Shown here: in pieces, positions 1-64,000 of the stretch
How positions within the stretch are numbered: position 1 is the first letter of the stretch
How the letters are laid out: every line of letters starts with the position of its first letter
Source: Planctomycetaceae bacterium
GTDB taxonomy: Bacteria > Planctomycetota > Planctomycetia > Pirellulales > Pirellulaceae
Direction: 5' to 3'
Assembly: GCA_002724245.1 (NCBI GenBank)
Contig: PBOG01000060.1
Coordinates: forward strand, 1-64,000
Length of the DNA: 64,000 bases
Notes under the pieces: model-generated
What the model was told of the DNA's origin: nothing
Seen by the model: the letters and a program-made list of their open reading frames with translations, nothing else
The model's database searches: none
Program-made: the position numbers and the translations under genes

Positions 1-905
1 GCGGCGGCGGCGGTGGCATGGGCGCGGCCATTGGCGGTAATCGAACGGTTTCCAAATATAAACTCGTCCGTTTTTTCGATTTTGACGCAGAGCCGGGAAA
101 GAAATATCGCTATCGCATCCGTCTGGCACTGGAAGATCCAAACAATTCGCCTAACGCCGGCCAGGAAGTGCCACTGCGTCATTTGGACGCAACCGCGCTC
201 AAACGGGTCCAGCAACAGCGAGCGAGTGAAGCCGACCTGATTCCAAAATACAAAGCGTTGAAGTATGAGGACGAGGACGCCAAAGCAGAGGCCCACCGCG
301 AAGCATGCCAAATCACGACCGACTGGAGCGAAGCCACAAACGTCGTGGCATTGCCAAGCCTCGATCGATTTTACGCGGGTAATGTACCGCGCAACGACCC
401 TAAATCGATCAAACTCGGCAACGGCGAGACCCTGACTTATCAAAGTCGCGAAATCCAAGGAACCTTACTGCCGGTCGCCTTCGACCCGGAACATGCAGTC
501 CACGTTCCCTGCGCACGTTCAGTACTGCGGGGATCTGTGTTGAATTTCACCGCGAACGCAAACGTCGCACACCCAATTTCCATGCTCATCAAATCGATGC
601 CAGACTACGATTTTCGGTTAAATGCCCTGGTCGTAGACATCCGTGGTGGAGAGAGACTTCCAGGCAACACCAGAGACCCACTTTTATCGCCGGCGGAATT
701 TGCCGTGATCGATGCCAATGGTGAATTTATCGTACAAAGTGAACTCGATGACATGGATGAGTTCCGAAAGTTCACGTACTACGAAGAAGACACACCGGCC
801 ACAGATGGATCGGGTGGCATGGGTGGCATGGGTGGCATGGGTGGTGGCGGCGGTGCCGGAGCGCCGGCAGGCCTTAATCCCTTTGGCCCGGGTGGTGGGC
901 AGTGA
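1..905 (+). CDS. Gly/Met-rich hypothetical protein, 3' part only
   Basis: The reading frame is open from the first complete codon at position 3, so the start lies upstream of the window. The visible part begins with five glycine codons and Met-Gly-Ala-Ala, and ends in a low-complexity tail of Gly-Gly-Met repeats followed by a Gly/Pro-rich end and a stop at 903-905. Between these are about 260 residues of ordinary, soluble-looking sequence rich in charged residues (for example a stretch with FFDFDAEPGKKYRYRIRLAL). I see no membrane segment or known catalytic motif in this part. The Gly-rich linkers at both ends of the segment suggest a modular protein with flexible spacers. I do not recognise the family, and no function can be assigned. 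Confidence 0.75.
   Translation, partial: GGGGGMGAAIGGNRTVSKYKLVRFFDFDAEPGKKYRYRIRLALEDPNNSPNAGQEVPLRHLDATALKRVQQQRASEADLIPKYKALKYEDEDAKAEAHREACQITTDWSEATNVVALPSLDRFYAGNVPRNDPKSIKLGNGETLTYQSREIQGTLLPVAFDPEHAVHVPCARSVLRGSVLNFTANANVAHPISMLIKSMPDYDFRLNALVVDIRGGERLPGNTRDPLLSPAEFAVIDANGEFIVQSELDDMDEFRKFTYYEEDTPATDGSGGMGGMGGMGGGGGAGAPAGLNPFGPGGGQ
813..857 (+). repeat. Short in-frame tandem repeat coding Gly-Gly-Met
   Basis: Three perfect copies of the 9-mer ggtggcatg run from 813 to 839, followed by a degenerate glycine run to about 857. They encode (Gly-Gly-Met)3 and then poly-Gly in the tail of the partial protein. The start of the window carries a similar poly-Gly run. Such repeats can change copy number by slippage without shifting the frame. 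Confidence 0.85.
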
Positions 906-937
906 CGAAGGGGTTGCACGTCTGGCGACTTGCCGTT

Positions 938-2839
938 TTACACGAATGCCTGGCCGTCAGATGGTCGAACCTGCACCAATGCTTCACTGATATTTCCCTG
1001 CAAGACACCGTCAATGCGGATCTCTGCCGTCAGCAGACGCCGACGACAATCATCTTCTTTCATTGGGGCTGCGGCCTGTAAGGCAAGCTCACCGCTTTCG
1101 CCCGGGCCTAAACGTAACGATTGGTACTCGTCCGTCGACGTCCAGCCTTCCGGTGCGTGCAAACGGGCTTCGTAAACAACTTCCTTCTCCTGGTTGTTGC
1201 GCAACAACAAACGGTATTCTTGCACCTCACCAGGGGCAACGCTCGCCACATACGGCAACAACCGGGCCCAAAATAGATCGATATAATGATCCGCTGGTTC
1301 GGGAACCAGATTCCTGAAGACGCGTTCCTTGCGGGCAATAAAATCGCAATACTCATCGAGCTTGGCTTTATTGCAGGCGAGCACATCACGATGTCCTGGG
1401 CAAATCATTTCGGGCGAAACTTGGCGCATGACTTCCGCACAACGACGGTGCATCGCTAGCTGAAAACTGTTCCTCAAAACGGTTGTCTGGTAGGGTCGAT
1501 TCTCAATCTGCCCGCCCTCCAACACCTCTGCCTCGAAATAGTTATCACCTGTAAATGCAACTTTGCGCCCATCGATGTGCCCCGCATAGATGGAGTGAAA
1601 TTCGGTCTGCCCGGGCGCAAAATGGATTTCAAATTCGTACTCCTCCCACTGAAATCGCTCCCCGTCGGCAAGCCAACGATCAATACGGATAGGCTTCGGG
1701 AAAGTGCAAGGTGTACTTGTCCAGGCAGCAGGATCCGCCAGCACCTGCCCCACTTCCTGAAGAGCCCAACATTGGGTGCCATGATGCCGCTGTAGATACG
1801 GGATCCCGCACGTGTGATCATCATGTATATGCGTGGGAACCACTAACGCAAACTCGGTCACACCATAATCCTCGCGCAACTCGTCAAGATGGTGCTCCAC
1901 GAAACGCATGGTCTCTAACCCATCGTGATCTGGTCCCATATGCATGTGTGGCCAAAAGGCATGTCCGTAATCCACAAACATTGCTTTGCCGCTGTCGCTG
2001 AGCACGACATAGAAATTCGAGCACGTCCAGACACCACCCCACAGCAGGTGTCTGGAGAGTGGCACAAATTTCGGCTGCGGCAAAAATACTGGCTCTGGAA
2101 TACTATCGCGTCCAGCAACACGCATTCCCCGTCCCAGGCGAGCACAATCCATAAGTCGATTCTCAAGCCGCTGAATGTCACCAGCCACGTCCTCGATCAC
2201 ATCACCGTGAGAAGGATAACACTTCGCAACATGCTGCTTCTGCAATGCCTGGATCGACTGAATCGTAAACAGGACGCCTTCCATAGAACCATAGGCGTAT
2301 TCCATGGCATGTAATTGATAGAGCTTCCCCCCGCGAAACAAGAGGTCGCCGGTAAAGGCAACTCGACGCCCATCAATTTGCACAACCAGAGCACTCGAGC
2401 CCAACGTATGGCCCTTGGCGGGCAACACCTCAAAATCATAACCCCGCCAATGAAACACTTCGTAATCTTCGAGCACGGCGTCAACATGCATGTCCGCGCC
2501 GATCGAAAAAAAAGTATTGCGATCGTTGTAGTTGTCAAAGACTCGACGCGTCTGCCAGAACAATTCCGGCTCTTCAAACAAATGCCTTTCGTATTCCGGC
2601 ACCGCAACCCGCGCACCGGCAGTCTGAATCATAGGTGTCCCGGCACACTGATCCCGATGGTGATGCGTGTGCAGTACCCAATCGACATGCTTTACACCAA
2701 TCTCGTGCAGAGCGTCCAGGACTGCCCCCGAACCAGCATCAATCAACAACGCGTGGTCACCATCCACCAGGACATAAACCTGGCAGGTGTCGGTGAAGCA
2801 ATAGAGGTGCGGCGACAACTGGATCAGAGACGATTCCAT
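938..2839 (-). CDS. Tandem metallo-beta-lactamase-fold hydrolase with C-terminal Ig-like domain
   Basis: The 633-residue protein holds two MBL-fold units. The first (about residues 10-220) has the metal motif as H59-x-H61-x-D63-Q64, so the usual final His of HxHxDH is Gln. The second (about 265-500) keeps a full HIHDDH motif in THIHDDHTCG, plus downstream TGD and GH motifs. The last 120 residues are beta-rich with no signal peptide and resemble an Ig-like accessory domain. The start ATG at 2839 has a good ribosome site (GGAGTGA) 5 bases upstream. It is the third gene of a minus-strand group with the kinase and the HisA-like gene. The substrate is unknown; MBL proteins include thiolesterases, glyoxalases and nucleases. 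The second domain is the likely active one. Confidence 0.85.
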   Translation of the reverse strand: MESSLIQLSPHLYCFTDTCQVYVLVDGDHALLIDAGSGAVLDALHEIGVKHVDWVLHTHHHRDQCAGTPMIQTAGARVAVPEYERHLFEEPELFWQTRRVFDNYNDRNTFFSIGADMHVDAVLEDYEVFHWRGYDFEVLPAKGHTLGSSALVVQIDGRRVAFTGDLLFRGGKLYQLHAMEYAYGSMEGVLFTIQSIQALQKQHVAKCYPSHGDVIEDVAGDIQRLENRLMDCARLGRGMRVAGRDSIPEPVFLPQPKFVPLSRHLLWGGVWTCSNFYVVLSDSGKAMFVDYGHAFWPHMHMGPDHDGLETMRFVEHHLDELREDYGVTEFALVVPTHIHDDHTCGIPYLQRHHGTQCWALQEVGQVLADPAAWTSTPCTFPKPIRIDRWLADGERFQWEEYEFEIHFAPGQTEFHSIYAGHIDGRKVAFTGDNYFEAEVLEGGQIENRPYQTTVLRNSFQLAMHRRCAEVMRQVSPEMICPGHRDVLACNKAKLDEYCDFIARKERVFRNLVPEPADHYIDLFWARLLPYVASVAPGEVQEYRLLLRNNQEKEVVYEARLHAPEGWTSTDEYQSLRLGPGESGELALQAAAPMKEDDCRRRLLTAEIRIDGVLQGNISEALVQVRPSDGQAFV

Positions 2840-2997
2840 AATTCACTCCACGGTGGCAACGCAGCGATACGGTCCAAAACAGCAAGACCATTGTCACGGT
2901 CCGCAAATCACACGACCAGAGGGGGCGGATGCGCGGCGTGCACCGAATCGACGTGACGCAGAAACCGCATCGCCACCCTAACGCTGCAGCCTCTGGG

Positions 2998-3795
2998 TCA
3001 AAGAGCTTCGCCTGGGGTCGTTTTCTCTGTCAACAGCCGCAGTTGGTCGGAACGCAACCGACCATCATGCAACGCAGAAGCCACCAACGCTCCGTCACAC
3101 CCCGCGTTGATGAGTGCCTCGAGATCCGAGTGACCTCGTACACCACCACCCGTAATCAGCTTGATATCCGGCCACCTCCGGCGGATTTCCTGACAAACTG
3201 AAAGAGACTGATTGCCAGCCGCCATCCCCACATCAGCTAGATCCAACACGATGATCTCGCGAAACCCCACTCCTACAGCGCGCTCAGCAATTTCTAATGG
3301 ATTCGCCAGGTCCCAGCTCTCGCGCACCAACGGCCGGCCGCCCTTCAAATCCAAACTAAAAACCGCCGTATCGCGTCCGAGCGTACCCAACAGCTCTTCC
3401 AATTGGGAAGAATTACCTAGCGACTCCAAGGCGACAATTACCCGGTGCAAACGCGCCCCGGCATGATTCCAGTCCTTCGCCTGCTGAGCCTTGTCCACTG
3501 AATCAATGCCGGCGTCGAGCAGCAAGCGGCTCCCCGCTCGTATCATCTCGCCAAGCGAATGCTCATCGACCGTAGCTCCACCGATTGCATCCAGATCGGC
3601 TACGTACATTTCCTGCAACGCGAACGCGCGAATGAATCCGCGCGCCACATCGAACGGCTGCGCTGTTCGACAAAGTTGACTGCACACCGGTTGATAGCGT
3701 TCGCGGGCACCCGCAATTCCACGGACAACACGCCCCTGCTTCAAATCAATAACGGGAATCACCTGCACGGTTCCAATCTCACTCCCATTCAACAC
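2998..3795 (-). CDS. HisA/HisF-like TIM-barrel protein
   Basis: The 265-residue protein begins with the HisA-type first strand (VIPVIDLKQGRVVRG) and later has the phosphate-binding loops typical of the fold (ITGGGVRG near residue 216 and DGALVASALHDGRL near 235). HisA isomerises ProFAR in histidine synthesis. This copy is not beside other his genes, has lost several HisA signature positions, and lies between a kinase and an MBL protein. It is therefore more likely a paralogue than the histidine enzyme. HisA-like paralogues are, as far as I recall, found with tetrahydromethanopterin genes in methylotrophs and planctomycetes, and an fhcD gene lies in this window, but the link is an inference. 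The start is uncertain: ATG 3795 or GTG 3768. Confidence 0.75.
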   Translation of the reverse strand: MLNGSEIGTVQVIPVIDLKQGRVVRGIAGARERYQPVCSQLCRTAQPFDVARGFIRAFALQEMYVADLDAIGGATVDEHSLGEMIRAGSRLLLDAGIDSVDKAQQAKDWNHAGARLHRVIVALESLGNSSQLEELLGTLGRDTAVFSLDLKGGRPLVRESWDLANPLEIAERAVGVGFREIIVLDLADVGMAAGNQSLSVCQEIRRRWPDIKLITGGGVRGHSDLEALINAGCDGALVASALHDGRLRSDQLRLLTEKTTPGEAL

Positions 3796-3878
3796 GCAGA
3801 ACCTGTCCCATTTGGCACAGCTGGATTAGATACAACACACTCCAGGAACATCTCACCCGCAGGTTCCTCGTTGGCTTG

Positions 3879-5519
3879 TCAGTTACCATTCTGTCGCGGT
3901 GGAAATCGGGCCGACTTCCGCCGCGTTTTCCCCCCGCGCCGCACCTTCTGTGAAGGCCGTCGCTCGGGCGGCCTTCGTTGTTCATTTTGCACGCGACTCA
4001 TTCGTTCTCGTAACGGCGGATCAAGTACACGCAGAACCCCCTGCCCCCGTCCGCCAAGTTTCTCGAGATCCTGGGCAAGCCGCAAAAGCGTCGCCGAAAG
4101 TTCATTACGGTCGCCCTGGGCCTGGTAAATATTAGCCATGCCGGCGAGCCCCAGGGCTCGTTGCTCAATAAGACCTTCACCCAGGTCAGCCAGATCGCGA
4201 TACAGTGACAACGCCTCACGTACTCGTCCTTGGTCGAACAAAATGTGAGCGAGTTCTGCATTTGCCTTGGAGACATACTGGTGACTTTCCGTCTGTGGCT
4301 CTCCCCCAAAGTAACCTTCCACTGCCTCCCATGATGCTTGCGAGGGTTCGAGAATCGCATGCAAGTACTGCAAACGGGCGGACTTTTTCTTTTCAACACG
4401 TGGAAGATCCGCGTTAGTTACCTTGAGAATTGACTCCGGTATTCCCAGATATGCCCAAGCTGTTCCCACAACAGTTCCACACATCAGCCCCAACACAATC
4501 ACCGACACCATACGGCGTGTCGGAGAGCCTGTTCCCTCGACTTTCATAAGCACATCCAACTTGCGCGTCGCATCCAACCGCGCACCGTCAAGTGTCCGCT
4601 CACTCGCAGCTACCTCCTCGGCGAAATGCCACTGGCTGCCAGATTCGTCCAGCGAGAGCTGTCGTAAATCCTGAATCAAATCCGTTGCCGAGTCATATCG
4701 CTCGTCTGGTTTTTTGCCAAGGAGCTTGTGAACGATATCACATAAGGAAACTGGCAAGTCGGCACGTAATGTTTGCAAGCGTTCAGCCTCTTCATGAAGG
4801 TGCTGGACAGCGACATTCAGTGCTGTTTCACCTGCAAACGGTGTTTTCCCAGTAAGGATCTCGTAAGCCGTTATACCTAGCGAGTAGAGATCACTTCGCG
4901 GATCTACCTGACCGCCTTGAATCTGCTCCGGACTCATGTACAGCGGTGTTCCCAGAGTCAAACCCTGTTGTGTCAATTTCAGATCTACAGCCTGTTCACT
5001 GATGGCCAGTCTGGCCAAACCGAAATCAGCGACTTTCGCTTCACCAGCTCTGGTAAGCAAAATATTTTCTGGCTTGATGTCGCGATGAACCACCCCTTGT
5101 TGACTTGCACATTGGAGGGCAGCCGCGACCTGTCGAATCACCGCAACCGCCTGACCTGCAGGGCATCTTCTCGAGCCGGCAAGCCACTGCCGTACCGTCC
5201 CCCCTGCAACATACTCCTGCGCAAGATAATGCCGTCCGTCCAGACAGCCTACTTCATGAATTTGAACAATATTTGCGTGCACCAGTGACGCCGCTGCCCG
5301 CGCTTCCTGCTGGAACCTGCGAACGCAATTCTCATCACGCGTCAACGTGGACTTCAACACCTTGAACGCGACATCCCGGTCGAGTGACACTTGCCGCGCC
5401 AGATACACCTCAGCCATGGCGCCGCTGCCCAGTCGCCGCAGGAGACGGTAGTCGCCCAGTTGCTGGCCACTCAAATCCTCGTCAGTTTGCGAAGCTGGCG
5501 ACGGAAAAGCTTCATTCAT
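3879..5519 (-). CDS. Membrane-anchored Ser/Thr protein kinase with TPR-like C-terminus
   Basis: This is a Hanks-type kinase of 546 residues. The glycine loop is LGSGAMAEVYL (30-40), the ATP lysine is in AFKVLK (K53), the catalytic loop is HRDIKPEN (145-152), DFG is at 165-167 and the APE region reads SPEQ (196-199). One transmembrane segment lies at about 338-358. The extracytoplasmic 190 residues look helical and repeat-like (VREALSLYRDLADLG, EQRALGLAGMANIYQAQGD), as in TPR sensors. The C-terminal end is very basic. The gene reads into the HisA-like gene (83 bases between them), so they are probably co-transcribed. Planctomycetes carry many such kinases; ligand and targets are unknown. Confidence 0.93.
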   Translation of the reverse strand: MNEAFPSPASQTDEDLSGQQLGDYRLLRRLGSGAMAEVYLARQVSLDRDVAFKVLKSTLTRDENCVRRFQQEARAAASLVHANIVQIHEVGCLDGRHYLAQEYVAGGTVRQWLAGSRRCPAGQAVAVIRQVAAALQCASQQGVVHRDIKPENILLTRAGEAKVADFGLARLAISEQAVDLKLTQQGLTLGTPLYMSPEQIQGGQVDPRSDLYSLGITAYEILTGKTPFAGETALNVAVQHLHEEAERLQTLRADLPVSLCDIVHKLLGKKPDERYDSATDLIQDLRQLSLDESGSQWHFAEEVAASERTLDGARLDATRKLDVLMKVEGTGSPTRRMVSVIVLGLMCGTVVGTAWAYLGIPESILKVTNADLPRVEKKKSARLQYLHAILEPSQASWEAVEGYFGGEPQTESHQYVSKANAELAHILFDQGRVREALSLYRDLADLGEGLIEQRALGLAGMANIYQAQGDRNELSATLLRLAQDLEKLGGRGQGVLRVLDPPLRERMSRVQNEQRRPPERRPSQKVRRGGKTRRKSARFPPRQNGN

Positions 5520-5580
5520 GACGCCCCGGACCTTCCGTCTCTAATGTACAGCACACTGCATTCCATGTAGTCACCCGCTC

Positions 5581-6465
5581 TCAGGGGGATTCCATAAAAC
5601 GTCGAGCAATCTTGGTCGCGACCGTACCGATGTCGTAATAGCCAACTGAAATCTTTCCGACATGCGTAAGTAGATCGTAAGCTCTCCATCGATTCCACCC
5701 ATACTCACTTTCCATCCAGAGAATCAACTCGGCGTACCCTTGTGCAATAGCCCGTTCCATGGGCCGCCCGGTCGCAACGGTCATGATTTCATCAGCGGAT
5801 TCGATCCGCGGACCCGGGATGGTCTTCTGGTGGAGATCAACACGAATCGTCGTGTGTGACGGCATCTCCAGACCACTCGCTGACAATTCGCCGTGTCCCA
5901 TGGCCGCGTGCGCGTCCCCTAAATAGAGCAAGGCACCCTCTACAAACACAGGAAGGTAAACGGTACTTCCCGGGCAGGTCTCAATAATATCCATGTTGCC
6001 ACCGTGCGGACCCGCTGGGCCGGTCGTAGGTACACCAGCCCGCGGTGCAGTACCAATGCATCCCAACATCGGCCGGTAAGGAATGCGTACGCGATCACTC
6101 CAGATGATCTGCCCATCGCGAACAGGGCACACATGCGTACCATGGGGACAGTCTGTCCCCAGCCACTGAGCAAGTTGCTTCGGATCGCTCGTCCGTGTCG
6201 CGCACTGGCCTAAGGAGGGCTCAATACTCTCAATGTGAATTGCCAGACTATCCCCAGGATGCGCATCTTCGATCCAGATCGGTCCCGTCTGCGGGTTCCC
6301 TTCAGGACAGGCCTGCTTATCACGTCGATCACGATCATCACGGATCTGCCCAGAAAAAGCATCTTCCGTTTCCACCAGCACGGTTTCCCCGGAACCGATG
6401 CGTAACCGCGGTTCGCAATGGCGGCTGAATTCGTAATACAAAGGTCCCTGCGATAATCTTTTCAT
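5581..6465 (-). CDS. Acetamidase/formamidase family protein
   Basis: The 294-residue protein matches the FmdA/AmdA family, which hydrolyses formamide or acetamide to ammonia and the acid. Family hallmarks seen are VEPSLGQCATRTS-like N-terminal elements, a conserved IEDAHPGDSLAIHIESIEP stretch, MLGCIGTAPRAGVPTTGPAGPHGGNMD (residues about 130-156), LGDAHAAMGHGE (about 184-195) with likely metal-binding Asp/His, and the C-terminal YDLLTHVG. No signal peptide is present, so it is cytoplasmic. It is transcribed away from the amidohydrolase at 6678 across a 212-base region that contains a small palindrome. Substrate specificity cannot be read from the sequence. Confidence 0.9.
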   Translation of the reverse strand: MKRLSQGPLYYEFSRHCEPRLRIGSGETVLVETEDAFSGQIRDDRDRRDKQACPEGNPQTGPIWIEDAHPGDSLAIHIESIEPSLGQCATRTSDPKQLAQWLGTDCPHGTHVCPVRDGQIIWSDRVRIPYRPMLGCIGTAPRAGVPTTGPAGPHGGNMDIIETCPGSTVYLPVFVEGALLYLGDAHAAMGHGELSASGLEMPSHTTIRVDLHQKTIPGPRIESADEIMTVATGRPMERAIAQGYAELILWMESEYGWNRWRAYDLLTHVGKISVGYYDIGTVATKIARRFMESP

Positions 6466-6534
6466 GGCATATTATTCACGACGAGGCATCGAGGTTGTTG
6501 GCTACGACGGGATGAACCACCGCAATGTACCACA

Positions 6535-6547
6535 TAGAATGATTCTA
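6535..6547. promoter_or_regulatory. 13-base palindrome between divergent amidase genes
   Basis: TAGAAT-G-ATTCTA is a perfect inverted repeat with a one-base centre, lying in the 212-base divergent region between the acetamidase and amidohydrolase genes. It could be an operator shared by the two genes. A 12-base match can arise by chance, so confidence is low. Confidence 0.3.
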
Positions 6548-6677
6548 CAGCGTTACGGATTCATGGTTTCGCCATACACTATCCTCAGTAACACACGTTA
6601 ACACTGCAGGACGATCAAGCCCTGCCTCCTTTCGTACGCGCCGACGCGCGTTCCCTTCGACCGATACCGGACAACTA

Positions 6678-7853
6678 ATGACAAACAACACCTTTGATAT
6701 CCTGCTGCGTCAGGGAGAAGTCATCGATCCCTCACAGGCACTCCGCGGCACACGTGACGTCGGGATTCGTGATGGCAAGATCGCGCGAGTTGCAGAACAT
6801 CTGGAAAACTGTACAGCAACCCACATTGTAGATGCTCGGGGACTTTACGTCGTACCTGGATTGATCGACCTCCACGTTCACGTCTACCGCGACCACTGCC
6901 CATTATCCCTGGACCCGGATGAACTCTGCCCGGCCGGTGGCGTGACAACCATGCTTGATGCAGGCAGTGCTGGCCCTCTGAATTTCGGTGGCTTCCGGCG
7001 CGACATCATCGAACGCAACGAAACGCAAGTGTTGGCACTGGTAAACCTCTCGTGCATTGGCCTGGTCGCCTTTCAATTTGGGGAACTAATGGATCCGCGT
7101 TATGCCGACCGCAAAGGAGTTGTGGAAACTTTAGCAAAACACGAGGGTATCGCCGTCGGTGTCAAGATTCGTGCCAGCAAACATATCATCGGTGACGGCG
7201 AACAAGGATGGAACAATTTCATGGAAGCTGTCGGCGCTGCACGCGACTCGAACACCTGGCTCATGGTCCACATCGGGGAAAGCCCGATGTCGATCCCTGA
7301 GATGCTGAAGCACCTTGAGAAAGGTGACTGCATTACCCATTGCTTCAAGGGCGGTAGCGAGACAATCTTCGGTTCCGACGGACAGCTGCACCCCGCTGTT
7401 CGTGAAGCCTCAGAACGTGGTGTCGTGTTTGACGTGGGGCACGGAGCTGGAAGTTTTCAATGGGAAATCGTACAAGCCGCCCTGGACCAGGGGTTCGAAC
7501 CCACCACGATCAGCACCGACTTGCATGCCCTGAATGTGCACGGCCCCGTCTATGATATGCCAACAACGATGTCCAAGTTTCTGGCACTTGGCGTTCCACT
7601 GGACCGAGTGATCAAAATGTCGACCACAAATCCCGCTCAGGTATTGGGCCAGAGTTCTGAACTGGGGACCCTCCGCGAGGGAACCGTTGCGGATGTCGCG
7701 GTACTGGAGAAAACCAGCGGGAAATTTCTGCTCACGGACAGTTATGGCACTCGCCGTGTTGGTGACGATCTACTGGTTGCCGCCGCAACCATTCGACGTG
7801 GGACCCTGGTTGCCGGAGGTGGTGGCACGCGCATGCGACACCGCGCCGAATAG
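6678..7853 (+). CDS. Amidohydrolase/deacetylase-family metallohydrolase (dihydroorotase-like)
   Basis: The 391-residue protein has the amidohydrolase barrel. Metal ligands appear as HVHVYR (residues 64-69), a probable carboxylated lysine in VGVKIRAS, a histidine in LMVHIGES, another in GDCITHCFKG, and the final Asp in STDLHALN. The N-terminal beta-sandwich begins FDILLRQGEVIDPSQALRGTRDVGIRDGKIARV. These are the marks of the deacetylase/dihydroorotase-like branch, which cleaves amide or cyclic amide bonds. It is next to an amide hydrolase on the other strand, hinting at joint degradation of an amide or cyclic ureide, but the substrate is not known. Confidence 0.9.
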   Translation: MTNNTFDILLRQGEVIDPSQALRGTRDVGIRDGKIARVAEHLENCTATHIVDARGLYVVPGLIDLHVHVYRDHCPLSLDPDELCPAGGVTTMLDAGSAGPLNFGGFRRDIIERNETQVLALVNLSCIGLVAFQFGELMDPRYADRKGVVETLAKHEGIAVGVKIRASKHIIGDGEQGWNNFMEAVGAARDSNTWLMVHIGESPMSIPEMLKHLEKGDCITHCFKGGSETIFGSDGQLHPAVREASERGVVFDVGHGAGSFQWEIVQAALDQGFEPTTISTDLHALNVHGPVYDMPTTMSKFLALGVPLDRVIKMSTTNPAQVLGQSSELGTLREGTVADVAVLEKTSGKFLLTDSYGTRRVGDDLLVAAATIRRGTLVAGGGGTRMRHRAE

Positions 7854-8072
7854 CAACCGGCTTGAATCCAAGATACCGCGCACCCTCCCTACAGGGCCCT
7901 TGTCATCTGCAAGTCAGAGTGCCAGACCAACTGCCACATTCTCTGCAATTGACAGAGTTTTGGTATCTCACGCAACCTCGCACAAATACGCCCACACCAA
8001 CTTGCAATGGTTCCTTTTGCTGAGTTCCGCGGCAGACTAGGATGGTAGATAGGACGTAGTAAAGGGTATTGC

Positions 8073-8528
8073 ATGACTGCAGAACGAGTCTTCATGATGG
8101 GTGAATTCGCTGCCCATTTCCCCAGCGATCGGCATTACGCCCGAAATCACATGTGGGCCATGGGAACAAATGGTCAATGGAAGTTCGGATTTACGGCCTA
8201 TGCAGTCCGGTTGCTACAGGACGTCTATTTCCTCGACTGGACTGTCGACCCCGAAACAACCCTTCAGGAAAAGGCCGAAATTGGTTCGATCGAGAGCAAG
8301 AAGGCGGAAAGTGACCTCTACGCACCCATCGCGGGCACAGTGCTCCGTCTCAATGACCAGTTACTTAGTGATCCCTCGACAATTAATGTCGACAAGTATG
8401 GTGACGGCTGGTTGTTTGAGATGGCAGGTGTGGGGGATAATCTGTTAAGCATAGACGAGTACATCACACATCTGGACGCGGTCTGGGAAGTCACTCAACG
8501 AACCATCAAAGGGCAACTCAACGAGTGA
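8073..8528 (+). CDS. GcvH-like lipoyl carrier protein
   Basis: The 151-residue protein has the H-protein fold pattern: an N-terminal DRHYARNHMWAMG element, a hammerhead lipoyl domain with the attachment motif IESKKAESDLYAPIAG (lipoyl lysine K77 by alignment with ESVKA), and GDGWLFEM downstream. H protein carries the aminomethyl group in glycine cleavage. No gcvT, gcvP or lipoate ligase is nearby, and the N-terminal 20 residues and C-terminal helix are not typical. It may therefore be a stand-alone lipoyl carrier. It is followed 98 bases later by a ferredoxin-type gene on the same strand, which makes a redox partner role plausible. Confidence 0.85.
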   Translation: MTAERVFMMGEFAAHFPSDRHYARNHMWAMGTNGQWKFGFTAYAVRLLQDVYFLDWTVDPETTLQEKAEIGSIESKKAESDLYAPIAGTVLRLNDQLLSDPSTINVDKYGDGWLFEMAGVGDNLLSIDEYITHLDAVWEVTQRTIKGQLNE

Positions 8529-8626
8529 CTTTTTACATGGTTCTGCGCGTGTGCAAAGCACCTTCCCCCCCGACCGGGCTCTTCAATTACAGTTTCTGTT
8601 CATATACACAAACAGGCTAACCAGCG

Positions 8627-9727
8627 ATGGCAAAACGGATCACCGCGATTGTCTCACAAGGACAAAGCCAAAACCCGGCAAAGCGACAACTCGAAGAAGA
8701 CATCGTTACGGCCCTGGTACTCGAGTCCGGTATTGATGTCATTGTGGTCCCGCATCTTTATGACCTTCGCGGTGATGCAACTGGAATGCTGGCTTTACAA
8801 GGTGTGAAGGGCAACATGATTGTCCTGTCATGGCTATACGAACGCGCTGCACGTTGGATCCTGGACCGCAACTCAGTGAGCGGTCTCACGGGAAAATCAC
8901 TTATTCAATCTGAAGATGAAGATGACGATGACGTTACCGAGTCCATCGAGGACACTACAGATCGTGTTGCCGACGCCCGGCCAGTCCCACAACGGCGCAT
9001 CTACTGTCTTGACCTGCGATGCGATGACTCAGCGGCGACCTACATCGAGGAAGTCAAACGGATCGCTGCTGAAAATAGTGCCGACGTCGTCCCGTTGATG
9101 GACTGGATTTCAGGAGACCCTAAACCAGAACAACTGGAGCGTTACCTCCACCCCACAACCAGTCCTCAGACGCCCGCGACGCTACCTGCAGATCACGACA
9201 CCACTATTTCAACCTCCGAATCGTCTCCAGACGCCGAGCGTCATTTGGAGACGCCTGAACAGCGCCGTTGGTACCCGGTCATCGACTTTAGCCGATGCAC
9301 CAATTGCATGGAGTGTATCGACTTCTGTCTATTTGGCGTTTACGGTGTCGATCAAGCAGAAACGATTCTCGTGGAACAGCCAGACAACTGTCGCAAAGGC
9401 TGCCCAGCCTGCAGTCGAGTCTGTCCCGAAAATGCAATCATTTTCCCGCAGCACAAAACTCCAGCCATCGCCGGCGCGCAGATCGCAGCCGGCTCGCTGA
9501 AAATCGATTTATCTAAACTATTCGGGGCACCCGAATCAGACGAATCCGCCGCGCAGGCCGCGACTCGAGAACGGGATGAGCAACTTGTTATGGCTGGCAG
9601 GGCCCCCGTCGCACCGGAGCCTGCTTCTGCAGCAGCGCCGCCAGCAACACCACAGGTCGCCGAACTCCCGGTAGCAAAGGATCATTTGGACGATCTGATC
9701 GACGAACTGGATGAACTCGATTTGTAG
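8627..9727 (+). CDS. Ferredoxin-type 2[4Fe-4S] protein with unknown N-terminal domain
   Basis: The 366-residue protein has two iron-sulphur motifs near residues 224-265: CTNCMECIDFC (Cx2Cx2Cx3C) and CRKGCPACSRVCP, in which the first spacing is Cx3C instead of the usual Cx2C. An N-terminal domain of about 170 residues (from KRITAIVSQGQSQNPAKRQLEEDI) precedes it. That domain contains an acidic linker and YCLDLRCDDSAATYIEEVKRIA, and I do not recognise it. The C-terminus is Ala/Pro-rich and ends in an acidic helix (DDLIDELDELDL), suited to docking. No membrane segment is visible. The position after the lipoyl carrier gene suggests an electron-transfer pair. The acceptor is unknown. Confidence 0.85.
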   Translation: MAKRITAIVSQGQSQNPAKRQLEEDIVTALVLESGIDVIVVPHLYDLRGDATGMLALQGVKGNMIVLSWLYERAARWILDRNSVSGLTGKSLIQSEDEDDDDVTESIEDTTDRVADARPVPQRRIYCLDLRCDDSAATYIEEVKRIAAENSADVVPLMDWISGDPKPEQLERYLHPTTSPQTPATLPADHDTTISTSESSPDAERHLETPEQRRWYPVIDFSRCTNCMECIDFCLFGVYGVDQAETILVEQPDNCRKGCPACSRVCPENAIIFPQHKTPAIAGAQIAAGSLKIDLSKLFGAPESDESAAQAATRERDEQLVMAGRAPVAPEPASAAAPPATPQVAELPVAKDHLDDLIDELDELDL

Positions 9728-9983
9728 TTCAATCGTACTAGTCGTAGCTCGATTCAGGCTGCCGCCGGTGCCAGAACCCCGCCCTTAAATCAATTACACC
9801 ACTCCACCTGCAGATTGAAACGGCTCGGAAACGCCACCGAACGCCGATCCGCTATGTCACCAGTTCAAAGTATGCAACGCCCGCACGCCAATCCGTCTGG
9901 CCGGGTTAACAAGCCGCCAGTAACGCATGCGGATTCCCCCGCTCTCAGTCTTGATCAGGGCGTTCCTTCTACACGATGTTGCC

Positions 9984-11906
9984 ATGACAACTGATCTTAT
10001 ACTCGGTACCGCAGGACACATCGACCACGGGAAAACCTCCCTGATCAATGCGTTGACCGGGATCGACACAGATCGTCTTCCAGAAGAAAAGCGGCGCGGA
10101 ATCACCATTGAACTGGGTTTTGCAGAAATGACCCTGGGAGATTTTCGCCTGGGAATCGTCGATGTCCCTGGCCACGAACGTTTTGTTCGTAACATGCTGG
10201 CGGGCGCAACCGGGATGGACCTGGCTATGCTGGTCGTCGCGGCGGACGATTCAATCAAACAGCAAACTCGAGAACATCTGGAAATCCTGCGGTTGTTGAA
10301 TCTCGCAGCGGGCGTCATCGCGATCACCAAATGTGATCTCGTGGAGCCAGACTGGCTAGAACTAGTCGAGGAGGAGATACAAGAACTCGTTGCCGGTAGT
10401 TTTCTCGCATCAGCCTCCATTGTTCGCACCAGCAGCTCCACCGGTACAGGATTGGACGACCTGCGGGAAGAAATCGTCACCGCGGCCCGTCGCGCAGCGG
10501 GGCTCGACAGGGTAAAGCACCTCGACACTCCGTTCCGCATGGCCATCGACAGGTGTTTCACCTTGGCCGGGCATGGAACTGTCGTTACCGGAAGTGCGGG
10601 CAGCGGCACTGTCGCGGTTGGAGATGAACTAGAACTCCAGCCTAGTGGAACGCGAGTGCGAGTACGCCGGCTCCACAATCATGACCGAGAAGCGGAAAAC
10701 GCGCACCGCGGACAGCGTGTTGCGATTAACCTCGCAGGTGCGCACCATGATGAAATACATCGCGGCCAGGAGCTTGCCGCGCGAGACTATTTAAAGGCCG
10801 GCAAACTGCTGACGGTGTGGCTGCTCTACCTCGACTCCTCGCGGCGCCCCCTCAAACACCGCTCACAAGTTCGTCTACACCTCGGCACGGCAGAAATCAT
10901 CGCGTCCCTGGTCCTCTTGGATCAGGAGTCGCTGGCACCAGGCGAGTCTTGTTTTGCCCAACTGTTTTTGCATGACACCGTCGCCACCACCTGGAACCAG
11001 CCCTTTGTGCTACGTAGTGAATCCCCCGCCATCACAATCGGCGGCGGACAGGTGCTGGTACCCTCCGCATTAAAACTCCGTGGCCTCGACGACGTGGAAC
11101 GTCAAATGCTGACAGCCTTGCGCTCGGACGATGCGTTGCAACGGGCATCAGCCGCCAGCTATTTCTCTGGCTTGCGTTCCGTAGAGCCACAAGATCTCGC
11201 GCGACTTGCAGGCGTTGAACATTTTGCCAATGTCCACCAACAACTGCTCGAAGCGGGCGAACTCCTGACCATTACGATTTCACCGACACGCACCGCGCAT
11301 TTACACCGCCAGGTCATCGAGTCACTTTGCCAGCGTTTCGAAGCGGCGCTCAGCAACCTCCACGAGCAGAATCCATTGCGAAGCTCGCTCGACCGCGCTC
11401 CGTTTGTGCGCGGCTTCGAGTACCTCGGTGAAAGTGCGATCATCGAAGCAGTCCTTAACTCCCTCCATCAATCTGGTCGTATTCGTTTGACAGCAAAGTC
11501 CATAGCGATGGTTGGCTGTGGCCCTAAGTTATCCCAGAACGAACGCAAGCTTCTGGCGACCCTGATCACCCAATACCGAGATGCTGGACTCGGAACACCC
11601 ACAGTCAAGGAAGCCCAGCAACGGGCAAAAAAGAATCAAGACTCCGTACCTCAACTGATCGCCTTGGCAGCGAACGACGGGGACCTGGTTGAAATCACCA
11701 GTGACTATTTCGTCCATACAGAGGTGCTCGACCAGGTCCAGCAAACACTGCGTGGCACAATCAGTCCCGTTGAGGGAGTTACAATGAGCCAAATACGAGA
11801 ATGCCTCTCTACGACCCGTAAATTTGCCATCCCGCTCTGTGAATATTTCGACCGCATCGGGTTCACTCGCCGAGATGGAGATATACGTTATCTCGTGGAT
11901 CCATAA
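9984..11906 (+). CDS. selB: Selenocysteine-specific elongation factor SelB
   Basis: SelB is the EF-Tu-like GTPase that brings Sec-tRNA to UGA codons by binding the SECIS hairpin. The start is taken at ATG 9984, giving the usual N-terminus TDLILGTAGHIDHGKTSL. Visible motifs are G1 GHIDHGKT (11-18), the switch RRGITIELGFA, G3 DVPGHERF and G4 TKCD. EF-Tu-like domains II and III follow. The last 200 residues hold winged-helix repeats that bind SECIS RNA (for example FEAALSNLHEQNPLRSSLDRAPF). At 640 residues it has full family length. selA follows after 151 bases on the same strand. Its presence means that the organism reads some UGA codons as selenocysteine, and one such gene lies at 42581-43189. 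Confidence 0.97.
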   Translation: MTTDLILGTAGHIDHGKTSLINALTGIDTDRLPEEKRRGITIELGFAEMTLGDFRLGIVDVPGHERFVRNMLAGATGMDLAMLVVAADDSIKQQTREHLEILRLLNLAAGVIAITKCDLVEPDWLELVEEEIQELVAGSFLASASIVRTSSSTGTGLDDLREEIVTAARRAAGLDRVKHLDTPFRMAIDRCFTLAGHGTVVTGSAGSGTVAVGDELELQPSGTRVRVRRLHNHDREAENAHRGQRVAINLAGAHHDEIHRGQELAARDYLKAGKLLTVWLLYLDSSRRPLKHRSQVRLHLGTAEIIASLVLLDQESLAPGESCFAQLFLHDTVATTWNQPFVLRSESPAITIGGGQVLVPSALKLRGLDDVERQMLTALRSDDALQRASAASYFSGLRSVEPQDLARLAGVEHFANVHQQLLEAGELLTITISPTRTAHLHRQVIESLCQRFEAALSNLHEQNPLRSSLDRAPFVRGFEYLGESAIIEAVLNSLHQSGRIRLTAKSIAMVGCGPKLSQNERKLLATLITQYRDAGLGTPTVKEAQQRAKKNQDSVPQLIALAANDGDLVEITSDYFVHTEVLDQVQQTLRGTISPVEGVTMSQIRECLSTTRKFAIPLCEYFDRIGFTRRDGDIRYLVDP

Positions 11907-12057
11907 AATGACGACCCGCACCACCGATGCTGGCGCCCGCCAGTCGCCCCCCCACTCCGGTACAACATCCTGCAAACTACCAGGAAACGACTTCCAACCA
12001 ACCACTCCGCGTCTACAGTCTTGCCTGGCCTGACCGAACGCGGTCCTTCAACAGCAC

Positions 12058-13464
12058 GTGGAGTATGCGTCCGTGAAGTCCAAGCCTTTTCGTAATATCC
12101 CATCGGTGAACGAACTGCTGGAGAGTCCGCCTCTCCAGAACATGGTTGAGCGTGCCAATCGCAATGTCGTGGTCAATGGAGTACGAACGTTCCTTGACAA
12201 CCTGCGTCAGGAAATGCAGACCACTGCCGACCTGCCGATTCCGAACCCCGCCGAACTCGCCGAACGCATTGTTCATTGGATCCAGGAAGACGAAACGCCT
12301 TCATTACGGCCCGTTGTCAACGCCACAGGCATTTTGCTGCATACTGGCCTTGGCCGCGCACCCCTCGCCACCGAAGCGCTGCAAGCCGTGCACGACGTCT
12401 CGCGAGACTATGCAAGCCTTGAAGTCGACCTCGCGACCGGACAACGTTCCCAGCGTGTCACTGCGGTCGACAAACTTCTCAAACAACTCACCGGCGCCGA
12501 AGCCTCCGTCGTTGTCAACAACAACGCCGGAGCAACACTGTTGGCCCTGGCTGCATTAGCAGCTGGCAAGGAAGTTATTGTCGCCCGTGGTGAATTGGTA
12601 GAGATCGGAGGTAGCTTTCGACTTCCAGAAGTCATGGAACAAAGTGGGGCAGTGCTTCATGAGGTTGGCTCTACTAACAAGACACGGATCACGGATTACC
12701 AGAACGCCATAACAGAGCACACCGGTGCCTTGCTGAAAGTCCACCCCAGCAATTACGTTGTCACTGGATTTACCGAAGAAACCCATATCAACGATCTCAT
12801 CGCGTTAGGACGCAAACGCCACATACCAGTAATTCATGACATTGGATCGGGAGCACTTCTCGATTTTGCGCAATTTGGTGTCGAAGGCGAACCGTTGGCA
12901 ACGGAGAGTCTTCGTCAAGGTGCGGATGTTGTACTCTTTAGTGGAGACAAGTTACTGGGTGGCCCACAGTGTGGAATTATCTGCGGCTCCCAGATCTGGA
13001 TGAATCGAATCGCAACGCACCCCCTTATGCGTGCGTTGCGAGTCGACAAAATGACACTGGCGGCCTTAGCTGCAACTTTGCGTCTTTACCGCGACCCCAA
13101 AGAAGCAATCCACGCGATCCCCTTGCTGCGTCTGCTCAATACGCCCGTCGAGAACCTGCGGCAACGAGCGGAAAAGCTCAGTACACAACTCGCGACACTA
13201 CCAGCTTTTACTACCGCGACACCTGTAGACGATATCAGCTTCCTCGGCGGCGGCTCGTTGCCCAATCAGCAACTCGCTACCGTGTGCGTCGCTCTGGTTC
13301 CAGCGTCAGGAAGCGTGAATCAGACGGCTGCAGCGTTGCGGGCCGCCGACCCAGCAGTGTTCGGCCGCGTACACAACAATCAACTTCTGCTCGATCTCCG
13401 CACGGTGTCTCCCTCTGAAGACCAGAAACTCCTGGAAGCAGCGAGCCAACTTGCTTTGAGTTGA
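12058..13464 (+). CDS. selA: L-seryl-tRNA(Sec) selenium transferase SelA
   Basis: SelA converts Ser-tRNA(Sec) to Sec-tRNA(Sec) using selenophosphate, with PLP as cofactor. The 468-residue protein matches the family length. Motifs include IPSVNELLE near the N-terminus, RPVVNATGILLHTGLGRAPL (about 82-101), the gating segment SLEVDLATGQRSQR, and the PLP-lysine site FSGDKLLGGPQCG with the lysine at about residue 298. The start is GTG 12058 or the in-frame GTG 12073. The gene lies downstream of selB on the same strand, the usual bacterial selB/selA pairing. No selC (tRNA-Sec) or selD is visible in the window, so these must lie elsewhere. Confidence 0.97.
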   Translation: MEYASVKSKPFRNIPSVNELLESPPLQNMVERANRNVVVNGVRTFLDNLRQEMQTTADLPIPNPAELAERIVHWIQEDETPSLRPVVNATGILLHTGLGRAPLATEALQAVHDVSRDYASLEVDLATGQRSQRVTAVDKLLKQLTGAEASVVVNNNAGATLLALAALAAGKEVIVARGELVEIGGSFRLPEVMEQSGAVLHEVGSTNKTRITDYQNAITEHTGALLKVHPSNYVVTGFTEETHINDLIALGRKRHIPVIHDIGSGALLDFAQFGVEGEPLATESLRQGADVVLFSGDKLLGGPQCGIICGSQIWMNRIATHPLMRALRVDKMTLAALAATLRLYRDPKEAIHAIPLLRLLNTPVENLRQRAEKLSTQLATLPAFTTATPVDDISFLGGGSLPNQQLATVCVALVPASGSVNQTAAALRAADPAVFGRVHNNQLLLDLRTVSPSEDQKLLEAASQLALS

Positions 13465-13542
13465 ATCATCCATCCCTTCCCCGCGGGCCACAGCCGGCTT
13501 TCCAGACAAAAGTCATCCTGTATCAACTCTTCAGCAGCCCTG

Positions 13543-13568
13543 CCTCACGAACAATCGGTTGCGTGAGG
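13543..13568. other. Inverted repeat between selA and a secreted protein gene
   Basis: CCTCACG and CGTGAGG form a perfect 7-base stem around a 12-base loop, 79 bases after the selA stop and 91 bases before the next gene. No T-run follows, so it is not a clear intrinsic terminator. It could be an operator or an RNA hairpin ending the selA transcript. Confidence 0.3.
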
Positions 13569-13658
13569 ACCTGTATTGGTCGTCAAGACTCAGCAAATGG
13601 GCTAGACTAGTGACTTCAATCGTTGCTGGTTTCCTGACGTCGTCCCCGGTTCTCCACT

Positions 13659-14501
13659 ATGCACGGTTCTCTGATACATCGCTCTTTGCTGTATCTCAGC
13701 TGGTGCCTGGTGCCTTTGCTGACTGGGACAATTTACGGTCAGAAACCGATCGCTTTGCGCCAAACGAACTCCTGGGCGAAATTCAGCCCCGGCACTCGAA
13801 AACGCGTACGAATCGTCGTTCAAAAACTGGACACCAACGGCAACATCGAATCCACCGCAACCAGGGAAACCCAGTCCTTCCTCGAACAGGTAAACGAGAA
13901 GGGCTATAGCTTGCGAATCGAAACTACGTCGGATGTTGCAGGGAAACGTATCACGACTGATCCCCAAATCGTGCGACGTGGTTATCTGGGTGAAATCAAT
14001 GGCGAACTTGGCAAGATAAGAACCACCGGTGAGACCAATGTCGTCATCAATGGGTTGTCCGTACCTTGCCAGGTACAACAAATCACGATCCAGGGTACCG
14101 GTACGACTCGGGTCAGCACGATTCACTACTCGCCAACACGATTTCCGCACATCCTCCACAGGGTGATGAAGTCACCTGCGGGAGCCGCCGCCACCACGAT
14201 GATCCAGGCCGATGCGATTGCGCTGGATATGCCGCTGCACCTGCTTGGTGCGGACAAGATTGGCTCGCACATTCTGACCACACGCCGGTCACCGTTAGGA
14301 ACCATCAGCACACTCGAGGTTCACTGCAGCGATGTTCCTGGATCGCTCGTCTCGCTTACGTCGACGACGCGTGACAAAGCAGGAAAGGTTACCGAACGCA
14401 GCCAGCTCGACCTGATCAGTTATCGCGTCGTGATTGGTGAAGGTCGACAACCAACGACTCGACCTCGCTTGCGTTTGTTCCAGCGAGCTACCCCGCGGTA
14501 G
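13659..14501 (+). CDS. Secreted hypothetical protein
   Basis: The 280-residue protein starts with a basic/hydrophobic signal peptide (RSLLYLSWCLVPLLTGTIYG, cleavage near residue 27). The rest is beta-rich with regular polar strands (RVRIVVQKLDTNGNIEST, GYSLRIETTSDVAGK, TTRVSTIHYSP) and no cysteine clusters, so a periplasmic or surface beta-sandwich is likely. It resembles short secreted proteins found in planctomycetes but I cannot name a family. The ATG at 13659 gives a complete signal peptide. It is not clearly in an operon with its neighbours. Confidence 0.7.
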   Translation: MHGSLIHRSLLYLSWCLVPLLTGTIYGQKPIALRQTNSWAKFSPGTRKRVRIVVQKLDTNGNIESTATRETQSFLEQVNEKGYSLRIETTSDVAGKRITTDPQIVRRGYLGEINGELGKIRTTGETNVVINGLSVPCQVQQITIQGTGTTRVSTIHYSPTRFPHILHRVMKSPAGAAATTMIQADAIALDMPLHLLGADKIGSHILTTRRSPLGTISTLEVHCSDVPGSLVSLTSTTRDKAGKVTERSQLDLISYRVVIGEGRQPTTRPRLRLFQRATPR

Positions 14502-14565
14502 TGAGTGCAGCTCCCATCGCGATACGTGTCAATTAAGCCCCGCCAAACCATAAGGACTCCAGGCC

Positions 14566-15552
14566 ATGAAGACCTTTAGAACCATTCTCTTGCTCACAGC
14601 GTTCATGGCTGCACTACCAACGCTGGGTAGTACGCAAGAAGTGCTGCGCGTGGGGATCATCGGACTGGATACTTCCCATGTGATCGCATTCACCAAAGAG
14701 ATGAACAACCAGGAAGCAAGTGGCTATCTGGCTCGCTGCCGCGTCGTCGCCGCGTACCCCAAGGGCAGCCCCGATATCGAATCCAGTGTGAAACGGGTGC
14801 CGATGTATACGGAAAGCATGAAAAAAATGGGGGTCAAAATTGTCAACTCAATCGATACCCTACTGGCCCAGGTCGATGCGATCCTCCTGGAAACAAACGA
14901 CGGCCGCCCTCACCTGGAACAGGCCATTCCCTGCTTCAAGGCAGGGAAACCCGTCTTCATCGATAAACCCATTGCTGGGTCCCTGGCAGATGCTGTTGCC
15001 ATCTTTGCAGCAGCCGACAAATACAACACCCCGACCTTCTCGTCATCGTCACTGCGATATGGCAAATCGAGCCAGGAAGCACGCCATGGGTCTCTCGGAA
15101 AAATCACGCGCTGCCAGACACACAGTCCCGCCACTCTGGAAAAGACGCATCCTGACCTGTTCTGGTACGGCATTCATGGTGTCGAATCTCTGTTCACTGT
15201 CCTCGGGCCAGGATGTATCTCTGTGCACCGCACGACGACAGACGATGGTAAGATTGAGGTGGTAGGACGCTGGAAAGATGGCGTCACTGGGATCTTTCGC
15301 GAGGGGTCAGGATACGGGGGCACGGCCACTGGCACCAAACGAAAAGGAAATGTCGGTTCCTACGACGGCTACAAGCCACTGGTCGTAGAAATCGCCAAGT
15401 TTTTTTGTACCAGGAAAGTGCCAGTCTCTGCACAGGAAACGCTCGAAATCTACGCGTTCATGGAAGCCGCCGATGAGAGTAAGAGACAGCAGGGAGCAGA
15501 AGTCACCCTGAAAAGCGTTCTTGAAAAGGCCACATCCGAGGCAACGCGCTGA
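14566..15552 (+). CDS. Exported Gfo/Idh/MocA-family oxidoreductase
   Basis: The 328-residue protein has a signal peptide (residues 1-24, TILLLTAFMAALPTLGSTQ) followed by a Rossmann domain. The dinucleotide loop reads VGIIGLDTSHVIAF, lacking the second and third Gly of the normal GxGxxG, while DKPIAGS keeps the E/DKP motif of the family. The C-terminal alpha/beta domain includes HSPATLEKTHPDLFWYGIHGVESLF, with the family His. Exported Gfo/Idh/MocA proteins are abundant in planctomycetes, and many probably act on sugars. The altered loop suggests weak or no NAD(P) exchange, or a tightly held cofactor. A sugar-lyase-like or oxidoreductase role is possible; the substrate is unknown. Confidence 0.85.
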   Translation: MKTFRTILLLTAFMAALPTLGSTQEVLRVGIIGLDTSHVIAFTKEMNNQEASGYLARCRVVAAYPKGSPDIESSVKRVPMYTESMKKMGVKIVNSIDTLLAQVDAILLETNDGRPHLEQAIPCFKAGKPVFIDKPIAGSLADAVAIFAAADKYNTPTFSSSSLRYGKSSQEARHGSLGKITRCQTHSPATLEKTHPDLFWYGIHGVESLFTVLGPGCISVHRTTTDDGKIEVVGRWKDGVTGIFREGSGYGGTATGTKRKGNVGSYDGYKPLVVEIAKFFCTRKVPVSAQETLEIYAFMEAADESKRQQGAEVTLKSVLEKATSEATR

Positions 15553-15635
15553 CGGACCAGGGCTCTTGCAGCTGAAACAATCAGACACGCATGGATCTAC
15601 GCAATTCAACCGGTTGATCGTCTGCGCGCGACGAT

Positions 15636-16472
15636 TCAACCTCGATAGGCCGCACCTTCCTCCTTGCGCTCTGCGTCTCCATCGCCACCAAGCAGCTCAC
15701 GCATGGCAGCGCCATTCCCCTTGAACCAGTCAAACAAGATGCTCACGTCCGTGCCGATGCAGAAGTGCTTGACTCCCCAATCCAGGTATTGGGCAGCTTC
15801 ATCCGGGCGTGAGATTTCAGCTCTGGGCGCCACACCCATCTTTAACGCCGTGTCAATCACGTAACGTTCTGCCTCTTTTACACGAGGATGGGTCCACTGC
15901 CCCGTCAAACCCAGGCTCATCGAATAGTCGGCGGGGCCAAACTGCACCATATCAACGCCTTTCACCGCCAACAGATCTTCTAGATTCTCAACAGCGGATT
16001 CTTTCTCGATCATTATCGCGACGACCGAGTCGTCGAGCGCCTGGACAAACTCAGGCGACCCGCCCTCCATTACAAACCGGACATCGCGGCGCATCCCCAC
16101 CCCGTGCAGCCCTCCCGTCGCCGGGCTTTCAGCTCGCACCGCACGCACACACTCCTGTACATCTTCAACCGTGCGTGGATCTGCAAACAAAACATTCTGA
16201 ATGCCTGACCCGATGGCTCGCACAGCTAGGTAGGTGCGTGGCTCCTGCTCAATCTTCATCATTGCCGACATATGTCCGAACAGATCAACTGCGCGTCCCA
16301 GATTTTCCAGTGCATACAAGTCGTAAGGCGCATATTCTGCCACAAACTCGACGTAGTCAAACTTCTGAGTGTGCCCGACAAGCTCTGTAATCGACGGCCA
16401 GGATGAGTGAATATGAGTTCCCAGGCTTGGTTGGTCCGCATCAAGCAGTTTGCGCAAACGATTTTCTCTCAT
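15636..16472 (-). CDS. HpcH/HpaI-family aldolase
   Basis: The 278-residue protein is a class II, metal-dependent 2-keto-3-deoxy-acid aldolase of the HpcH/HpaI family, TIM-barrel type. Recognised elements are the N-terminal LGTHIHSSWPSITEL, YVEFVAEYAPYD, the metal and substrate segment VVAIMIEKESAVENL (metal Glu), and VDMVQFGPADYSMSLGL (metal Asp). The family cleaves 4-hydroxy-2-oxo acids to pyruvate and an aldehyde. No signal peptide. It converges on the Gfo/Idh/MocA gene; both may serve sugar-acid breakdown, but that is an inference. Confidence 0.88.
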   Translation of the reverse strand: MRENRLRKLLDADQPSLGTHIHSSWPSITELVGHTQKFDYVEFVAEYAPYDLYALENLGRAVDLFGHMSAMMKIEQEPRTYLAVRAIGSGIQNVLFADPRTVEDVQECVRAVRAESPATGGLHGVGMRRDVRFVMEGGSPEFVQALDDSVVAIMIEKESAVENLEDLLAVKGVDMVQFGPADYSMSLGLTGQWTHPRVKEAERYVIDTALKMGVAPRAEISRPDEAAQYLDWGVKHFCIGTDVSILFDWFKGNGAAMRELLGGDGDAERKEEGAAYRG

Positions 16473-16706
16473 GCCCTGACACCTTCACTGAAAATGGAAT
16501 CCCAACTCCTACGCAGGTCGCCCACAGTTTAGCCACCGTCATAGGGCAACGCTATAACCAGGATGCCGCAGTCCAGCTGCACGCACTCACTGGGCTGAAT
16601 TCATCCAGGAATCGCAAATCTGGCTAGTGATTCAGTAATGCCCGTAATCCATCCGATTTCGGCAGTACATCCATCCGGCCGCAAGAGCCTACCAGGCGAC
16701 ATGCTT

Positions 16707-17672
16707 CTACGGATTAGCGAAACGCGCCACTTCACCAGGCCGCTGGGCGTTGAGCAGGCTGAAATGCCTCAAACCCGAATCCCGTGCCGGGCCCGCCTGA
16801 ATTCGCCCCATTTCACTCAGGGCCAATGTCGCCAGCTCCTGCTCGCCGCGGTACTGATGCACCACTGCCAGGTTGTGCCAGACCGCCTTGCTAGGCACGT
16901 GGGTCGCACTTTGCTTGAGAACGGCCAGCGCTCTCTCCCACGCCCCAGTGCGGGCGAGCAGCACACCAAGCTCATTTCCTGCCAGTTCATGACGGGAATT
17001 GACCCGGAGCGCCGCACTAAGAAAGATTTTGGCCAATTGGGATGCACGTGACTCGGGCAACTGGGTCAAACTCTCGCGGGAAGAAATTTGCCCCATCGCA
17101 TACAATGCCTCCGCGGCTAGCGGCTCACTACCGCATGCCGCAGCAAGCTCCGCCGTGGCGTACGCGCTATAGCGTTCAATTGCCCTCCTGGCAGACAAAC
17201 CCGGTACTGATGTTCCCTTGAGCACAGGCGACTGATGGGAAACCGCCATGGCGTACGGATCCAACTGGACCGTGGCTCCTGGAGCGTAAAAGTCTCGCAT
17301 CTCACGCATCGCAACGAGGCTGTTCGCGAGCGACTGGCTAGCCGTCGGCGACACTTGTGCATTGACGCGGGCCATCGCCACCTCTCGCAAAGCCGCTAAA
17401 AACCGATCCTGGGCAGCATCAGGAGCACGTCGGGAAACGTGACGCAACCCCTCAGCGAGATGCTGGCGTACCCGTAACCCGGCAGCCGTCGCCCGGGCCG
17501 ACCGACGATCAGAAGTCCGGCGGTCCGCAACTCGCAAACCGGTGGCCGGCAAACGCCTCAGTAACGGTGAATCACGGCGGTCCTGCCCCGCAACCCGAAC
17601 TCCGCCCGCAAACCCAGCGCAGACCACCAGGGCCACCCAGAGCAACGACAGTTTGGTGCGGAAACCGTACAT
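16707..17672 (-). CDS. Exported TPR-like hypothetical protein
   Basis: The 321-residue protein has a signal peptide (RTKLSLLWVALVVCAGFAGG) and then an Arg-rich segment. The remainder is helical with TPR-like units, for example AGNELGVLLARTGAWERALAVLKQ and PSKAVWHNLAVVHQYRGEQELATLAL near residues 235-285. It is probably a periplasmic scaffold for protein interaction. A long 458-base region separates it from the divergent cytochrome c peroxidase gene. I do not recognise a specific family. Confidence 0.7.
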   Translation of the reverse strand: MYGFRTKLSLLWVALVVCAGFAGGVRVAGQDRRDSPLLRRLPATGLRVADRRTSDRRSARATAAGLRVRQHLAEGLRHVSRRAPDAAQDRFLAALREVAMARVNAQVSPTASQSLANSLVAMREMRDFYAPGATVQLDPYAMAVSHQSPVLKGTSVPGLSARRAIERYSAYATAELAAACGSEPLAAEALYAMGQISSRESLTQLPESRASQLAKIFLSAALRVNSRHELAGNELGVLLARTGAWERALAVLKQSATHVPSKAVWHNLAVVHQYRGEQELATLALSEMGRIQAGPARDSGLRHFSLLNAQRPGEVARFANP

Positions 17673-18130
17673 TTGATCTTATCTATAAGGCTGGCACGAA
17701 CGCGCAACGAAGCATCCAAAGGAAAAATCGTCTTTACCGGCCTAAGACATCAGGGATTTGCCAGGTCTGACCATCCGACGACGCAAGCCGTACCAGAACT
17801 TCGGCACAACCGTTACAAATTGGCGCTCGGCCAGAAGAAGTGGGGTGCTGACTCGCTGCCCCTGTCACCTCCCACTGCACTGGCACGATGCCCGGGCAGC
17901 CTGCAGTATCACTCGTCAACGCAAGGAATCGCGGCGTCTGTCGCAGAATTGCTGAAGCGGCATGATAACGTTCGTCACATTGGCATCATGATCGCAATGT
18001 CACCTTGGTTTTTACGTAGGCTATCTTGTCATCCCCAATGGGGTCCGCCAGAATGAACCCCGCAGGAGCCAGATCTGGCCCCTTTTCTCCTTATAAACTG
18101 GTCACTGCTTCGTCTCCCAGGAGTGTCGTA
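17673..18130. other. 458-base divergent intergenic region without a gene
   Basis: This region lies between the TPR-like gene (minus) and the di-haem peroxidase gene (plus). Small reading frames here have no coding character. It should hold both promoters. The ribosome site of the peroxidase gene (CAGGAG, about 18117-18122) is at its right end. I see no strong palindrome or RNA-like structure. Confidence 0.5.
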
Positions 18131-19171
18131 ATGTTTCGCACAATTGTGGCGATGTGGGTCGTACTGCTTGCAGTACAGACAGAACGCATACATGCCCAGG
18201 ACGCCTATGAGCTCAAGATCCCACTCGGCCTCAAGGCGATGAAGTTCCCTGCGGACAACCCTTTGACCGCCGCGAAGATCTCGCTGGGTAAACAACTCTA
18301 TTTTGATAAACGTCTATCGATTGATAACACTGTCTCCTGTGCGAGTTGTCACGATCCGAAAAAGGGCTGGTCCAACGGAACTGCTTTTGCGACTGGCGTC
18401 CGAAATCAAGTTGGTGGACGGAGCGCACCTTCGATCATCAATGCGGGATACCAGACACGGGCGACTTTCTGGGACGGCCGCGCTGCGCAATCCAAGCGGC
18501 GCTCCAACAACGCTCTGGAAGCTCAGGCTCTGGGTCCGATACAAAATCCAATTGAAATGGATATGAAACTGGAAACGTTGATCCCGAAGCTGAACAAGAT
18601 CGAGGGATATCGCAAACAATTCCAGGCAGTCTTCGGAAGCGATGCGACGGCAGATGGCATTGCCAAAGCCATTGCCTCTTTTGAGCGTACGGTTCTCAGC
18701 GGGAACGCTCCTTACGACCGCTATAAAGCTGGTGACAAAGACGCTCTTTCGGAACCCGCACAGCGTGGACGGCAAGTCTTTTTCAACAAAGCCAATTGCA
18801 GTGCGTGTCATATCGGTGGCAACTTCACCGACAACGGCTACCACAACCTAGGAATCGGCACGGACCAGGACAAACCAGATCCTGGCAGAGTCACGGTCAG
18901 CAAACTCGAAGGTGACACGGCGGCATTCAAGACCCCTTCGCTGCGAGAAATCGCCCGCAGCGCGCCCTACATGCACGATGGGCGGTTCAAAACGCTCGAA
19001 GAGGTCATTGATTTTTATTCCAAAGGAGGAATCAAGAATCCTCAGTTAGACGAAGAGTTATATCCACTGAACTTGTCCGATCAGGACAAAGCTGATCTTG
19101 TGGTTTTTCTGAAGGAGGGCTTAAGCAGTCCTGAATACCCCGATACGGAGCCACCCCAGTTACCAGAATAG
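18131..19171 (+). CDS. Di-haem cytochrome c peroxidase (CcpA/MauG family)
   Basis: The start at ATG 18131 follows CAGGAG by 8 bases and gives a signal peptide (RTIVAMWVVLLAVQTERIHAQ), so the protein is periplasmic. It has two c-haem sites, CASCHDPKKGW and CSACHIGGNF, the family spacing, and the usual PFFDxR-like element as LGKQLYFDKRLSIDN. Later family elements are YMHDGRFKTLEEVIDFYSKGG. The enzyme reduces H2O2 with electrons from small cytochromes, or in MauG-type members oxidises a protein. At 346 residues it has normal length. A secreted beta-propeller gene follows 83 bases downstream and is likely co-transcribed. Confidence 0.95.
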   Translation: MFRTIVAMWVVLLAVQTERIHAQDAYELKIPLGLKAMKFPADNPLTAAKISLGKQLYFDKRLSIDNTVSCASCHDPKKGWSNGTAFATGVRNQVGGRSAPSIINAGYQTRATFWDGRAAQSKRRSNNALEAQALGPIQNPIEMDMKLETLIPKLNKIEGYRKQFQAVFGSDATADGIAKAIASFERTVLSGNAPYDRYKAGDKDALSEPAQRGRQVFFNKANCSACHIGGNFTDNGYHNLGIGTDQDKPDPGRVTVSKLEGDTAAFKTPSLREIARSAPYMHDGRFKTLEEVIDFYSKGGIKNPQLDEELYPLNLSDQDKADLVVFLKEGLSSPEYPDTEPPQLPE

Positions 19172-19254
19172 GCTCTTGCTACAATTCCAAGTCGCGCTTT
19201 GAGGCACGACAATTGACCTTGAAACTTACTTGCTCATCTCGAGGAGACCAAACG

Positions 19255-20304
19255 GTGAGACTACTTTCTTTTTCCAGCCTGGCAATCTTGTCCCTCCTAT
19301 GGGTCACGACCGTTCGTGCCGACCATCACGTTGAAACCATCCTGGATGGACTCAACAATCCATGTGGAGTCGCTATTCAACCCGAAACCGGTGACGTATT
19401 CGTTGCTGACAGCGCCGCAGGTAAAGTCGTCCGTGTTAAAGATGGTAAAGCCAGCGATGTCATCGTTGAATTCCCGCTCGGCTCCTACGGCAAGGGTCCG
19501 AAATTCGCAATCGGTCCGTTGGGGTTGCTGTTCCTTGACAAAAACACACTGGTTGTCGGTGGTGGCGGTGCCGCTGACGGAGAAGAAATCCTCAGTGTGT
19601 TCACAATTGGTGACGCCGGCGCCGAAGCCAAAAAGGCAGATGCCACAGAACAGACATTTAAACTTGAAGGGAAAGACGAGCTCAAGGGCGAGGGCAATTT
19701 CTACGCCATCACCCGCACCGAGACTCATGTTTACGTCACCTGTAACGGGGACGACACCAAGGGTTGGGTCGCACGGGCCGCTATCAAGGATGGCAACCGT
19801 CTGGAAAACTACGAACGTTATCTCGCTACCAAAGAAGCGACTGAAGTCGACGCCCCCGTGGGCATCGCCTCTTCACCCGATGATGCCTCTTCCAAGTTCA
19901 TCGTCGTGGGCCAGATGGGAGAGATCAACCAGGAAGGCGACTCGCTCCTGACCTTTTACAGTGAAGACAAGAAAATGCTACTCAACCTGGAAACGGGTTT
20001 GAATGACATTACGGCCCTGGCCTATAGCACCAAAGCACGCGGCTCACGCAAACAGCTATACGCTCTCGACTTCAGCTGGCTCGACACAAAGCAAGGCGGA
20101 ATTTTCCGTCTGGTCGATGATGGCAAAGGTGGCGTCCAGGCCAAGAAGATCGCCGGCTTGGACAAGCCAACCGCTATGGCATTCGGTGCGGACGGCGTAC
20201 TTTACGTCACCGTGATCGGAACCAAAGCCGAAGGCGCAGAGAAAGAGCCCGGCAAACTGCTCAAGATTGCCGCCGATTCCGTTGATGGGGAAGTCGCCGA
20301 GTAG
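19255..20304 (+). CDS. Secreted beta-propeller protein
   Basis: The start is set at GTG 19255, 9 bases after GAGGAG, because it gives a clean signal peptide (RLLSFSSLAILSLLWVTTVRA) ending before ADHH. The mature part of about 325 residues shows NHL/SMP-30-like propeller blades: LNNPCGVAIQPETGDVFVADSAAGKVVRV, KFAIGPLGLLFLDKNTLVVG, LDKPTAMAFGADGVLYVTVIG. No catalytic residues are obvious. It follows the di-haem peroxidase gene and is closed by a strong terminator, so the two probably form one transcript. Function unknown; similar propellers often bind ligands or partner proteins in the periplasm. Confidence 0.82.
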   Translation: MRLLSFSSLAILSLLWVTTVRADHHVETILDGLNNPCGVAIQPETGDVFVADSAAGKVVRVKDGKASDVIVEFPLGSYGKGPKFAIGPLGLLFLDKNTLVVGGGGAADGEEILSVFTIGDAGAEAKKADATEQTFKLEGKDELKGEGNFYAITRTETHVYVTCNGDDTKGWVARAAIKDGNRLENYERYLATKEATEVDAPVGIASSPDDASSKFIVVGQMGEINQEGDSLLTFYSEDKKMLLNLETGLNDITALAYSTKARGSRKQLYALDFSWLDTKQGGIFRLVDDGKGGVQAKKIAGLDKPTAMAFGADGVLYVTVIGTKAEGAEKEPGKLLKIAADSVDGEVAE

Positions 20305-20351
20305 TTGAACTACCTCGTCGCATGGTCATCGACAATGACAGTACTGCGAAG

Positions 20352-20382
20352 CCGACTACCCGTCAGGGTAGTCGGTTTTTTT
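20352..20382 (+). terminator. Rho-independent terminator after the propeller gene
   Basis: A perfect 10-base stem (CCGACTACCC / GGGTAGTCGG) with a 4-base GTCA loop is followed directly by seven T on the plus strand. It lies 48 bases after the stop at 20304 and ends the peroxidase-propeller transcript. Confidence 0.95.
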
Positions 20383-20592
20383 GTTTCCTGCCTGCCGCGG
20401 CGGCAACATTTCCACCGCACCCGATGCCAGAAATATTGTGGCTATCAACATGTCAACCTGTTCGCGACGCACCTGGCCTTCATCTCCAAACCTGTTAGAT
20501 CGACCTGCGTGTGACTCCGACCGCAAGCTCATTTTCTAATCGAACCTCAATTCACTCCGCACTCGATTCTTTCCACTCGATACCTGCTACTC

Positions 20593-22203
20593 ATGACAAA
20601 TACCCCCAGTCCTGAAACCCTTGAGGACAAACAAAGAACCGCTCTGCCTTGGTTACGCAGACGTCTCTGGATCCCCCTGGTCATCCTGGGTGTCGCGTTT
20701 GGCGTACGCGCTCTCGCGGCCGACTTCGACTCCGCCTGGGCGACCGTGACAGTCGTGCTCCTGAGCGTTATCAGCGTGGCAACACTCGCATCAAAATGGT
20801 TCCGCAAAACCGGCACCACAGGACGCTGGGTGTTTTCCATTACTGGCATGGCATTGAGCGCTGTACTACTCCTGAGTTTCCGTATCGATACTTTCTCTGG
20901 AAACATGTGGCCCAAATTTGAACCCCGGTGGCTGACTCCACACGACGAGTCTCTCAACGCACTCTCTGTCACCGGACAGGAAATCGGCCTTTCACGGTCC
21001 ACTCCTGGTGATTTCCCACAGTTTCTCGGCCCGTTGCGAGACAACTCGGTTCCCCATGTACGCTTGGATCCCGACTGGAAAACTCATCCACCACGCCGCC
21101 TCTGGAAACGTAGCATCGGAGCTGGCTGGGGAGGGTTTTCGGCCGTCAATGGCTACGCCGTCACTATGGAACAGCGTGGCCCAGTGGAGCTGGTCGTTTG
21201 CTACGACATCGAAACTGGCGAGCCTCATTGGTCACACTCCGAAAAACTCCGGCACGAATCGCTCCTGGGTGGGATTGGACCACGATCTACCCCCACCATT
21301 GACCAGGGGCAGGTATTTGCCTTGGGCGCGACTGGTGTGCTCCGTTGCCTGGACGGTGCCAGTGGAAACGCGATCTGGCAATTTGATTTACTCGCACACT
21401 ACGGGATCTCTCCCGCGGAAGAATCTGCGGGGATCGCTTGGGGCCGCTCCGCTTCCCCGCTGGTTACACGCAACCTCGTCATTATCCCTGCCGGTGGCTC
21501 CCCACAACAACGGGTTTCGCTCGTCGCCTTGAACCGCACCAACGGCCGAATTGTCTGGGAAGGTGGAGACAGCCAGGTTAGCTATGCCTCCCCCAGCCTG
21601 GTAACACTGGCAGGCGTGCCGCAGATCTTGATCGTGAACGAAAGCACAGTGACTGCCCATGCGCCCGACTCCGGTAAACTGCTATGGTCACATCCTTGGG
21701 AAGGAAGCAGCAGTTCCAACGCGTCTGTATCCCAGGCACTGGCAGCTACCGACTCGACGGTCTTGCTATCAAAAGGCTATGGCATCGGCGCTGAATACCT
21801 TCAATTGGAGATGACGGACAAGCGTCAAATCCAGGTCCACTCACTCTGGGCAAGTTCACGCGTGCTGAAAACCAAGTTTACCAACGCCTGTCTCTACGAT
21901 GGGTACGCTTACGGATTGTCCGATGGCGTCCTCGAATGTGTTGAAATCAGCAGTGGTCGTCGTACGTGGAAACGTGGTCGCTTCGGCCATGGGCAACTGC
22001 TACGCGCAGGCGATCACCTGCTCATACAAGCTGAATCAGGGGAAATCGTTTTGGTCGAAGCCAATTCAACACGCTTCAAAAAAATTGGCTCCATTCCTGC
22101 ACTCGAAGGGCAAACCTGGAACAACCTTTGTCTTTACGAAAACAGACTCCTGGTGCGCAATGCCCGGGAGGCGACCTGTTTCTCACTCGCCATTCAGCCG
22201 TAA
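20593..22203 (+). CDS. Membrane-anchored PQQ-like beta-propeller protein
   Basis: The 536-residue protein has three hydrophobic N-terminal segments (about 22-40, 50-68 and 78-97), then a large PQQ/BamB-type propeller with repeated blade motifs (CYDIETGEPHWSH, CLDGASGNAIWQFDL, ALNRTNGRIVWEGGD, APDSGKLLWSHPW). The 'ETGxxxW' pattern recurs about five times. QFLGPLRDNSVPHVRLDPDW is the usual entry to planctomycete PQQ-propeller proteins, in which the chain faces the periplasm. No quinoprotein dehydrogenase active site is evident, so a structural or binding role is more likely than catalysis. Confidence 0.87.
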   Translation: MTNTPSPETLEDKQRTALPWLRRRLWIPLVILGVAFGVRALAADFDSAWATVTVVLLSVISVATLASKWFRKTGTTGRWVFSITGMALSAVLLLSFRIDTFSGNMWPKFEPRWLTPHDESLNALSVTGQEIGLSRSTPGDFPQFLGPLRDNSVPHVRLDPDWKTHPPRRLWKRSIGAGWGGFSAVNGYAVTMEQRGPVELVVCYDIETGEPHWSHSEKLRHESLLGGIGPRSTPTIDQGQVFALGATGVLRCLDGASGNAIWQFDLLAHYGISPAEESAGIAWGRSASPLVTRNLVIIPAGGSPQQRVSLVALNRTNGRIVWEGGDSQVSYASPSLVTLAGVPQILIVNESTVTAHAPDSGKLLWSHPWEGSSSSNASVSQALAATDSTVLLSKGYGIGAEYLQLEMTDKRQIQVHSLWASSRVLKTKFTNACLYDGYAYGLSDGVLECVEISSGRRTWKRGRFGHGQLLRAGDHLLIQAESGEIVLVEANSTRFKKIGSIPALEGQTWNNLCLYENRLLVRNAREATCFSLAIQP

Positions 22204-22260
22204 CATCCAGTGGCGAGGTCTTGCCGCTAACCGACTCGCTTCTGCATCGCCGCCGGGTTG

Positions 22261-23220
22261 TCAACCCTCTTCCGATTGCGTGTCGTCCTGCTGCATTAGA
22301 CGCAGTAATTCCAGGTAACGCTGATCGCGTTCCCCCTGCCTGGCGTTCAATGTTTCAGGCGTATAAGAGAAGATGCCCTGTCTGGTTTTCGCCCCATAGT
22401 ATCCCTGTTTGACCAGCGATGAAATAAACTCCGGAAGTTCCTGATCGCTCCGCAAGTCTGGAACCAGGTTTTGATAAACCGTACTTGTAATATCAAGTCC
22501 GGCAAAATCATTGATCGCTAACGGGCCCAACGCTGCCAATCGCATCCCCATGCTGCCGCGAACCGCGGTATCCATTTCTTCCGCAGTCACCACACCTCGA
22601 TCCACAAGGTCCCAGATCTCCCGGTACATTGCGATCTGCACTCGGTTGACCAGAAACCCGGGCAACTCTGACTTGATGTGAACCGGTTGCTGCCCAATCG
22701 CCTTGAGAAGCGTCATCGTGCTCTCAACGGTAGCCGGGCTCGTCCGTGAACCTGGAACCACTTCTACCACGGGAATAATCTGCGGTGGGTTAAACCAATG
22801 AGCCAAGATAGCTCTCTCAGGATGCTTGAGGTGAGCGGCGCTCTGCGACACGGGAAAACTGGAACTATTGCTCGCCAGGATCGCAGCGGAGTCCGAGGCT
22901 TGCTCCATTTCCTGAAAGATGGCTCGTTTCGCATCAAGATCTTCGCTAATCGCTTCGGTCGCCCAGGTTGCATTTTCCAACGTCTGCCCCAACGAGTCGC
23001 ATAGTTGAATTCCCTCCAATGTCGACGTCACCGAATCTTCCAACACTAAACCCATTTCCACCATCGGCAACAAATTACTACGAACACGGTCCAGCAACGA
23101 GTCGCAGAGTTCGTCAGATTCGTCGTAACAGCAAACATGATGGCCCGCCATCGCAAACCGCTGTGCGATCCCGTGTCCCATCGTTCCTAATCCGATGACC
23201 GCGACATTCTGTCGATCCAT
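22261..23220 (-). CDS. 3-hydroxyacyl-CoA dehydrogenase
   Basis: The start at ATG 23220 gives a 319-residue enzyme opening with MDRQNVAVIGLGTMGHG, the NAD-binding loop GLGTMGHGIAQRF. Catalytic elements of the HBDH/PaaH family follow: ASNSSSFPVS (substrate Ser), AHWFNPPQIIPVVEVVPG (catalytic His in HWFNP, with Glu in VVEVV), and GFLVNRVQIAMYREIWDLVDRGV. It oxidises 3-hydroxyacyl-CoA (commonly 3-hydroxybutyryl-CoA) with NAD+. No thiolase or crotonase gene is adjacent. The coenzyme demand fits, loosely, with the NAD genes on the other strand. Confidence 0.93.
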   Translation of the reverse strand: MDRQNVAVIGLGTMGHGIAQRFAMAGHHVCCYDESDELCDSLLDRVRSNLLPMVEMGLVLEDSVTSTLEGIQLCDSLGQTLENATWATEAISEDLDAKRAIFQEMEQASDSAAILASNSSSFPVSQSAAHLKHPERAILAHWFNPPQIIPVVEVVPGSRTSPATVESTMTLLKAIGQQPVHIKSELPGFLVNRVQIAMYREIWDLVDRGVVTAEEMDTAVRGSMGMRLAALGPLAINDFAGLDITSTVYQNLVPDLRSDQELPEFISSLVKQGYYGAKTRQGIFSYTPETLNARQGERDQRYLELLRLMQQDDTQSEEG

Positions 23221-23497
23221 AACTTGTTTCCAGCTACTGTGAAATGGATACGCGAGGATTCCCACTGAGATGTAGCCATCCTGCCGAAGAGCGCCGCTGC
23301 CGTCAAGTTGCCGCTTGACGCCCCACCGCACGTCGTCATGATTAATTCATATCCGAGGAACCCAGCCTGGGGAATCCAGAGAACCCGACCGAGAGGAGTC
23401 AACTAGCGGTGCAGCACTCAGCAGCCGTTCTTAAGCGACGACACACTGTTCAGCCTGTACGCCTCCTGCCGTGGACCAGATTTGTACCGAGCGACAT

Positions 23498-24964
23498 ATG
23501 ACCCGATCGCCAACCACGGACGCCTCAACGGGACTGGTCACTGACCTGTATCAGCTGACAATGGCATACGCCTACTGGAAAAAGGGACTCGCGGAACGGG
23601 AAGCTGTATTTCATCTCAGCTTTCGCGCGCAGCCCTTTAGAGGCTCTTTCTCCCTTTGTTGTGGACTCCAATCCGCTCTGGATTTCCTGGCAAACTGGCA
23701 TTTTGATCCAACGGACCTGCATTACCTGGAAACACTTAGAGATCAAACCGGCAACCGCCTGTTTCCTGACGACTTTCTGGACTACCTGGCGGAACTGCAT
23801 TACACCGGGGATATCGAAGCTATTCCTGAAGGCACCATCGTATTTCCGCACCAACCCCTGATCAGGGTGCGTGGACCACTCCTCGCTGCACAACTCATCG
23901 AATCCGGCCTGCTCAACCTTATCAATTACCAGACGTTGATTTGCACCAAGGCCGCCCGCATCTGCCTGGCAGCCGCACCAACTCCCGTGTTGGAATTCGG
24001 CCTGCGCCGCGCACAGGGAATCGATGGCGCCCTCGCCGCAACACGTGCTTCGTACATTGGTGGCTGCAATGCTACCTCTAGCTTGTGGGCAGGTAAACAA
24101 CTGGGGATCCCGGTACGCGGGACCCATGCACACAGCTGGGTGCTCGCGTTCGATGATGAACTGACGGCATTTGAATCATTCGCCGACGTCTACCCAGACA
24201 ACTGCGTCTTCCTGGTAGACACCTTTGATACCTTGCAAGGTGTGCAACACGCCATCCAGGTCGGGAAACGTTTACGGGCAACAGGCCACCAGCTGGTCGG
24301 CGTACGGCTTGACTCAGGTGACCTCGGGACCCTCAGTCACCAGGCCCGACAGTTACTCGACCAGGCAAACTTCCATCAGACTGTGATTGTGGCCAGCAAC
24401 GACCTGGATGAACACACCATCGCCCACTTGAAAAGCCAACAGGCGCCGATCGGAATCTGGGGTGTCGGCACGCGGCTTGTCACAGCCAGCGACCAACCAT
24501 CACTGGGCGGCGTCTACAAACTTTCTGCTTTACGAGATGCCCAGGGACTGTGGCAACACAAACTCAAGCGATCAGAAAATGACGAAAAACACACGCTACC
24601 CGGAATGCTGCAAGTGCGACGGTACTATCGCAATGGCGCACCATTTGGGGATATGCTCTACGATGAATTGACCGAACAGAGCAATAACGCGATACCGATG
24701 AGTGGAAACGGAGAAGATCTGGTGATGGACGACTCGCTCGAAACCGAAGACCTGCTGACGCCCGTCATGCGCGCGGGGAGAGTCGTCGCGCCCCCACCCA
24801 GTTTGCGCCAGTTGCAACAGCGCACTCAACGCCAACTCAAACAATTCGGAATTACGAGCTGGGAACACCGCGACCGCAGCGCAACCTACCATGTCACAAC
24901 CGAGCGCAATTTCTTTGACCAGACACAGAAACTCCTCAGCGCCGCAAAGGGAACTACCTCATGA
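23498..24964 (+). CDS. pncB: Nicotinate phosphoribosyltransferase
   Basis: The 488-residue enzyme (start ATG 23498; the longer GTG 23471 start is less likely) joins nicotinate to PRPP, forming NaMN in NAD salvage. Family features are LVTDLYQLTMAYAYWKKG (about 14-31), the FRAQPFRGSFSLCCGL segment, EFGLRRAQGIDGALAATRASYIGG, GTHAHSWVLAFDDE with the active-site His, VRLDSGDLGTLS and GVGTRLVTASDQPSLGGVYKL. The stop overlaps the nadE start by four bases (ATGA), so the two NAD enzymes are translationally coupled. Confidence 0.95.
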   Translation: MTRSPTTDASTGLVTDLYQLTMAYAYWKKGLAEREAVFHLSFRAQPFRGSFSLCCGLQSALDFLANWHFDPTDLHYLETLRDQTGNRLFPDDFLDYLAELHYTGDIEAIPEGTIVFPHQPLIRVRGPLLAAQLIESGLLNLINYQTLICTKAARICLAAAPTPVLEFGLRRAQGIDGALAATRASYIGGCNATSSLWAGKQLGIPVRGTHAHSWVLAFDDELTAFESFADVYPDNCVFLVDTFDTLQGVQHAIQVGKRLRATGHQLVGVRLDSGDLGTLSHQARQLLDQANFHQTVIVASNDLDEHTIAHLKSQQAPIGIWGVGTRLVTASDQPSLGGVYKLSALRDAQGLWQHKLKRSENDEKHTLPGMLQVRRYYRNGAPFGDMLYDELTEQSNNAIPMSGNGEDLVMDDSLETEDLLTPVMRAGRVVAPPPSLRQLQQRTQRQLKQFGITSWEHRDRSATYHVTTERNFFDQTQKLLSAAKGTTS

Positions 24965-26958
24965 AACTCATTAAGGTAGCCGCCGCAGCGCTCAACCAAA
25001 CCCCACTAGCCTGGGACACGAACCAGAAACACATCCTGCAGGCGATCTCCGAGGCGCGCCAGCAGGACGCCAGCATTCTCTGCCTTCCTGAAATGTGCAT
25101 TACTGGGTATGGATGCGAAGACGCCTTCCATTCTTCTGCGGTGCAAGCAGAGGCCATGCGTGTGTTGCTGGAGATTGCTCCGCAGACGACCGGAATGATC
25201 GTCTCATTGGGACTTCCCTTGTTGCACAGTGGTGGGTTGTTCAACTGTGTCTGCTGTGTTGCTGACGGAACAATCAGAGGTTTTGTCGGCAAGCAAAACC
25301 TGGCCGGCGAGGGCATCCATTACGAACCACGCTGGTTCCAACCCTGGCCCGCTGGCGTACAGGCAACCGTTCAAGCCGCGCGGCAGGACTACCCACTGGG
25401 AGATCTCCTCTTTAATTGCGATGGTGTGCTTCTGGGTTATGAAATCTGCGAAGATGCCTGGGTCGCCCAACGTCCCGGGGCCGAACTGGCTGCACGTGGT
25501 GTTGACATCATCCTCAACCCCAGTGCCAGCCACTTTGCCTTTGGCAAAAACGATATTCGCAAGCGTTTCGTACTGGAAGGCTCCAGAGCGTTTCACGCGG
25601 GCTACGTGTATGTAAATTTGCTTGGCAACGAAGCCGGACGGGCGATCTACGACGGCGGAGTAATGATTGCCAACGACGGTCAGCTAAAAGCGGAAGGGCC
25701 CCGCTTTTCTTTTTCTGATGTGTGTCTGACGACCGCCGTCCTCGACATCGACGAGGCGAGGATGAACCGAGTTCGCACAGGCCATCTTCCCGCTCGCCTC
25801 GGCGAAGTGCCTGCGGGCCTTGTCCCATGCCCGTTTACCTTCCCAACTGCAACCCCAGTACCGCCAAAACCACGTGCCACACCTTATGATTCGGGACCGC
25901 ATGTCAAGGAAGAGTCCTTTACACGAGCTGTCTCACTCGCCCTGTTCGACTATCTCCGCAAGAGCCATTCCCGTGGGTTTGTCGTCTCACTGAGTGGCGG
26001 TGCCGATTCAACCGCGGTCGCCTTGCTGTGTGGGACAATGGTGCACTTTGGAACACGCGAACTGGGCATCGCGCAGTTTCGGGACAAGATCTCTTACCTG
26101 CGTGGTGCAACACACATCGACTCCGCTGAGGCGCTTGTCGGAGAGCTGCTCACCTGCGTCTACCAGTCCACTCGCAACAGCTCCGACACAACCCGTTCCG
26201 CCGCAAGCTCGGTTGCGTCCAGCATTGGTGCAACCTTTCTCGAGTGGGATGTCGATGCCCTTGTACAAGATTATGTTCAATTGATTTCCGGTGCGATTGC
26301 ACGCGAACTGACGTGGGACCAGGATGACCTGGCCTTACAAAACATTCAAGCGAGAGTCCGGGCACCGGGCGTCTGGATGCTTGCAAATCTTCATGGCGCA
26401 TTATTACTGGCGACCAGTAATCGCAGTGAAGCTGCCGTCGGGTACGCCACGATGGACGGAGATACCTGCGGTGGATTGTCACCGATCGCCGGCATTGACA
26501 AAGCCTTTCTACGAGAATGGTTGAAATGGATGGAAACGACAGGACCGCATGACTTGGGTCCCCTGCCAGCCCTGTCTGCAGTCACCGATCAACAACCGAC
26601 CGCCGAATTGCGTCCTCTTGCTGCCCACCAAACGGATGAAGCCGACCTGATGCCTTATGAAGTCCTGGATGCGATCGAACGGGCCGCCATCCGTGACAAG
26701 CATTCTCCCGTCGAGTCCTGGAACCTACTACAAGTGCAATTCCCGCACTACACACCCCAGCAACTGGGGCAATGGACAGACCGTTTCTACCGGCTGTGGT
26801 GTCGCAATCAATGGAAACGCGAGCGGTACGCGCCCTCTTTCCACCTCGACGACGAAAACCTCGACCCCAAGACGTGGTGCCGTTTCCCCATCTTGTCAGG
26901 TGGATTCGAACGAGAATTGGCACAATTAAAGAAACGGCTCAGCGAAGAATCACAGTAG
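24961..26958 (+). CDS. nadE: Glutamine-dependent NAD+ synthetase
   Basis: The 665-residue protein has an N-terminal nitrilase-type glutaminase with the catalytic triad Glu44 (CLPEMCITGYG), Lys111 (FVGKQNLAG) and Cys163 (YEICEDAW). The C-terminal synthetase domain has the ATP-PP loop SLSGGADST (343-351) and TSNRSEAAVGYATMDGDTCG. It amidates nicotinate adenine dinucleotide to NAD+ using glutamine ammonia, the last step of the pathway that pncB enters. The overlap with pncB makes a two-gene NAD salvage unit. It converges on the speD end of the polyamine operon. Confidence 0.96.
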   Translation: MKLIKVAAAALNQTPLAWDTNQKHILQAISEARQQDASILCLPEMCITGYGCEDAFHSSAVQAEAMRVLLEIAPQTTGMIVSLGLPLLHSGGLFNCVCCVADGTIRGFVGKQNLAGEGIHYEPRWFQPWPAGVQATVQAARQDYPLGDLLFNCDGVLLGYEICEDAWVAQRPGAELAARGVDIILNPSASHFAFGKNDIRKRFVLEGSRAFHAGYVYVNLLGNEAGRAIYDGGVMIANDGQLKAEGPRFSFSDVCLTTAVLDIDEARMNRVRTGHLPARLGEVPAGLVPCPFTFPTATPVPPKPRATPYDSGPHVKEESFTRAVSLALFDYLRKSHSRGFVVSLSGGADSTAVALLCGTMVHFGTRELGIAQFRDKISYLRGATHIDSAEALVGELLTCVYQSTRNSSDTTRSAASSVASSIGATFLEWDVDALVQDYVQLISGAIARELTWDQDDLALQNIQARVRAPGVWMLANLHGALLLATSNRSEAAVGYATMDGDTCGGLSPIAGIDKAFLREWLKWMETTGPHDLGPLPALSAVTDQQPTAELRPLAAHQTDEADLMPYEVLDAIERAAIRDKHSPVESWNLLQVQFPHYTPQQLGQWTDRFYRLWCRNQWKRERYAPSFHLDDENLDPKTWCRFPILSGGFERELAQLKKRLSEESQ

Positions 26959-27010
26959 TGTTACGCGGCGTTATTGCCTGACACCACTCTAGCGGTGAAC
27001 GTCTCTCGCA

Positions 27011-27047
27011 GCGACCGAATGCTACCCTGCTTTACCGTCACGGTCGC
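27011..27047. terminator. Inverted repeat between convergent nadE and speD
   Basis: GCGACCG and CGGTCGC form a perfect 7-base stem around a 23-base loop, inside the 101-base gap where the nadE (plus) and speD (minus) transcripts meet. A smaller hairpin (ACCGT-C-ACGGT) overlaps its right arm. There is no T-run on either side, so it is at best a weak bidirectional terminator. Confidence 0.3.
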
Positions 27048-27059
27048 AAAGACTTTCTG

Positions 27060-27461
27060 TTACTCGGCAACCCGTCCCCGCTGCTGCCGGTGCACGGACA
27101 CTTCGGTCGGCTGAAACGCGTCGCGCAGATGCGACAAGGCCGTACTTGGATCCGGCATTCCACAAGAAAACACATCGATTGCCGCGTATTCGTGTTCAGG
27201 ATAGGTATGAATCGCAGCATGGGACTCCGACAACAACACCAAGGCCGTCACCCCAGATCCCTCACCCGGGAATTTATGGCTGCAATGCGACAACACGTTA
27301 AAATCGGCCTTGCGCAACGCGGCCAACAAACACTGGACGATCGCCTGTTCCTCGGTCAGCAATTCGGGTCGAATCCCAAACAAATCGGCTACCAGATGAA
27401 CCCCCACAAGGGGCGCCGAACTACGGGCAACCGGGACCATCGAATCATGTGTTCCTGTCAT
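27060..27461 (-). CDS. speD: S-adenosylmethionine decarboxylase-family proenzyme
   Basis: The 133-residue protein is a class 1b (prokaryotic) AdoMetDC. The self-cleavage site is E79-S80 in LSESHAAIHTYPEH, which would give a pyruvoyl Ser80. The other catalytic residues are His85 and Cys100 (DVFSCG), spaced as in known enzymes. The enzyme makes decarboxylated AdoMet, the aminopropyl donor for spermidine synthase. Some SpeD homologues have, as I recall, been recruited as ornithine or arginine decarboxylases, so activity should be treated as likely but not certain. It is the last gene of the eight-gene operon, 32 bases after the channel gene. SpeD and the SpeE-like protein in one operon argue for a polyamine product. 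Confidence 0.93.
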   Translation of the reverse strand: MTGTHDSMVPVARSSAPLVGVHLVADLFGIRPELLTEEQAIVQCLLAALRKADFNVLSHCSHKFPGEGSGVTALVLLSESHAAIHTYPEHEYAAIDVFSCGMPDPSTALSHLRDAFQPTEVSVHRQQRGRVAE

Positions 27462-27493
27462 CCTGCTGTGTCCCGTTCAAAGCATTCCTGACC

Positions 27494-28558
27494 TTATCCA
27501 TCAACCGTCCCTGCCAGTATATGCTGCCAACTGACGCGTTGCTTCCCCACGTAAATCATGCGATCTCCGTGGACAGGTTGGGCACCAGCAAAGGAAGTGA
27601 TCATGTCACTCTCGCGTTGTACACACAGCAATGACATGTCCTGCTTGACCATCGAGGACGCGAGATTCCGGTAAGAATACTCGCCAGGCGGATCAACGAC
27701 TTCGGTCGCAAACAAACACGACTCGTGGATATTGCTCGTCAGCGCATCCATCATGCGTGCGACGCCTGGATCCAGAATTTCTTGCGTTAACAGATTGCCG
27801 GAAATCGTGTGGCTGAAAACAACCGAGTTGCAACGAACTGAGTCAAACAACATCCGATGTCGCGGAGCCAGACACTCCGCCACGGTATAGATGGACTCAT
27901 TCATGCTCTCGATCACTGCAACGGCCGATGCGACCACAGCATCACTGGTCGTGTCACCGTAGTCTGTTGCCAGCACAATTGCCAAACGTGCGCGATCGAT
28001 TCCAGCGCGCCGGTAAGTCTCGTCGTGCAGGACTGCACCTTTGACAAACGACACATTTCTCTTACGCAACGGCAATTCATCAATCTTGTCGGTAACGATG
28101 ACAATCTCGCGGCCGCCGTGATCACGGTCAGCACAGAGCTCCTCAATAATCTGCTCGATCCGATGTAACGACGGAAAATTCACGATCAGAATATGTCCCT
28201 CTGCGCTGATCGAACCCATTCCTTTTTGCTCCCTCGAAAGTCGTTCTGCCACCCACTCAAACAGCATACCTATCATCAACGAAAACGAACCCAGCCCTAG
28301 AATAATGACGAACACCACGATACCTAAACGGGCGCCGACCGAGTCCGCCTGCAAGTCACCATATCCGATGGTGCTCAAAGAAATTACGCTAAACCACAAC
28401 GCATCTCCGACCGTCGGGTCTTTCGTATATTCGAACACATAGTAGCAAGTCGCATTCCCCAGAATGCTAATTGACAGCACCAGTCCAAAGAGCATCGCGC
28501 TGACATCTCTTCGTCGACGAAATAGCCGAAGCCAGCGATTAACCGTACGCCAATACAT
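27494..28558 (-). CDS. Two-TM potassium channel with RCK-like domain
   Basis: The 354-residue protein has TM1 at about 22-42, a pore loop with the K+ filter TIGYGD (63-68), and TM2 at about 79-103, as in MthK/KcsA-type channels. The cytoplasmic part begins with a TrkA-N/RCK Rossmann fold (GHILIVNFPSLHRIEQIIEEL). The glycine-rich nucleotide loop of ordinary RCK domains (GxGxxG) is replaced there by NFPSLH, so nucleotide binding by the standard loop is doubtful. A C-terminal RCK/TrkA-C-like part follows. It sits between the unknown membrane protein and speD. A channel gated by a metabolite of this operon, for example a polyamine, is an attractive inference because polyamines block K+ channels. 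Confidence 0.92.
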   Translation of the reverse strand: MYWRTVNRWLRLFRRRRDVSAMLFGLVLSISILGNATCYYVFEYTKDPTVGDALWFSVISLSTIGYGDLQADSVGARLGIVVFVIILGLGSFSLMIGMLFEWVAERLSREQKGMGSISAEGHILIVNFPSLHRIEQIIEELCADRDHGGREIVIVTDKIDELPLRKRNVSFVKGAVLHDETYRRAGIDRARLAIVLATDYGDTTSDAVVASAVAVIESMNESIYTVAECLAPRHRMLFDSVRCNSVVFSHTISGNLLTQEILDPGVARMMDALTSNIHESCLFATEVVDPPGEYSYRNLASSMVKQDMSLLCVQRESDMITSFAGAQPVHGDRMIYVGKQRVSWQHILAGTVDG

Positions 28559-28622
28559 TAAGGCATGCCCATCGGTCGCCAGGAAAATTCAATGCGTTTC
28601 AGATCACAGACTACAGACAATA

Positions 28623-29720
28623 CTACAAACGAAAATCCGGGTTGGCACGTCGCTTCCAGATAAAGCCGTCTAGAATATAGTGGCTGAGTTGCGGCGTTGC
28701 CAACAGCGGCACGACAAACATCTCGGCAACCGGTTCCAGGCTGATCGCTGTGCCAAACAACCAGGCCTTGTCATGCCAGACAGTCCGGTCCCAGACCAAC
28801 TCTTCGGCGTACGCCAGCACCCAGATCGTCGCCACAAACCAGACCAGCCCGCGCCACCGTGCAGTAGCAGACACCTCTGCCCGAGCACGACGACGCGTCC
28901 AGTACCAGTACACCAATACCATGTACGGTACACCATGAATAATCACGTTCGTTACAGTGAATGCGTAGTCTGAATTGAAGGCCACGATACCCAGATACCA
29001 ACACGCCGCGGTAGTTACCACGACGAGATCCTTACCAGGATTCGGCGTTCCCTTGGTCCACCGCAGGAACGCTGTCACGGCATAGAGTCCCAGCGCCAGA
29101 CAGTAAATGGGCCAACACAAAGACTCCAATACTTCGGGAGCACCAAGGAAATCGTCTTTCTTGAACCAGACAAATCCACGCGGTAAATGGGCATGCCAGT
29201 AAACCAGTGGATACAACGTAGCAGCGTAAATCGCTGCCACATCGATCCACTTGCTCCAAGACTCCTTTTCCCCAGCCTTGGAGCGGTACAGCGCCACCCA
29301 CCCATACTGCTGTCGCACAAAATGAAACACCGCGAAGTAGGCCAATACCTGCCAGAACAGCCCCTCGCCTTCGCTATAAAGCACCACCCCCAGAAAATAG
29401 CCGACCAGCGGCGTTCCCCAATACAACCAGGGCCGCCGCCACAGCTCTTGCGGGTCAAAATAGACGCGAAACCCTGTGGCGTAGACGTGTGCGACATCAA
29501 TTAACAGGATACAGGTCACCCAAGACCATTCAGGCACGTCTCTGTCGAGCAGACCTGACGCTGCTCCCCACGCCAGCAACATCAGCGAAAGTAGCGCACT
29601 GCCGGCGAACGCCGCCAGGTCCACCCGCGCCGAAAACAACCACGGCCACGATGCCCTGTTAGATTGCTGTTCTGGTATGACCGTGGGCACCGACACGACA
29701 AAGTCCATCCTTACTGACAT
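28623..29720 (-). CDS. Polytopic membrane protein of unknown function in the polyamine operon
   Basis: The 365-residue protein has about eight or nine hydrophobic segments, such as AFAGSALLSLMLLAWGAASG, WVTCILLIDVAHVYATGF, YWGTPLVGYFLGVVLY and WQVLAYFAVFHFVRQQYGWV. Histidines lie at membrane edges in DVAHVYATGF, FHFVRQQYGW and LVYWHAH, a pattern seen in membrane oxygenases and haem or metal proteins, though no diagnostic motif is present. Its ATG begins the base after the flavoprotein stop, so the two are tightly linked. I do not recognise the family. It could be a membrane partner or electron acceptor of the flavoprotein. Confidence 0.8.
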   Translation of the reverse strand: MSVRMDFVVSVPTVIPEQQSNRASWPWLFSARVDLAAFAGSALLSLMLLAWGAASGLLDRDVPEWSWVTCILLIDVAHVYATGFRVYFDPQELWRRPWLYWGTPLVGYFLGVVLYSEGEGLFWQVLAYFAVFHFVRQQYGWVALYRSKAGEKESWSKWIDVAAIYAATLYPLVYWHAHLPRGFVWFKKDDFLGAPEVLESLCWPIYCLALGLYAVTAFLRWTKGTPNPGKDLVVVTTAACWYLGIVAFNSDYAFTVTNVIIHGVPYMVLVYWYWTRRRARAEVSATARWRGLVWFVATIWVLAYAEELVWDRTVWHDKAWLFGTAISLEPVAEMFVVPLLATPQLSHYILDGFIWKRRANPDFRL

Positions 29721-31403
29721 TTACAGGATCGAATCCACACGCCCCCGCAACGCGACTAGCACCTCTTCGGCAGCCCGTGTTCCCTGGAAAAACGCCTCTT
29801 CAAACAACGCGATTCCACTTAGATCTGAATGGCCAAAGTGAATACTGCGGAAGGGCTGGCATGCCAACTGGCGTGCCTTTCCCCAGACAAAACCCGGCCG
29901 CGGCTGAATCATCGCATGCCCCCAGCGCATGACATCCACACGCTGGGCAGATTCTCGAATCCCCTCATGGGCGCGCCCTAAATCTGCCAGCGCGATTTCA
30001 GCCCACTCTTCCCGGTCAAGCTGCAGCAACCGCTGTCGGCCCGTTCGTGAATCGTCGTCACAGAGCGGGTAGTAGTAGGTGAGCACGGCAGGCCCATAAT
30101 CCAATCCACGCTGATAACTCGTCGCCACATATCCCAGTGAAGGACTCTCATATAGAACATTATCCCACGCCAGCGGGAATCCCACACTCCGTGGCACCTC
30201 AGAGAGCGTCAAATTGGCAACAGCCCAGGCCCCATAAGAAAACTCGGAAACGTATTGAGGCACCTGCTCGCGGTAATCACGAATCAGGTAGCGTGACAAA
30301 AACTGTGGGGCTGCAAAAATGACTCTATCCGCCCGGTAACCGAATACCTGCTCTGAATCAGCTTTGACACCCAGAACATCGACAACCGGTTTTCCCTCAA
30401 TCTCGCGGGGAATGACCTCCGTTGCAGCGGCACCCAGCAGACACTGTGCCTGCACACCCGAATAGAGATGGCGAACCAATCGTCCATTTCCTTCAGGCCA
30501 CGTAACAAATGGCCGTGCGGCAGCACCGGCCTCCGGAATGCGAGCACAAAAATAGTAGATCCCCGCCCACGCGCTGGTCTGCTCAAGGCGCAAACCGTAA
30601 TCATCTCGGCAGGCATAGTCGACCCACCACCTCAGTCGCGGTGAGTGGAAACCACGCTGATCCATCCACTGGGCCATTGAAATCATGTCCAGCGCACGCA
30701 CTGCGGCCTCATCCGAACCCGCTGCCATCGGGACTGCAAAAGCGCGGCGTCCCTGGCCGTCTCGCCAGGCCACCCAGCGATCCATTTCTGCCTGAAATCG
30801 CGTCATCTGGTGCCGATCCTGGACAGACGCGCCCGAAGACAGATAGAGCCCCTCGTACCAGAGCCCCTTGTAAAACACGCGTTCTTCCGGATGCCGGCAA
30901 CGAAATTGTTCAGCAACGACAGGATCCCCAGCGGCGTCCGTTCCCTCGAAAACACCCACCTCATCAAAGAGACGAACCAGAGCCGGAAATTCCCTGGTGG
31001 GCGCGGGCACGTAGTGGGCTCCCCATGGGTAGGCAACCACGTCCGACTGCCCACTCCGCGAAGTGCCTCCTGGTTCCCGTTCCAACTCCAAGACAACAAA
31101 GTCCTCGACACCCGCATTGTGGAGACGCCGCGCCGCCGCCAGTCCGGCGATGCCCCCACCAACAATCACGACTTGCGTCTCTTGCAAGTCGTGTTCGGAA
31201 AACGAGGGTCGCAACCCGTCACGAATTCGGTGTCCCAACGCAACCGACGGACCGACCAACTCCCCCGGAGGTAAACCTGTATCCCTGGACTGGCAACCCT
31301 CCAGAAACACGGTTCCGGAGGCACCCAGAAAAGACGCCAACAGATCTCGGCGTCCGATATCCTGCGTACTTCGAGATCGTGATCGACCGTAATTGTTGCC
31401 CAT
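29721..31403 (-). CDS. Tat-exported FAD-dependent amine-oxidase-like protein
   Basis: The 560-residue protein has a twin-arginine signal with GRRDLLASFLG (residues 17-27) and a possible lipobox FLEGC (C37), so it is probably exported folded and may be lipid-anchored. The FAD site is VVIVGGGIAGLAAARRL (78-94), followed by VLELEREPGGTSRSG (104-118), the flavin amine oxidase pattern. A later segment near the C-terminus (FGHSDLSGIALFEEAFFQGTRAAEEVL) matches the FAD-closing GxxxG-type motif. Amine oxidases of this group include spermidine/spermine oxidases, so a polyamine-derived substrate fits its place after the SpeE-like gene. Protoporphyrinogen-oxidase-like or carotenoid-type activity cannot be excluded. 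Confidence 0.85.
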   Translation of the reverse strand: MGNNYGRSRSRSTQDIGRRDLLASFLGASGTVFLEGCQSRDTGLPPGELVGPSVALGHRIRDGLRPSFSEHDLQETQVVIVGGGIAGLAAARRLHNAGVEDFVVLELEREPGGTSRSGQSDVVAYPWGAHYVPAPTREFPALVRLFDEVGVFEGTDAAGDPVVAEQFRCRHPEERVFYKGLWYEGLYLSSGASVQDRHQMTRFQAEMDRWVAWRDGQGRRAFAVPMAAGSDEAAVRALDMISMAQWMDQRGFHSPRLRWWVDYACRDDYGLRLEQTSAWAGIYYFCARIPEAGAAARPFVTWPEGNGRLVRHLYSGVQAQCLLGAAATEVIPREIEGKPVVDVLGVKADSEQVFGYRADRVIFAAPQFLSRYLIRDYREQVPQYVSEFSYGAWAVANLTLSEVPRSVGFPLAWDNVLYESPSLGYVATSYQRGLDYGPAVLTYYYPLCDDDSRTGRQRLLQLDREEWAEIALADLGRAHEGIRESAQRVDVMRWGHAMIQPRPGFVWGKARQLACQPFRSIHFGHSDLSGIALFEEAFFQGTRAAEEVLVALRGRVDSIL

Positions 31404-31418
31404 AATCTGACAATCTCT

Positions 31419-32921
31419 CTACCTGGCGATTTCCCATTCTCGGTCGTAGTAGGAAACCAGTATTTGATTGTCCAAGCGATTAATTTCGGTCGCCAACGGC
31501 AGCATATCATTGGGCAATTTAAACATCGTTTCCACGACGTCATCATTGAGAAAATCCAGATCTTCTCGGCAACCGTGTGGAATTTCAAAAGGCTGCAACT
31601 GTGCAAGGGCAAACCCCCACACCCCGAATGACGGAACCGAAACACGGTAGGGACGCACGGCAAACCCCGCAGATTCCAGCGTATTTACAATGCACCAAAA
31701 CGAACGAGGCGCTTCGAGCGGCGAGGTACATTGGATCGCAACCGCCGCGTCTTTCGCCAACAGAGATTTCAGCTGGCGATAGAAACGGCGGGTATACAAC
31801 TTGCCCAATGAAAAGTTATTGGGATCTGGAAAATCGATAACGACCAGGTCAAACGGCTGCCATGATCCCTCCATCCAGATCATCGCATCAGCATTGATGA
31901 CTTCCACCCGGTCATCATGAAACGCTCCCTCATTCAAGTCTTCCAGGGGAGGAAATCGTGCAGACAGGCCAGTCATCGCCGGATCTAAATCAACCAGCGT
32001 AACGTGTTCCACCGTGTCGTACTTCAGTATTTCACGCAGTGCCAACCCGTCACCACCGCCCAGCACCAACACGCGTTGCGGCTGCTGCACAAGCGTCGCG
32101 GCCGGATGAACCAATGCTTCATGGTATCGATATTCATCGCGCGAACTGAATTGCAGATTGCCATCCAGCCAAAGCTGAAAACCATTCGCACGCTGAGTCA
32201 TCACGATACGTTGATACCGAGAGGTGCTGGAATAAACCACTGCATCACTGTAGAGCTGATCTTCCGACCAGGTCGTAAACTGATCCGCCTTGATCATGCC
32301 AGCAACCAGCAACACAATCACCAACACGCCACGGACCCGCAAAAAAACCACACCCCGCCCCAGGCTCGACTGCAGCACCCACGTGCCCCACAGGCCCACA
32401 ATCGCATTACAGATTCCAAATGTCAGTGAAGTCCGCACCAACCCCAGATCGGGCACCAGAAAGATGGGAAACAACAACGATGCCAGCAAACAGCCCACGT
32501 AGTCAAATGTCAGGACACGCGAAACCAGATGTTTGAAATCCAGATCCTCGCGCAGAATGCGCATCAACAGCGGCAATTCCAGGCCGACTAAGGTGCCAAT
32601 CGCCAGGATCATGCAATAGAGCACGACGGTAAAGAACTGCAAGCTGGCAAAACTCAGAAACAAGAGGGGCGCAGAAAAACCGCCCAGCAACGCGACAGCC
32701 AGCTCCACCTCGATGAAGTACCGGGACAGAGACTTCTCTAGAAACCCCGACAACCAGGCACCAACTCCCAAGGCAAACAGATAGACTCCGATACAGGTAG
32801 AAAACTGGGTCACCGAATCGCCGAGCAGATAACTAGCCAGCGTGCCAGCGAGCAGTTCATAGATGAGTCCACACGTAGCGATCACAAACACATTGAGAAA
32901 CAAGATCGCGGTGCGAGACAT
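31419..32921 (-). CDS. Membrane-fused spermidine synthase-like protein
   Basis: The 500-residue protein has an N-terminal membrane part with about seven segments (residues 5-210) and a C-terminal spermidine synthase domain (about 225-480). The domain keeps LGGGDGLALREIL (287-299), the acidic VDLDPAM (310-316), and the aminopropyltransferase Asp site as DFPDPNNFSLGKLYTRRFY (363-381), close to the DxxDP of SpeE. It should transfer aminopropyl from decarboxylated AdoMet, made by SpeD of this operon, to an amine at the membrane. The acceptor may be a lipid, a small amine or a protein. Membrane-fused SpeE proteins recur next to DUF350 and DUF4178 genes. Confidence 0.92.
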   Translation of the reverse strand: MSRTAILFLNVFVIATCGLIYELLAGTLASYLLGDSVTQFSTCIGVYLFALGVGAWLSGFLEKSLSRYFIEVELAVALLGGFSAPLLFLSFASLQFFTVVLYCMILAIGTLVGLELPLLMRILREDLDFKHLVSRVLTFDYVGCLLASLLFPIFLVPDLGLVRTSLTFGICNAIVGLWGTWVLQSSLGRGVVFLRVRGVLVIVLLVAGMIKADQFTTWSEDQLYSDAVVYSSTSRYQRIVMTQRANGFQLWLDGNLQFSSRDEYRYHEALVHPAATLVQQPQRVLVLGGGDGLALREILKYDTVEHVTLVDLDPAMTGLSARFPPLEDLNEGAFHDDRVEVINADAMIWMEGSWQPFDLVVIDFPDPNNFSLGKLYTRRFYRQLKSLLAKDAAVAIQCTSPLEAPRSFWCIVNTLESAGFAVRPYRVSVPSFGVWGFALAQLQPFEIPHGCREDLDFLNDDVVETMFKLPNDMLPLATEINRLDNQILVSYYDREWEIAR

Positions 32922-32930
32922 AACAGACGC

Positions 32931-33332
32931 TTAACCCAGTATGGCGGCCGACAAAATGATTGCCATGCCCAGAATCATGGCCCCCACGATAATGCCTAAG
33001 GCCACATTCTGATCCTCTTCGATTTCACGACGAATGGAAAACGGTGACAATTTGACGATCAGCCAGATACTAATCGCAAATAGTACCAGCCCAACCGTTG
33101 TGAATACCACCGCCAGCACCAGTGGCTTGATCAGATCGGCCACCAGATCCAGGCTGTCACCGGAGGCGAACTCAGGAGCCGCAAATTCGGCCCCGTCCGC
33201 CGGTGCTCCGTCCGTAGGTGCCGGAGCTGGTGTTTCTACTACTGCCTGCGCCCAGATCGGCCCCCCTGATGCCAACGCGAGAAAACATATCAAAGCGATA
33301 CAGCGACACGTTCCCCAGTTACGCATTTCCAA
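32931..33332 (-). CDS. DUF350-family small membrane protein
   Basis: The 133-residue protein has a signal peptide, an Ala/Pro-rich linker and two transmembrane segments. The DUF350 core is clear: the first helix (LAVVFTTVGLVLFAISIWLIV), the motif LSPFSIRREIEEDQNVALGI and the second helix (VGAMILGMAIILSAAIL). DUF350 has no known activity. Its charged loop IRREIEEDQN is highly conserved in the family and would lie between the helices. The stop is 9 bases before the SpeE-like start, which implies translational coupling. E. coli YjfL is a DUF350 member and is next to a glutathionylspermidine synthase-like gene, another polyamine link. Confidence 0.9.
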   Translation of the reverse strand: MEMRNWGTCRCIALICFLALASGGPIWAQAVVETPAPAPTDGAPADGAEFAAPEFASGDSLDLVADLIKPLVLAVVFTTVGLVLFAISIWLIVKLSPFSIRREIEEDQNVALGIIVGAMILGMAIILSAAILG

Positions 33333-33383
33333 TCTCCATATTTTGTTGAAATCACTCTATTTTCGTGAGCCAGACTACGCGGA

Positions 33384-33764
33384 TTACTTTCCTCCACTGT
33401 AGCCGGAACCATAACTGCGAGAGGTGCTCCGTCCGGAGCTGTAACTCCGGGAACGCGAACGTCCGGAACTATAGCTTCTGGACCGGCTCCCTCTGGAACG
33501 ATAGCGAGAGTTCCTTCTGTCATAAGAATCATACCGATTTCCGTAGCGATCATGGCGATTTCTATTCGAGCCATAACGAGAATTACGTCTATTGGACGAA
33601 CTGCCGGAACTACTCGTCGCAGCAGCGTAACTGGTTCTCCGGACAGCCGGTCTGGAGTCCTTTCCCGACGGCCACAATTCAACACCCTGGAATGACACGG
33701 CGCAGTATCCCAGCAGTAACGCACCACTCGCTCCCAGGTAGATTAATTTGGCCACAACACGCAC
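33384..33764 (-). CDS. Small Ser/Arg/Gly-rich membrane or secreted protein
   Basis: The 126-residue protein has one hydrophobic N-terminal segment (KLIYLGASGALLLGYCAVSF, about 6-25) and then a long, basic, low-complexity tail. The tail is rich in Ser, Arg, Tyr and Gly and is made of SRSYSSGR-type repeats, ending SGYSGGK. It should be anchored or exported with a disordered positive tail. It lies 19 bases after the DUF4178 gene and 51 bases before the DUF350 gene, so it belongs to the operon. Coding is supported by its position and the in-frame repeats. The tail could bind polyanions or be modified (Ser, Tyr or Lys). No family is recognised. Confidence 0.7.
   Translation of the reverse strand: MRVVAKLIYLGASGALLLGYCAVSFQGVELWPSGKDSRPAVRRTSYAAATSSSGSSSNRRNSRYGSNRNRHDRYGNRYDSYDRRNSRYRSRGSRSRSYSSGRSRSRSYSSGRSTSRSYGSGYSGGK
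33387..33500 (-). repeat. Degenerate tandem repeat encoding SRSYSSGR units
   Basis: About 37 codons at the 3' end of the small protein gene are built from imperfect 24-base units encoding SRSYSSGR, SRSRSYSSGR and STSRSYGSGY. The units differ by silent and conservative changes, so they are old enough to have diverged under selection on the amino-acid pattern. Confidence 0.7.
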
Positions 33765-33783
33765 TCCATCTCAAAGACCTCGT

Positions 33784-35829
33784 TCACACCTTGTCCGTAT
33801 CCTGCCAGCGACGGCTCTCGAATACAAAGTTAAAAATTCCGACAAACATCAGCGGAACCACCAGCGCAACAAGCAGGAGTATCAGATTCCCCATGGAAGG
33901 AACGTTCTGATCGACTCGAAATGACAACTTGCGAGGCAGAGAGCCCGTTGGCATATTTCCCCCACTCGCTGGCGGCTGTCCGGAACTACTTTCGACTCGC
34001 AAACGCAAGGTGTAACGGGAAGTCGGCAAACGCGAAATCAACTTGCGAGTGGGGGCTGCACGGGTGGCCAAAGCAGCAAAGGATCCCCTGGGATAAGAAA
34101 ACCCCTTATCGGACTCGTCATAAAAATTCCCTCGGATCATCATCCAGTCGCTCGCAAGCGAAGACTGCAACCGGAAGCTGACCCGCAAGTTACTACCTGA
34201 CTTGATCTCAAATGGACCCTGGTCAAAATCTTTTACTGAGCTGGTCGCCCCCACTTCACTAACTTCTACCTCGCCGCTGCCGACATTACGTGTTCCCTGC
34301 GTTGCCCGCACGAGACCGCCCAGTAGTAACGCCACGACGACCATAATGGCAGCCGGCACATAGACACCCGACAACGGAAACGGCTGCAGCGAACCTACAC
34401 TCCACGACCTTGGCAGGTCCTCGACTCCAAACGCCTCCTCAATCTCGCTGGCGGGAACGTACTCGCTCAGCACGAAATTCACTTCGTGCTTGTTCGCACT
34501 GGCAATCCCCGACTGACGCTGGTACTCGCGGCCAACCGCGGCCCGATCGCGATAACGTGGCCCCTCGTCGAAGTCATTACGATTACCCTTGGGCTTCTTG
34601 AGGCTTCGAACTCGTCCCACTGGCTCAGGGTCTCGTTCCGTCTCGGCCACTTCACGCGAGATCATCAAGGGTGGCCGTATGTAATCCCAGGTACGAGTGC
34701 GTTCTCCCAGACGAACCTTCCAATAAAACTCACCGTAGACCGCTTTCACTACAGGCTTGGACCGATCGTAAATCTTGAACCGCTGCTCGTCATAAATTGC
34801 TTCTTCGTAGGAGGCAGCCACCTCGCCCGGCATCAGTGGCCTGGCAAACGACCAGTGGTCATCACTATGAATGAGCCAGTGGTAAGGCTGACGTGGCACG
34901 CGCAACAGGTACTCATCCCACTCAAACCCCTCTGCACTACGGCGCACAAAACCGATCACTGTGCAGGAAGTCTCCCGCAGCTCCCCCTTGGTCCCTAACG
35001 GAATCTTGGGTTTCGCCTTTTTCTGCTTGAGGGCCGAGATAAATTTGAGGTTTCCCTGACTACAGTCCAAAAGAGAATCACAATAAACGCAGGCATACCG
35101 TTCCGCCTTTTGCGGATCTTTCACCTCAATCGCACCTGCACACGTGGGACAGCTCACGGCAACCGACTCGGCGATTTGCGGTGAGCTCTCACGAGCTTCT
35201 TCGCGGTCCGAAATCCCGAACCTCCGCAACGGAAATTCTCTACCGACAAAAAAGTCCCAGCTCCCGTCATTCTCATCGAGTGTGACAAACTTGCCCGCAC
35301 TCCCCTGCAGATCGACAAAGCGTGTCACTTCGCCCGGGCGCACGGAAAGAGGAATCTCACCTTCCGCAGAAACTACGGTGGCTTGCCCCTTTTCCACGAC
35401 CGTCATTTTTCCGTGACCGGGCATGCGCACCTTGTGCGCGACTGTCATCTCCTCAAAAGCAGGTATATCGGCGTCCTGCGGCAAATCTTTGGGAAACGTG
35501 AGGTAGTAACGTCCCTGGGCTTCAGCGAGCCAACCCCATTTTTCCCCGCTGTCAAACGCGACGAACCACTCACTCCAGATCGCCCCGGCCGCATGCTTCA
35601 TTTGCACTCGACCAGTGATGTCAAAGGACCGACCCTTGATCATTCCTGACAGCCCGGTCCGCAAGGGAGAATCCGACTGCACTAAATCAGCAACCTTCCC
35701 ATAGTCTTCCAGGGCACCGCCACCGCGACCAACCAGAGACTCGCAATGCGGACAGATGAGCGTCACCGAGTTTTCAAAACGAAACTCGACCGCCCCCCCA
35801 CATCCAGGACAGGATCCCTCAAACCCCAT
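33784..35829 (-). CDS. DUF4178 protein with zinc ribbons and C-terminal membrane segment
   Basis: The start is set at ATG 35829 because AGGGAGGGA lies 10 bases before it, inside the longer frame from 35856. The protein of about 681 residues has a zinc ribbon (CPGCGGAVEF...CPHC), a DUF4178 domain containing IKGRSFDITGRVQMK and SEWFVAFDSGEKWGWLAEAQGRYYL, a second ribbon (CPTCAGAIE...CVYC, with DSLL after it), and a second DUF4178 domain (GTKGELRETSCTVIGFVRR ... WDEYLLRVPRQPYHWL). Two hydrophobic segments follow, one near the middle-C part (FPLSGVYVPAAIMVVVALLLGG) and one at the end (NLILLLVALVVPLMFVGIFNF). DUF4178 is of unknown function. It is the first gene of the operon. Confidence 0.92.
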   Translation of the reverse strand: MGFEGSCPGCGGAVEFRFENSVTLICPHCESLVGRGGGALEDYGKVADLVQSDSPLRTGLSGMIKGRSFDITGRVQMKHAAGAIWSEWFVAFDSGEKWGWLAEAQGRYYLTFPKDLPQDADIPAFEEMTVAHKVRMPGHGKMTVVEKGQATVVSAEGEIPLSVRPGEVTRFVDLQGSAGKFVTLDENDGSWDFFVGREFPLRRFGISDREEARESSPQIAESVAVSCPTCAGAIEVKDPQKAERYACVYCDSLLDCSQGNLKFISALKQKKAKPKIPLGTKGELRETSCTVIGFVRRSAEGFEWDEYLLRVPRQPYHWLIHSDDHWSFARPLMPGEVAASYEEAIYDEQRFKIYDRSKPVVKAVYGEFYWKVRLGERTRTWDYIRPPLMISREVAETERDPEPVGRVRSLKKPKGNRNDFDEGPRYRDRAAVGREYQRQSGIASANKHEVNFVLSEYVPASEIEEAFGVEDLPRSWSVGSLQPFPLSGVYVPAAIMVVVALLLGGLVRATQGTRNVGSGEVEVSEVGATSSVKDFDQGPFEIKSGSNLRVSFRLQSSLASDWMMIRGNFYDESDKGFSYPRGSFAALATRAAPTRKLISRLPTSRYTLRLRVESSSGQPPASGGNMPTGSLPRKLSFRVDQNVPSMGNLILLLVALVVPLMFVGIFNFVFESRRWQDTDKV

Positions 35830-35915
35830 GGCCGCGAGTCCCTCCCTAGAACACACTGGCAGGTATCATGCGGAAAACGCACCGGCGCGAGCCGACACGA
35901 CGCCTGCCCAACCAA

Positions 35916-35965
35916 TCGAAAAAGCATTATATGTTTATTAGAAATAAATAACACTGCTTTTTCGA
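35916..35965. promoter_or_regulatory. 11-base inverted repeat upstream of the polyamine operon
   Basis: TCGAAAAAGCA (35916-35926) and TGCTTTTTCGA (35955-35965) are exact reverse complements, separated by 28 very AT-rich bases containing TATATG and AATAAATAA. The pair frames the probable promoter of the eight-gene operon, whose first start codon is at 35829. It could bind a regulator as two half-sites on the same face of the helix, or form a cruciform or RNA hairpin. Confidence 0.6.
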
Positions 35966-36131
35966 GCCCACAGCTGAATCCATTACGAAGGGAAGCTGCA
36001 TTCCGTCCCAAACGGGTTGCTACCCCAAAATCCGCGCCGGTGGGGCGGCCAGCTTTGGGTAGACTGTGTTTTTACGCACGGATAGAATGAACCCTACGTC
36101 CACGAGCAACGAAAGACGTTTTTTTGGGCCA

Positions 36132-36150
36132 AATTGTATCGCATACAATT
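36132..36150. promoter_or_regulatory. Operator-like palindrome before the DUF1326 gene
   Basis: AATTGTAT-CGC-ATACAATT is a perfect 8-base inverted repeat with a 3-base centre. It lies 18 bases before the ATG at 36169, just upstream of the ribosome site GGGAG (about 36156-36160). The TGTAT-N3-ATACA core resembles the operators of GntR-type repressors. It probably overlaps the transcription start or the -10 region of this gene. Confidence 0.6.
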
Positions 36151-36168
36151 CTCATGGGAGTGTGCACC

Positions 36169-36825
36169 ATGCTGCGTACGTATGTCGGGCTGATCCTTGC
36201 GGCGACCACGAGCCTTTCCTCCGCCAGTGAAATTGGCGGGGTCTATATGGAAACACGAACCTGTGCCGTCTACACCGGACCTTGCTTTGCCAACGCGGAA
36301 ATGGGCCTGACGGGTAAGGACGCAATCATGGCCTGGAGTATCGAGTCGGGGGCACACGATGGCGTTGACGTCGCAGGATTGAACGTCGTGGTCGTGGTCA
36401 GTGCCAACCAGACTCTCGGTTTTCGGGGCGTCGACGATGCCAAACAGCTCAAAAGCCTGATTCTGATTGACGATCGGGCCAATTCCTTGCAGCGACAAGC
36501 CCTGCTCTCGTTTGCCCGCAACCATGCGGGTCGCGCTGGTAAGTCCGCGGTCCGTGTTGATATCGCCCCAATCCGCATGACGCTCGACTTTGTCAACCTT
36601 AAGGGGCACCTGAAAGCAGGTAAAGTCGTCACACTCAAATCGCGCAAGACGCGGCCCGGTGAGTGTATCTGCAAAAATGAAGTCGAATATTATCCCCCGC
36701 TCGCTCAAGTAGATCAGGCCATTCCAGCAACCGCGGAGCAGGGCGAATTCCGGGGGCGGGGACTGGGCCGCCGCTGGTCGACACCCGGCGCCCGTAGCGT
36801 CTACATGGGGACCTTTATCTACTAA
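36169..36825 (+). CDS. Exported DUF1326-family protein
   Basis: The start at ATG 36169 follows GGGAG by 8 bases and gives a signal peptide (LRTYVGLILAATTSLSSA). The 218-residue protein carries the DUF1326 hallmark ETRTCAVYTGPCFANAEMG with paired cysteines, then SGKDAIMAW-like GLTGKDAIMAW and DGVDVAGLNVVVVV. DUF1326 has no established function. The two N-terminal cysteines and a later CIC motif (GECICKNEV) suggest disulphides or metal binding outside the cytoplasm. An operator-like palindrome sits directly before it. Confidence 0.85.
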   Translation: MLRTYVGLILAATTSLSSASEIGGVYMETRTCAVYTGPCFANAEMGLTGKDAIMAWSIESGAHDGVDVAGLNVVVVVSANQTLGFRGVDDAKQLKSLILIDDRANSLQRQALLSFARNHAGRAGKSAVRVDIAPIRMTLDFVNLKGHLKAGKVVTLKSRKTRPGECICKNEVEYYPPLAQVDQAIPATAEQGEFRGRGLGRRWSTPGARSVYMGTFIY

Positions 36826-36840
36826 CGGTCTCCTCCCTAT

Positions 36841-36880
36841 TCACCGAGGCCCTGCTTCGCAGGGAACTGTCGGACGGTGA
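36841..36880 (+). terminator. Nested hairpin after the DUF1326 gene
   Basis: An outer stem TCACCG / CGGTGA encloses a strong inner hairpin CCCTGC-TTC-GCAGGG. It begins 15 bases after the DUF1326 stop. No T-run follows, so it may be a factor-dependent terminator or a 3' stability hairpin. Confidence 0.4.
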
Positions 36881-36900
36881 TAGAACATCACATAGCGAAA

Positions 36901-36980
36901 CACCCGTGTCTCATTTGGAACGCGGGTTTTCTTCTGCGCGAATGACGATTCGAAGCAGATGCGCCGGCGCGACACGGGTG
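36901..36980. ncRNA. Candidate 80-base structured RNA element
   Basis: CACCCGTGTC (36901-36910) and GACACGGGTG (36971-36980) form a perfect 10-base closing stem. Inside it, TCTGC/GCAGA and CGAAT-GACG-ATTCG stack into a second hairpin (about 36933-36960), and the self-complementary GCGCCGGCGC precedes the right arm. The layout, a long closing stem around internal hairpins, is typical of structured RNAs or bidirectional terminators. The strand is undecided and no family is recognised. It is not a tRNA: there is no 7-base acceptor stem with T-loop. Confidence 0.4.
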
Positions 36981-37208
36981 ATTCAAACCGACAACCCCAA
37001 CTGGTGATGCCGCACCACCTCGTTCGATTCGAAAGAAGCGACGATTCCTGGTATTTGCTTGACCGCAGAGTTTCGCATCTCTTTGTACGCCGTATTGCAG
37101 AACGCGTGCAGCCCTGATCCTGAAGGCCCTCAGGACTTGGAGGTCACCCCCCCTGCCCGAGAGGTGCAAAGCCCTGCTTTCAGCATGCCATGCGTTTGCA
37201 TCGCCGGA

Positions 37209-37571
37209 TCAAGAATCCGGCATCACTTTGGGTTGGCGCAGGAAATCGGTAACTGAACTGCTGGCTGGATCAGTCCGCGGGGCAGGATCTGGGGTCAGCA
37301 CAGCCTTCGTCCGTCCCCAAAATCGACTGGTACCACGCTTCATTTTCTGCCACATCGAGGGACGCTTTGACGTGCGGGCCGACCTGGACTTCGCACTTCC
37401 CCATTGCGGCCATTTCCAGCGCCCCGTATACCAAGAGCCTTGATTTGCTTCAGTAACCTGCGGCGACCGCATTTTTCCGGACGAATCGGCACGCTGGCCC
37501 GCTACGGTAGCGCAGCCGCTGATCAAAACCAGACACAATACGACGCCGCACAAGGCACGCAACACCATCAT
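37209..37571 (-). CDS. Small lipoprotein
   Basis: The start at ATG 37571 has GGAGAG 4 bases upstream. The 120-residue protein has a lipoprotein signal (LRALCGVVLCLVLISGC, with the lipobox LISGC at about residue 19). The mature part is basic and disordered-looking (WKWPQWGSAKSRSARTSKRP), ending PKVMPDS. This is a common type of short planctomycete lipoprotein. Function unknown. It may be related in style to the lipoprotein at 43398-43607, but the sequences do not clearly match. Confidence 0.7.
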   Translation of the reverse strand: MMVLRALCGVVLCLVLISGCATVAGQRADSSGKMRSPQVTEANQGSWYTGRWKWPQWGSAKSRSARTSKRPSMWQKMKRGTSRFWGRTKAVLTPDPAPRTDPASSSVTDFLRQPKVMPDS

Positions 37572-37776
37572 CGGTCTCTCTCCAACGCGAACCAGTAACA
37601 CGGCAGGGAGTGTTGCAGAACCAACTCAGCGCGTCTAGGCCAGTCGTACGACACCGCGAAATCGCTGTAACGATGGGATGAGAAATCGGATAAATTGGCG
37701 TTTTCGAGAGTGACGGGTACTACAGCCACAGCCCACTGGCAGGCCGTCCTGCCGGGTACAGCACCGGAGAAATACC

Positions 37777-38424
37777 GTGGATTGCCCAACATGCAAAACC
37801 GAATTGGTCAACGAACAATATGAAGGCCACCCGGTCTTCCGCTGCCCGGCATGCTCTGGCTACTTGATGAAACGCCAGCGGATGGCCCAGATCCAGTCAA
37901 ATCGCGAGACGAGTTCAGAACAGCTGGAACACCATGCTGAAAAGCGAGCAACCACCGATCGCACCGACTTGATTCGCTGTCCGCGGTGCCGCGTCCAACG
38001 TATGAACAAAGAGAAAGTCCATTTTGACCAGCGTCCGGATGAGTCCTTTCAGCTCGACGTTTGTCGCAAATGCCAAATGGTCTGGTTTGACGGTGGCGAG
38101 CTGGCCAAGCTCCAGCTCGACTACGAGTCCAGTATCAAAGCGATTGACCAAGTGGAACGCCAGCAACTCGCGCAAGGTCTTAGCGAAGATCGCAAGGAAC
38201 AGCTTGAGGAACGCATCGCAGCAATGCCGATGGCATCGAACACACCCGGAGCGCATCTCATAAACCTCTGGCCCTGGATTGGAGCCGGCATCCTCCTGAC
38301 AACTACCCTGATCCTGCTGCTGCCTGGTTTTTTCGATAACAGCAAAACCGCGAATTACCTGTTGGTCATTCCTAGCCTGCTACTCGGGCTAGCGCTTGGC
38401 CTAATAGGCCTGTTACGCCACTAA
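37777..38424 (+). CDS. Zinc-ribbon (TFIIB-type) membrane protein
   Basis: The start is GTG 37777, 7 bases after GGAGA. The 215-residue protein has two zinc ribbons: CPTCKTEL...CPACSGYLM (residues 3-30) and CPRCRVQRM...CRKCQMVWFDGGEL (about 69-110), matching the zf-TFIIB family (VCxxCxGxWxDxGEL). A helical linker follows, then two hydrophobic segments near the C-terminus (LWPWIGAGILLTTTLILLLPG and YLLVIPSLLLGLALGLIGLL). It may act in regulating membrane or metal-related processes, but the family is uncharacterised. Confidence 0.85.
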   Translation: MDCPTCKTELVNEQYEGHPVFRCPACSGYLMKRQRMAQIQSNRETSSEQLEHHAEKRATTDRTDLIRCPRCRVQRMNKEKVHFDQRPDESFQLDVCRKCQMVWFDGGELAKLQLDYESSIKAIDQVERQQLAQGLSEDRKEQLEERIAAMPMASNTPGAHLINLWPWIGAGILLTTTLILLLPGFFDNSKTANYLLVIPSLLLGLALGLIGLLRH

Positions 38425-38515
38425 CCGGCTCCCCCCAGGTCCGCTCACCACAAGTACCAGGCGGACACCGAACCAATCGATCCAAGCTGGGGCCAGACAA
38501 CCCAACCAGCTGAGC

Positions 38516-41134
38516 CTAAAACCAACCCAGCGCCATCAAGCTGTAGCGGACGACAAAGCCGGCACCAACCACGCTGACCATGCTCATCAGCTTGATGAGG
38601 ATGTTCAAGCTTGGCCCACTGGTATCTTTGAACGGATCGCCAACCGTATCGCCCACGACACCCGCCTTGTGTGCATCCGACCCCTTACCACCAAAATGGC
38701 CAGCCTCGATGTACTTCTTGGCATTGTCCCAGGCACCTCCCGCATTGGCCATGAAAATGGCCACACAGAAACCACAAGTCAACGTACCGACCAGGAGTCC
38801 CAATACTCCACCCACGCCCAGCAGGAAACCTGTGACAATCGGGGTAATTAGCCCCAGCAGCGAAGGCATCAACATCTCTCTCTGGGCAGCCACCGTACTA
38901 ATCCTGACGGGGGCCGCATAATCTGGCGTCGTGGTCCCTGCCATGATCCCATCGTCTTCACGAAACTGGCGGCGTACCTCTTCGACCATCCCCTGCGCCG
39001 CGCGTCCCACCGCTTCCATGGTCATCGCACAAAAGACGAAGGTTGCCATACAGCCGATAAAGATCCCCACCAACACCTTGGGATTCATTAGTGAAGCGTC
39101 ATAGTAACGCGCATAATCGGGCAAGCTCGCATTCTGTGCTGACACCAGTTCGAGTGTGACAGCACCATCTGCATCCTTTACCGTAAGCTCACGCGTTCGC
39201 GCCTCTGAGCCGGTGATTAACTCGGCTGGGAGCGGTCCCTTAGCCACTTTTTGCCAGGCTTCTTTACGGGCATCCACAGGCATGATCAACCACGCCTCGC
39301 TGTGCTCGTTACTGTCAGCGTCCTTCTTCTCCGTCACGAGTTGGTTCGTTAATTTGTACCAGCCCTGAGGGGCACCCGCAGCCACTACACTCGGGGAAGG
39401 ATCTTCCGCCCAGTGCTTGAATCCCATCCGGACTTCTTCGATATAAGCTGCCAACAGTGCCAGGGCCGTCAGTGCCGCCGAGCCAATGGCAAAACCCTTA
39501 CCCGTTGCCGCTGTTGTATTACCCAGACTATCGAGCGCATCGGTCCGCTCGCGCACAATCGGCTCCAAGCCCGACATTTCGGCATTTCCGCCGGCGTTAT
39601 CAGCAATCGGACCGTAGGCGTCCGTCGCCAGCGTAATCCCCAGTGTGCTCAGCATGCCGACCGCCGCGATACCGACACCGTACAAGCCGAGTGCAAAATA
39701 TTCGACTTCCGCAAACCCCTTCCCCCAGGTCGCCGCACCAAACGCACCTAAAGTCGCTACGCAAACCACGATAATCGGCACCCAGACACTCTTCATCCCA
39801 GCAGCAACGCCACCAATAATGACTGTCGCCGGACCGGTAACACATTGCGCGGCCAAATCCTGCGTCGGCTTGAACTCATCGCTGGTCTCGTACTCCGTCC
39901 ACTTGCCAATGAGCCAACCGGCAGCCAGTCCGATCATAACACTGATCGACACGCCCCAGAATTGAAGGTTCCAAATCCACAGCGTCAGGAGGACGGCCGC
40001 CACCGCCACTGCTATTGTCGATAGATTAATTCCTTTAGCCAATGCCTTAAGGAGCGCTTTCTGGCTGGCATCTTCATCCGTTTTGACCATCTGGATACCC
40101 AGAATCGAGAGGCCAATTCCGACGCCAGCGATCACCATCGGCAAGAACAGAGCCCTGAGCTGCCAATCCATCACTGCCCCGCCTAACTGCTCCTTTTCGA
40201 TCAAGTCACCGCTGGCAAAGGCGGCCACACCAAGTGCAGCCGTCGCCAGAATCGATCCACAGTAGGATTCATACAGGTCGGCTCCCATACCTGCCACATC
40301 GCCGACGTTGTCGCCCACATTGTCCGCAATGGTGGCTGGATTACGGGGATCATCTTCAGGAATGCCCGCTTCCACCTTACCGACCAGATCCGCACCAACG
40401 TCGGCGGCCTTGGTGAAAATGCCACCACCGACACGTGCGAATAGCGCCTGACAACTGGCTCCCATTCCAAAACAAAGCATTGTCACCGTGATCTCGATAA
40501 GTCCGACGTGAAAGTACCACCGCAAAATCGCATACCAGATCGTAATGTCGAGTAATCCCAGGCCGACCACCGTCAAGCCCATCACCGCTCCCGAGCGAAA
40601 CGCAACTTGCAGCCCCGCATTGAGTGACTGCTGCGCACCGGCGGCAGTACGACTACTCGCCCAGGTCGCCGTTTTCATACCAAAATAGCCGGCCAGCCCG
40701 GAGAAAAATCCACCCGTCAAGAAGGCAAACGGAACAAAATCGCTCTGCACCCCTAAATAAGCCGCAACTCCAAGCAACAAGCAAATGACTACGAAAAAGA
40801 CGAATACGACCTTGTATTGCTGGGTCAGGTAAGCCTTTGCTCCATCGCGCACGTGACCGGCAATCTCAATCATTTTCGGATTGCCTTCGTCTGCCTCCAT
40901 CATGGACTTGTAGAACTTTACGGCAAAACCGAGTGCGATGATCGATCCCACAAAGGCAATCGCCCACCAGACCTGTTCCAGTATCCCTACTCCTGCTTCA
41001 GGAGTAGGCGAATCGTCCTGGGCGAACAGCGGTGACTGAAACGCCGGCACCAATAGCGTTCCGAAGGCCAACAAGACATGAGACCAACGACCAAACAGGC
41101 CTCTGGATTGCGCCAACATCCGTCGAGTTTCCAT
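38516..41134 (-). CDS. hppA: Membrane pyrophosphatase, K+-dependent type, with extra domain
   Basis: The 872-residue protein is a membrane-integral pyrophosphatase that couples PPi hydrolysis to H+ or Na+ export. The active-site motif DVGADLVGK (245-253), [20 protein letters not shown] (271-290) and the C-terminal [17 protein letters not shown] are all present. [10 protein letters not shown] (538-547) has Ala542 where K+-independent enzymes have Lys, and Gly545, which marks the K+-dependent class, usually Na+-pumping. Usual length is about 660-770. The excess comes from an N-terminal leader and an insertion of about 105 polar residues (571-675) between two membrane helices. The insertion is on the loop side and of unknown role. 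ATG 41134 follows GGAGAAGG. Confidence 0.96.
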
Positions 41135-41570
41135 CGTTTTCCGATTCCTTCTCCGAAATTACCAAACGAAAATTGGGGGACCCTACTCCGGGAACAATAC
41201 GTTAGCTGGTCGCCAGTGATGCCCGGTGACCACGTTTCGAAACAAGAGCGCGCGGCAATCGGGATGCGTAATTCGTCCCTGATTCGCGCGGCCGCTGGTA
41301 AAGGTAGGCATTGTCGCTCAGCAAGCCATTCTTGTCGGAGTCTACCGACCTGGCATCCCGCACTGCCGGCGGGAAATGCCGTAAAACGGCGAAGTTTAAA
41401 TCATGATGTGAAGAAATGTCAACTGCTACCCCAACAAGGCCCGCATTCCGGGAATCCGGGCACGCTCCGAACCGCCTCCGAACACCGCCATCGGCCCCCC
41501 CTCTGCCCGGAGGGAGTGACCAGTCCCCCCCCTTCCCAGACGCCAGCTACGCCGTCACTTTGACAACCGA
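41135..41570. other. 436-base region upstream of hppA without a gene
   Basis: No coding region. On the hppA (minus) side a long imperfect hairpin lies at 41248-41289: AATCGGGA / TCCC-T-GATT with a single bulge, extended by GCGCG/CGCGC, about 115 bases upstream of the hppA ATG. It could be in the 5' leader. The right part (41450-41560) is C-rich and featureless, trailing the aldo/keto reductase stop at 41571. Confidence 0.45.
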
Positions 41571-42581
41571 TTACGAACCACAACTACCCTCTCCAGCCGG
41601 TGGATTTTGCCCTGCGGCAGCCAATTGTCGGCAAAGTGGCTCCGGTAAGGGTCCCGCCAGCAGGCTGCCCACGGCCTGCTGGACCTGCGACGGCGAGCTG
41701 AAACCAACGATAGCGGCCTGGATCTGCGGGTGGCGAAGCACATAACGCAGCCCTGCGTCGGCCAGCGACGCCCCTGAGTCCAGCAGCTCGGCGACTTGCG
41801 CCGCCCGCTCTGCATCACGCTGAAACAGGTCCAGCGGGAAAAATTTGGTTTTGAAAGTATGTGGCGCGGGGGGTTGCCCCACCATGGCGCCGCCCGCATA
41901 GACTCGAATCGCGAAGACTCCCATCCGCTGCGCTGCGCAGGCATCAATGACGTTGCCATAATCGGTTTCTGGGAAAGCCTCGGAAACCACACATCCCGCA
42001 CTGGGGTTGAGCACATTATAGGGCACCTGCATTGTCGCAAAACGCCCGCTGCCAATCACTTCGCGTAACGCGGCCGGCCCCCCGATTCCGGTCAAACCAA
42101 GGTGCTCTACGACGCCCCTGGAACGCAACCGGTCCAGCGTCTCCAGGACTCCGCCGGATCCGAGTACGTCCTGGGGGGTGAGGCTCGTCGGTTCATCACC
42201 GCGACCGACCGTGACCGAGTTATGCAGCTGCAGCAACGTCAACCGCTCAACCCGCAGACGCGTCAGGCTCCCCATCACGGAGGCCTCTATATTCCCCGAA
42301 ATATCTTCGAGGTCAGCGGGCATTAAACGCACCTTCGTCGCTAAATGCACCTTATCCACAGCCGCCAATTCCGCCAGCGTTGCGCCCAGGCTCTCTTCGG
42401 ACCTCCCCATTCCGTAAGTCGCAGCGGTGTCAAACCAATTGACCCCCAACTCGAGTGCCTGCTCAACGGTGGCACGCTGTAACTGCCTGGCATCCCCGGT
42501 CATCAACTGCGGAATTGGACCGGCGCCAAACGCGACGCGAGAAACCGTCAGGTCGGTGCTGCCCAAATTGGCATACTCCAT
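41571..42581 (-). CDS. Aldo/keto reductase coupled to a selenoprotein gene
   Basis: The start ATG 42581 overlaps the preceding stop (TGATG), and the resulting 336-residue protein begins MEYANLGSTDLTVSRVAFGAG, the normal AKR N-terminus. The catalytic tetrad is visible as Asp (NWFDTAATYG), Tyr (ATYGMGRSE), Lys (HLATKVRLM) and His (LLQLHNS). It is NAD(P)H-dependent and cytoplasmic. The substrate may be an aldehyde or ketone, possibly linked to detoxification together with the upstream AhpD-like selenoprotein. The longer frame from 42740 overlaps that gene and is rejected. Confidence 0.92.
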   Translation of the reverse strand: MEYANLGSTDLTVSRVAFGAGPIPQLMTGDARQLQRATVEQALELGVNWFDTAATYGMGRSEESLGATLAELAAVDKVHLATKVRLMPADLEDISGNIEASVMGSLTRLRVERLTLLQLHNSVTVGRGDEPTSLTPQDVLGSGGVLETLDRLRSRGVVEHLGLTGIGGPAALREVIGSGRFATMQVPYNVLNPSAGCVVSEAFPETDYGNVIDACAAQRMGVFAIRVYAGGAMVGQPPAPHTFKTKFFPLDLFQRDAERAAQVAELLDSGASLADAGLRYVLRHPQIQAAIVGFSSPSQVQQAVGSLLAGPLPEPLCRQLAAAGQNPPAGEGSCGS

Positions 42582-43189
42582 CAGCTCTGGCCCTTCTCCG
42601 CTGGCGGGGGCGGTGTTTTTCCGCGTGTGGCGTCTGTCAGGTAGCCAGGATCCTGCAATCCGAACGCATCTGCGACACGATTGAACCAGGCAAACATAGC
42701 CGTGACATAGACGGCTTCCGCAATCTGCGGGTCTTGCCATCCGACAGTCCGTAACTCCTCGGCATCAGCCGCCGTAATGCGGTACGACTCACGGGTCAGC
42801 CGGACCACAAACTCGAGCAATTTGCGTTCTGCCAGCTCCAGCCCCGCCTCCGCCACGTTACCGCGGCAGAGTGCTTCCACCTGACTTGCCTGGGCTCCCT
42901 GCAACTGCAGGAAATATCCATGCGACCCCGTTCAGTAGAGGCATCGGTTCAACCCGGAAACAAGTGTCGCAATCATCTCCTTCAGCCGACGTGTCAACTG
43001 ACCATCGGAAAACTGCAGGCCGTAGCTGAATTCCACCACCGATTTAAGCAAGTCCGGATTCAGGCTGAAGCACTTGAGAATTTCAGGCACCTCAGTCCGT
43101 TCCGGATTGGCACTTAACCAGGCCTGGTACACCTCCCCCACTGTGCCGGTAGCCTGATCCTCGTCGACCCAGCGAATCCAAGGCGGCAC
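42581..43189 (-). CDS. AhpD-like selenoprotein with in-frame UGA (CxxU)
   Basis: The frame from GTG 43189, with the strong ribosome site AAGGAG 7 bases upstream, runs 85 codons to a TGA (42932-42934) and then stays open to 42581 in the same frame. The joined 202-residue product is a carboxymuconolactone decarboxylase/AhpD-like peroxidase-related protein: KEMIATLVSGLNRC, LY, Sec86, TGSHGYFLQLQG. The TGA falls exactly on the second Cys of the family CxxCxxxH motif, giving C83-L-Y-U86-x3-H90. A SECIS-like hairpin follows the TGA. selA and selB are in this window. Thus the TGA is read as selenocysteine, and the gene is not a pseudogene. Likely role: thiol/selenol-based reduction of peroxides or related oxidants. 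It is translationally coupled to the aldo/keto reductase. Confidence 0.9.
42895..42914 (-). promoter_or_regulatory. SECIS-like hairpin after the UGA codon
   Basis: On the minus strand, bases +18 to +37 after the UGA form an 8-pair stem (UUUCCUGC / GCAGGGAG, including two G-U pairs) with a 4-base loop AGUU that contains a G. Distance from the UGA to the loop (about 25 bases), stem length and a G in the apical loop fit bacterial SECIS elements bound by SelB. The hairpin is inside the coding frame, as is normal in bacteria. Confidence 0.8.
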
Positions 43190-43397
43190 AAATCCACTCC
43201 TTGTGTTTGCACAGCATAAAACCCCGCCACGCAGCTCGGGTTGGCGGCCTCAACCTGGGGCAACCCGCGGCTCAGCCTGCCGCAAAAAGCGGAATACGTC
43301 AAGCTGGGAACCCGCGAGAGCGAACTACGAGCTGACGCCAGCCAGGTCGCCCGGACAGGAAGATCTGGACCAGTCCATCCCGGCAACACCGGGATAC

Positions 43398-43607
43398 TCA
43401 GCGGCCCGTAAAGCCGACGTTCTGTTCGACCTGTCGGGCGCGCGAATCGAGACCAAATCGCTCACCGCGAGGACGGAACTGCTCCGACCAGGAGCCGGTC
43501 TGCAGCTCCGAGTCGGACCCCGTCATCGGCTGCCAACTGGCACAACCCGCTACCGCTGCCATAATGGCAAACACTCCGAATACGAACCCACTGCGAAGTT
43601 GCCTCAC
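43398..43607 (-). CDS. Small lipoprotein upstream of the selenoprotein gene
   Basis: The start GTG 43607 follows GGAG by 2-5 bases and gives a 69-residue protein with a signal sequence (RSGFVFGVFAIMAAVAGC, lipobox VAGC). The mature part of about 45 residues is charged (GSWSEQFRPRGERFGLDSRARQVEQ). It lies 208 bases before the selenoprotein gene on the same strand and ends 130 bases from the divergent bshB1 gene. Short lipoproteins of this type are common in planctomycetes. Function unknown. Confidence 0.65.
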   Translation of the reverse strand: MRQLRSGFVFGVFAIMAAVAGCASWQPMTGSDSELQTGSWSEQFRPRGERFGLDSRARQVEQNVGFTGR

Positions 43608-43736
43608 GACTCCATTCCTTTGCAGACAGGAAACGTGGCCCCAGCGGACCGCCAGAACTGACACCGAGCTGGCGCGAAGGTTGGCAAAATCTTCCGCGCC
43701 TGTCCAGACCACTCCACCGACTTCGGAAATAGAAAA

Positions 43737-44432
43737 ATGAAACCGTTAGACATCCTGGCAATCGCGCCCCATCCAGACGACGTCGAACTCGGCATGGGGG
43801 GCTGCCTGCTACGGGGGATCTCCGAAGGCCTCCGAGTCGGCATCCTTGACTTGACTGACGGCGAACCGACACCACATGGATCCCCTGAAATTCGCTCCCA
43901 GGAAACAAACGCGGCGTCCCAGATCATGGGGCTGGAGTGGCGTCACAATCTAGGGCTCTCCAATCGTCGACTGGAGGCTACGCTGGCAGCACGTCATCAG
44001 CTGGCAGGAGTCATTCGCCAATGCACACCACGCTGGCTGTTCGCGCCTTACTGGGTCGACGCGCACCCCGATCACGTAGCGGCGACCCAATTGATTGAAG
44101 ACGCGCGTTTCTGGGCCAAATTGACCAAATCAGATCTGCCAGGAAATCCCTGGCATCCTGAGCGTATCTATTACTACTACTGCGTGCATCTGAAACTGGC
44201 GCCTACACCCGCTTTCGTGCTCGATATCTCGCCGTTCTGGGAACAAAAGCTGGCTGCCATCCGCTGCTACGAGAGCCAATTTGTCACAGGGCGACCAGCC
44301 ACCCCCCCAACCTTCCTGGATCAGCTGCGCGATGAAGCCGCCTACTGGGGCAAGACGATTGGAGTACCCTATGGAGAGCCGTTTGCTACCCGTGAACCCG
44401 TCGGATTAGCCAGCCTCAGCCAACTCATATGA
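43737..44432 (+). CDS. bshB1: Bacillithiol biosynthesis deacetylase BshB1
   Basis: The 231-residue protein is a PIG-L-family zinc deacetylase. Motifs are AIAPHPDDVELGMGG (HPDD at 12-15, metal His and Asp), LTDGEPTPHGSPEIRSQE and the third ligand in YWVDAHPDHVAATQL. The sequence PHPDDVELGMGG is typical of BshB1, which removes acetyl from GlcNAc-malate in bacillithiol synthesis. Bacillithiol use is known in several phyla beyond Firmicutes. No bshA or bshC is adjacent. The gene lies next to a peroxide-related selenoprotein, giving a loose thiol-redox neighbourhood. Confidence 0.92.
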   Translation: MKPLDILAIAPHPDDVELGMGGCLLRGISEGLRVGILDLTDGEPTPHGSPEIRSQETNAASQIMGLEWRHNLGLSNRRLEATLAARHQLAGVIRQCTPRWLFAPYWVDAHPDHVAATQLIEDARFWAKLTKSDLPGNPWHPERIYYYYCVHLKLAPTPAFVLDISPFWEQKLAAIRCYESQFVTGRPATPPTFLDQLRDEAAYWGKTIGVPYGEPFATREPVGLASLSQLI

Positions 44433-44583
44433 ATGCTCCCAGCCTCACTGGGCCCCGGATCTGCGACGGTCGCCAACAGGATTACGCTATACTACATTGA
44501 CTGGCGAACGGAGCGATCGCTCGCCGTCCTTTCCCGATAAGGGCTGACAGGCAGCGGCCTGTGATCCCGGACAGCCGCCTGGC

Positions 44584-45987
44584 ATGCAACGACGAAATCT
44601 GCTGCACCGACGAAACCTACTGCAACGCCTGAGCGCAGGGCTGGGAACGCTCGCTTTGAGCGGCTTCTTGACCCACACCGCGCGCCAGGCAACGGGCAGC
44701 TCACCGCTGGCCATGCGGAAAACGCACTTTGTGCCGCGAGCCAAACGTGTCATTGTGCTGTTTATGTTTGGGGGTCCGTCACACCTCGATTCATTCGATC
44801 CCAAGCCACAACTGACACGCCACCACGGTCAACCGCTGCCTTTCCAGGCGCCGCGCGTCCTCTCTTTTCCACTCCGTCACGGAAACCTGGTGGGAAGCCC
44901 TTTTCGCTTTCAGCGACATGGCGAAAGCGGAACCTGGATCAGCGACCGGTTTCCCCACCTGGCAAAACGCGTCGATGATCTCTGCGTCGTGAACTCAATG
45001 CACTGCAGCAATTCCCGCCACGGCGGAGCGGTGCTGGAGTGGCATACCGGAACCGACACCTTCATTCGCCCCAGCCTGGGTTCCTGGATGACCTATGGCC
45101 TGGGAAGCGAAAATCAAGACCTGCCCGGTTACATCACGATCTGCCAGGCCCTGAGTCAAGGTGGTGCCAACAATTTCGGCTCCGCTTTTCTGCCCGCTGC
45201 GTTCCAGGGAACGCCCCTGGGCTCAGGTGGCGTCGCCGCCAGTGAGGCGCTGATTCCGTTTATCCGTGGGAAAAATCCCCGCCACCTGCAACAACTGGAA
45301 TTAGAGATGTTGCAGAAAATGGCCGCAACACAAAGGCAACAAAGTGGCCCCGACCCACAAGGGGCCGCCAGACTCGCGTCGTTTGAACTCGCTCTGCGCA
45401 TGCAAAATGAGGCGCCTCTCGCGCAGGACCTGGCTTCCGAAAGTGCCGCCACACACCAGCTTTACGGACTGAATGACCCGGACACAGAAGATTTTGGCAG
45501 ACAGTGCCTGATGGCTCGACGTTTTGCCGAACGAGGCGTCCGTTTCGTGCAGTGCAACAGCAATGGCTGGGACCACCACAGTCAGCTCGAGCAGGGAATG
45601 ACGAGCATGTGTCGTGCCGTCGATCAGCCGATCGCCGGACTACTCACCGATCTCAAACAACGCGGTATGCTGGATGAAACCCTCGTGATCTGGGGCGGAG
45701 AATTTGGCCGCACTCCGACTGCCGAAAATGCCAATGGACGTGACCACAATCCACATGGGTTTAGCGTCTGGATGGCAGGTGGTGGCGTGCGGGCGGGCCT
45801 GACCTATGGCCAGACGGATGACTATGGATACTATGCTGTGGAGAATAAAGTTCACTTCCACGATCTGCATGCCACTATTTTGCACCTGATGGGACTCGAT
45901 CATCAGCGCCTGACGTTCCGCTACGCTGGCCGCGACTTTCGCTTGACCGATGTGCATGGTGAGGTCGTCCACGACCTGTTAGCGTAA
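44584..45987 (+). CDS. DUF1501 protein with Tat-like signal
   Basis: The 467-residue protein starts with a twin-arginine-like signal in which RRNLLHRRNLLQR repeats itself (DNA repeat of 18 bases). The body is the DUF1501 fold (sulfatase/alkaline phosphatase-like) with the diagnostic FMFGGPSHLDSFDPKPQL, WDHHSQLEQGM and GEFGRTPTAENANGRDHNPHGFSVWMAGGGVR. DUF1501 genes are very numerous in planctomycetes, usually beside DUF1553/cytochrome c genes. None is adjacent here. Predicted to act in the periplasm; substrate unknown. Confidence 0.92.
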   Translation: MQRRNLLHRRNLLQRLSAGLGTLALSGFLTHTARQATGSSPLAMRKTHFVPRAKRVIVLFMFGGPSHLDSFDPKPQLTRHHGQPLPFQAPRVLSFPLRHGNLVGSPFRFQRHGESGTWISDRFPHLAKRVDDLCVVNSMHCSNSRHGGAVLEWHTGTDTFIRPSLGSWMTYGLGSENQDLPGYITICQALSQGGANNFGSAFLPAAFQGTPLGSGGVAASEALIPFIRGKNPRHLQQLELEMLQKMAATQRQQSGPDPQGAARLASFELALRMQNEAPLAQDLASESAATHQLYGLNDPDTEDFGRQCLMARRFAERGVRFVQCNSNGWDHHSQLEQGMTSMCRAVDQPIAGLLTDLKQRGMLDETLVIWGGEFGRTPTAENANGRDHNPHGFSVWMAGGGVRAGLTYGQTDDYGYYAVENKVHFHDLHATILHLMGLDHQRLTFRYAGRDFRLTDVHGEVVHDLLA

Positions 45988-46062
45988 CTGCGTCATGCCG
46001 CGAATTTACCTGACACGTCAATTCTGGTGCAAGACTCCAAGCCACTCCCTCCAGTCGCAGGA

Positions 46063-46269
46063 ATGAATACGGTGGTCCACAAGGCACTTCGATTCATCGG
46101 TCAGGCAATGCAGGTCACCGGCCTGCTGGTGCTGCCGTTGGCAGTCGCAATGCAATTGACCAACTCGCTGCAACGCGCGTTACAAGTCAGCCAAATGGTC
46201 TTCATGGCCATCTTCGGAGTCTGCATGTTTGTTATCGGTGTGATCCTGAGAAACATTGGCCAGGAGTGA
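46063..46269 (+). CDS. Small two-segment membrane protein
   Basis: The start at ATG 46063 gives 68 residues. The two hydrophobic segments are IGQAMQVTGLLVLPLAVAMQL and MVFMAIFGVCMFVIGVIL, with short polar ends. It resembles a short membrane protein often seen in planctomycete genomes, with no assigned role. It is followed 8 bases later by the PQQ-propeller gene and may be translated from the same message. An upstream GTG (46027) could extend it by 12 residues, but no ribosome site supports that. Confidence 0.65.
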   Translation: MNTVVHKALRFIGQAMQVTGLLVLPLAVAMQLTNSLQRALQVSQMVFMAIFGVCMFVIGVILRNIGQE

Positions 46270-46277
46270 CAGGTGCC

Positions 46278-48596
46278 ATGCACAAGGGTCCGCCAACATT
46301 GAGCGTCTGGATCCTGCTCACCGGTCTCACACTGCTCACCGGTACCATACCGGCAGCACCTTGGCCGTCGGCCCGCGTCTCCCATCCTGCCTCTCCAGAA
46401 ACGCGTTCCTTGCTGCTCCGTGCCGACCGTTTTGTGACCCGCGGTGAGTGGGAAGAAGGCGTGAACGCGCTGCGTGTCGCAATGGACGCACACGGAGACG
46501 AACGTATCCGGATCGGCCACGGATCGGCACAAGAACGGCTACCGAAAGAACCGCAGCTGTTTATCAGCGTGCGGCAATACTGTCACTTGAAATTGATTAA
46601 CTGGTCGGTCACCGCCCCGGCTGCCCTGGCCATCTATCGCCAGCAGGTCGATCCGCTGGTGAAACAAAGGCTGCAAACCGCGTTGGCCAATCAAGAACGA
46701 CATGGCCTGGCGGAGATTGCTCATCGTTTTTTTGCCAGCAGTCACGCAGACGAGGCCTTATGGCATCTGGGGGAATGGGCGCTTGAACGTGGTGACTACA
46801 ATCGGGCCCGCTGGGCGTGGGAGCGATTACACCCAGCGTTGCGTCACCGCCCTGGCGACCCTGACAAGGGCCTGCCTTTCTGGCTTGCCGTTGAGCGAAA
46901 GGACCCGAACACCGACACCCTGTCTGCTCCGACCGTCGCAGATTCGTCTCCGCGACACGGGTGGCCACTCGCCTACCCTGATTCAAACTACCCATTGGCC
47001 GAATTGCGCGCTCGACTGTTACTGGTTTCCATTCTTGAAGGCTCTTCGCAGCGGGCGAAAACGGAATACCAATGGTACCAGCAGGTGCACTCTCTGGCTG
47101 ACGGTAGCATCGCCGGGCGTCAGGGACTCCTAGTGGATCTGCTGCGGGATTTACTTGACAGATCGCATCACTGGCCTACTCCCGCGCACAGACAAGGCTG
47201 GTCAACATTCGCTGGCAATCAAGCACGTTCGTTGGCCATCCCGCAGGCCGTCGATCTGGAACTCCGAGCGATGTGGACGGTCCAAATCGCATCTGATCCC
47301 CTGCCCCGGCGAGTTGCGATCGAACCGCAACCTCCCTATTTCCCTGTGGTCGTCGAAGACCACGTCATTCTGCACGACGCCCAGCGCATCCAGGCCTTCA
47401 ATCTGCAAACCGGACACGCGGCATTTCCCGGGGAATTCCCCACCGAGAACGAGGATTCCAAAGCGGTGTCGTCGATCCTTTACGAGCAAGAACCCTTCAC
47501 TGTAGAGAAGCAGGCCGGCAAGCCCCTCAAGCGACACTATTTTGCCCCCACACTTTACCGACACCAGGTGTTTACCGCACTGGGCTTTGCAACCACTCCT
47601 GCGCAGCAACCGTATCCCACGCCCTCGGCACAAAGCCAGCTCATCGGCTTGGACCTGAAAGCTGAAGGGCGTCTGCTACGCGGTTTTCCTCTGACCGTTC
47701 CCGAGAGTGGCTGGACCTGGGACGGACCGCCGGTTTGCGATGGAAGTCGGCTTCACGTGCCGCTACGGAAACAAACCGATACACAATCTGAAGTCGCCCT
47801 CGCCCGCTACGATTTGGCTACAGGTCAGCAACAGGGACTGCCGGTACAAATCGCATCCAGTATGCACGCAAAACCTGCACCAAGCGTCAACTGGCCAGAT
47901 AATTTGCTTTCACTCTCGAACGGCTACCTGCTCTACAACACGAACTTGGGAACGATTGCGGCTTTCGACACCGAACAGGATTCACTCAAGTGGATATTTC
48001 ATTACCACCGTTCCGCACGATCTGAGAGAGCTGCGCCGAGACCTGCCGCCCTTCTGGCCCCAACTCCATGCCTCGTCCACAAGGACTTTGCCATCGTCGC
48101 CCCGCTCGATTCCGAACGGATACTGGCACTCGACGTCACAACGGGACAACTGATCTGGAGCGTACAGCGTGAAGCCGGAATGGAGCTCCTCCACCTGCTG
48201 GGAGTTGCCGGAGATCGGGTCATTGCCAGTGGCAAAGCGCTCTATGCATTCGACCTTTATTCAGGGCAGCTGCGTGCGCGGTTTCCCTCGGCTCCCGAAA
48301 CCACCGTACACGGATACGGCCGCGGCTTGCTGGCCGGCAACCAGGTGTATTGGCCTACGCGCCGTGTGCTTTTCTTCCTGGACGCCAACAGCCTGTCACC
48401 CGTGCGGCAACCCGTACACCTGGAACGCCTCGGAATCCAGGGAGGGAATCTCGTACTAGCTGGAGAGACACTACTGATCACTGGACCGCAACGCATGTCG
48501 GCGCTGCGAGGGTTACCCCTGCGCGCGGTACCTGCCCCAGCGCCGGCGGCACACCGAGCCCTCCCACTCCGCCAGACTTCCATTAACAGGTTCTAA
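46278..48596 (+). CDS. Secreted PQQ-like beta-propeller protein with helical N-domain
   Basis: The start at ATG 46278 follows CAGGAG by 12 bases; the in-frame GTG 46266 is too close to that site. The 772-residue protein has a signal peptide (LSVWILLTGLTLLTGTIPA), about 270 helical residues with TPR-like units (HADEALWHLGEWALERGDYNRARWAWERL), then a PQQ/BamB-type propeller with blades such as AFDTEQDSLKWIF, ALDVTTGQLIWSVQ and AFDLYSGQLRARF. The C-terminus is Pro/Ala-rich. Planctomycete proteins of this layout are common and are thought to be structural or scaffold proteins. It precedes moxR by 2 bases. Confidence 0.85.
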   Translation: MHKGPPTLSVWILLTGLTLLTGTIPAAPWPSARVSHPASPETRSLLLRADRFVTRGEWEEGVNALRVAMDAHGDERIRIGHGSAQERLPKEPQLFISVRQYCHLKLINWSVTAPAALAIYRQQVDPLVKQRLQTALANQERHGLAEIAHRFFASSHADEALWHLGEWALERGDYNRARWAWERLHPALRHRPGDPDKGLPFWLAVERKDPNTDTLSAPTVADSSPRHGWPLAYPDSNYPLAELRARLLLVSILEGSSQRAKTEYQWYQQVHSLADGSIAGRQGLLVDLLRDLLDRSHHWPTPAHRQGWSTFAGNQARSLAIPQAVDLELRAMWTVQIASDPLPRRVAIEPQPPYFPVVVEDHVILHDAQRIQAFNLQTGHAAFPGEFPTENEDSKAVSSILYEQEPFTVEKQAGKPLKRHYFAPTLYRHQVFTALGFATTPAQQPYPTPSAQSQLIGLDLKAEGRLLRGFPLTVPESGWTWDGPPVCDGSRLHVPLRKQTDTQSEVALARYDLATGQQQGLPVQIASSMHAKPAPSVNWPDNLLSLSNGYLLYNTNLGTIAAFDTEQDSLKWIFHYHRSARSERAAPRPAALLAPTPCLVHKDFAIVAPLDSERILALDVTTGQLIWSVQREAGMELLHLLGVAGDRVIASGKALYAFDLYSGQLRARFPSAPETTVHGYGRGLLAGNQVYWPTRRVLFFLDANSLSPVRQPVHLERLGIQGGNLVLAGETLLITGPQRMSALRGLPLRAVPAPAPAAHRALPLRQTSINRF

Positions 48597-48598
48597 GC

Positions 48599-49672
48599 AT
48601 GCTTCCCGACGACGACGTGAAGACCGTCCAAGAACTGCATCACGCTTGCCAGTCGATTCAGGCTGAAGTAGCCAAAGTGCTGGTCGGGCAACAACAAGTA
48701 ATTGAAGATCTGCTGACCGCCTTGCTGTCAGGGGGCCACTGCCTGCTGGTAGGAGTCCCTGGCCTCGCCAAGACCCTGATGATCCGATCACTAGCCAAGG
48801 CGCTGGATGTGAAATTCAACCGTATCCAATTCACCCCGGATCTAATGCCGGCAGACATCACCGGCACCGAGGTAATCCAGGAAGATCGGTCGAGTGGCCA
48901 ACGCAGCTACCGTTTCCTACCTGGCCCCATTTTCGCCAATCTCGTACTGGCAGACGAAATCAATCGAACCCCACCCAAAACGCAGGCAGCCCTGCTAGAA
49001 GCAATGCAAGAACAGGGCGTCACTGTCGGTGGCGAAACCCACTCGCTCCCCGCGCCGTTCTTTGTCCTGGCAACTCAAAATCCCATCGAACAGGAAGGGA
49101 CTTACCCGCTTCCCGAAGCACAGCTGGACCGATTCATGTTGCAAGTCTGGGTCGAGTATCCTGATGAAGACGACGAACTGGAGATCGTTAAACGCACCAC
49201 TTCGGACGCGGAGGCCTCAATCACGCCTCTCCTCGGCGCCGACCAACTGATTCGCTTGACCTCGGTCATTCGCCGTATCCCGATCGCCGATCATATCGCA
49301 CGCTACGCGTTGCGCTTGGCGCGTTGTAGCCGGCCCCACTCCACCGACGCCCCGGATTTCATCAAGGGATTCACGCTCTGGGGTGCCGGGCCCAGAGCCA
49401 GTCAATATCTTGTACTGGGTGCCAAAGCACGGGCAGTCATTCAAGGGCGTATGCACGTCGGCATCGAAGACATCCGCTCCGTCGCCGCGCCGGTACTTCG
49501 CCATCGCATCAAAACAAATTTCCACGCAGACGCTGAAGGCATCACTCCCGACGAACTCGTCCGACGCCTGCTGACACATGTGTCAGTTCAAGCCGACGCG
49601 CCTCCGGCACCCGCTGATGTCGATCGTCTGCTGCGCCCGCCCGCCACGGACGCGTCATCGCCAGCAGACTGA
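48599..49672 (+). CDS. MoxR-family AAA+ ATPase
   Basis: The 357-residue protein is an AAA+ ATPase of the MoxR family. Walker A is VGVPGLAKT (51-59), Walker B is LVLADEINRTPPKTQAALLEAMQE (near 116-139), sensor 1 is LATQNPIEQEGTYPLPEAQLDRF. It is a chaperone-like protein that usually works with a VWA/DUF58 protein to assemble or activate membrane complexes. Its usual DUF58 partner is not in this window. The start is 2 bases after the propeller stop, so the two are co-translated. Confidence 0.95.
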   Translation: MLPDDDVKTVQELHHACQSIQAEVAKVLVGQQQVIEDLLTALLSGGHCLLVGVPGLAKTLMIRSLAKALDVKFNRIQFTPDLMPADITGTEVIQEDRSSGQRSYRFLPGPIFANLVLADEINRTPPKTQAALLEAMQEQGVTVGGETHSLPAPFFVLATQNPIEQEGTYPLPEAQLDRFMLQVWVEYPDEDDELEIVKRTTSDAEASITPLLGADQLIRLTSVIRRIPIADHIARYALRLARCSRPHSTDAPDFIKGFTLWGAGPRASQYLVLGAKARAVIQGRMHVGIEDIRSVAAPVLRHRIKTNFHADAEGITPDELVRRLLTHVSVQADAPPAPADVDRLLRPPATDASSPAD

Positions 49673-49694
49673 AGCGGTCAGTGCACAGCAAACC

Positions 49695-51791
49695 TCAAGG
49701 ATTGCCAGCATCCTTGCCCGCAGACTGATGCAAAGACTGCAAGTAATGCCAAAGTGCGTCAAACTGGCGAATGGCATCACCTTCGTAGTACTGCCGTAAA
49801 CTGGTCTGCTTCCCATCGGGAGCAAATCGCAGCATCTTGGTTGCAGGATCGATGCGTTGTGGATTGAGCATCCAGCGTCCATAGTACGAGCGTCTCAGTC
49901 GCTGCGCGACGTGTATCAAGTTCGTACTGCGTGCGTCAAACGGTGCCTGTGGCTGTCGATTCCCAATCGGATGGCAACGATGACACGACATCCCAGTGTC
50001 CATTGCCGCCAGCTGCGCTCCAACAGCTGCCTTGCGAGGATCTACCTCGATGCGCAAAGCAGGCTCGGGGCCGTAGCCATGCTGCACTGCCAGTCCTCGC
50101 GACAACCACTTCGCGCGCGACACAAAAGCCGGCATTTGAATCCGTAGATGCTCACGTGCCCGGTAACCGAGTTGCCCAGCCAGAAGGCGGCGAGTCCAGT
50201 CACTGCGCAACTTATCTCCCACCCAGGTCAAGTCCGGAATTGCTTCGGGCGGATGGCCTCCCACTGCCTCCTCATCAAGGATGTAACCCAATGAAGACTG
50301 CTCGCCATCCAACTGGTGACACGTAGTGCAACGCAAAGACTGAACTTGCCGTTGAGCAAACTCGCCCGCGACCCCACGCCGCCACGCCTGCGGCCCCACT
50401 TGTAACGCGGCCGCAATGGCCATACGCCCGGCCTTATCCAATGCAAATGCAGGGACTCCGATAGCCGAAACATCAGGCAAAAGACACCCCGCCTTCGCTG
50501 CTGTCCCTTTCTCGCTCCACAATACGCGTGCGACCGCGGGAAGACGCTTCTGAACTGCCGTGAGATGGCACTGCTGACATCCCAAACTCGTAAAGAGCTT
50601 CTCGCCATGGGCTGCCACCCCTGCGGCACGCACGGCAACACGTCCCTTCGAATTCTCTCTCAGAAATATTTCCAGATCGGCTGCTTCCATTAACGTCAAA
50701 CCCAGATTCGGCATGGCGGTCCAAGCGTAATGTTGTTCCGGATCGACAAGAAATCGCGCCAGCGCACCCGCATGAAATTTGGCCGCCACAAAATGCAAAG
50801 ACAGCCGCTCCCACTCATCGGACTCACCGGGTGGACTAAATCGATGGCAACCGATGCAACCACGGTCTTCAAAGAGCGCTTCGCCACGTTCGACAGACCC
50901 CGCCCCCACATCCTTATCTGTTACCTTTCGCGGACTCTGCGTCAACAAATACGCAACCAGGTCAACTGCCTGACGCTCGGCCAATTCGGCTGGCAAGCCA
51001 TGCAACAGTCGTGGCATGCTGGTTCGATTTCGCAATCGCTGGGGATCCAGGATCCAATCCACAATCCAGTCGGCACGAAGTCGGCCAGCTCCTGCCAACA
51101 GGTCGGGCGCGCGGCGATTCAACTCCGGCATACCCCCTATCTCATGCCTCTGCAGTCCTTTATGACAATCAAAACAGTGAAAACGGGCAGCCAGAAACCG
51201 TCCCCGGCGAACCTGCTGTCCCCTCTGCAACCCAGGCGTTGCGCCATCACAAAGCAGCCGCTGCGGCGTTATCGGTTCGCGAGCAAAATCGTTTCCCGAC
51301 CAGTCGACTCGCAATTGCGCCGCGCCGGTCGATAAGCTCCGATAGCGGATCCGCAAATGGTTGTAACCTCGCAACAGATCAGCCCGCTGCGGCGGCAAAC
51401 GTCCCAGGTCCCCAGCAGCCTCTTCCCAGACACGCACACCGTTAATCTCCATCGAGACCTGACCACGCCCAGACAAGTAGAACTGGTAGGACCCTTTAAG
51501 ACGCAGCTTGAGATACCCGGACCATTCCACCGTAAACGGCCCTGGTGCGAGCAAGGCCGCCGGCGTTTCGCCGCGGGCCACAGCAAGCGTGGGAAGGCGA
51601 TCGACACGCGTATCCTCACGCTGCGTTTGACGCTGGTCCAGCGAGTGGAAAACCGCTTGCAGACCGGGGATCAGGCGGGCACGCAGGTCCTTAGGAAGAC
51701 GTCCAGGCCGTAGCGTTTGAAAACCAGATGCCTGTCCCGTCACGAGGACAGTCACGATCAAGCCGCAACAACAAATCGCACGTCGACACAT
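49695..51791 (-). CDS. Secreted PA14 / five-haem cytochrome c protein
   Basis: The 698-residue protein has a signal peptide (ICCCGLIVTVLVTGQASG) and a PA14-like N-terminal domain (about 80-165) with VEWSGYLKLRLKGSYQFYLSGRG and the double-strand NHLRIRYRSLSTG. Five CxxCH haem sites follow: CFDCH, CIGCH, CQQCH, CTTCH and CHRCH. Planctomycetes make many multi-haem, sugar-binding-type cytochromes; such proteins are linked to periplasmic electron transfer and polymer use. The PA14 domain may bind carbohydrate. No membrane anchor is seen. Confidence 0.9.
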   Translation of the reverse strand: MCRRAICCCGLIVTVLVTGQASGFQTLRPGRLPKDLRARLIPGLQAVFHSLDQRQTQREDTRVDRLPTLAVARGETPAALLAPGPFTVEWSGYLKLRLKGSYQFYLSGRGQVSMEINGVRVWEEAAGDLGRLPPQRADLLRGYNHLRIRYRSLSTGAAQLRVDWSGNDFAREPITPQRLLCDGATPGLQRGQQVRRGRFLAARFHCFDCHKGLQRHEIGGMPELNRRAPDLLAGAGRLRADWIVDWILDPQRLRNRTSMPRLLHGLPAELAERQAVDLVAYLLTQSPRKVTDKDVGAGSVERGEALFEDRGCIGCHRFSPPGESDEWERLSLHFVAAKFHAGALARFLVDPEQHYAWTAMPNLGLTLMEAADLEIFLRENSKGRVAVRAAGVAAHGEKLFTSLGCQQCHLTAVQKRLPAVARVLWSEKGTAAKAGCLLPDVSAIGVPAFALDKAGRMAIAAALQVGPQAWRRGVAGEFAQRQVQSLRCTTCHQLDGEQSSLGYILDEEAVGGHPPEAIPDLTWVGDKLRSDWTRRLLAGQLGYRAREHLRIQMPAFVSRAKWLSRGLAVQHGYGPEPALRIEVDPRKAAVGAQLAAMDTGMSCHRCHPIGNRQPQAPFDARSTNLIHVAQRLRRSYYGRWMLNPQRIDPATKMLRFAPDGKQTSLRQYYEGDAIRQFDALWHYLQSLHQSAGKDAGNP

Positions 51792-52066
51792 GTTGACCGA
51801 ACATCTCTTTCATCAGGGTGGACGCAAATCAGGTCTTACCGTGCCCTCATCTCAAGCATAACAATAAACGGTGTCTCGAAATAGCTACTGGAATACTGCC
51901 TCCGCCGCCACGTCTGATTTACATCCACGCGGGTTGGGCTACGCTGTATTAGCTTCCGGATTACGCTCCCTGGCTCGTCCGACCAATCGACAACATCCGG
52001 GGATCGAGTTTTGCGTTTTCCCTGACAAGATCTTACGTCTTTCCTGCCAACAAGCCGTGCACAACG

Positions 52067-52642
52067 ATGCCCGAATCGGACCGTAAAAAGTGGGACCACA
52101 AATACCTTGTATCAACCGGTCCGGCAACGCAACCCTCGTCCTTGATTACCGCATTGGCGTCACACCTTCCGACGACAGGTCGCGCACTTGATATCGCAGG
52201 GGGGGCAGGACGTCACGCGATTTGGCTGGCGCAGCGAGGCCTTCAGTCGACTCTGGTCGACGTCTCCCAGGCAGGTCTGCAGATTGCACAACAACGTGCC
52301 GACGAAGCGAGCGTCTCGCTGACCACTCTCCAACTCGACCTTGAACAAGCTGCGTTCCCCGCCGGCCCTTGGGACCTGCTGCTCTCCTCACATTACCTGC
52401 AGCGTTCGCTATTTCCGCTCTACCCGCAACACTTAAGGCCGGGGGGAATCCTGATCTGTTTGCAACCGACGCTCACAAACCTGGAGCGACACCCTAAACC
52501 ATCGGCTCGATTTCTTTTGCAGCCGGAAGAACTGCCCGAGCTAGTACCCGATCTGGAAATACTCCACTACCGCGAAGGCTGGCTGGAAGGGAACCGGCAC
52601 GAGGCCATCCTGGCAGCTCGGAAACCTTGTGATCCAGGTTGA
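52067..52642 (+). CDS. SAM-dependent methyltransferase (class I)
   Basis: The 191-residue protein has the class I methyltransferase fold: DRKKWDHKYLVSTGPATQPSSL, the SAM loop ALDIAGGAGRHAIWLAQRG (motif I, about 40-58), VDVSQAG and LLSSHYLQRSLFPLYPQHLRPGGI. The start region WDHKY and GGAGRH resemble TehB-like and tellurite/thiopurine-type methyltransferases. No signal peptide. It is convergent with the TIM-barrel gene at 52683. The substrate is unknown. Confidence 0.85.
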   Translation: MPESDRKKWDHKYLVSTGPATQPSSLITALASHLPTTGRALDIAGGAGRHAIWLAQRGLQSTLVDVSQAGLQIAQQRADEASVSLTTLQLDLEQAAFPAGPWDLLLSSHYLQRSLFPLYPQHLRPGGILICLQPTLTNLERHPKPSARFLLQPEELPELVPDLEILHYREGWLEGNRHEAILAARKPCDPG

Positions 52643-52682
52643 ACGACGGTGCGGCTCACCTGCGCCAAATCAGGCCGCGATT

Positions 52683-53501
52683 TCAGGGCGACGCCAGCCC
52701 TAACAACTTGCGGAGGGCGGTCAACGCGATCTCACCAAACTGCAACGCTGGAATCTGCGCAAGCTGTGGATTCATTAACTCAATCGAAACGCAACCACTG
52801 TATTTGATTTCAACGAGACGGTGAAGAACCGGCTGCAAATCAACGATCCCATCACCCGGCAAGATCCGATCACGATCCGATGCCAGCTCACGGGCCTGGT
52901 CGCCGATGTCGGCCAATTGAACGTGAAACAAATTCTCTGTCGTCAAATAACTTAAATCGGCTTCTTTACTCGGTCCCACGTAATAGTGAAACGAGTCAAG
53001 GCAAATTCCCAAGTGCGGGCTGCCAACTTCTTCCAGTAACGCCACCGCAGTCTGTAGATTGTTACCAATTGCAGCACCTGCCTGCGGTTCCAGAGCCAGC
53101 CTGACTCCTAGCGGCCCCGCCAACTGCGCCGCTTCCAGCAGCGAATGCCGGACTCGCTCCAGATCGGTTGCCGTCAGCGGGTGGGGAACATCACAGGCCA
53201 CCACCAGCGTCTCTACTTCAAGGAGCTGGCACAGCTGCAACCGTTCGGCAAACAACTGCCAGGCAGCGCGTCTGGCATCTCCCTGACTCGTCAACAAACC
53301 ACCGTGAAAACTCGCCACAGGGGCGTTCATCCCGTGTTCTTCCAGCAACCGTTGCAGGGCAGGTACTGACTCCGTTTCGAGATAAGATTCGACTTTAGTA
53401 AGCCACAGCTCCAGGCTGTCGCACTTGCCGGCTGCATAGTCTTCGACATCCCGATCCAGAGGAGAATTCAGTGAGCAAACTTGTGACAATGTGGGACGCA
53501 T
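52683..53501 (-). CDS. Sugar phosphate isomerase/epimerase-type TIM barrel
   Basis: The 272-residue protein is of the xylose-isomerase-like (AP endonuclease 2) superfamily. Metal-ligand strands are visible as ALEPQAGAAIG (Glu), LGICLDSFHYYVG (Asp and His), VQLADIG (Asp-type) and the last Glu in SGCVSIELMNPQL. The N-terminal segment VESYLETESVPALQRLLEEHG is helical. No signal peptide. Members isomerise sugars or inositol derivatives, and some act on hydroxypyruvate. The exact substrate cannot be told. Confidence 0.88.
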   Translation of the reverse strand: MRPTLSQVCSLNSPLDRDVEDYAAGKCDSLELWLTKVESYLETESVPALQRLLEEHGMNAPVASFHGGLLTSQGDARRAAWQLFAERLQLCQLLEVETLVVACDVPHPLTATDLERVRHSLLEAAQLAGPLGVRLALEPQAGAAIGNNLQTAVALLEEVGSPHLGICLDSFHYYVGPSKEADLSYLTTENLFHVQLADIGDQARELASDRDRILPGDGIVDLQPVLHRLVEIKYSGCVSIELMNPQLAQIPALQFGEIALTALRKLLGLASP

Positions 53502-53685
53502 AGGAGAACACCGTTGAAGACTTCAAATTGGCCGGACGGCCAAACAGAGCCCACCGGCACCGAAACCACAGCCAATGGTTGCCGGCCCCCGACGGGCGGG
53601 ACGAAACGGCCCAGGTTGTTTGATTCGATCAACCGCTGTGGAGTATGATCGTGAGAGACGAAACCAACAACCAACGAGCAGGCAA

Positions 53686-55020
53686 ATGATCGAAATCGGC
53701 GGGTTTCGGACCGGGTGCGGCGGAAAGATCACGCGTCGATCGTTGCTTCGAGCATCATTCGCGACACCCTTCACAGGTTTACTTCAATCGCCAACGCTGG
53801 CTGGAGAAAACAACGCTAAATCGGTCATCCTGCTTTGGCTGTGGGGAGGCCCCAGTCACCTCGACACCTTTGACCCCAAACCGCGTGCCCCAGTCGAAAT
53901 ACGCGGACCTTTTAGCCCAATCGCAACGCAGACGCCCGGTTTGCAGTTCACCGAATTGCTGCCGTTGCTGGCAAGCCGGTCACAACGTTTTTCCGTAGTC
54001 CGTACCAATACCAACCTCACCAATGTACACCGCGTCGCCGGTTCTATTGCTTTGACCGGAAGCGAAGGGCGCAATGGCGATAATGACTACGCGCCCAATT
54101 TTGGCTCTGTTATTCAGAGGGTTCACCCTGCCGCTGGCGAATTGCCGCCTTTTGTGGCCGTCACCCCGGGTAAGCTGAGAACCGCGATTGGGCCACTAAA
54201 AGGATATGGCGGCGGACGCTGGGGAAATTCCTACGACCCGTTCCCGGTCCAGTGCAGTGATCGCGGCGAGGTCCATCTACCTACACTAAAACTACTTGAA
54301 GGATTGAGCTTGGCGCGGCTTGACGACCGCCGACGCCTATTGCGTGAACTCGATCAGCTGACTCGAAGCGGTGAACAATCCCGACCAGAGCAATGGACTG
54401 CCCAGCATCAGAAGGCTTTCCGTCTGCTTGCATCTGCCGCAGGTAGACGCGCCTTTGATCTGTCTGCAGAACCCGCTCGGGTACGTGCCAGCTACGGGCG
54501 ATCGCAGTTTGGCCAAAGCTGTCTGCTGGCACGCCGCCTCGTCGAAACAGGCGTCCCCTACATCCAGGTCAACTGGAGCAAGTGGGTCGAAAACATTTAC
54601 GACGGGCGTACGGATTTTGGCTGGGACACACATTGGCTGAATTTTGAACACCTCGCAGATCGCCACGCGCCAATTCTGGATCGCGCACTGTCTGCCCTGC
54701 TCGATGACCTTGCTGAGCGAGGCCTCCTGGCAGATACGCTTGTGCTGGCAATGGGTGAGTTCGGACGGACCCCCAAGATCTCCGACAATGGTGGCCGTGA
54801 TCACTGGGCCCGGTGCTATAGCTCGCTCTGGGCAGGCGGGGGAATCCAACCAGGACGTGTCGTCGGCAGTAGCGACGCTCGAGGCTACGACCCTGTGACA
54901 GGTGGCATTGGGCCCGATCGCGTCGGTGCCACATTGTTGGAGCGCGCGGGAATCACCTCAGCGCAACGCGCTGCCTTGAACGTGCTGCCCAACGCACAGG
55001 CCATTGAAGGGCTCGTATGA
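53686..55020 (+). CDS. DUF1501 protein, second copy
   Basis: The start at ATG 53686 follows GAGCAGG. The 444-residue protein has a Tat-like signal (TRRSLLRASFATPFTG), then the DUF1501 hallmarks LLWLWGGPSHLDTFDPKPRAP, DFGWDTHWLNFEHLADRHAP and GEFGRTPKISDNGGRDHWARCYSSLWAGGG. It is only distantly similar to the copy at 44584-45987. Its stop overlaps the ATG of the propeller gene by four bases (ATGA), suggesting coupled export of both. Substrate unknown. Confidence 0.92.
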   Translation: MIEIGGFRTGCGGKITRRSLLRASFATPFTGLLQSPTLAGENNAKSVILLWLWGGPSHLDTFDPKPRAPVEIRGPFSPIATQTPGLQFTELLPLLASRSQRFSVVRTNTNLTNVHRVAGSIALTGSEGRNGDNDYAPNFGSVIQRVHPAAGELPPFVAVTPGKLRTAIGPLKGYGGGRWGNSYDPFPVQCSDRGEVHLPTLKLLEGLSLARLDDRRRLLRELDQLTRSGEQSRPEQWTAQHQKAFRLLASAAGRRAFDLSAEPARVRASYGRSQFGQSCLLARRLVETGVPYIQVNWSKWVENIYDGRTDFGWDTHWLNFEHLADRHAPILDRALSALLDDLAERGLLADTLVLAMGEFGRTPKISDNGGRDHWARCYSSLWAGGGIQPGRVVGSSDARGYDPVTGGIGPDRVGATLLERAGITSAQRAALNVLPNAQAIEGLV

Positions 55021-56066
55021 TCGCGATTTCCGCATTTTCGTCGGAACCCAGGGGCCGTCCTGCAAGTACGATGCGTGATGCATGGCAGTCTTCCGGAACC
55101 ATCTCGATCACAGAATCCGCGGCGGTCTGTCTGCCTGGACTCGGAGGCGGCTCCCAACACGTCTGCCACCATCCACCGTCTGCCTGCTACCGGGCTCTCT
55201 TCTCTCGCATTCTCTGTCTTCTCTTGGCGTTGCTGATCACAGTTACCAGCCCAGCAACGGCCCGAAGTGACGATCCGCCCCGACAATTAACTTTCGATGG
55301 GCGTCTGAAGCGGGACCCGGTCTTTGTTAACCAGGGTCGAGAAATTATCTACGCAGTCCAAAACGGCAAACCGCGACTCGTGCTGTATCGGCTGCGGCTC
55401 TCCGATGGACATACAGAGCGCCTTCATCCCGACTCACCTCTGCCAGAATTTCGCCCCGTTTACTCCCGAGACGAAGCGACGTTCGCCTATCTGCAAATGA
55501 CCGGCAACGACCGTCTGACAGTCCAAGTCCGTCGCGTTGGTATGCCCCAACCTTTGATTGTCAAACCGACCGCCGCTGTCATCTGGCATGCGGCACTGAC
55601 CCCGGACGGCCAAAACCTGCTTTACGCTTCCTCTGGACAGCTCCGCATCTACCCGCTGTCCGGTGGAAAAGAACGCACCTTGACCCAAACCGAGGGACGC
55701 AATAACTGGCCTAGTGTTTCTCCCAATGGCCGTCAGGTCGTCTTCGGCTCAAGTCGACTTGGCAACTATGACCTATTCACATTAGACCTCACCCAAAAGA
55801 CAACCCGCCGTTTAACGACCAACGCATCGATGGACGTTCGTCCCAACTGGTCACCTGACGGAACACAAATCGCTTTCGTCAGTACGCGACACAGAAACTA
55901 CGAAATCTATCTTATTGGTCGTGACGGCAACGGGCTGACCCGAGTCACGCATAACCCAGAACGGGACGACTACCCCGCCTGGCACCCTGACGGCCAACAT
56001 CTCGTATCGGTAAGCCAACGCGACGGGCAGACAGACCTCTTCCTGCACTCACTCGCGCCGCGCTAA
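55017..56066 (+). CDS. TolB/PD40-type beta-propeller protein
   Basis: The frame begins with an ATG overlapping the DUF1501 stop (ATGA). The first 57 residues are unremarkable, then a hydrophobic segment (ALFSRILCLLLALLITVTSPATA) ends before RSDDPP. The true start may therefore be internal (ATG 55071), making the segment a signal peptide. The rest is PD40 propeller: FRPVYSRDEATFAYL, NNWPSVSPNGRQVVFGSSRLGNYDLFTLDL, RPNWSPDGTQIAFVSTRHRNYEIYLIGRDG. Such proteins are TolB-like scaffolds, usually periplasmic. It is coupled to the DUF1501 gene. Confidence 0.85.
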   Translation: MIAISAFSSEPRGRPASTMRDAWQSSGTISITESAAVCLPGLGGGSQHVCHHPPSACYRALFSRILCLLLALLITVTSPATARSDDPPRQLTFDGRLKRDPVFVNQGREIIYAVQNGKPRLVLYRLRLSDGHTERLHPDSPLPEFRPVYSRDEATFAYLQMTGNDRLTVQVRRVGMPQPLIVKPTAAVIWHAALTPDGQNLLYASSGQLRIYPLSGGKERTLTQTEGRNNWPSVSPNGRQVVFGSSRLGNYDLFTLDLTQKTTRRLTTNASMDVRPNWSPDGTQIAFVSTRHRNYEIYLIGRDGNGLTRVTHNPERDDYPAWHPDGQHLVSVSQRDGQTDLFLHSLAPR

Positions 56067-56091
56067 CTCCCTCTAACTGGCCGCGTCAGAC

Positions 56092-56838
56092 TCAAGCGGC
56101 CAGACGCAAGGCAGTATTCGATTCGCGCACACCTGTAATAAATTCCTCAAAGATCCGCGAATCGATTGCAGACGCCGAATCCGCTTCGGGATGGAACTGC
56201 GTGCCGATGGCAAACCAATCTTCCATCACGCCTTCGATCGCTTCCACCACTCCATCAGGTGCGTGGGCCGTAACGGCAAAACCAGGAGCCACGTCATCAA
56301 TGGCCATATGGTGCATACTGTTGACTCGGACTTCACCATCGCCGTAAACCCGCTCCATCAGTGACCCAGGAACGACTTCCAGCCCATGTCGATGGCCGCG
56401 ATCCTGCAAATCCTTGTGGGGGAGCGCATCGGGTAAATCCTCGGAAATGTGCAGAAATAGACTGCCACCCTGGTCAAGATTCAGTAACTGCATGCCGGCC
56501 CCAATACCCATTACCGGCATCCGGCGTTCCCCGATCACGCGCATCAATTGCCGGTCGAATGTCTCTCTGCGATCCGCCATAACTCGTACCGTAGGATGCA
56601 AACGAAAACCATCACGGCGCGGATCGAGATCGTGGCCACCAATCAACAGGAAACCGTCTAATTTGTCCAACACCGCATCCAGATCATCACGTTCCGTGAG
56701 CGGTGGGACGATTAACGGAATACCCCCTGCACTCAAGATCTCATCGTAATACCCGGCAGCTAACACCGAGTAAGCCGGTGCGTCGTTATTGACCGTACGA
56801 AAATCCGCATTCAAACCGATGACTGGTTTCCACGACAT
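56092..56838 (-). CDS. Class I glutamine amidotransferase-like protein without the Cys nucleophile
   Basis: The start at ATG 56838 gives a 248-residue protein beginning MSWKPVIGLNADFRT, as in the PuuD/gamma-Glu-GABA hydrolase family. The fold markers are GGIPLIVPPL and LLIGGHDLDPRRDG. The nucleophile elbow reads VMGIGAGMQLLN: the family has GICRG there, so Gly113 replaces the catalytic Cys. The later His-x-Glu pair is kept (QFHPEAD, H216 and E218). It therefore cannot work as a normal amidohydrolase and is likely a binding or regulatory pseudo-enzyme. The upstream GTG/ATG at 56946 is rejected because it precedes the family start. Confidence 0.88.
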   Translation of the reverse strand: MSWKPVIGLNADFRTVNNDAPAYSVLAAGYYDEILSAGGIPLIVPPLTERDDLDAVLDKLDGFLLIGGHDLDPRRDGFRLHPTVRVMADRRETFDRQLMRVIGERRMPVMGIGAGMQLLNLDQGGSLFLHISEDLPDALPHKDLQDRGHRHGLEVVPGSLMERVYGDGEVRVNSMHHMAIDDVAPGFAVTAHAPDGVVEAIEGVMEDWFAIGTQFHPEADSASAIDSRIFEEFITGVRESNTALRLAA

Positions 56839-57309
56839 TTGAAATTCCCTTTCAAAACTTCTAGCGTGATACTCCAACCACAGAGTTACGACATCACGCC
56901 CGAGAGGACACACGAACACCAAGTTGCAGTTTGCGTCGCGCCACACATTTCCGCCCGTTGTTACACCCGACGCGGCCGATCCGTTGGATCGTCACCGGGC
57001 CAAGCACTACGGTCAGAAACGGCCACACAGGACGCGTTTACTCCATACCGATTGTTCAACAACGAAGTTGTAAGTAGTGGACCTCCTTTCGCGTTCTGCT
57101 CTCAATCCTTGGTGGAAGTGCAAGTCGAGGGTGAGTTTAAGTGCGCGCAAGAATCGAGCAACACCTCCCCTTGATTTTGGGGTTGCGTTGAAGCGAAGCG
57201 CAACATCCTGTGCAAGCACGAGACTGCTAGCACCCCGGCGCAAACAACTTCAGCCTGTGACGCACAAGATTGCTGCCAAGTGCTGTATCGCGCACGATTG
57301 GCAGTGGCT
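56839..57309. other. 471-base region without a gene
   Basis: Between the amidotransferase (minus) and the SMP-30 gene (minus) no coding region stands out. Weak features are a hairpin with arms GTTGCG and CGCAAC (57182-57204) and a short C4/G4 stem (57163-57181). The region should hold the promoter of the amidotransferase gene. No RNA gene is recognised. Confidence 0.45.
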
Positions 57310-58173
57310 TCAGGCGATGTCGGGATGGTTTAACGGCAGACCACGGGTGCCAATATCGTCGAAACGGTGGACAACCAGGTTGTCCAGCGAAGCCGCCAGT
57401 AACACATCGCGTTGGGGCCCGGCAAAAGCGACGTCCGTTGGGCCGCGCAACTTCTCCCCGCGCCAATCTTCCGCAAATAGTTCCAGCCTGCGGCTGGCCA
57501 AATCAAAGACATAAATCGCATCTGGACGATGGCAGGCGATCCAGAGACGTCCCTGTTCGTCAAAGGCAATACCATCTGGAATGTGCCTCGGCATGTGCAC
57601 GACGCGTTCAAACCTACCGGCGCTTCCGTCGCGATGGATTTCAATGCGGGCGATCGCACTGCCAAACGTCTCGACGAAATACAGGAATCGCTCTTCGCCA
57701 TCGAGAGCAATCGCATTGGGTGTATCGACCGGGTCGGGATACCAGAGTTCCGCCGTACCGCCCCCTGGAGGAATGCGACAGATGCGTCCATTGACGGTCT
57801 CGGACCAGTCTCCACTGTCCGACACATAGAGGTTCCCAGCACGGTCAAAGGCAGGGTAATTCGTACATAAAAAGGGCTCTCCAGCTGGCCCCGTAGCGTA
57901 CTGACTGATCACACCGTCAGGCGTGACCAGCAGCACATCACCTGCGGTGTGCGCCAAATAGAGATTACCAGCCCCATCCATCGCCGATCCCAAACAGCGT
58001 GCCTCGGTCGTAGCAAACTGTTCCGCCACGTTCTTTTCAAGATCGACGCGATAGACCTGACACCCAGTTCCAGTCGTATATGCCTCACCAGCCGGACCAA
58101 TCCCAATCGACTCGGGATGATCCACACCACGAATATGCTTAATGAGATTCAAACCGTAAGCCGCTAAGGTCAT
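57310..58173 (-). CDS. SMP-30/gluconolactonase-like protein
   Basis: The start at ATG 58173 gives a 287-residue six-bladed propeller. Repeated blades include GDVLLVTPDGVISQYA, CTNYPAFDRAGNLYVSDSG, PNAIALDGEERFLYFVET and PDGIAFDEQGRLWIACH, the SMP-30/LRE pattern with metal-site Asp and Asn (TPNAIALD, DGIAFD). The family hydrolyses sugar lactones with Ca2+ or Zn2+. No signal peptide is seen, so it is cytoplasmic, and a lactonase role in sugar metabolism is plausible. It lies after surE and fhcD on the same strand. Confidence 0.88.
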   Translation of the reverse strand: MTLAAYGLNLIKHIRGVDHPESIGIGPAGEAYTTGTGCQVYRVDLEKNVAEQFATTEARCLGSAMDGAGNLYLAHTAGDVLLVTPDGVISQYATGPAGEPFLCTNYPAFDRAGNLYVSDSGDWSETVNGRICRIPPGGGTAELWYPDPVDTPNAIALDGEERFLYFVETFGSAIARIEIHRDGSAGRFERVVHMPRHIPDGIAFDEQGRLWIACHRPDAIYVFDLASRRLELFAEDWRGEKLRGPTDVAFAGPQRDVLLAASLDNLVVHRFDDIGTRGLPLNHPDIA

Positions 58174-58326
58174 GACATACTTTCTGCACTGGGAGACAAA
58201 CGAACGGCGTAGTCCTTCAATTCTGTGCGAATAGAATTCCAGAAGAAAGTAGGCTGCGCCGGTTTCTCGCAGCGCCATGATGGCGTTCCGGCCACGCTTG
58301 CACACTCAGGCATCACAGCCCGAACG

Positions 58327-59028
58327 CTACCATATTGAGACTCGGCTGACGGAAATCTCGCCAGCAAAGCAGCTCGCCACGTCAGAACCAGGGGCATTCG
58401 GGCGACCATGATAATCACAACGATACTGCCAGCCGTCCGCCGCCGGTTCAAACCGGATCGGCAAGGGCGCCAATTCAAGCGGGCAATCTCGTTCCGGTGG
58501 TTTCACAAGACTTCCCTCAGCCTGCCCTGCCACCGACAAGTCCGGGAAATTCACATTCCAGAACTCCCTGGTACCCAATTCACGACGCTGCAGCGTATCC
58601 ACCACCGTCCTTGCCCAATCGGTAGCAGACTTCCAGTCAATTTCCGGACGGCGACAGTACTGAGAGAGTGCGATTGCGGGAATTCCCAACAGCGTTGCTT
58701 CACGCGCAGCCGCCACTGTCCCCGACATCAATACGTCCACTCCTAAATTCCCGCCCCAGTTAATGCCCGCCAATACCCAGTCAGCGCCCACGAACACCTG
58801 ACTCAATCCCAAACGCACGCAATCAACCGGTGTACCATCGACCGCGAATCGTTGAGGCCCAAGTTCCCTGACGTGCAGGGGCCTCTCAGTCGTTGCATGA
58901 TGGCTGCAACCCGAGTGCGGGGCTTCCGGCGCCACTACACAGATCTCGCCCAGGCCGGAGACGGCATCACACAGAGCGGCCAATCCAGGCGCGTCGACTC
59001 CATCGTCATTGGTCAACAAGATCTTCAT
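58327..59028 (-). CDS. surE: 5'-nucleotidase SurE
   Basis: The start at ATG 59028 gives a 233-residue protein. SurE motifs are MKILLTNDDGVDAPGL (metal Asp-Asp at residues 8-9), VVAPEAPHSGCSHHATTE, DGTPVDCVRLG and NLGVDVLMSGTVAAAREATLLGIPAIALS. The enzyme is a metal-dependent nucleoside monophosphatase. ORFs extending to 59052 are possible but the shorter form matches the family start. It follows fhcD after 62 bases and precedes the SMP-30 gene, on one strand. Confidence 0.95.
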   Translation of the reverse strand: MKILLTNDDGVDAPGLAALCDAVSGLGEICVVAPEAPHSGCSHHATTERPLHVRELGPQRFAVDGTPVDCVRLGLSQVFVGADWVLAGINWGGNLGVDVLMSGTVAAAREATLLGIPAIALSQYCRRPEIDWKSATDWARTVVDTLQRRELGTREFWNVNFPDLSVAGQAEGSLVKPPERDCPLELAPLPIRFEPAADGWQYRCDYHGRPNAPGSDVASCFAGEISVSRVSIW

Positions 59029-59090
59029 CGCAATCGATCCCCGCGTGGCCACGTTCCGTGAACCGTCAGAAAAACTCTGGCGAAACTTCT

Positions 59091-59993
59091 TCAGGCATCA
59101 CTCGGATCGCCCAAGACCGATCGCAAGTGGAAATGAAATTTGCCCAACTTGCCGCCATAGTTGCCCGCACTGATGGCCACCACGTCCGACGCGCTGACCG
59201 CTAGCATGCCGCAATGCATCGCGGCATGCACGGCCTGTTCATCAACGCCATCAATCACAACCTCATACGCGCAATTCGCATCCTCGTGCAAACGAGAAGA
59301 CACGCGCCCTCGCAATGTCGGACAGAATGCATCTGCCGTCGACGCAACCAGGGCAGGATAGCGAGAACCGACTTTACTGCCACTACGAGCGACACCACCC
59401 GGGAAAGGTGTAATCACGCCAGCGAGCGCCTCAATCGCTTCCACCGCGAGACGCGCTGCAGACAGCGCCCGCTCCTGATCAGACGACTGGAGAATAAAAT
59501 TCCCACCCGCTACCCCTGGAGCCATCCCCACGTTTTCCACGACCGTGAATTCACCATCCATAACCGGAATTCGCCAGTACCTGTCGGTATCAACAAGTTT
59601 GCTTTTCTGGAACCCGTCACCAAAGAAACGAAGGTGCTTACCAAGTGGCAGTCGAGTTTTTGCCTCAGAGAGGCCATCAAAAACCGCAGTCGAAGGACAC
59701 GTCATCACACACTGCCCGACCCGGTTGGCGACGGCTTTGGCAAGACGTTCCTGATCAAATCCAAAAACCAGAACTGCGGCACCGAAGCGCCCGTCCGGCG
59801 TAGTGTGCGGGTCGAGCCAATTCTCCAAGCCACACTCTGCATCGCAAGCGATTACCGAGGAACTGTACCCCGTACATTCACGAATCGCAGCTTCCAACCA
59901 GAACCGGTCGTGTGCCGTTATTACAAGTCGTGCGTATTGCATGCGGAACGCTTCCGCAAACGTGTCGTCGATATAGGTGCCGTTCAGGTTCAC
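59091..59993 (-). CDS. fhcD: Formylmethanofuran:H4MPT formyltransferase FhcD
   Basis: The 300-residue enzyme begins (GTG start) MNLNGTYIDDTFAEAF, the canonical Ftr/FhcD N-terminus. Further conserved stretches are FRMQYARLVITAHD, GRFGAAVLVFGFD, GQCVMTCPSTAVFDGL and ENVGMAPGVAGGNF. FhcD transfers the formyl group between formylmethanofuran and tetrahydromethanopterin, an archaeal-type C1 step shared with methylotrophs and planctomycetes. The other formyltransferase/hydrolase subunits (fhcABC) are not adjacent, so this copy stands alone. Two palindromes lie in its upstream region. Confidence 0.95.
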   Translation of the reverse strand: MNLNGTYIDDTFAEAFRMQYARLVITAHDRFWLEAAIRECTGYSSSVIACDAECGLENWLDPHTTPDGRFGAAVLVFGFDQERLAKAVANRVGQCVMTCPSTAVFDGLSEAKTRLPLGKHLRFFGDGFQKSKLVDTDRYWRIPVMDGEFTVVENVGMAPGVAGGNFILQSSDQERALSAARLAVEAIEALAGVITPFPGGVARSGSKVGSRYPALVASTADAFCPTLRGRVSSRLHEDANCAYEVVIDGVDEQAVHAAMHCGMLAVSASDVVAISAGNYGGKLGKFHFHLRSVLGDPSDA

Positions 59994-60034
59994 TCAGGAC
60001 GATCTCAATCAGAAGTTCAGGATAAGGAAATCCA

Positions 60035-60060
60035 ACTCGCGTCATAATATAATGGCGAGT
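60035..60060. promoter_or_regulatory. Inverted repeat around a TATAAT sequence before fhcD
   Basis: ACTCGC and GCGAGT (60035-60040, 60055-60060) flank an AT-rich centre that contains TATAAT on the plus strand (60048-60053). Located 42-67 bases upstream of the fhcD start, it may be the promoter region of fhcD or of the plus-strand gene at 60206. Confidence 0.4.
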
Positions 60061-60077
60061 ATTGTAGCAGTAGTCTC

Positions 60078-60100
60078 ATTGAGTGTGACGTACACTCAAT
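60078..60100. promoter_or_regulatory. Operator-like palindrome upstream of fhcD
   Basis: ATTGAGTGT and ACACTCAAT (60078-60086 and 60092-60100) are perfect 9-base inverted repeats separated by GACGT. The spacing is that of a dimeric repressor or activator site. It lies about 85 bases upstream of the fhcD start and 106 bases before the plus-strand ATG at 60206, so it can control either or both. Confidence 0.6.
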
Positions 60101-60205
60101 AGGCTTCGAGAAAAACGTCACTGCTCGATGCTCCTTGCCAGCGGGCACGTTCTGCGAAATAATTCTGCTTCGGTCTTACTGTTCACGATTCTCAGAGCCC
60201 TGTGG

Positions 60206-60835
60206 ATGGACGATTCTTTCGATCCCTATCGAATCTGGCTGGGAATTCCACCTTCCGAGCAGCCCGCCGACCACTATCGCCTGCTGGGCATTGCTCGGTT
60301 CGAAACAGATCCAGAAGTCATCGAGAACGCGGCCAACCGGCAGATGTCCTATCTCAGGACATTCCAATCCGGCGATTACGTCGGGTTGGCACAGCGTCTG
60401 CTCAACGAGGTTGCTACCGCCAAAATCTGCCTGCTCCACCCAGATCGTCGTAAAGCCTACGACAGTCAACTTCAGCAGATTCCTGCGACGCCGTCCGCGG
60501 CTGACAGTCCCACGACGTTCCCACACGACGCTTCACAGGCTGACCAGGTCACGCCTGCGGCCCCTGGCAAACCGGTAGCGTCTCCCGAGGCGCCCCCCCT
60601 GCCCCTGGTACGTACGGCACTCCCCCCACGCACCCGCCGCGCATCTCCCTGGCCTCTGCTGCTGGCAATGATGCTGATCGTCATACTGCTGGGCGCCCTG
60701 ATTGTCTTCTTCAATCGGCGGGATCTGTTGAACCCCAGCGCGCCTCCACCATCGCCATCAGGTGCCGGCGCACTCGACCCAACCAGTGACGTCGTCCTGA
60801 AAGCAACCGTCCTGAAAACAATCTGGAACCCCTGA
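60206..60835 (+). CDS. Planctomycete-specific membrane protein with DPYRIWLGIPP N-domain
   Basis: The start at ATG 60206 gives MDDSFDPYRIWLGIPPSEQPADHYRLLGI, the start of a cytoplasmic, J-like helical module of about 85 residues (ending with LLHPDRRKAYDSQL) that I associate with planctomycetes. A Pro-rich linker, one transmembrane segment (WPLLLAMMLIVILLGALIVFFN, about 150-171), and a short Pro/Ser-rich C-terminus follow. 209 residues. The larger frame from 60128 overlaps the operator region and is rejected. The module's function is unknown; it is found fused to kinases and membrane proteins. Confidence 0.85.
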   Translation: MDDSFDPYRIWLGIPPSEQPADHYRLLGIARFETDPEVIENAANRQMSYLRTFQSGDYVGLAQRLLNEVATAKICLLHPDRRKAYDSQLQQIPATPSAADSPTTFPHDASQADQVTPAAPGKPVASPEAPPLPLVRTALPPRTRRASPWPLLLAMMLIVILLGALIVFFNRRDLLNPSAPPPSPSGAGALDPTSDVVLKATVLKTIWNP

Positions 60836-61142
60836 GACGGAACACCGGTGTATGCCACCCCACGCGCCCATGCATCACAATCGACATGGTCGCTCGCCCA
60901 GCTCCGCGCCGCAACCGGAGCAACGCCCTGCCGCCGCGTTGCCAATGCATTCATTGCACAGTAGCCGACCAGAACCGGGCTCCACCGCGAAGCGACGCCC
61001 GTCTGCTGGCGAGAACGGACACCCAAACACGATGCAGCGAGCACAATACTCCGTACGACGGTAGTGTCACCCGCAACCTGAGAAGAACACAAACAACGAC
61101 AGACACCGTCCGGCCAGTTTGCTGGCACCAGGTCAGACCATC
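60836..61142. other. 307-base region without a gene
   Basis: Lies between the DPY protein (plus) and the FmdB-type gene (minus), which converge. No reading frame, strong hairpin or repeat is seen. Confidence 0.5.
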
Positions 61143-61466
61143 TCAATCGGCTTTTTTCCTGGCCGATGACTTGCCGCCACTCGAAGTGCTCTCCGATTTG
61201 GACTTAGCTTCGGATTTAGATTTACTGTCCGGTTTCGCTTCTGCAGCCTTTTTGTCGTTCGCCGCAGCCTTCTTGTAGGCATCGCTGCGATAATCGGTTT
61301 CGTAAAAGCCAGAGCCCTTGAACATCACAGCTGCGCCAGCACCGAAAAGTCGACGCAACTTCAATCGACCACATTCTGGGCACTTCCGTTTGACGGGGGC
61401 CGTGATCCCCTGAAACAACTCGAACGCGTGACCACATGCACCGCATTCATAGTCATAAGTCGGCAT
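61143..61466 (-). CDS. FmdB-type zinc-ribbon protein
   Basis: The 107-residue protein has an N-terminal zinc ribbon MPTYDYECGACGHAFELFQ ... CPECGRLKLRRLFG (cysteines at 8, 11, 29 and 32), the FmdB/CxxC-family pattern. It is followed by a basic, Lys/Ser-rich tail (KKAAANDKKAAEAKPDSKSKSEAKSKS). FmdB was named from a formamidase regulator in methylotrophs, but most members are uncharacterised. It lies 58 bases after grpE on the same strand and may be part of the chaperone operon. Confidence 0.9.
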   Translation of the reverse strand: MPTYDYECGACGHAFELFQGITAPVKRKCPECGRLKLRRLFGAGAAVMFKGSGFYETDYRSDAYKKAAANDKKAAEAKPDSKSKSEAKSKSESTSSGGKSSARKKAD

Positions 61467-61524
61467 CGGCTTTTCCTTTAGTTACAAACAGCGGGCCAAA
61501 CGCTCAGCTCGCACACAGTGATAA

Positions 61525-62169
61525 TCACTCCGCGTGCGATCCCTCCGACAGCTCTTCTGGTGTTCCAGTAGAGACCAGGACTTGCGAAGGGCGAATTACT
61601 CGATCATGAAGGGAATAGCCCTCCAAAGCAACATGGGCAACGTGTCCTTCCGGACATTCCGAACTGGGCTGCTGGCCAATGGCCTCGTGCAAATTCGGGT
61701 CAAACGGCTCTCCCGCTGCGGAGATTTTCTGACATTTGTGCTGCTCCAGAATCGCGGAAAGTTGCGTAGCGACCATTTCCACCCCCGCCAGCAGACTCTC
61801 GGCGTCCGGGTTTTCGTTGGCAGACTGAACCGCACGCCCCAGGTTGTCAACAACCGGCAACAAATCTGACAGCAGTGGAAAGACTGCAAACCTGCGTTGC
61901 TCGTCCATTTCACGCCGCATTCGCTTGCGTGAGTTCTCTAATTCTGCCTGGATCCGCAGGACCCGGTCATTCGCTTCCTGCAACTGACCCTGCAAATCAA
62001 GCGGTTGCTCATCCCCTGCTTCACTCTCCGTATCGGCCACTTCGTTTGCGGCGGAATCGGTGGCAGCGGCCGATTCCGCAGGATCTTCAATCGGTGACGG
62101 TGAGTTCACTTCCGCCTCCGGATCCTCAGGTAGGGAATCCTCCAGCGGCGACGGTTTCGGTTCATTCAT
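61525..62169 (-). CDS. grpE: Nucleotide exchange factor GrpE
   Basis: The 214-residue protein has an acidic disordered N-terminus (1-65), a long coiled helix ([23 protein letters not shown]), then the GrpE core ([46 protein letters not shown]) and the beta-domain [27 protein letters not shown]. GrpE releases ADP from DnaK. Its start overlaps the dnaJ stop by four bases, so dnaJ is translated first, the reverse of the usual grpE-dnaK-dnaJ order. No dnaK is in this window. Confidence 0.95.
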
Positions 62170-63311
62170 GCGTCGGTCTCCTCGGCCGCATCTCCACCGG
62201 TGAGATAATCGCGTAGTTTTTCCAGAAACGACGTCCGTTCCGGAGTGACTTCCGTACGCTCCAACTCCGCTAACTGTTGCAATAGCTCACGTTGCTCGCG
62301 TCCTAACTTTCGCGGAACCTCAATATAGGTCTGCACGAGCAATTCACCACGACCAGAGCGGCCTCGGGGATCAGGCATTCCGTTATTGCGTAAACGAAAC
62401 ACCTCGCCAGCTTGCGTCCCTTTGGGAATAGCCAATTCCGTCGCACCAGAAAGTGTCGGCACTTCGACTTTGGCACCGAGCGTGGCCTGAGTGTAGGTGA
62501 TGGGCAGACGCACAATCAGGTGTTGTCCGTCTCGCTGAAAGAGCTTATGCGGACGTACGCTCACAAAGCAGTAACAATCACCAGCTGGTCCGTCCGCAGG
62601 TCCCGGCTCACCTTCGCCAGGAATACGCACACGCATGCCATCATCAACTCCAGCGGGGATGGACACGTCGATCGTCACTTTACCAGCGACCCGACCGCCA
62701 CCGGCACAGTCGTCACAAGGATCCGCGATCATCATGCCGCTCCCTTCACAGGAAGGACACGTCGTTTGTACGCGGACAAACCCCATCTGCTGTGCCACCT
62801 GTCCCTCGCCGCCACAACGCCGGCAGCGTTCAAGGGATGATCCAGGACGTGTCCCCTTGCCGTCACAGGTACCACATGCTTGACTGCGCGAAAATGTCAC
62901 CGTCTTGACGGTATTGACAGCTGCCTCTTCCAGGTCAAGCGTTACGTCACAGCGGATGTCTGCCCCGCGACGCTGTCGACGCCCGCGCCGACCACCCAGC
63001 ATATCACCGAACAAGCCGGTACCCAGGATATCTCCAAACGCCTCGAAGATATCTCCCACCTGCTCATACTGACCAGCCGAACCAGCCACTCCCGCGTGCC
63101 CATATTGATCATAGCGAGCACGCTTCTCGGCATCATTCAGTACTTCGTACGCTTCTGCGGCCTCTTTGAAAAGCTCAACCGCATCGGGATCGTCCCCGTT
63201 GCTGTCCGGGTGGTACTTGATCGCCAGTTTCCGGTAAGCGGTCGCAATCTCGCGTTCACCGGCACTGCGCTCGACACCGAGCACTTCGTAGTAATCTCGC
63301 TTGGCAACCAT
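62166..63311 (-). CDS. dnaJ: Co-chaperone DnaJ
   Basis: ATG 63311 (or GTG 63320) gives about 381 residues. The J-domain has [33 protein letters not shown], with the HPD tripeptide, followed by a Gly-rich region with the [13 protein letters not shown] type. Four zinc-finger repeats CxxCxGxG occur: [24 protein letters not shown] and CDDCAGGG. The C-terminal substrate domain is complete ([23 protein letters not shown]). It is a full class I DnaJ that delivers clients to DnaK. It is the first gene of a dnaJ-grpE(-fmdB) unit downstream of groEL. Confidence 0.95.
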
Positions 63312-63482
63312 AATCGCCACCCAACTGAAGGTCGATGGAGTGACTCGCCCCGATCAGACCCAAACCGTTCTCTACGCGGATCGTATCACCAGGCTCGCAG
63401 GAGACTCACACTGCGAACGACGACGGCGTCCCCAGCAAGATGGTATCGGCCACACTTGCTTGAGCCGCTGCCAGGTTTCAAC

Positions 63483-63509
63483 AAAAAAGCCACCTCGCTA
63501 CGAAGTGGC
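63483..63509 (-). terminator. Rho-independent terminator after groEL
   Basis: On the minus strand GCCACTTCG / CGAGGTGGC form a 9-pair stem (one G-U) with a 3-base loop TAG, followed by six T. It lies 60 bases after the groEL stop and 172 bases before the dnaJ start, separating the two chaperone units. Confidence 0.9.
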
Positions 63510-63568
63510 CCTGAGTTAAAACTACTCGTGTGCGGTCGTATCGCCGCAGTCGGTCCAGGTACAAAATC

Positions 63569-64000
63569 CTAGCGAACTGCGCCTTCAACGCCACGTTTTT
63601 CTTTATCTTCTTGATCGAAGTTCGTTACCAATGCTTCCGTAGTCAACATTAGACCCGAGATACTGGCGGCGTTCGCCAATGCCGTTCGTACAACCTTGAC
63701 AGGATCGATCACGCCCGCCTTGTACATATCGACATATTCACCAGCATTCGCGTTGTAACCTACAGTCAGAGGCTTATCGTTCACCTCATCCGCAATGACA
63801 GAACCGTCGATGCCACAATTGTCTGCGATCTGTCTCAATGGCGCGTCGAGCGCACCCAAGACAATATCGACGCCAACTTTTTCGTCTTTCTTGGCACCGG
63901 ATCGGCTCTTCTCAACGACCTCTCGACAACGCAACAAGGCAACCCCACCGCCGGGAAGAATGCCTTCCTCCACAGCTGCCCGAGTGGCGTGCAATGCATC
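63569..64000 (-). CDS. groL: Chaperonin GroEL, C-terminal part
   Basis: The frame runs from the window edge (144 codons, including the stop) and the first residues [25 protein letters not shown] match GroEL. Later segments are [73 protein letters not shown]. The protein ends [18 protein letters not shown], lacking the Gly-Gly-Met-rich tail of many GroELs. Planctomycetes carry several GroEL copies, and tail-less ones are often paralogues. The N-terminal part lies beyond the window. Confidence 0.96.
   Translation of the reverse strand, partial: [143 protein letters not shown]

Follow-up and report, generated by a model that had tools for sequence, protein, structure and literature searches.

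The window, the whole stretch of 64,000 nucleotides analysed here, contains two genes that lie head to tail, 98 bases apart (Table 1). The upstream gene encodes a GcvH-like lipoyl carrier, HL, and the downstream gene encodes a ferredoxin with an extra N-terminal domain, FD. A sequence-only reading of this DNA had described a GcvH-like protein followed by a ferredoxin, and both open reading frames were confirmed at the stated coordinates. No sigma-70-like site was found in a promoter scan of positions 7850-9990, and no clear terminator was seen between the two genes. The selB- and selA-like genes stand directly 3' of the pair in L068, L069, L115 and L116, which among the loci read are the members of the window's genus; because the adjacency is confined to that genus, we do not claim a selenium link. 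In L158 a selA-like gene is present but far from the pair. ARAGORN found no tRNA genes in the window.

Table 1. Coordinates of the pair, its motifs and the genes that follow it in the window
Feature	Position	Strand	Basis
HL, GcvH-like lipoyl carrier, 151 aa, no cysteine	8073..8528	+	ORF, Pfam, structure, alignment
K77 codon, predicted lipoylation site, ESKKAES motif, hairpin tip	8301..8303	+	alignment and model
FD, N-domain, 2[4Fe-4S]-type ferredoxin and acidic tail, 366 aa	8627..9727	+	ORF, Pfam, alignment
FD N-domain, residues 1-155, Rossmann-like alpha/beta	8627..9091	+	predicted model, profile comparisons
FD cluster motif I, C224-x2-C227-x2-C230-x3-C234	9296..9328	+	51/51 rows
FD cluster motif II, C255-x3-C259-x2-C262-x3-C266-P, odd first spacing	9389..9424	+	51/51 rows
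selB- and selA-like genes after the pair	9927-11906 and 12058-13464		named by eye

The two proteins of the pair

HL resembles an H protein in sequence and in predicted fold. Pfam GCV_H matches it (1.8e-19), the solved structures nearest to it in sequence are without exception H proteins, and its AlphaFold model (mean pLDDT 91.2, from a 34-row alignment) gave 22 Foldseek matches at E 0.001 or better, all of them H or H-like proteins. Lysine 77 is invariant (36/36 rows) and sits in the model between strands 69-75 and 79-83. The window's genome has four LplA/LipB-type matches, and because an invariant lysine occurs together with such lipoylation-type genes, HL is probably lipoylated at K77. An apparent 734-residue HL in L257 was considered as a fusion and rejected; it is an over-long upstream frame.

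All eight cluster cysteines of FD are invariant (51/51 rows), including those of the Cx3C that opens motif II (C255-C259), which also occurs in the diverged rows of A3. When set against CxxCxxCxxxC, motif II departs from it, being Cx3Cx2Cx3C. The unusual CxxxC spacing had been pointed out in the sequence-only reading and, because it is invariant, it characterises the family and does not stem from a sequencing error. The best NCBIfam match of FD is PorD_KorD (1.5e-9), under the cut-off of that model. FD has the eight cluster cysteines in common with 2[4Fe-4S] ferredoxin domains of the PorD/HdrA type, but differs from them in the Cx3C of motif II, in its extra N-domain and in having no FAD domain; Pfam gave only Fer4-type families and one chance-level match, and a FAD/thioredoxin-reductase domain is absent.

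The N-domain had been described as about 170 residues long and of no known family. The second part of that description stands, with only chance-level matches in Pfam and NCBIfam, but the folded part is slightly shorter, spanning residues 1 to about 155 (pLDDT mostly above 90) before a low-confidence linker to about residue 213, so that the earlier length is nearly right. Confidence is also low over the ferredoxin part of the model, from which nothing was concluded. Foldseek found nothing for the FD model at E 0.001 or better. VIA-align gave Z up to 9.6 (3.0 A over 108 residues) to mixed Rossmann-like folds, a mixture from which we took no function.

Conservation and neighbours of the pair

At E 0.001, 46 of 60 related genomes contain an FD relative (a strong match in 45), and at E 1e-12 so do 69 of the 294 genomes sampled from the phylum. 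In the named collection FD matched 299 stretches, of which the best 80 were analysed; all had planctomycete titles or were bacterial bins, two being labelled Kuenenia. Of the best 80 loci, 77 have at least 700 bases upstream, and in 66 of these HL directly precedes FD on the same strand, with a median gap of 88.5 bases between tblastn ends; in the remaining 11 HL is absent from the stretch examined. The neighbourhood search that the sequence-only reading had called for therefore finds the pair conserved. The two HL/FD pairs in records titled Candidatus Kuenenia are L169 and L188. In the HL tree L188 clusters with Planctomycetaceae rows, and the Kuenenia-titled bins may therefore be mislabelled.

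Clustering of the neighbourhoods of 40 and of 80 loci gave a recurrent operon order: an adenylate-forming EhpF-like ligase (AMP), an aldehyde dehydrogenase (ALDH), an Fe-alcohol dehydrogenase (Fe-ADH), a BamB/PQQ-type propeller protein, a HemN-like radical SAM enzyme (rSH), HL and FD. By tblastn, rSH was found in 42/63, the propeller in 41/58, Fe-ADH in 37/52, ALDH in 33/51 and AMP in 32/48, each denominator being those of the 80 loci with enough sequence upstream. AMP is a near full-length match to EhpF (PDB 3hgu; 8e-40), but its setting differs from that of EhpF in that no phenazine genes are among the operon genes identified. Some near loci continue with a SPASM-like radical SAM enzyme (rSP), a class II terpene-cyclase-like protein (CYC), a fusion of DUF116 with a polyprenyl diphosphate synthase (PPS), a chorismate-lyase-like protein (a weak match) and a FAD reductase-like protein, the last named by eye and the others by family matches. 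Among the near loci with enough sequence downstream, rSP was found anywhere in the stretch in 20/52, CYC in 10/52 and PPS in 9/48. On the closed chromosome CP043547.1 (L178), a near-complete set, rSP excepted, lies in one stretch. Searches of the open-licence literature turned up no paper that describes either the pair or the operon.

In the window's own genome the pathway is kept but the operon is split, since the remaining parts were found on other contigs: AMP-ALDH-Fe-ADH on C94, propeller-rSH on C44, rSP on C192, CYC-PPS at the end of C280, and the remaining part of PPS with the two next genes at the opening of C28. Here CYC has a DADDT motif and rSP a CxxxCxxC motif. Just upstream of AMP-ALDH-Fe-ADH (L110, G000:C94) are two large genes, at positions 8936-13001, that by eye resemble NuoG/formate dehydrogenase and NuoF types. 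Beside rSP (L302, G000:C192) lie an acyl-CoA dehydrogenase-like gene (5538-6671), 57 bases 3' of rSP and on the same strand, and then a fatty-acid desaturase-like gene (3750-4802), both named by eye; these neighbours are a possible lipid link.

Across the 60 related genomes, FD (present in 45 and absent from 15 by strong matches) follows rSP and not the HemN-like rSH. The counts of genomes with both, FD only, the other only and neither were 43, 2, 0 and 15 for rSP, 44, 1, 0 and 15 for HL, and 44, 1, 4 and 11 for PPS, whereas rSH was present in 43/45 genomes with FD and in 15/15 without it; the strong-match thresholds are our own choice, the genomes are not independent, and Fisher p-values on such counts disregard relatedness. 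At the threshold used, FD occurs without rSP in G035 (72% complete) and G040 (99% complete), without HL anywhere in the genome in G052, and without PPS in G002 (82% complete). PPS occurs without FD in G039, G043, G053 and G055, and a strong rSH match is missing from G035 and G052. Among the genomes without FD are four from the window's own family and one each from f3 and f7, families that also have FD-bearing members. Because FD-less genomes are scattered among FD-bearing families in this way, several separate losses or gains of FD are likely.

In other families of the phylum, a deeper set of 17 loci (L253-L269, from 17 of the 69 matching genomes) contains one cluster composed of HL, a G3E GTPase, a small protein with four invariant cysteines (sHN), FD, rSP, PPS, a second cyclase-like protein (cyc2) and CYC. 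Profiles found HL in 13, G3E in 13, sHN in 13, FD in 17, rSP in 15, PPS in 15, CYC in 13 and cyc2 in 15 of the 17, counts for which these loci themselves supplied some of the profile members and in which sHN includes two fused domains. Four of these loci (L266-L269) have FD without HL in the stretch examined, and four have a cysteine desulfurase-like gene (u0, named by eye). The open reading frames of FD and sHN overlap by 4 bases in L253, L256, L263, L063, L064 and L065, and those of FD and rSP do so in L256, L264 and L267. A further three loci (L270-L272) have HL in 3/3, rSP in none, PPS in one and CYC in one. The DUF116 domain of PPS is itself rich in cysteine, with seven that are invariant in four rows.

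The deeper loci also suggest where the N-domain of FD might have come from. In L266 and L267 an sHN domain is fused to FD with its cysteines kept, and there is no HL in the stretch. Profile comparison joined sHN to these fused domains at 99.5%, and joined the intermediate N-domains of L264, L265, L268 and L269 to the window-type N-domain at 99.5%. The sHN and fused rows together (11 + 2) matched the N-domains at 92% (E 5e-7) when the four intermediates were included and at 38% without them; an initial comparison of FD with only three sHN rows had given a probability of 2.6%. On the strength of these intermediates, the N-domain of FD is a probable descendant or relative of sHN that lost its four cysteines. 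L264-L269 appear to form an evolutionary series: a separate four-cysteine protein, a fusion with the cysteines and a fusion without them.

HL beside known lipoyl carriers

The window's genome has a complete glycine-cleavage operon with its own H protein, on a different contig from the pair. On C211, gcvT, gcvH, gcvPA and gcvPB stand together with an LplA-like gene (gcvP and LplA were named by eye, with an LplA-B_cat match there). Whether that operon might lack an H protein had been raised by the sequence-only reading, and it does not; nor does the window hold another glycine-cleavage gene, as that reading had noted, a tblastn search of it with the genome's own GcvT, GcvPA, GcvPB and LplA giving no match. 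HL and GcvH are alike in fold, in the lipoyl-lysine hairpin and in about 30% of residues. HL differs in having no gcv genes nearby and in several motifs (an N-terminal FMMGEF strand, QDVYF and a C-terminal IKGQ helix). It forms its own clade: in a tree of 47 rows (20 GcvH, 13 near HL and 14 deeper HL), in which the program flagged long inter-group branches, a branch with 100/99 support splits HL from GcvH. HL also falls below the NCBIfam gcvH cut-offs (74.4 vs 115.85 bits for TIGR00527; 88.5 vs 117 for NF002270), and below those of the GcvH_rel_desulf and 'not_gcvH' models. By these tests HL is not GcvH. That HL might be a second glycine-cleavage H protein, with FD an unrelated neighbour, would fit its fold and lysine, but its separate clade, its low scores, its tie to FD in 66 of 77 loci and the canonical gcvH in the gcv operon make this highly improbable.

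Known users of lipoate are five enzyme complexes and the sHdr route of sulphur oxidation; the LbpA of the latter has two conserved cysteines, some archaeal LbpA excepted (PMC6067878). HL can be likened to LbpA and GcvH-L, which are also GcvH-derived carriers outside glycine cleavage. LbpA and HL both adjoin iron-sulphur proteins and have the conserved lipoyl lysine in common, but HL is without these conserved cysteines: the window's HL has none, no alignment column has cysteine in 30% of the 34 rows, and 20 of the 34 rows are cysteine-free. No sHdr or LipS1/S2 genes were seen among the recurrent neighbour clusters that could be named. By these tests HL is not a sulphur-oxidation LbpA. The sequence-only reading had drawn an analogy to sulphur pathways, and it is wrong or at least unsupported: HL lacks the LbpA cysteines, no sHdr set was seen beside it, and its partners are radical SAM and terpenoid-type enzymes. 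The same reading had proposed a check for lipoate ligase and Hdr-like genes; the former are represented by the four LplA/LipB-type matches, and CCG (HdrB-type) domains are present elsewhere in the genome. A version in which HL carries sulphur as LbpA does, with FD part of a degenerate Hdr-like system, could appeal to the iron-sulphur protein next door and to motifs of sHN and the FD N-domain, which may resemble those of the HdrA N-domain. However, the sHN profile found nothing in PDB with 3 rows and only a chance-level match, not HdrA, with 11, and single small sHN proteins did not find HdrA in NCBIfam and Pfam. Together with the cysteine counts and the lack of an sHdr set in the loci read, these results make the sulphur version very unlikely.

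A possible role in a terpenoid-type pathway

We have high confidence that HL, FD, rSP and PPS are associated. The reading that we tentatively prefer, at somewhat less than an even chance, is that HL and FD are dedicated parts of a terpenoid-type planctomycete biosynthetic pathway and not of glycine cleavage, with FD feeding rSP and HL serving as a lipoyl carrier. The proposal of a separate lipoyl-dependent redox system survives to this extent: the pair is real, conserved and apart from glycine cleavage, and a lipoyl-dependent redox role remains the best guess. We have moderate confidence that FD would be the electron donor of rSP, because FD tracks rSP, is sometimes translationally coupled to it, and has clusters of a type from which radical SAM enzymes draw electrons. 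FD would pass low-potential electrons singly to rSP and perhaps also to the HemN-like enzyme, and its N-domain could be a docking platform. In the deeper lineages the docking part might instead be the separate four-cysteine protein, translationally coupled with FD and joined in the cluster by the G3E GTPase. HL, lipoylated at K77, would offer a swinging dithiol arm that presents either a substrate or FD-derived reducing equivalents to rSP or the DUF116-synthase while a cyclised polyprenyl product is built. Our confidence in this role of HL as an arm is low to moderate; its likeliest cargo would be a substrate intermediate, or reducing equivalents for rSP or the Cys-rich DUF116 domain. From PPS and CYC, the end product is presumably a cyclised polyprenyl compound. 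Several observations count against the pathway reading. HL is not always needed, since FD stands without it in G052 and in the stretch examined of L266-L269; G040, 99% complete, has FD but no rSP at the threshold used; the related genomes are not independent; in near relatives the tie to the terpenoid half is mainly one of co-occurrence (the rSP, CYC and PPS counts of 20/52, 10/52 and 9/48); and in the window's genus the pair adjoins selB-selA instead of the operon.

The genes upstream of HL point to a different cargo. The EhpF-like ligase (8e-40), the aldehyde dehydrogenase and the Fe-alcohol dehydrogenase precede HL in one operon, and AMP-ALDH also flanks the deep cluster in L261, so HL could be the ligase's acyl carrier: an acid would be activated, held as a thioester on the dihydrolipoyl arm and reduced by the two dehydrogenases. 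However, where HL and FD are missing the HemN-like enzyme is still present (15 of 15 genomes), in most cases behind this same block of genes, and because the block is retained there it appears to work without HL; we consider an acyl carrier unlikely. HL might also be a substrate and not a carrier in service, if rSP, FD, sHN, the GTPase and the cysteine desulfurase built or modified its lipoyl-type arm. SPASM-type enzymes often act on proteins, rSP tracks HL and FD, and the desulfurase-like gene (u0) is found in four loci, all of which would suit such maturation. But L266, L267 and L269 have FD and rSP with no HL in the stretch examined, the genome has its four LplA/LipB-type matches, and the cyclase and synthase would be left unexplained, so that we also think maturation of HL improbable.

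If the terpenoid-type reading is true, a lipoyl carrier that is found across the phylum with radical SAM and terpenoid-type enzymes would add to the roles of lipoate. We speculate, with considerable doubt, that the job is a new one, in which a GcvH-derived arm that a dedicated ferredoxin reduces or serves, a radical SAM enzyme and a DUF116-polyprenyl synthase with a class II cyclase make a planctomycete-specific polycyclic terpenoid. Planctomycetes are a phylum with unusual membranes, and the association points to an uncharacterised lipid pathway in them. They are also a largely aerobic group, for which the terpenoid-type reading names a radical SAM enzyme's electron donor that can be put to the test.

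The genomes that lack HL and FD (L195-L208, L213) keep rSH, mostly with AMP-ALDH-Fe-ADH-propeller and often with a chorismate-lyase-like gene. This suggests that the rSH block belongs to a still wider planctomycete pathway.

Follow-up and report, generated by a model that had tools for sequence, protein, structure and literature searches.

Does the minus-strand gene at positions 42581..43189 of the window (the whole stretch of DNA that was analysed, 64,000 nt) encode a single protein in which an in-frame TGA is read as selenocysteine (Sec), or does this codon end a shorter or decayed reading frame? The coordinates are those of the first-pass annotation, to which the strand has to be added; the plus-strand reading of 42581-43189 gives a meaningless translation and was rejected. 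As had been foreseen for mechanical annotation, the gene appears in a plain ORF list as two entries, one of 85 aa and one of 107 aa.

Gene structure and family assignment

The gene starts with GTG and has 202 codons. Translation of the minus strand from 43189 to 42584 with TGA as Sec yields 202 residues, and the stop codon is also TGA (42583-42581). The sole internal TGA is codon 86 (42934-42932, minus strand), so that the frame is open through a TGA at the second cysteine of the AhpD CxxC motif, as originally proposed. The local motif reads C83-L-Y-U86-T-G-S-H90 and the AhpD core is E71-x11-C83-x2-U86-x3-H90, formed by Glu71 (42977-42979), Cys83 (42941..42943), which is presumed to be the resolving residue, Sec86 and His90 (42920..42922), all on the minus strand. 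All four positions are invariant in an alignment of 17 orthologues. A ribosome site had also been noted, and indeed a Shine-Dalgarno sequence, AAGGAG (43197..43202, minus strand), is located 7 nt 5' of the GTG. Immediately downstream is an aldo/keto reductase gene (PF00248; 41571..42581, minus strand), whose ATG and the TGA stop of the selenogene overlap in the form TGATG. The suggested coupling of the two genes is thus borne out as far as the overlap is concerned, and translational coupling itself may be expected from it. The reductase adjoins the selenogene only in two congeners, and a PIG-L-type gene is likewise common to these genomes only. Since the neighbours are conserved within the genus only, gene context says little about the function of the selenogene here. 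In L101, a third reductase, 24% identical, is located elsewhere.

With Cys in place of Sec, the protein scores above the cut-offs of both TIGR01926, 'peroxidase-related enzyme' (111 bits versus 81.8), and the Pfam CMD family, PF02627 (47.7 bits versus 23). By contrast, its score against TIGR00777, which represents AhpD proper, is 13.8 bits, below the cut-off of 191.95, and the protein is therefore AhpD-like rather than AhpD. Nor is it a member of NF041238 (AhpD-related (seleno)protein, CFYUT), for which it reaches 61 against a cut-off of 175; NF041238 shares the CxxU motif and the AhpD core with the selenoprotein, but is a 357-position model. An AlphaFold2 model computed from the 17 orthologues (pLDDT 93, pTM 0.89) has its best PDB matches in 6k40 from D. 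radiodurans, 2pfx, 2prr and 2oyo, with TM values of 0.77-0.82. These four proteins resemble the selenoprotein in fold, length and the presence of CxxC at the aligned place, but have Cys instead of Sec and are only about 22-32% identical. In the alignments, the Cys of 2oyo, 2pfx and 6k40 is aligned with the Sec place.

Orthologues and the Sec-decoding machinery

Of 98 related genomes that were searched, 18 contain an orthologue whose identity is at least 51%. The codon corresponding to Sec86 is TGA in all 18; one orthologue (G003) is cut off by masked sequence. In a wider scan with one genome per species, the 80 best loci came from Planctomycetota and Acidobacteriota, along with a few MAGs that bear other labels. 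As MAGs are the source of most loci, individual contigs may carry a wrong organism name. The codon is TGA in 79 of these 80 orthologues and TGC in the remaining one, and for this reason the position of the TGA is far beyond chance. Furthermore, comparison of the region 3' of the TGA with that of the nearest congener (L010) gave dN of 0.05 and dS of 1.05, which shows strong purifying selection on this half of the gene. The two short ORFs are what would be expected if a TGA, genuine or arising from a sequencing error, truncated a decayed gene; however, the recurrence of this TGA in all but one of 80 independent orthologues, the purifying selection on the downstream half and the conservation of a hairpin within it (see below) make such a pseudogene exceedingly improbable. 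Indeed, homologues aligned through the site carry either Sec or Cys there, and frame shifts, decay after the TGA or loss of both residues, signs that would have spoken against a selenoprotein, were sought in them and not found.

The search of related planctomycetes for Sec and Cys forms, proposed at the outset, revealed both. Cys occupies the Sec place in four orthologues (L040, L041, L042 and L092). Cys orthologues of three genomes that are 98 to 100% complete (G384, G351 and G426) have the motif CPYCMHSH, are single uninterrupted ORFs, and come from genomes that have neither SelB nor tRNA-Sec over cut-off. Moreover, the peptide FLQLQ, which is encoded by the hairpin in the Sec forms, is replaced in these three by FLHTH, FLHEQ and FLHSH. 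Cys together with a lost hairpin sequence in genomes lacking SelB and tRNA-Sec is what is predicted where Sec decoding is absent. The uninterrupted Cys orthologues also bear on whether the locus could encode two separate proteins, the second starting from TTG 42904 past the TGA. There is an ORF of 107 aa after the TGA, yet such a split would part the active-site redox residues from His90, and orthologues of Sec-lacking genomes are undivided; the chance that two proteins are made is accordingly minute. Although they belong to two planctomycete families, the Cys orthologues L040, L042 and L092 group in a single clade (support 100/100), and this suggests transfer between Sec-lacking lineages. In the tree, a distant outgroup is drawn by long branches into the window's own group, and due to this misplacement the tree gives no root for the Sec/Cys change.

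The presence of selA and selB in the window was correctly recognized from the start. Both genes are on the plus strand: selB, for the selenocysteine-specific elongation factor (9927..11906), scores 367 bits against the TIGR00475 cut-off of 242, and selA, for L-seryl-tRNA(Sec) selenium transferase (12058..13464), scores 561 bits against the TIGR00474 cut-off of 268. ARAGORN detected no tRNA in the window, and the tRNA-Sec of this genome (70 bits) is on another contig. The genome also has selD (L157; G000:C89:28294-29220; 351 bits), which has an in-frame TGA of its own and thus probably encodes a selenoprotein itself. Among the 98 related genomes, SelB exceeds the cut-off in 55, including all 18 with the selenogene. 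One of the 18 (G016, 93% complete), in which SelB is present, has no tRNA-Sec over cut-off, perhaps because of an assembly gap. These data also bear on a genome-wide change of the code, or a general suppression, by which TGA would be read as Cys or Trp. Such a reading would agree with the Cys found at the TGA place in some orthologues. However, 21 of the 39 ORFs of the window, and the selenogene too, end in TGA, the genome has tRNA-Sec and SelB, whose occurrence follows that of the TGA form, and the hairpin sequence is lost along with the TGA, so that a changed code is very improbable.

A second, distant group of TIGR01926-like selenoproteins, with CYYUTLSH and similar motifs, is present in the same order and widespread in the phylum (L027-L030, L032 and L033, as well as many phylum-wide matches). 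The genome G004 (99% complete) has a TGA-containing AhpD-like gene of this kind (L030) and a tRNA-Sec of 65.8 bits, with no SelB over cut-off, for which a gap or a divergent SelB may be responsible.

A candidate bSECIS hairpin in the coding sequence

For the bSECIS hairpin, which follows the UGA, a recent review gives the following limits: a loop of 3-9 nt with G in one of its first two positions, an upper stem of 4-16 bp, a distance of 16-37 nt from the UGA and an MFE of at most -7.5 kcal/mol (PMC13188914). A predicted hairpin at 42895..42914 (minus strand) falls within these limits. It is placed 25 nt after the TGA, has a stem of 5-8 bp and, in a 50-nt segment, a folding energy of -16.3 kcal/mol; its core, CCUGC-AGUU-GCAGG, is at 42911-42898, and the loop, AGUU, at 42906-42903 as folded, has G in second position. 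Compared with shuffled sequences, the folding energy is not unusual (z of -1.4, within an overall range from -2.4 to +0.65), and an Rfam gathering scan of the 64,000-nt window gave no match. As folding energy is not decisive, we relied on codon invariance and on changes in paired positions.

Codons 7 to 11 after the TGA, TTC CTG CAG TTG CAG, are each represented by one codon in 17/17 sequences, the single exception at the protein level being one Gln to Arg change, whereas conserved residues elsewhere in these sequences are typically encoded by more than one codon, the commonest having a share near 0.55. Given the codon usage of the family, the chance of such invariance is ~10^-25, a figure that assumes independence and therefore overstates the case. 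Every one of the 79 Sec loci has standard base pairs throughout the stem from 23-38 to 27-34, and one of these pairs varies between C-G, U-G and U-A. In L039 and L099, both sides of one stem pair are altered at synonymous positions (CTG to TTG and CAG to CAA); judged from the predicted pairing, these stem changes are compensatory. The closing pair 28-33 is retained in 45 of the 79 loci and is opened in the acidobacterial hairpin, which gives a larger loop, e.g. CGUGUU or CGGGUU. In L108 and its acidobacterial relatives, the stem is shorter and the element reads CCUG-CGUGUU-CAGG, ~21-34 nt past the TGA, compared with CCUGC-AGUU-GCAGG in planctomycetes. For most members of the second TIGR01926-like group, a GACUUC-GGUCU-GGAGUC hairpin is possible at the same place; MFE folding recovers it in L028 and not in L027.

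Collectively, the orthologues, the hairpin with its compensatory changes, the purifying selection, the full Sec-decoding set and the restriction of close Cys orthologues to genomes missing SelB and tRNA-Sec argue for a Sec reading of codon 86, which, on sequence evidence, is very well supported. UGA codon 86 would be decoded as Sec by SelB and tRNA-Sec, directed by the putative bSECIS hairpin inside the coding sequence, 25 nt downstream of the UGA. We thus consider it highly probable that the gene is intact and encodes a selenoprotein of the AhpD/CMD superfamily, namely, a CxxU form of the 'peroxidase-related' subfamily TIGR01926.

Selenoproteins of this kind have a history in surveys: an AhpD-like (COG2128) selenoprotein was first reported in 2005 (PMC1088965), AhpD-like 1 and 2 selenoproteins followed in 2008 (PMC2398784), and Table 1 of a 2026 review includes an 'AhpD-like protein, TIGR01926, CxxU' (PMC13188914). 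Selenoproteins have also been reported in planctomycetes (PMC4807772). The surveyed CxxU protein has the same subfamily, motif, bSECIS after the UGA and Cys homologues at the site; there is no difference of kind, and the protein described here is one more member. The first-pass annotation had placed the novelty in the gene and in its CxxU form in this lineage, while recognizing that AhpD-like selenoproteins were known from surveys. That holds for the gene itself. CxxU, present in surveys since 2005, is the standard form and not a new one, and the gene is widespread in the lineage. Indeed, predicted selenoproteins of this AhpD-like family are common in planctomycetes and acidobacteria; in the consulted passages of PMC13188914, PMC1088965 and PMC2398784, their spread in Planctomycetota is not discussed.

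Putative catalysis and the deiodinase-like neighbours

In M. tuberculosis AhpD, Cys133 is the residue that attacks the peroxide. Glu118, Cys130, Cys133 and His137 of this enzyme are four of its five proton-relay residues (PMC3141380). The selenoprotein has the same catalytic spacing, E-x11-C-x2-C/U-x3-H, although the chain topology differs and sequence similarity is very low; because the spacing of the core is equal, Sec86 would stand at the place of Cys133. By analogy with this enzyme, the selenol of Sec86 may attack the hydroperoxide, Glu71 and His90 may relay protons, and Cys83 could then form a selenenyl-sulfide with Sec86, to be reduced by a cellular thiol donor. His132 of M. tuberculosis AhpD corresponds to Tyr85, and PA0269, which has the same His-to-Tyr change, showed weak H2O2-reducing activity only (PMC3141380), a point against this reading. 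The protein is nevertheless most likely a selenol/thiol peroxidase, and we lean towards reduction of organic hydroperoxides or H2O2, or passage of electrons to a partner, as its role.

It is also conceivable, if rather unlikely, that the selenoprotein is no peroxidase and serves instead as a disulfide/selenenylsulfide relay or as a reductive dehalogenase that partners a deiodinase-like protein. Structural matches of the AlphaFold2 model include the AhpD-fold debrominase Bmp8 (6ohi and 6ohj). Furthermore, the selenogene of Acidobacteriota and some Planctomycetota adjoins a deiodinase-like gene that in many cases contains Sec itself. A gene of this type with an in-frame TGA (FGSYTUPPF) is near the selenogene in 17 acidobacterial loci and immediately downstream in 16 of them (downstream loci: L108, L110, L111, L113, L115, L116, L118, L120-L122, L125 and L127-L131). 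In four planctomycete-type loci it is immediately upstream, with Sec in L073 and Cys in L084, L092 and L102; in L092 both the AhpD-like protein and its deiodinase-like partner have Cys. These neighbours are of the PF00837 type, with the motif FGSYTUPPF or FG[SN]FT[U/C]GPF, and lie on opposite sides of the selenogene in the two phyla. On the other hand, the nearest structure and sequence matches of the selenoprotein are peroxidase-related AhpD proteins, and both deiodinase-like genes of the window's genome, each with a TGA, are on other contigs (G000:C144:23918-24448, L156, reading FGSFTUGPF, and G000:C184:124-582). Moreover, the 2005 survey argues that thyroid hormone is probably not a substrate of the deiodinase-like proteins of bacteria (PMC1088965). 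A selenol/thiol peroxidase remains the preferred reading.

Linkage of AhpD-like and deiodinase-like genes thus occurs in two phyla. The surveys enter the two families as separate items, and the neighbours that they do describe are a Prx-like/AhpD-like pair (PMC2398784, PMC13188914); in the open-licence literature covered we found no report of the AhpD-like/deiodinase-like pair. We tentatively suggest that the two selenoproteins might constitute a paired redox (possibly dehalogenating) module in Acidobacteriota and Planctomycetota, one reducing or regenerating the other. A joint function, and its validity for this genome, in which the genes are apart, are conjecture.

In a mechanical annotation, this selenogene and its many orthologues, which span at least two phyla, would be split or discarded. 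The less documented feature is the deiodinase-like gene, often Sec-containing, beside the selenogene in relatives of two phyla, and the link to deiodinase-like selenoproteins is testable. Finally, the orthologue set represents a clean natural experiment, with Sec and the hairpin where SelB exists, and Cys without the hairpin where it is absent.
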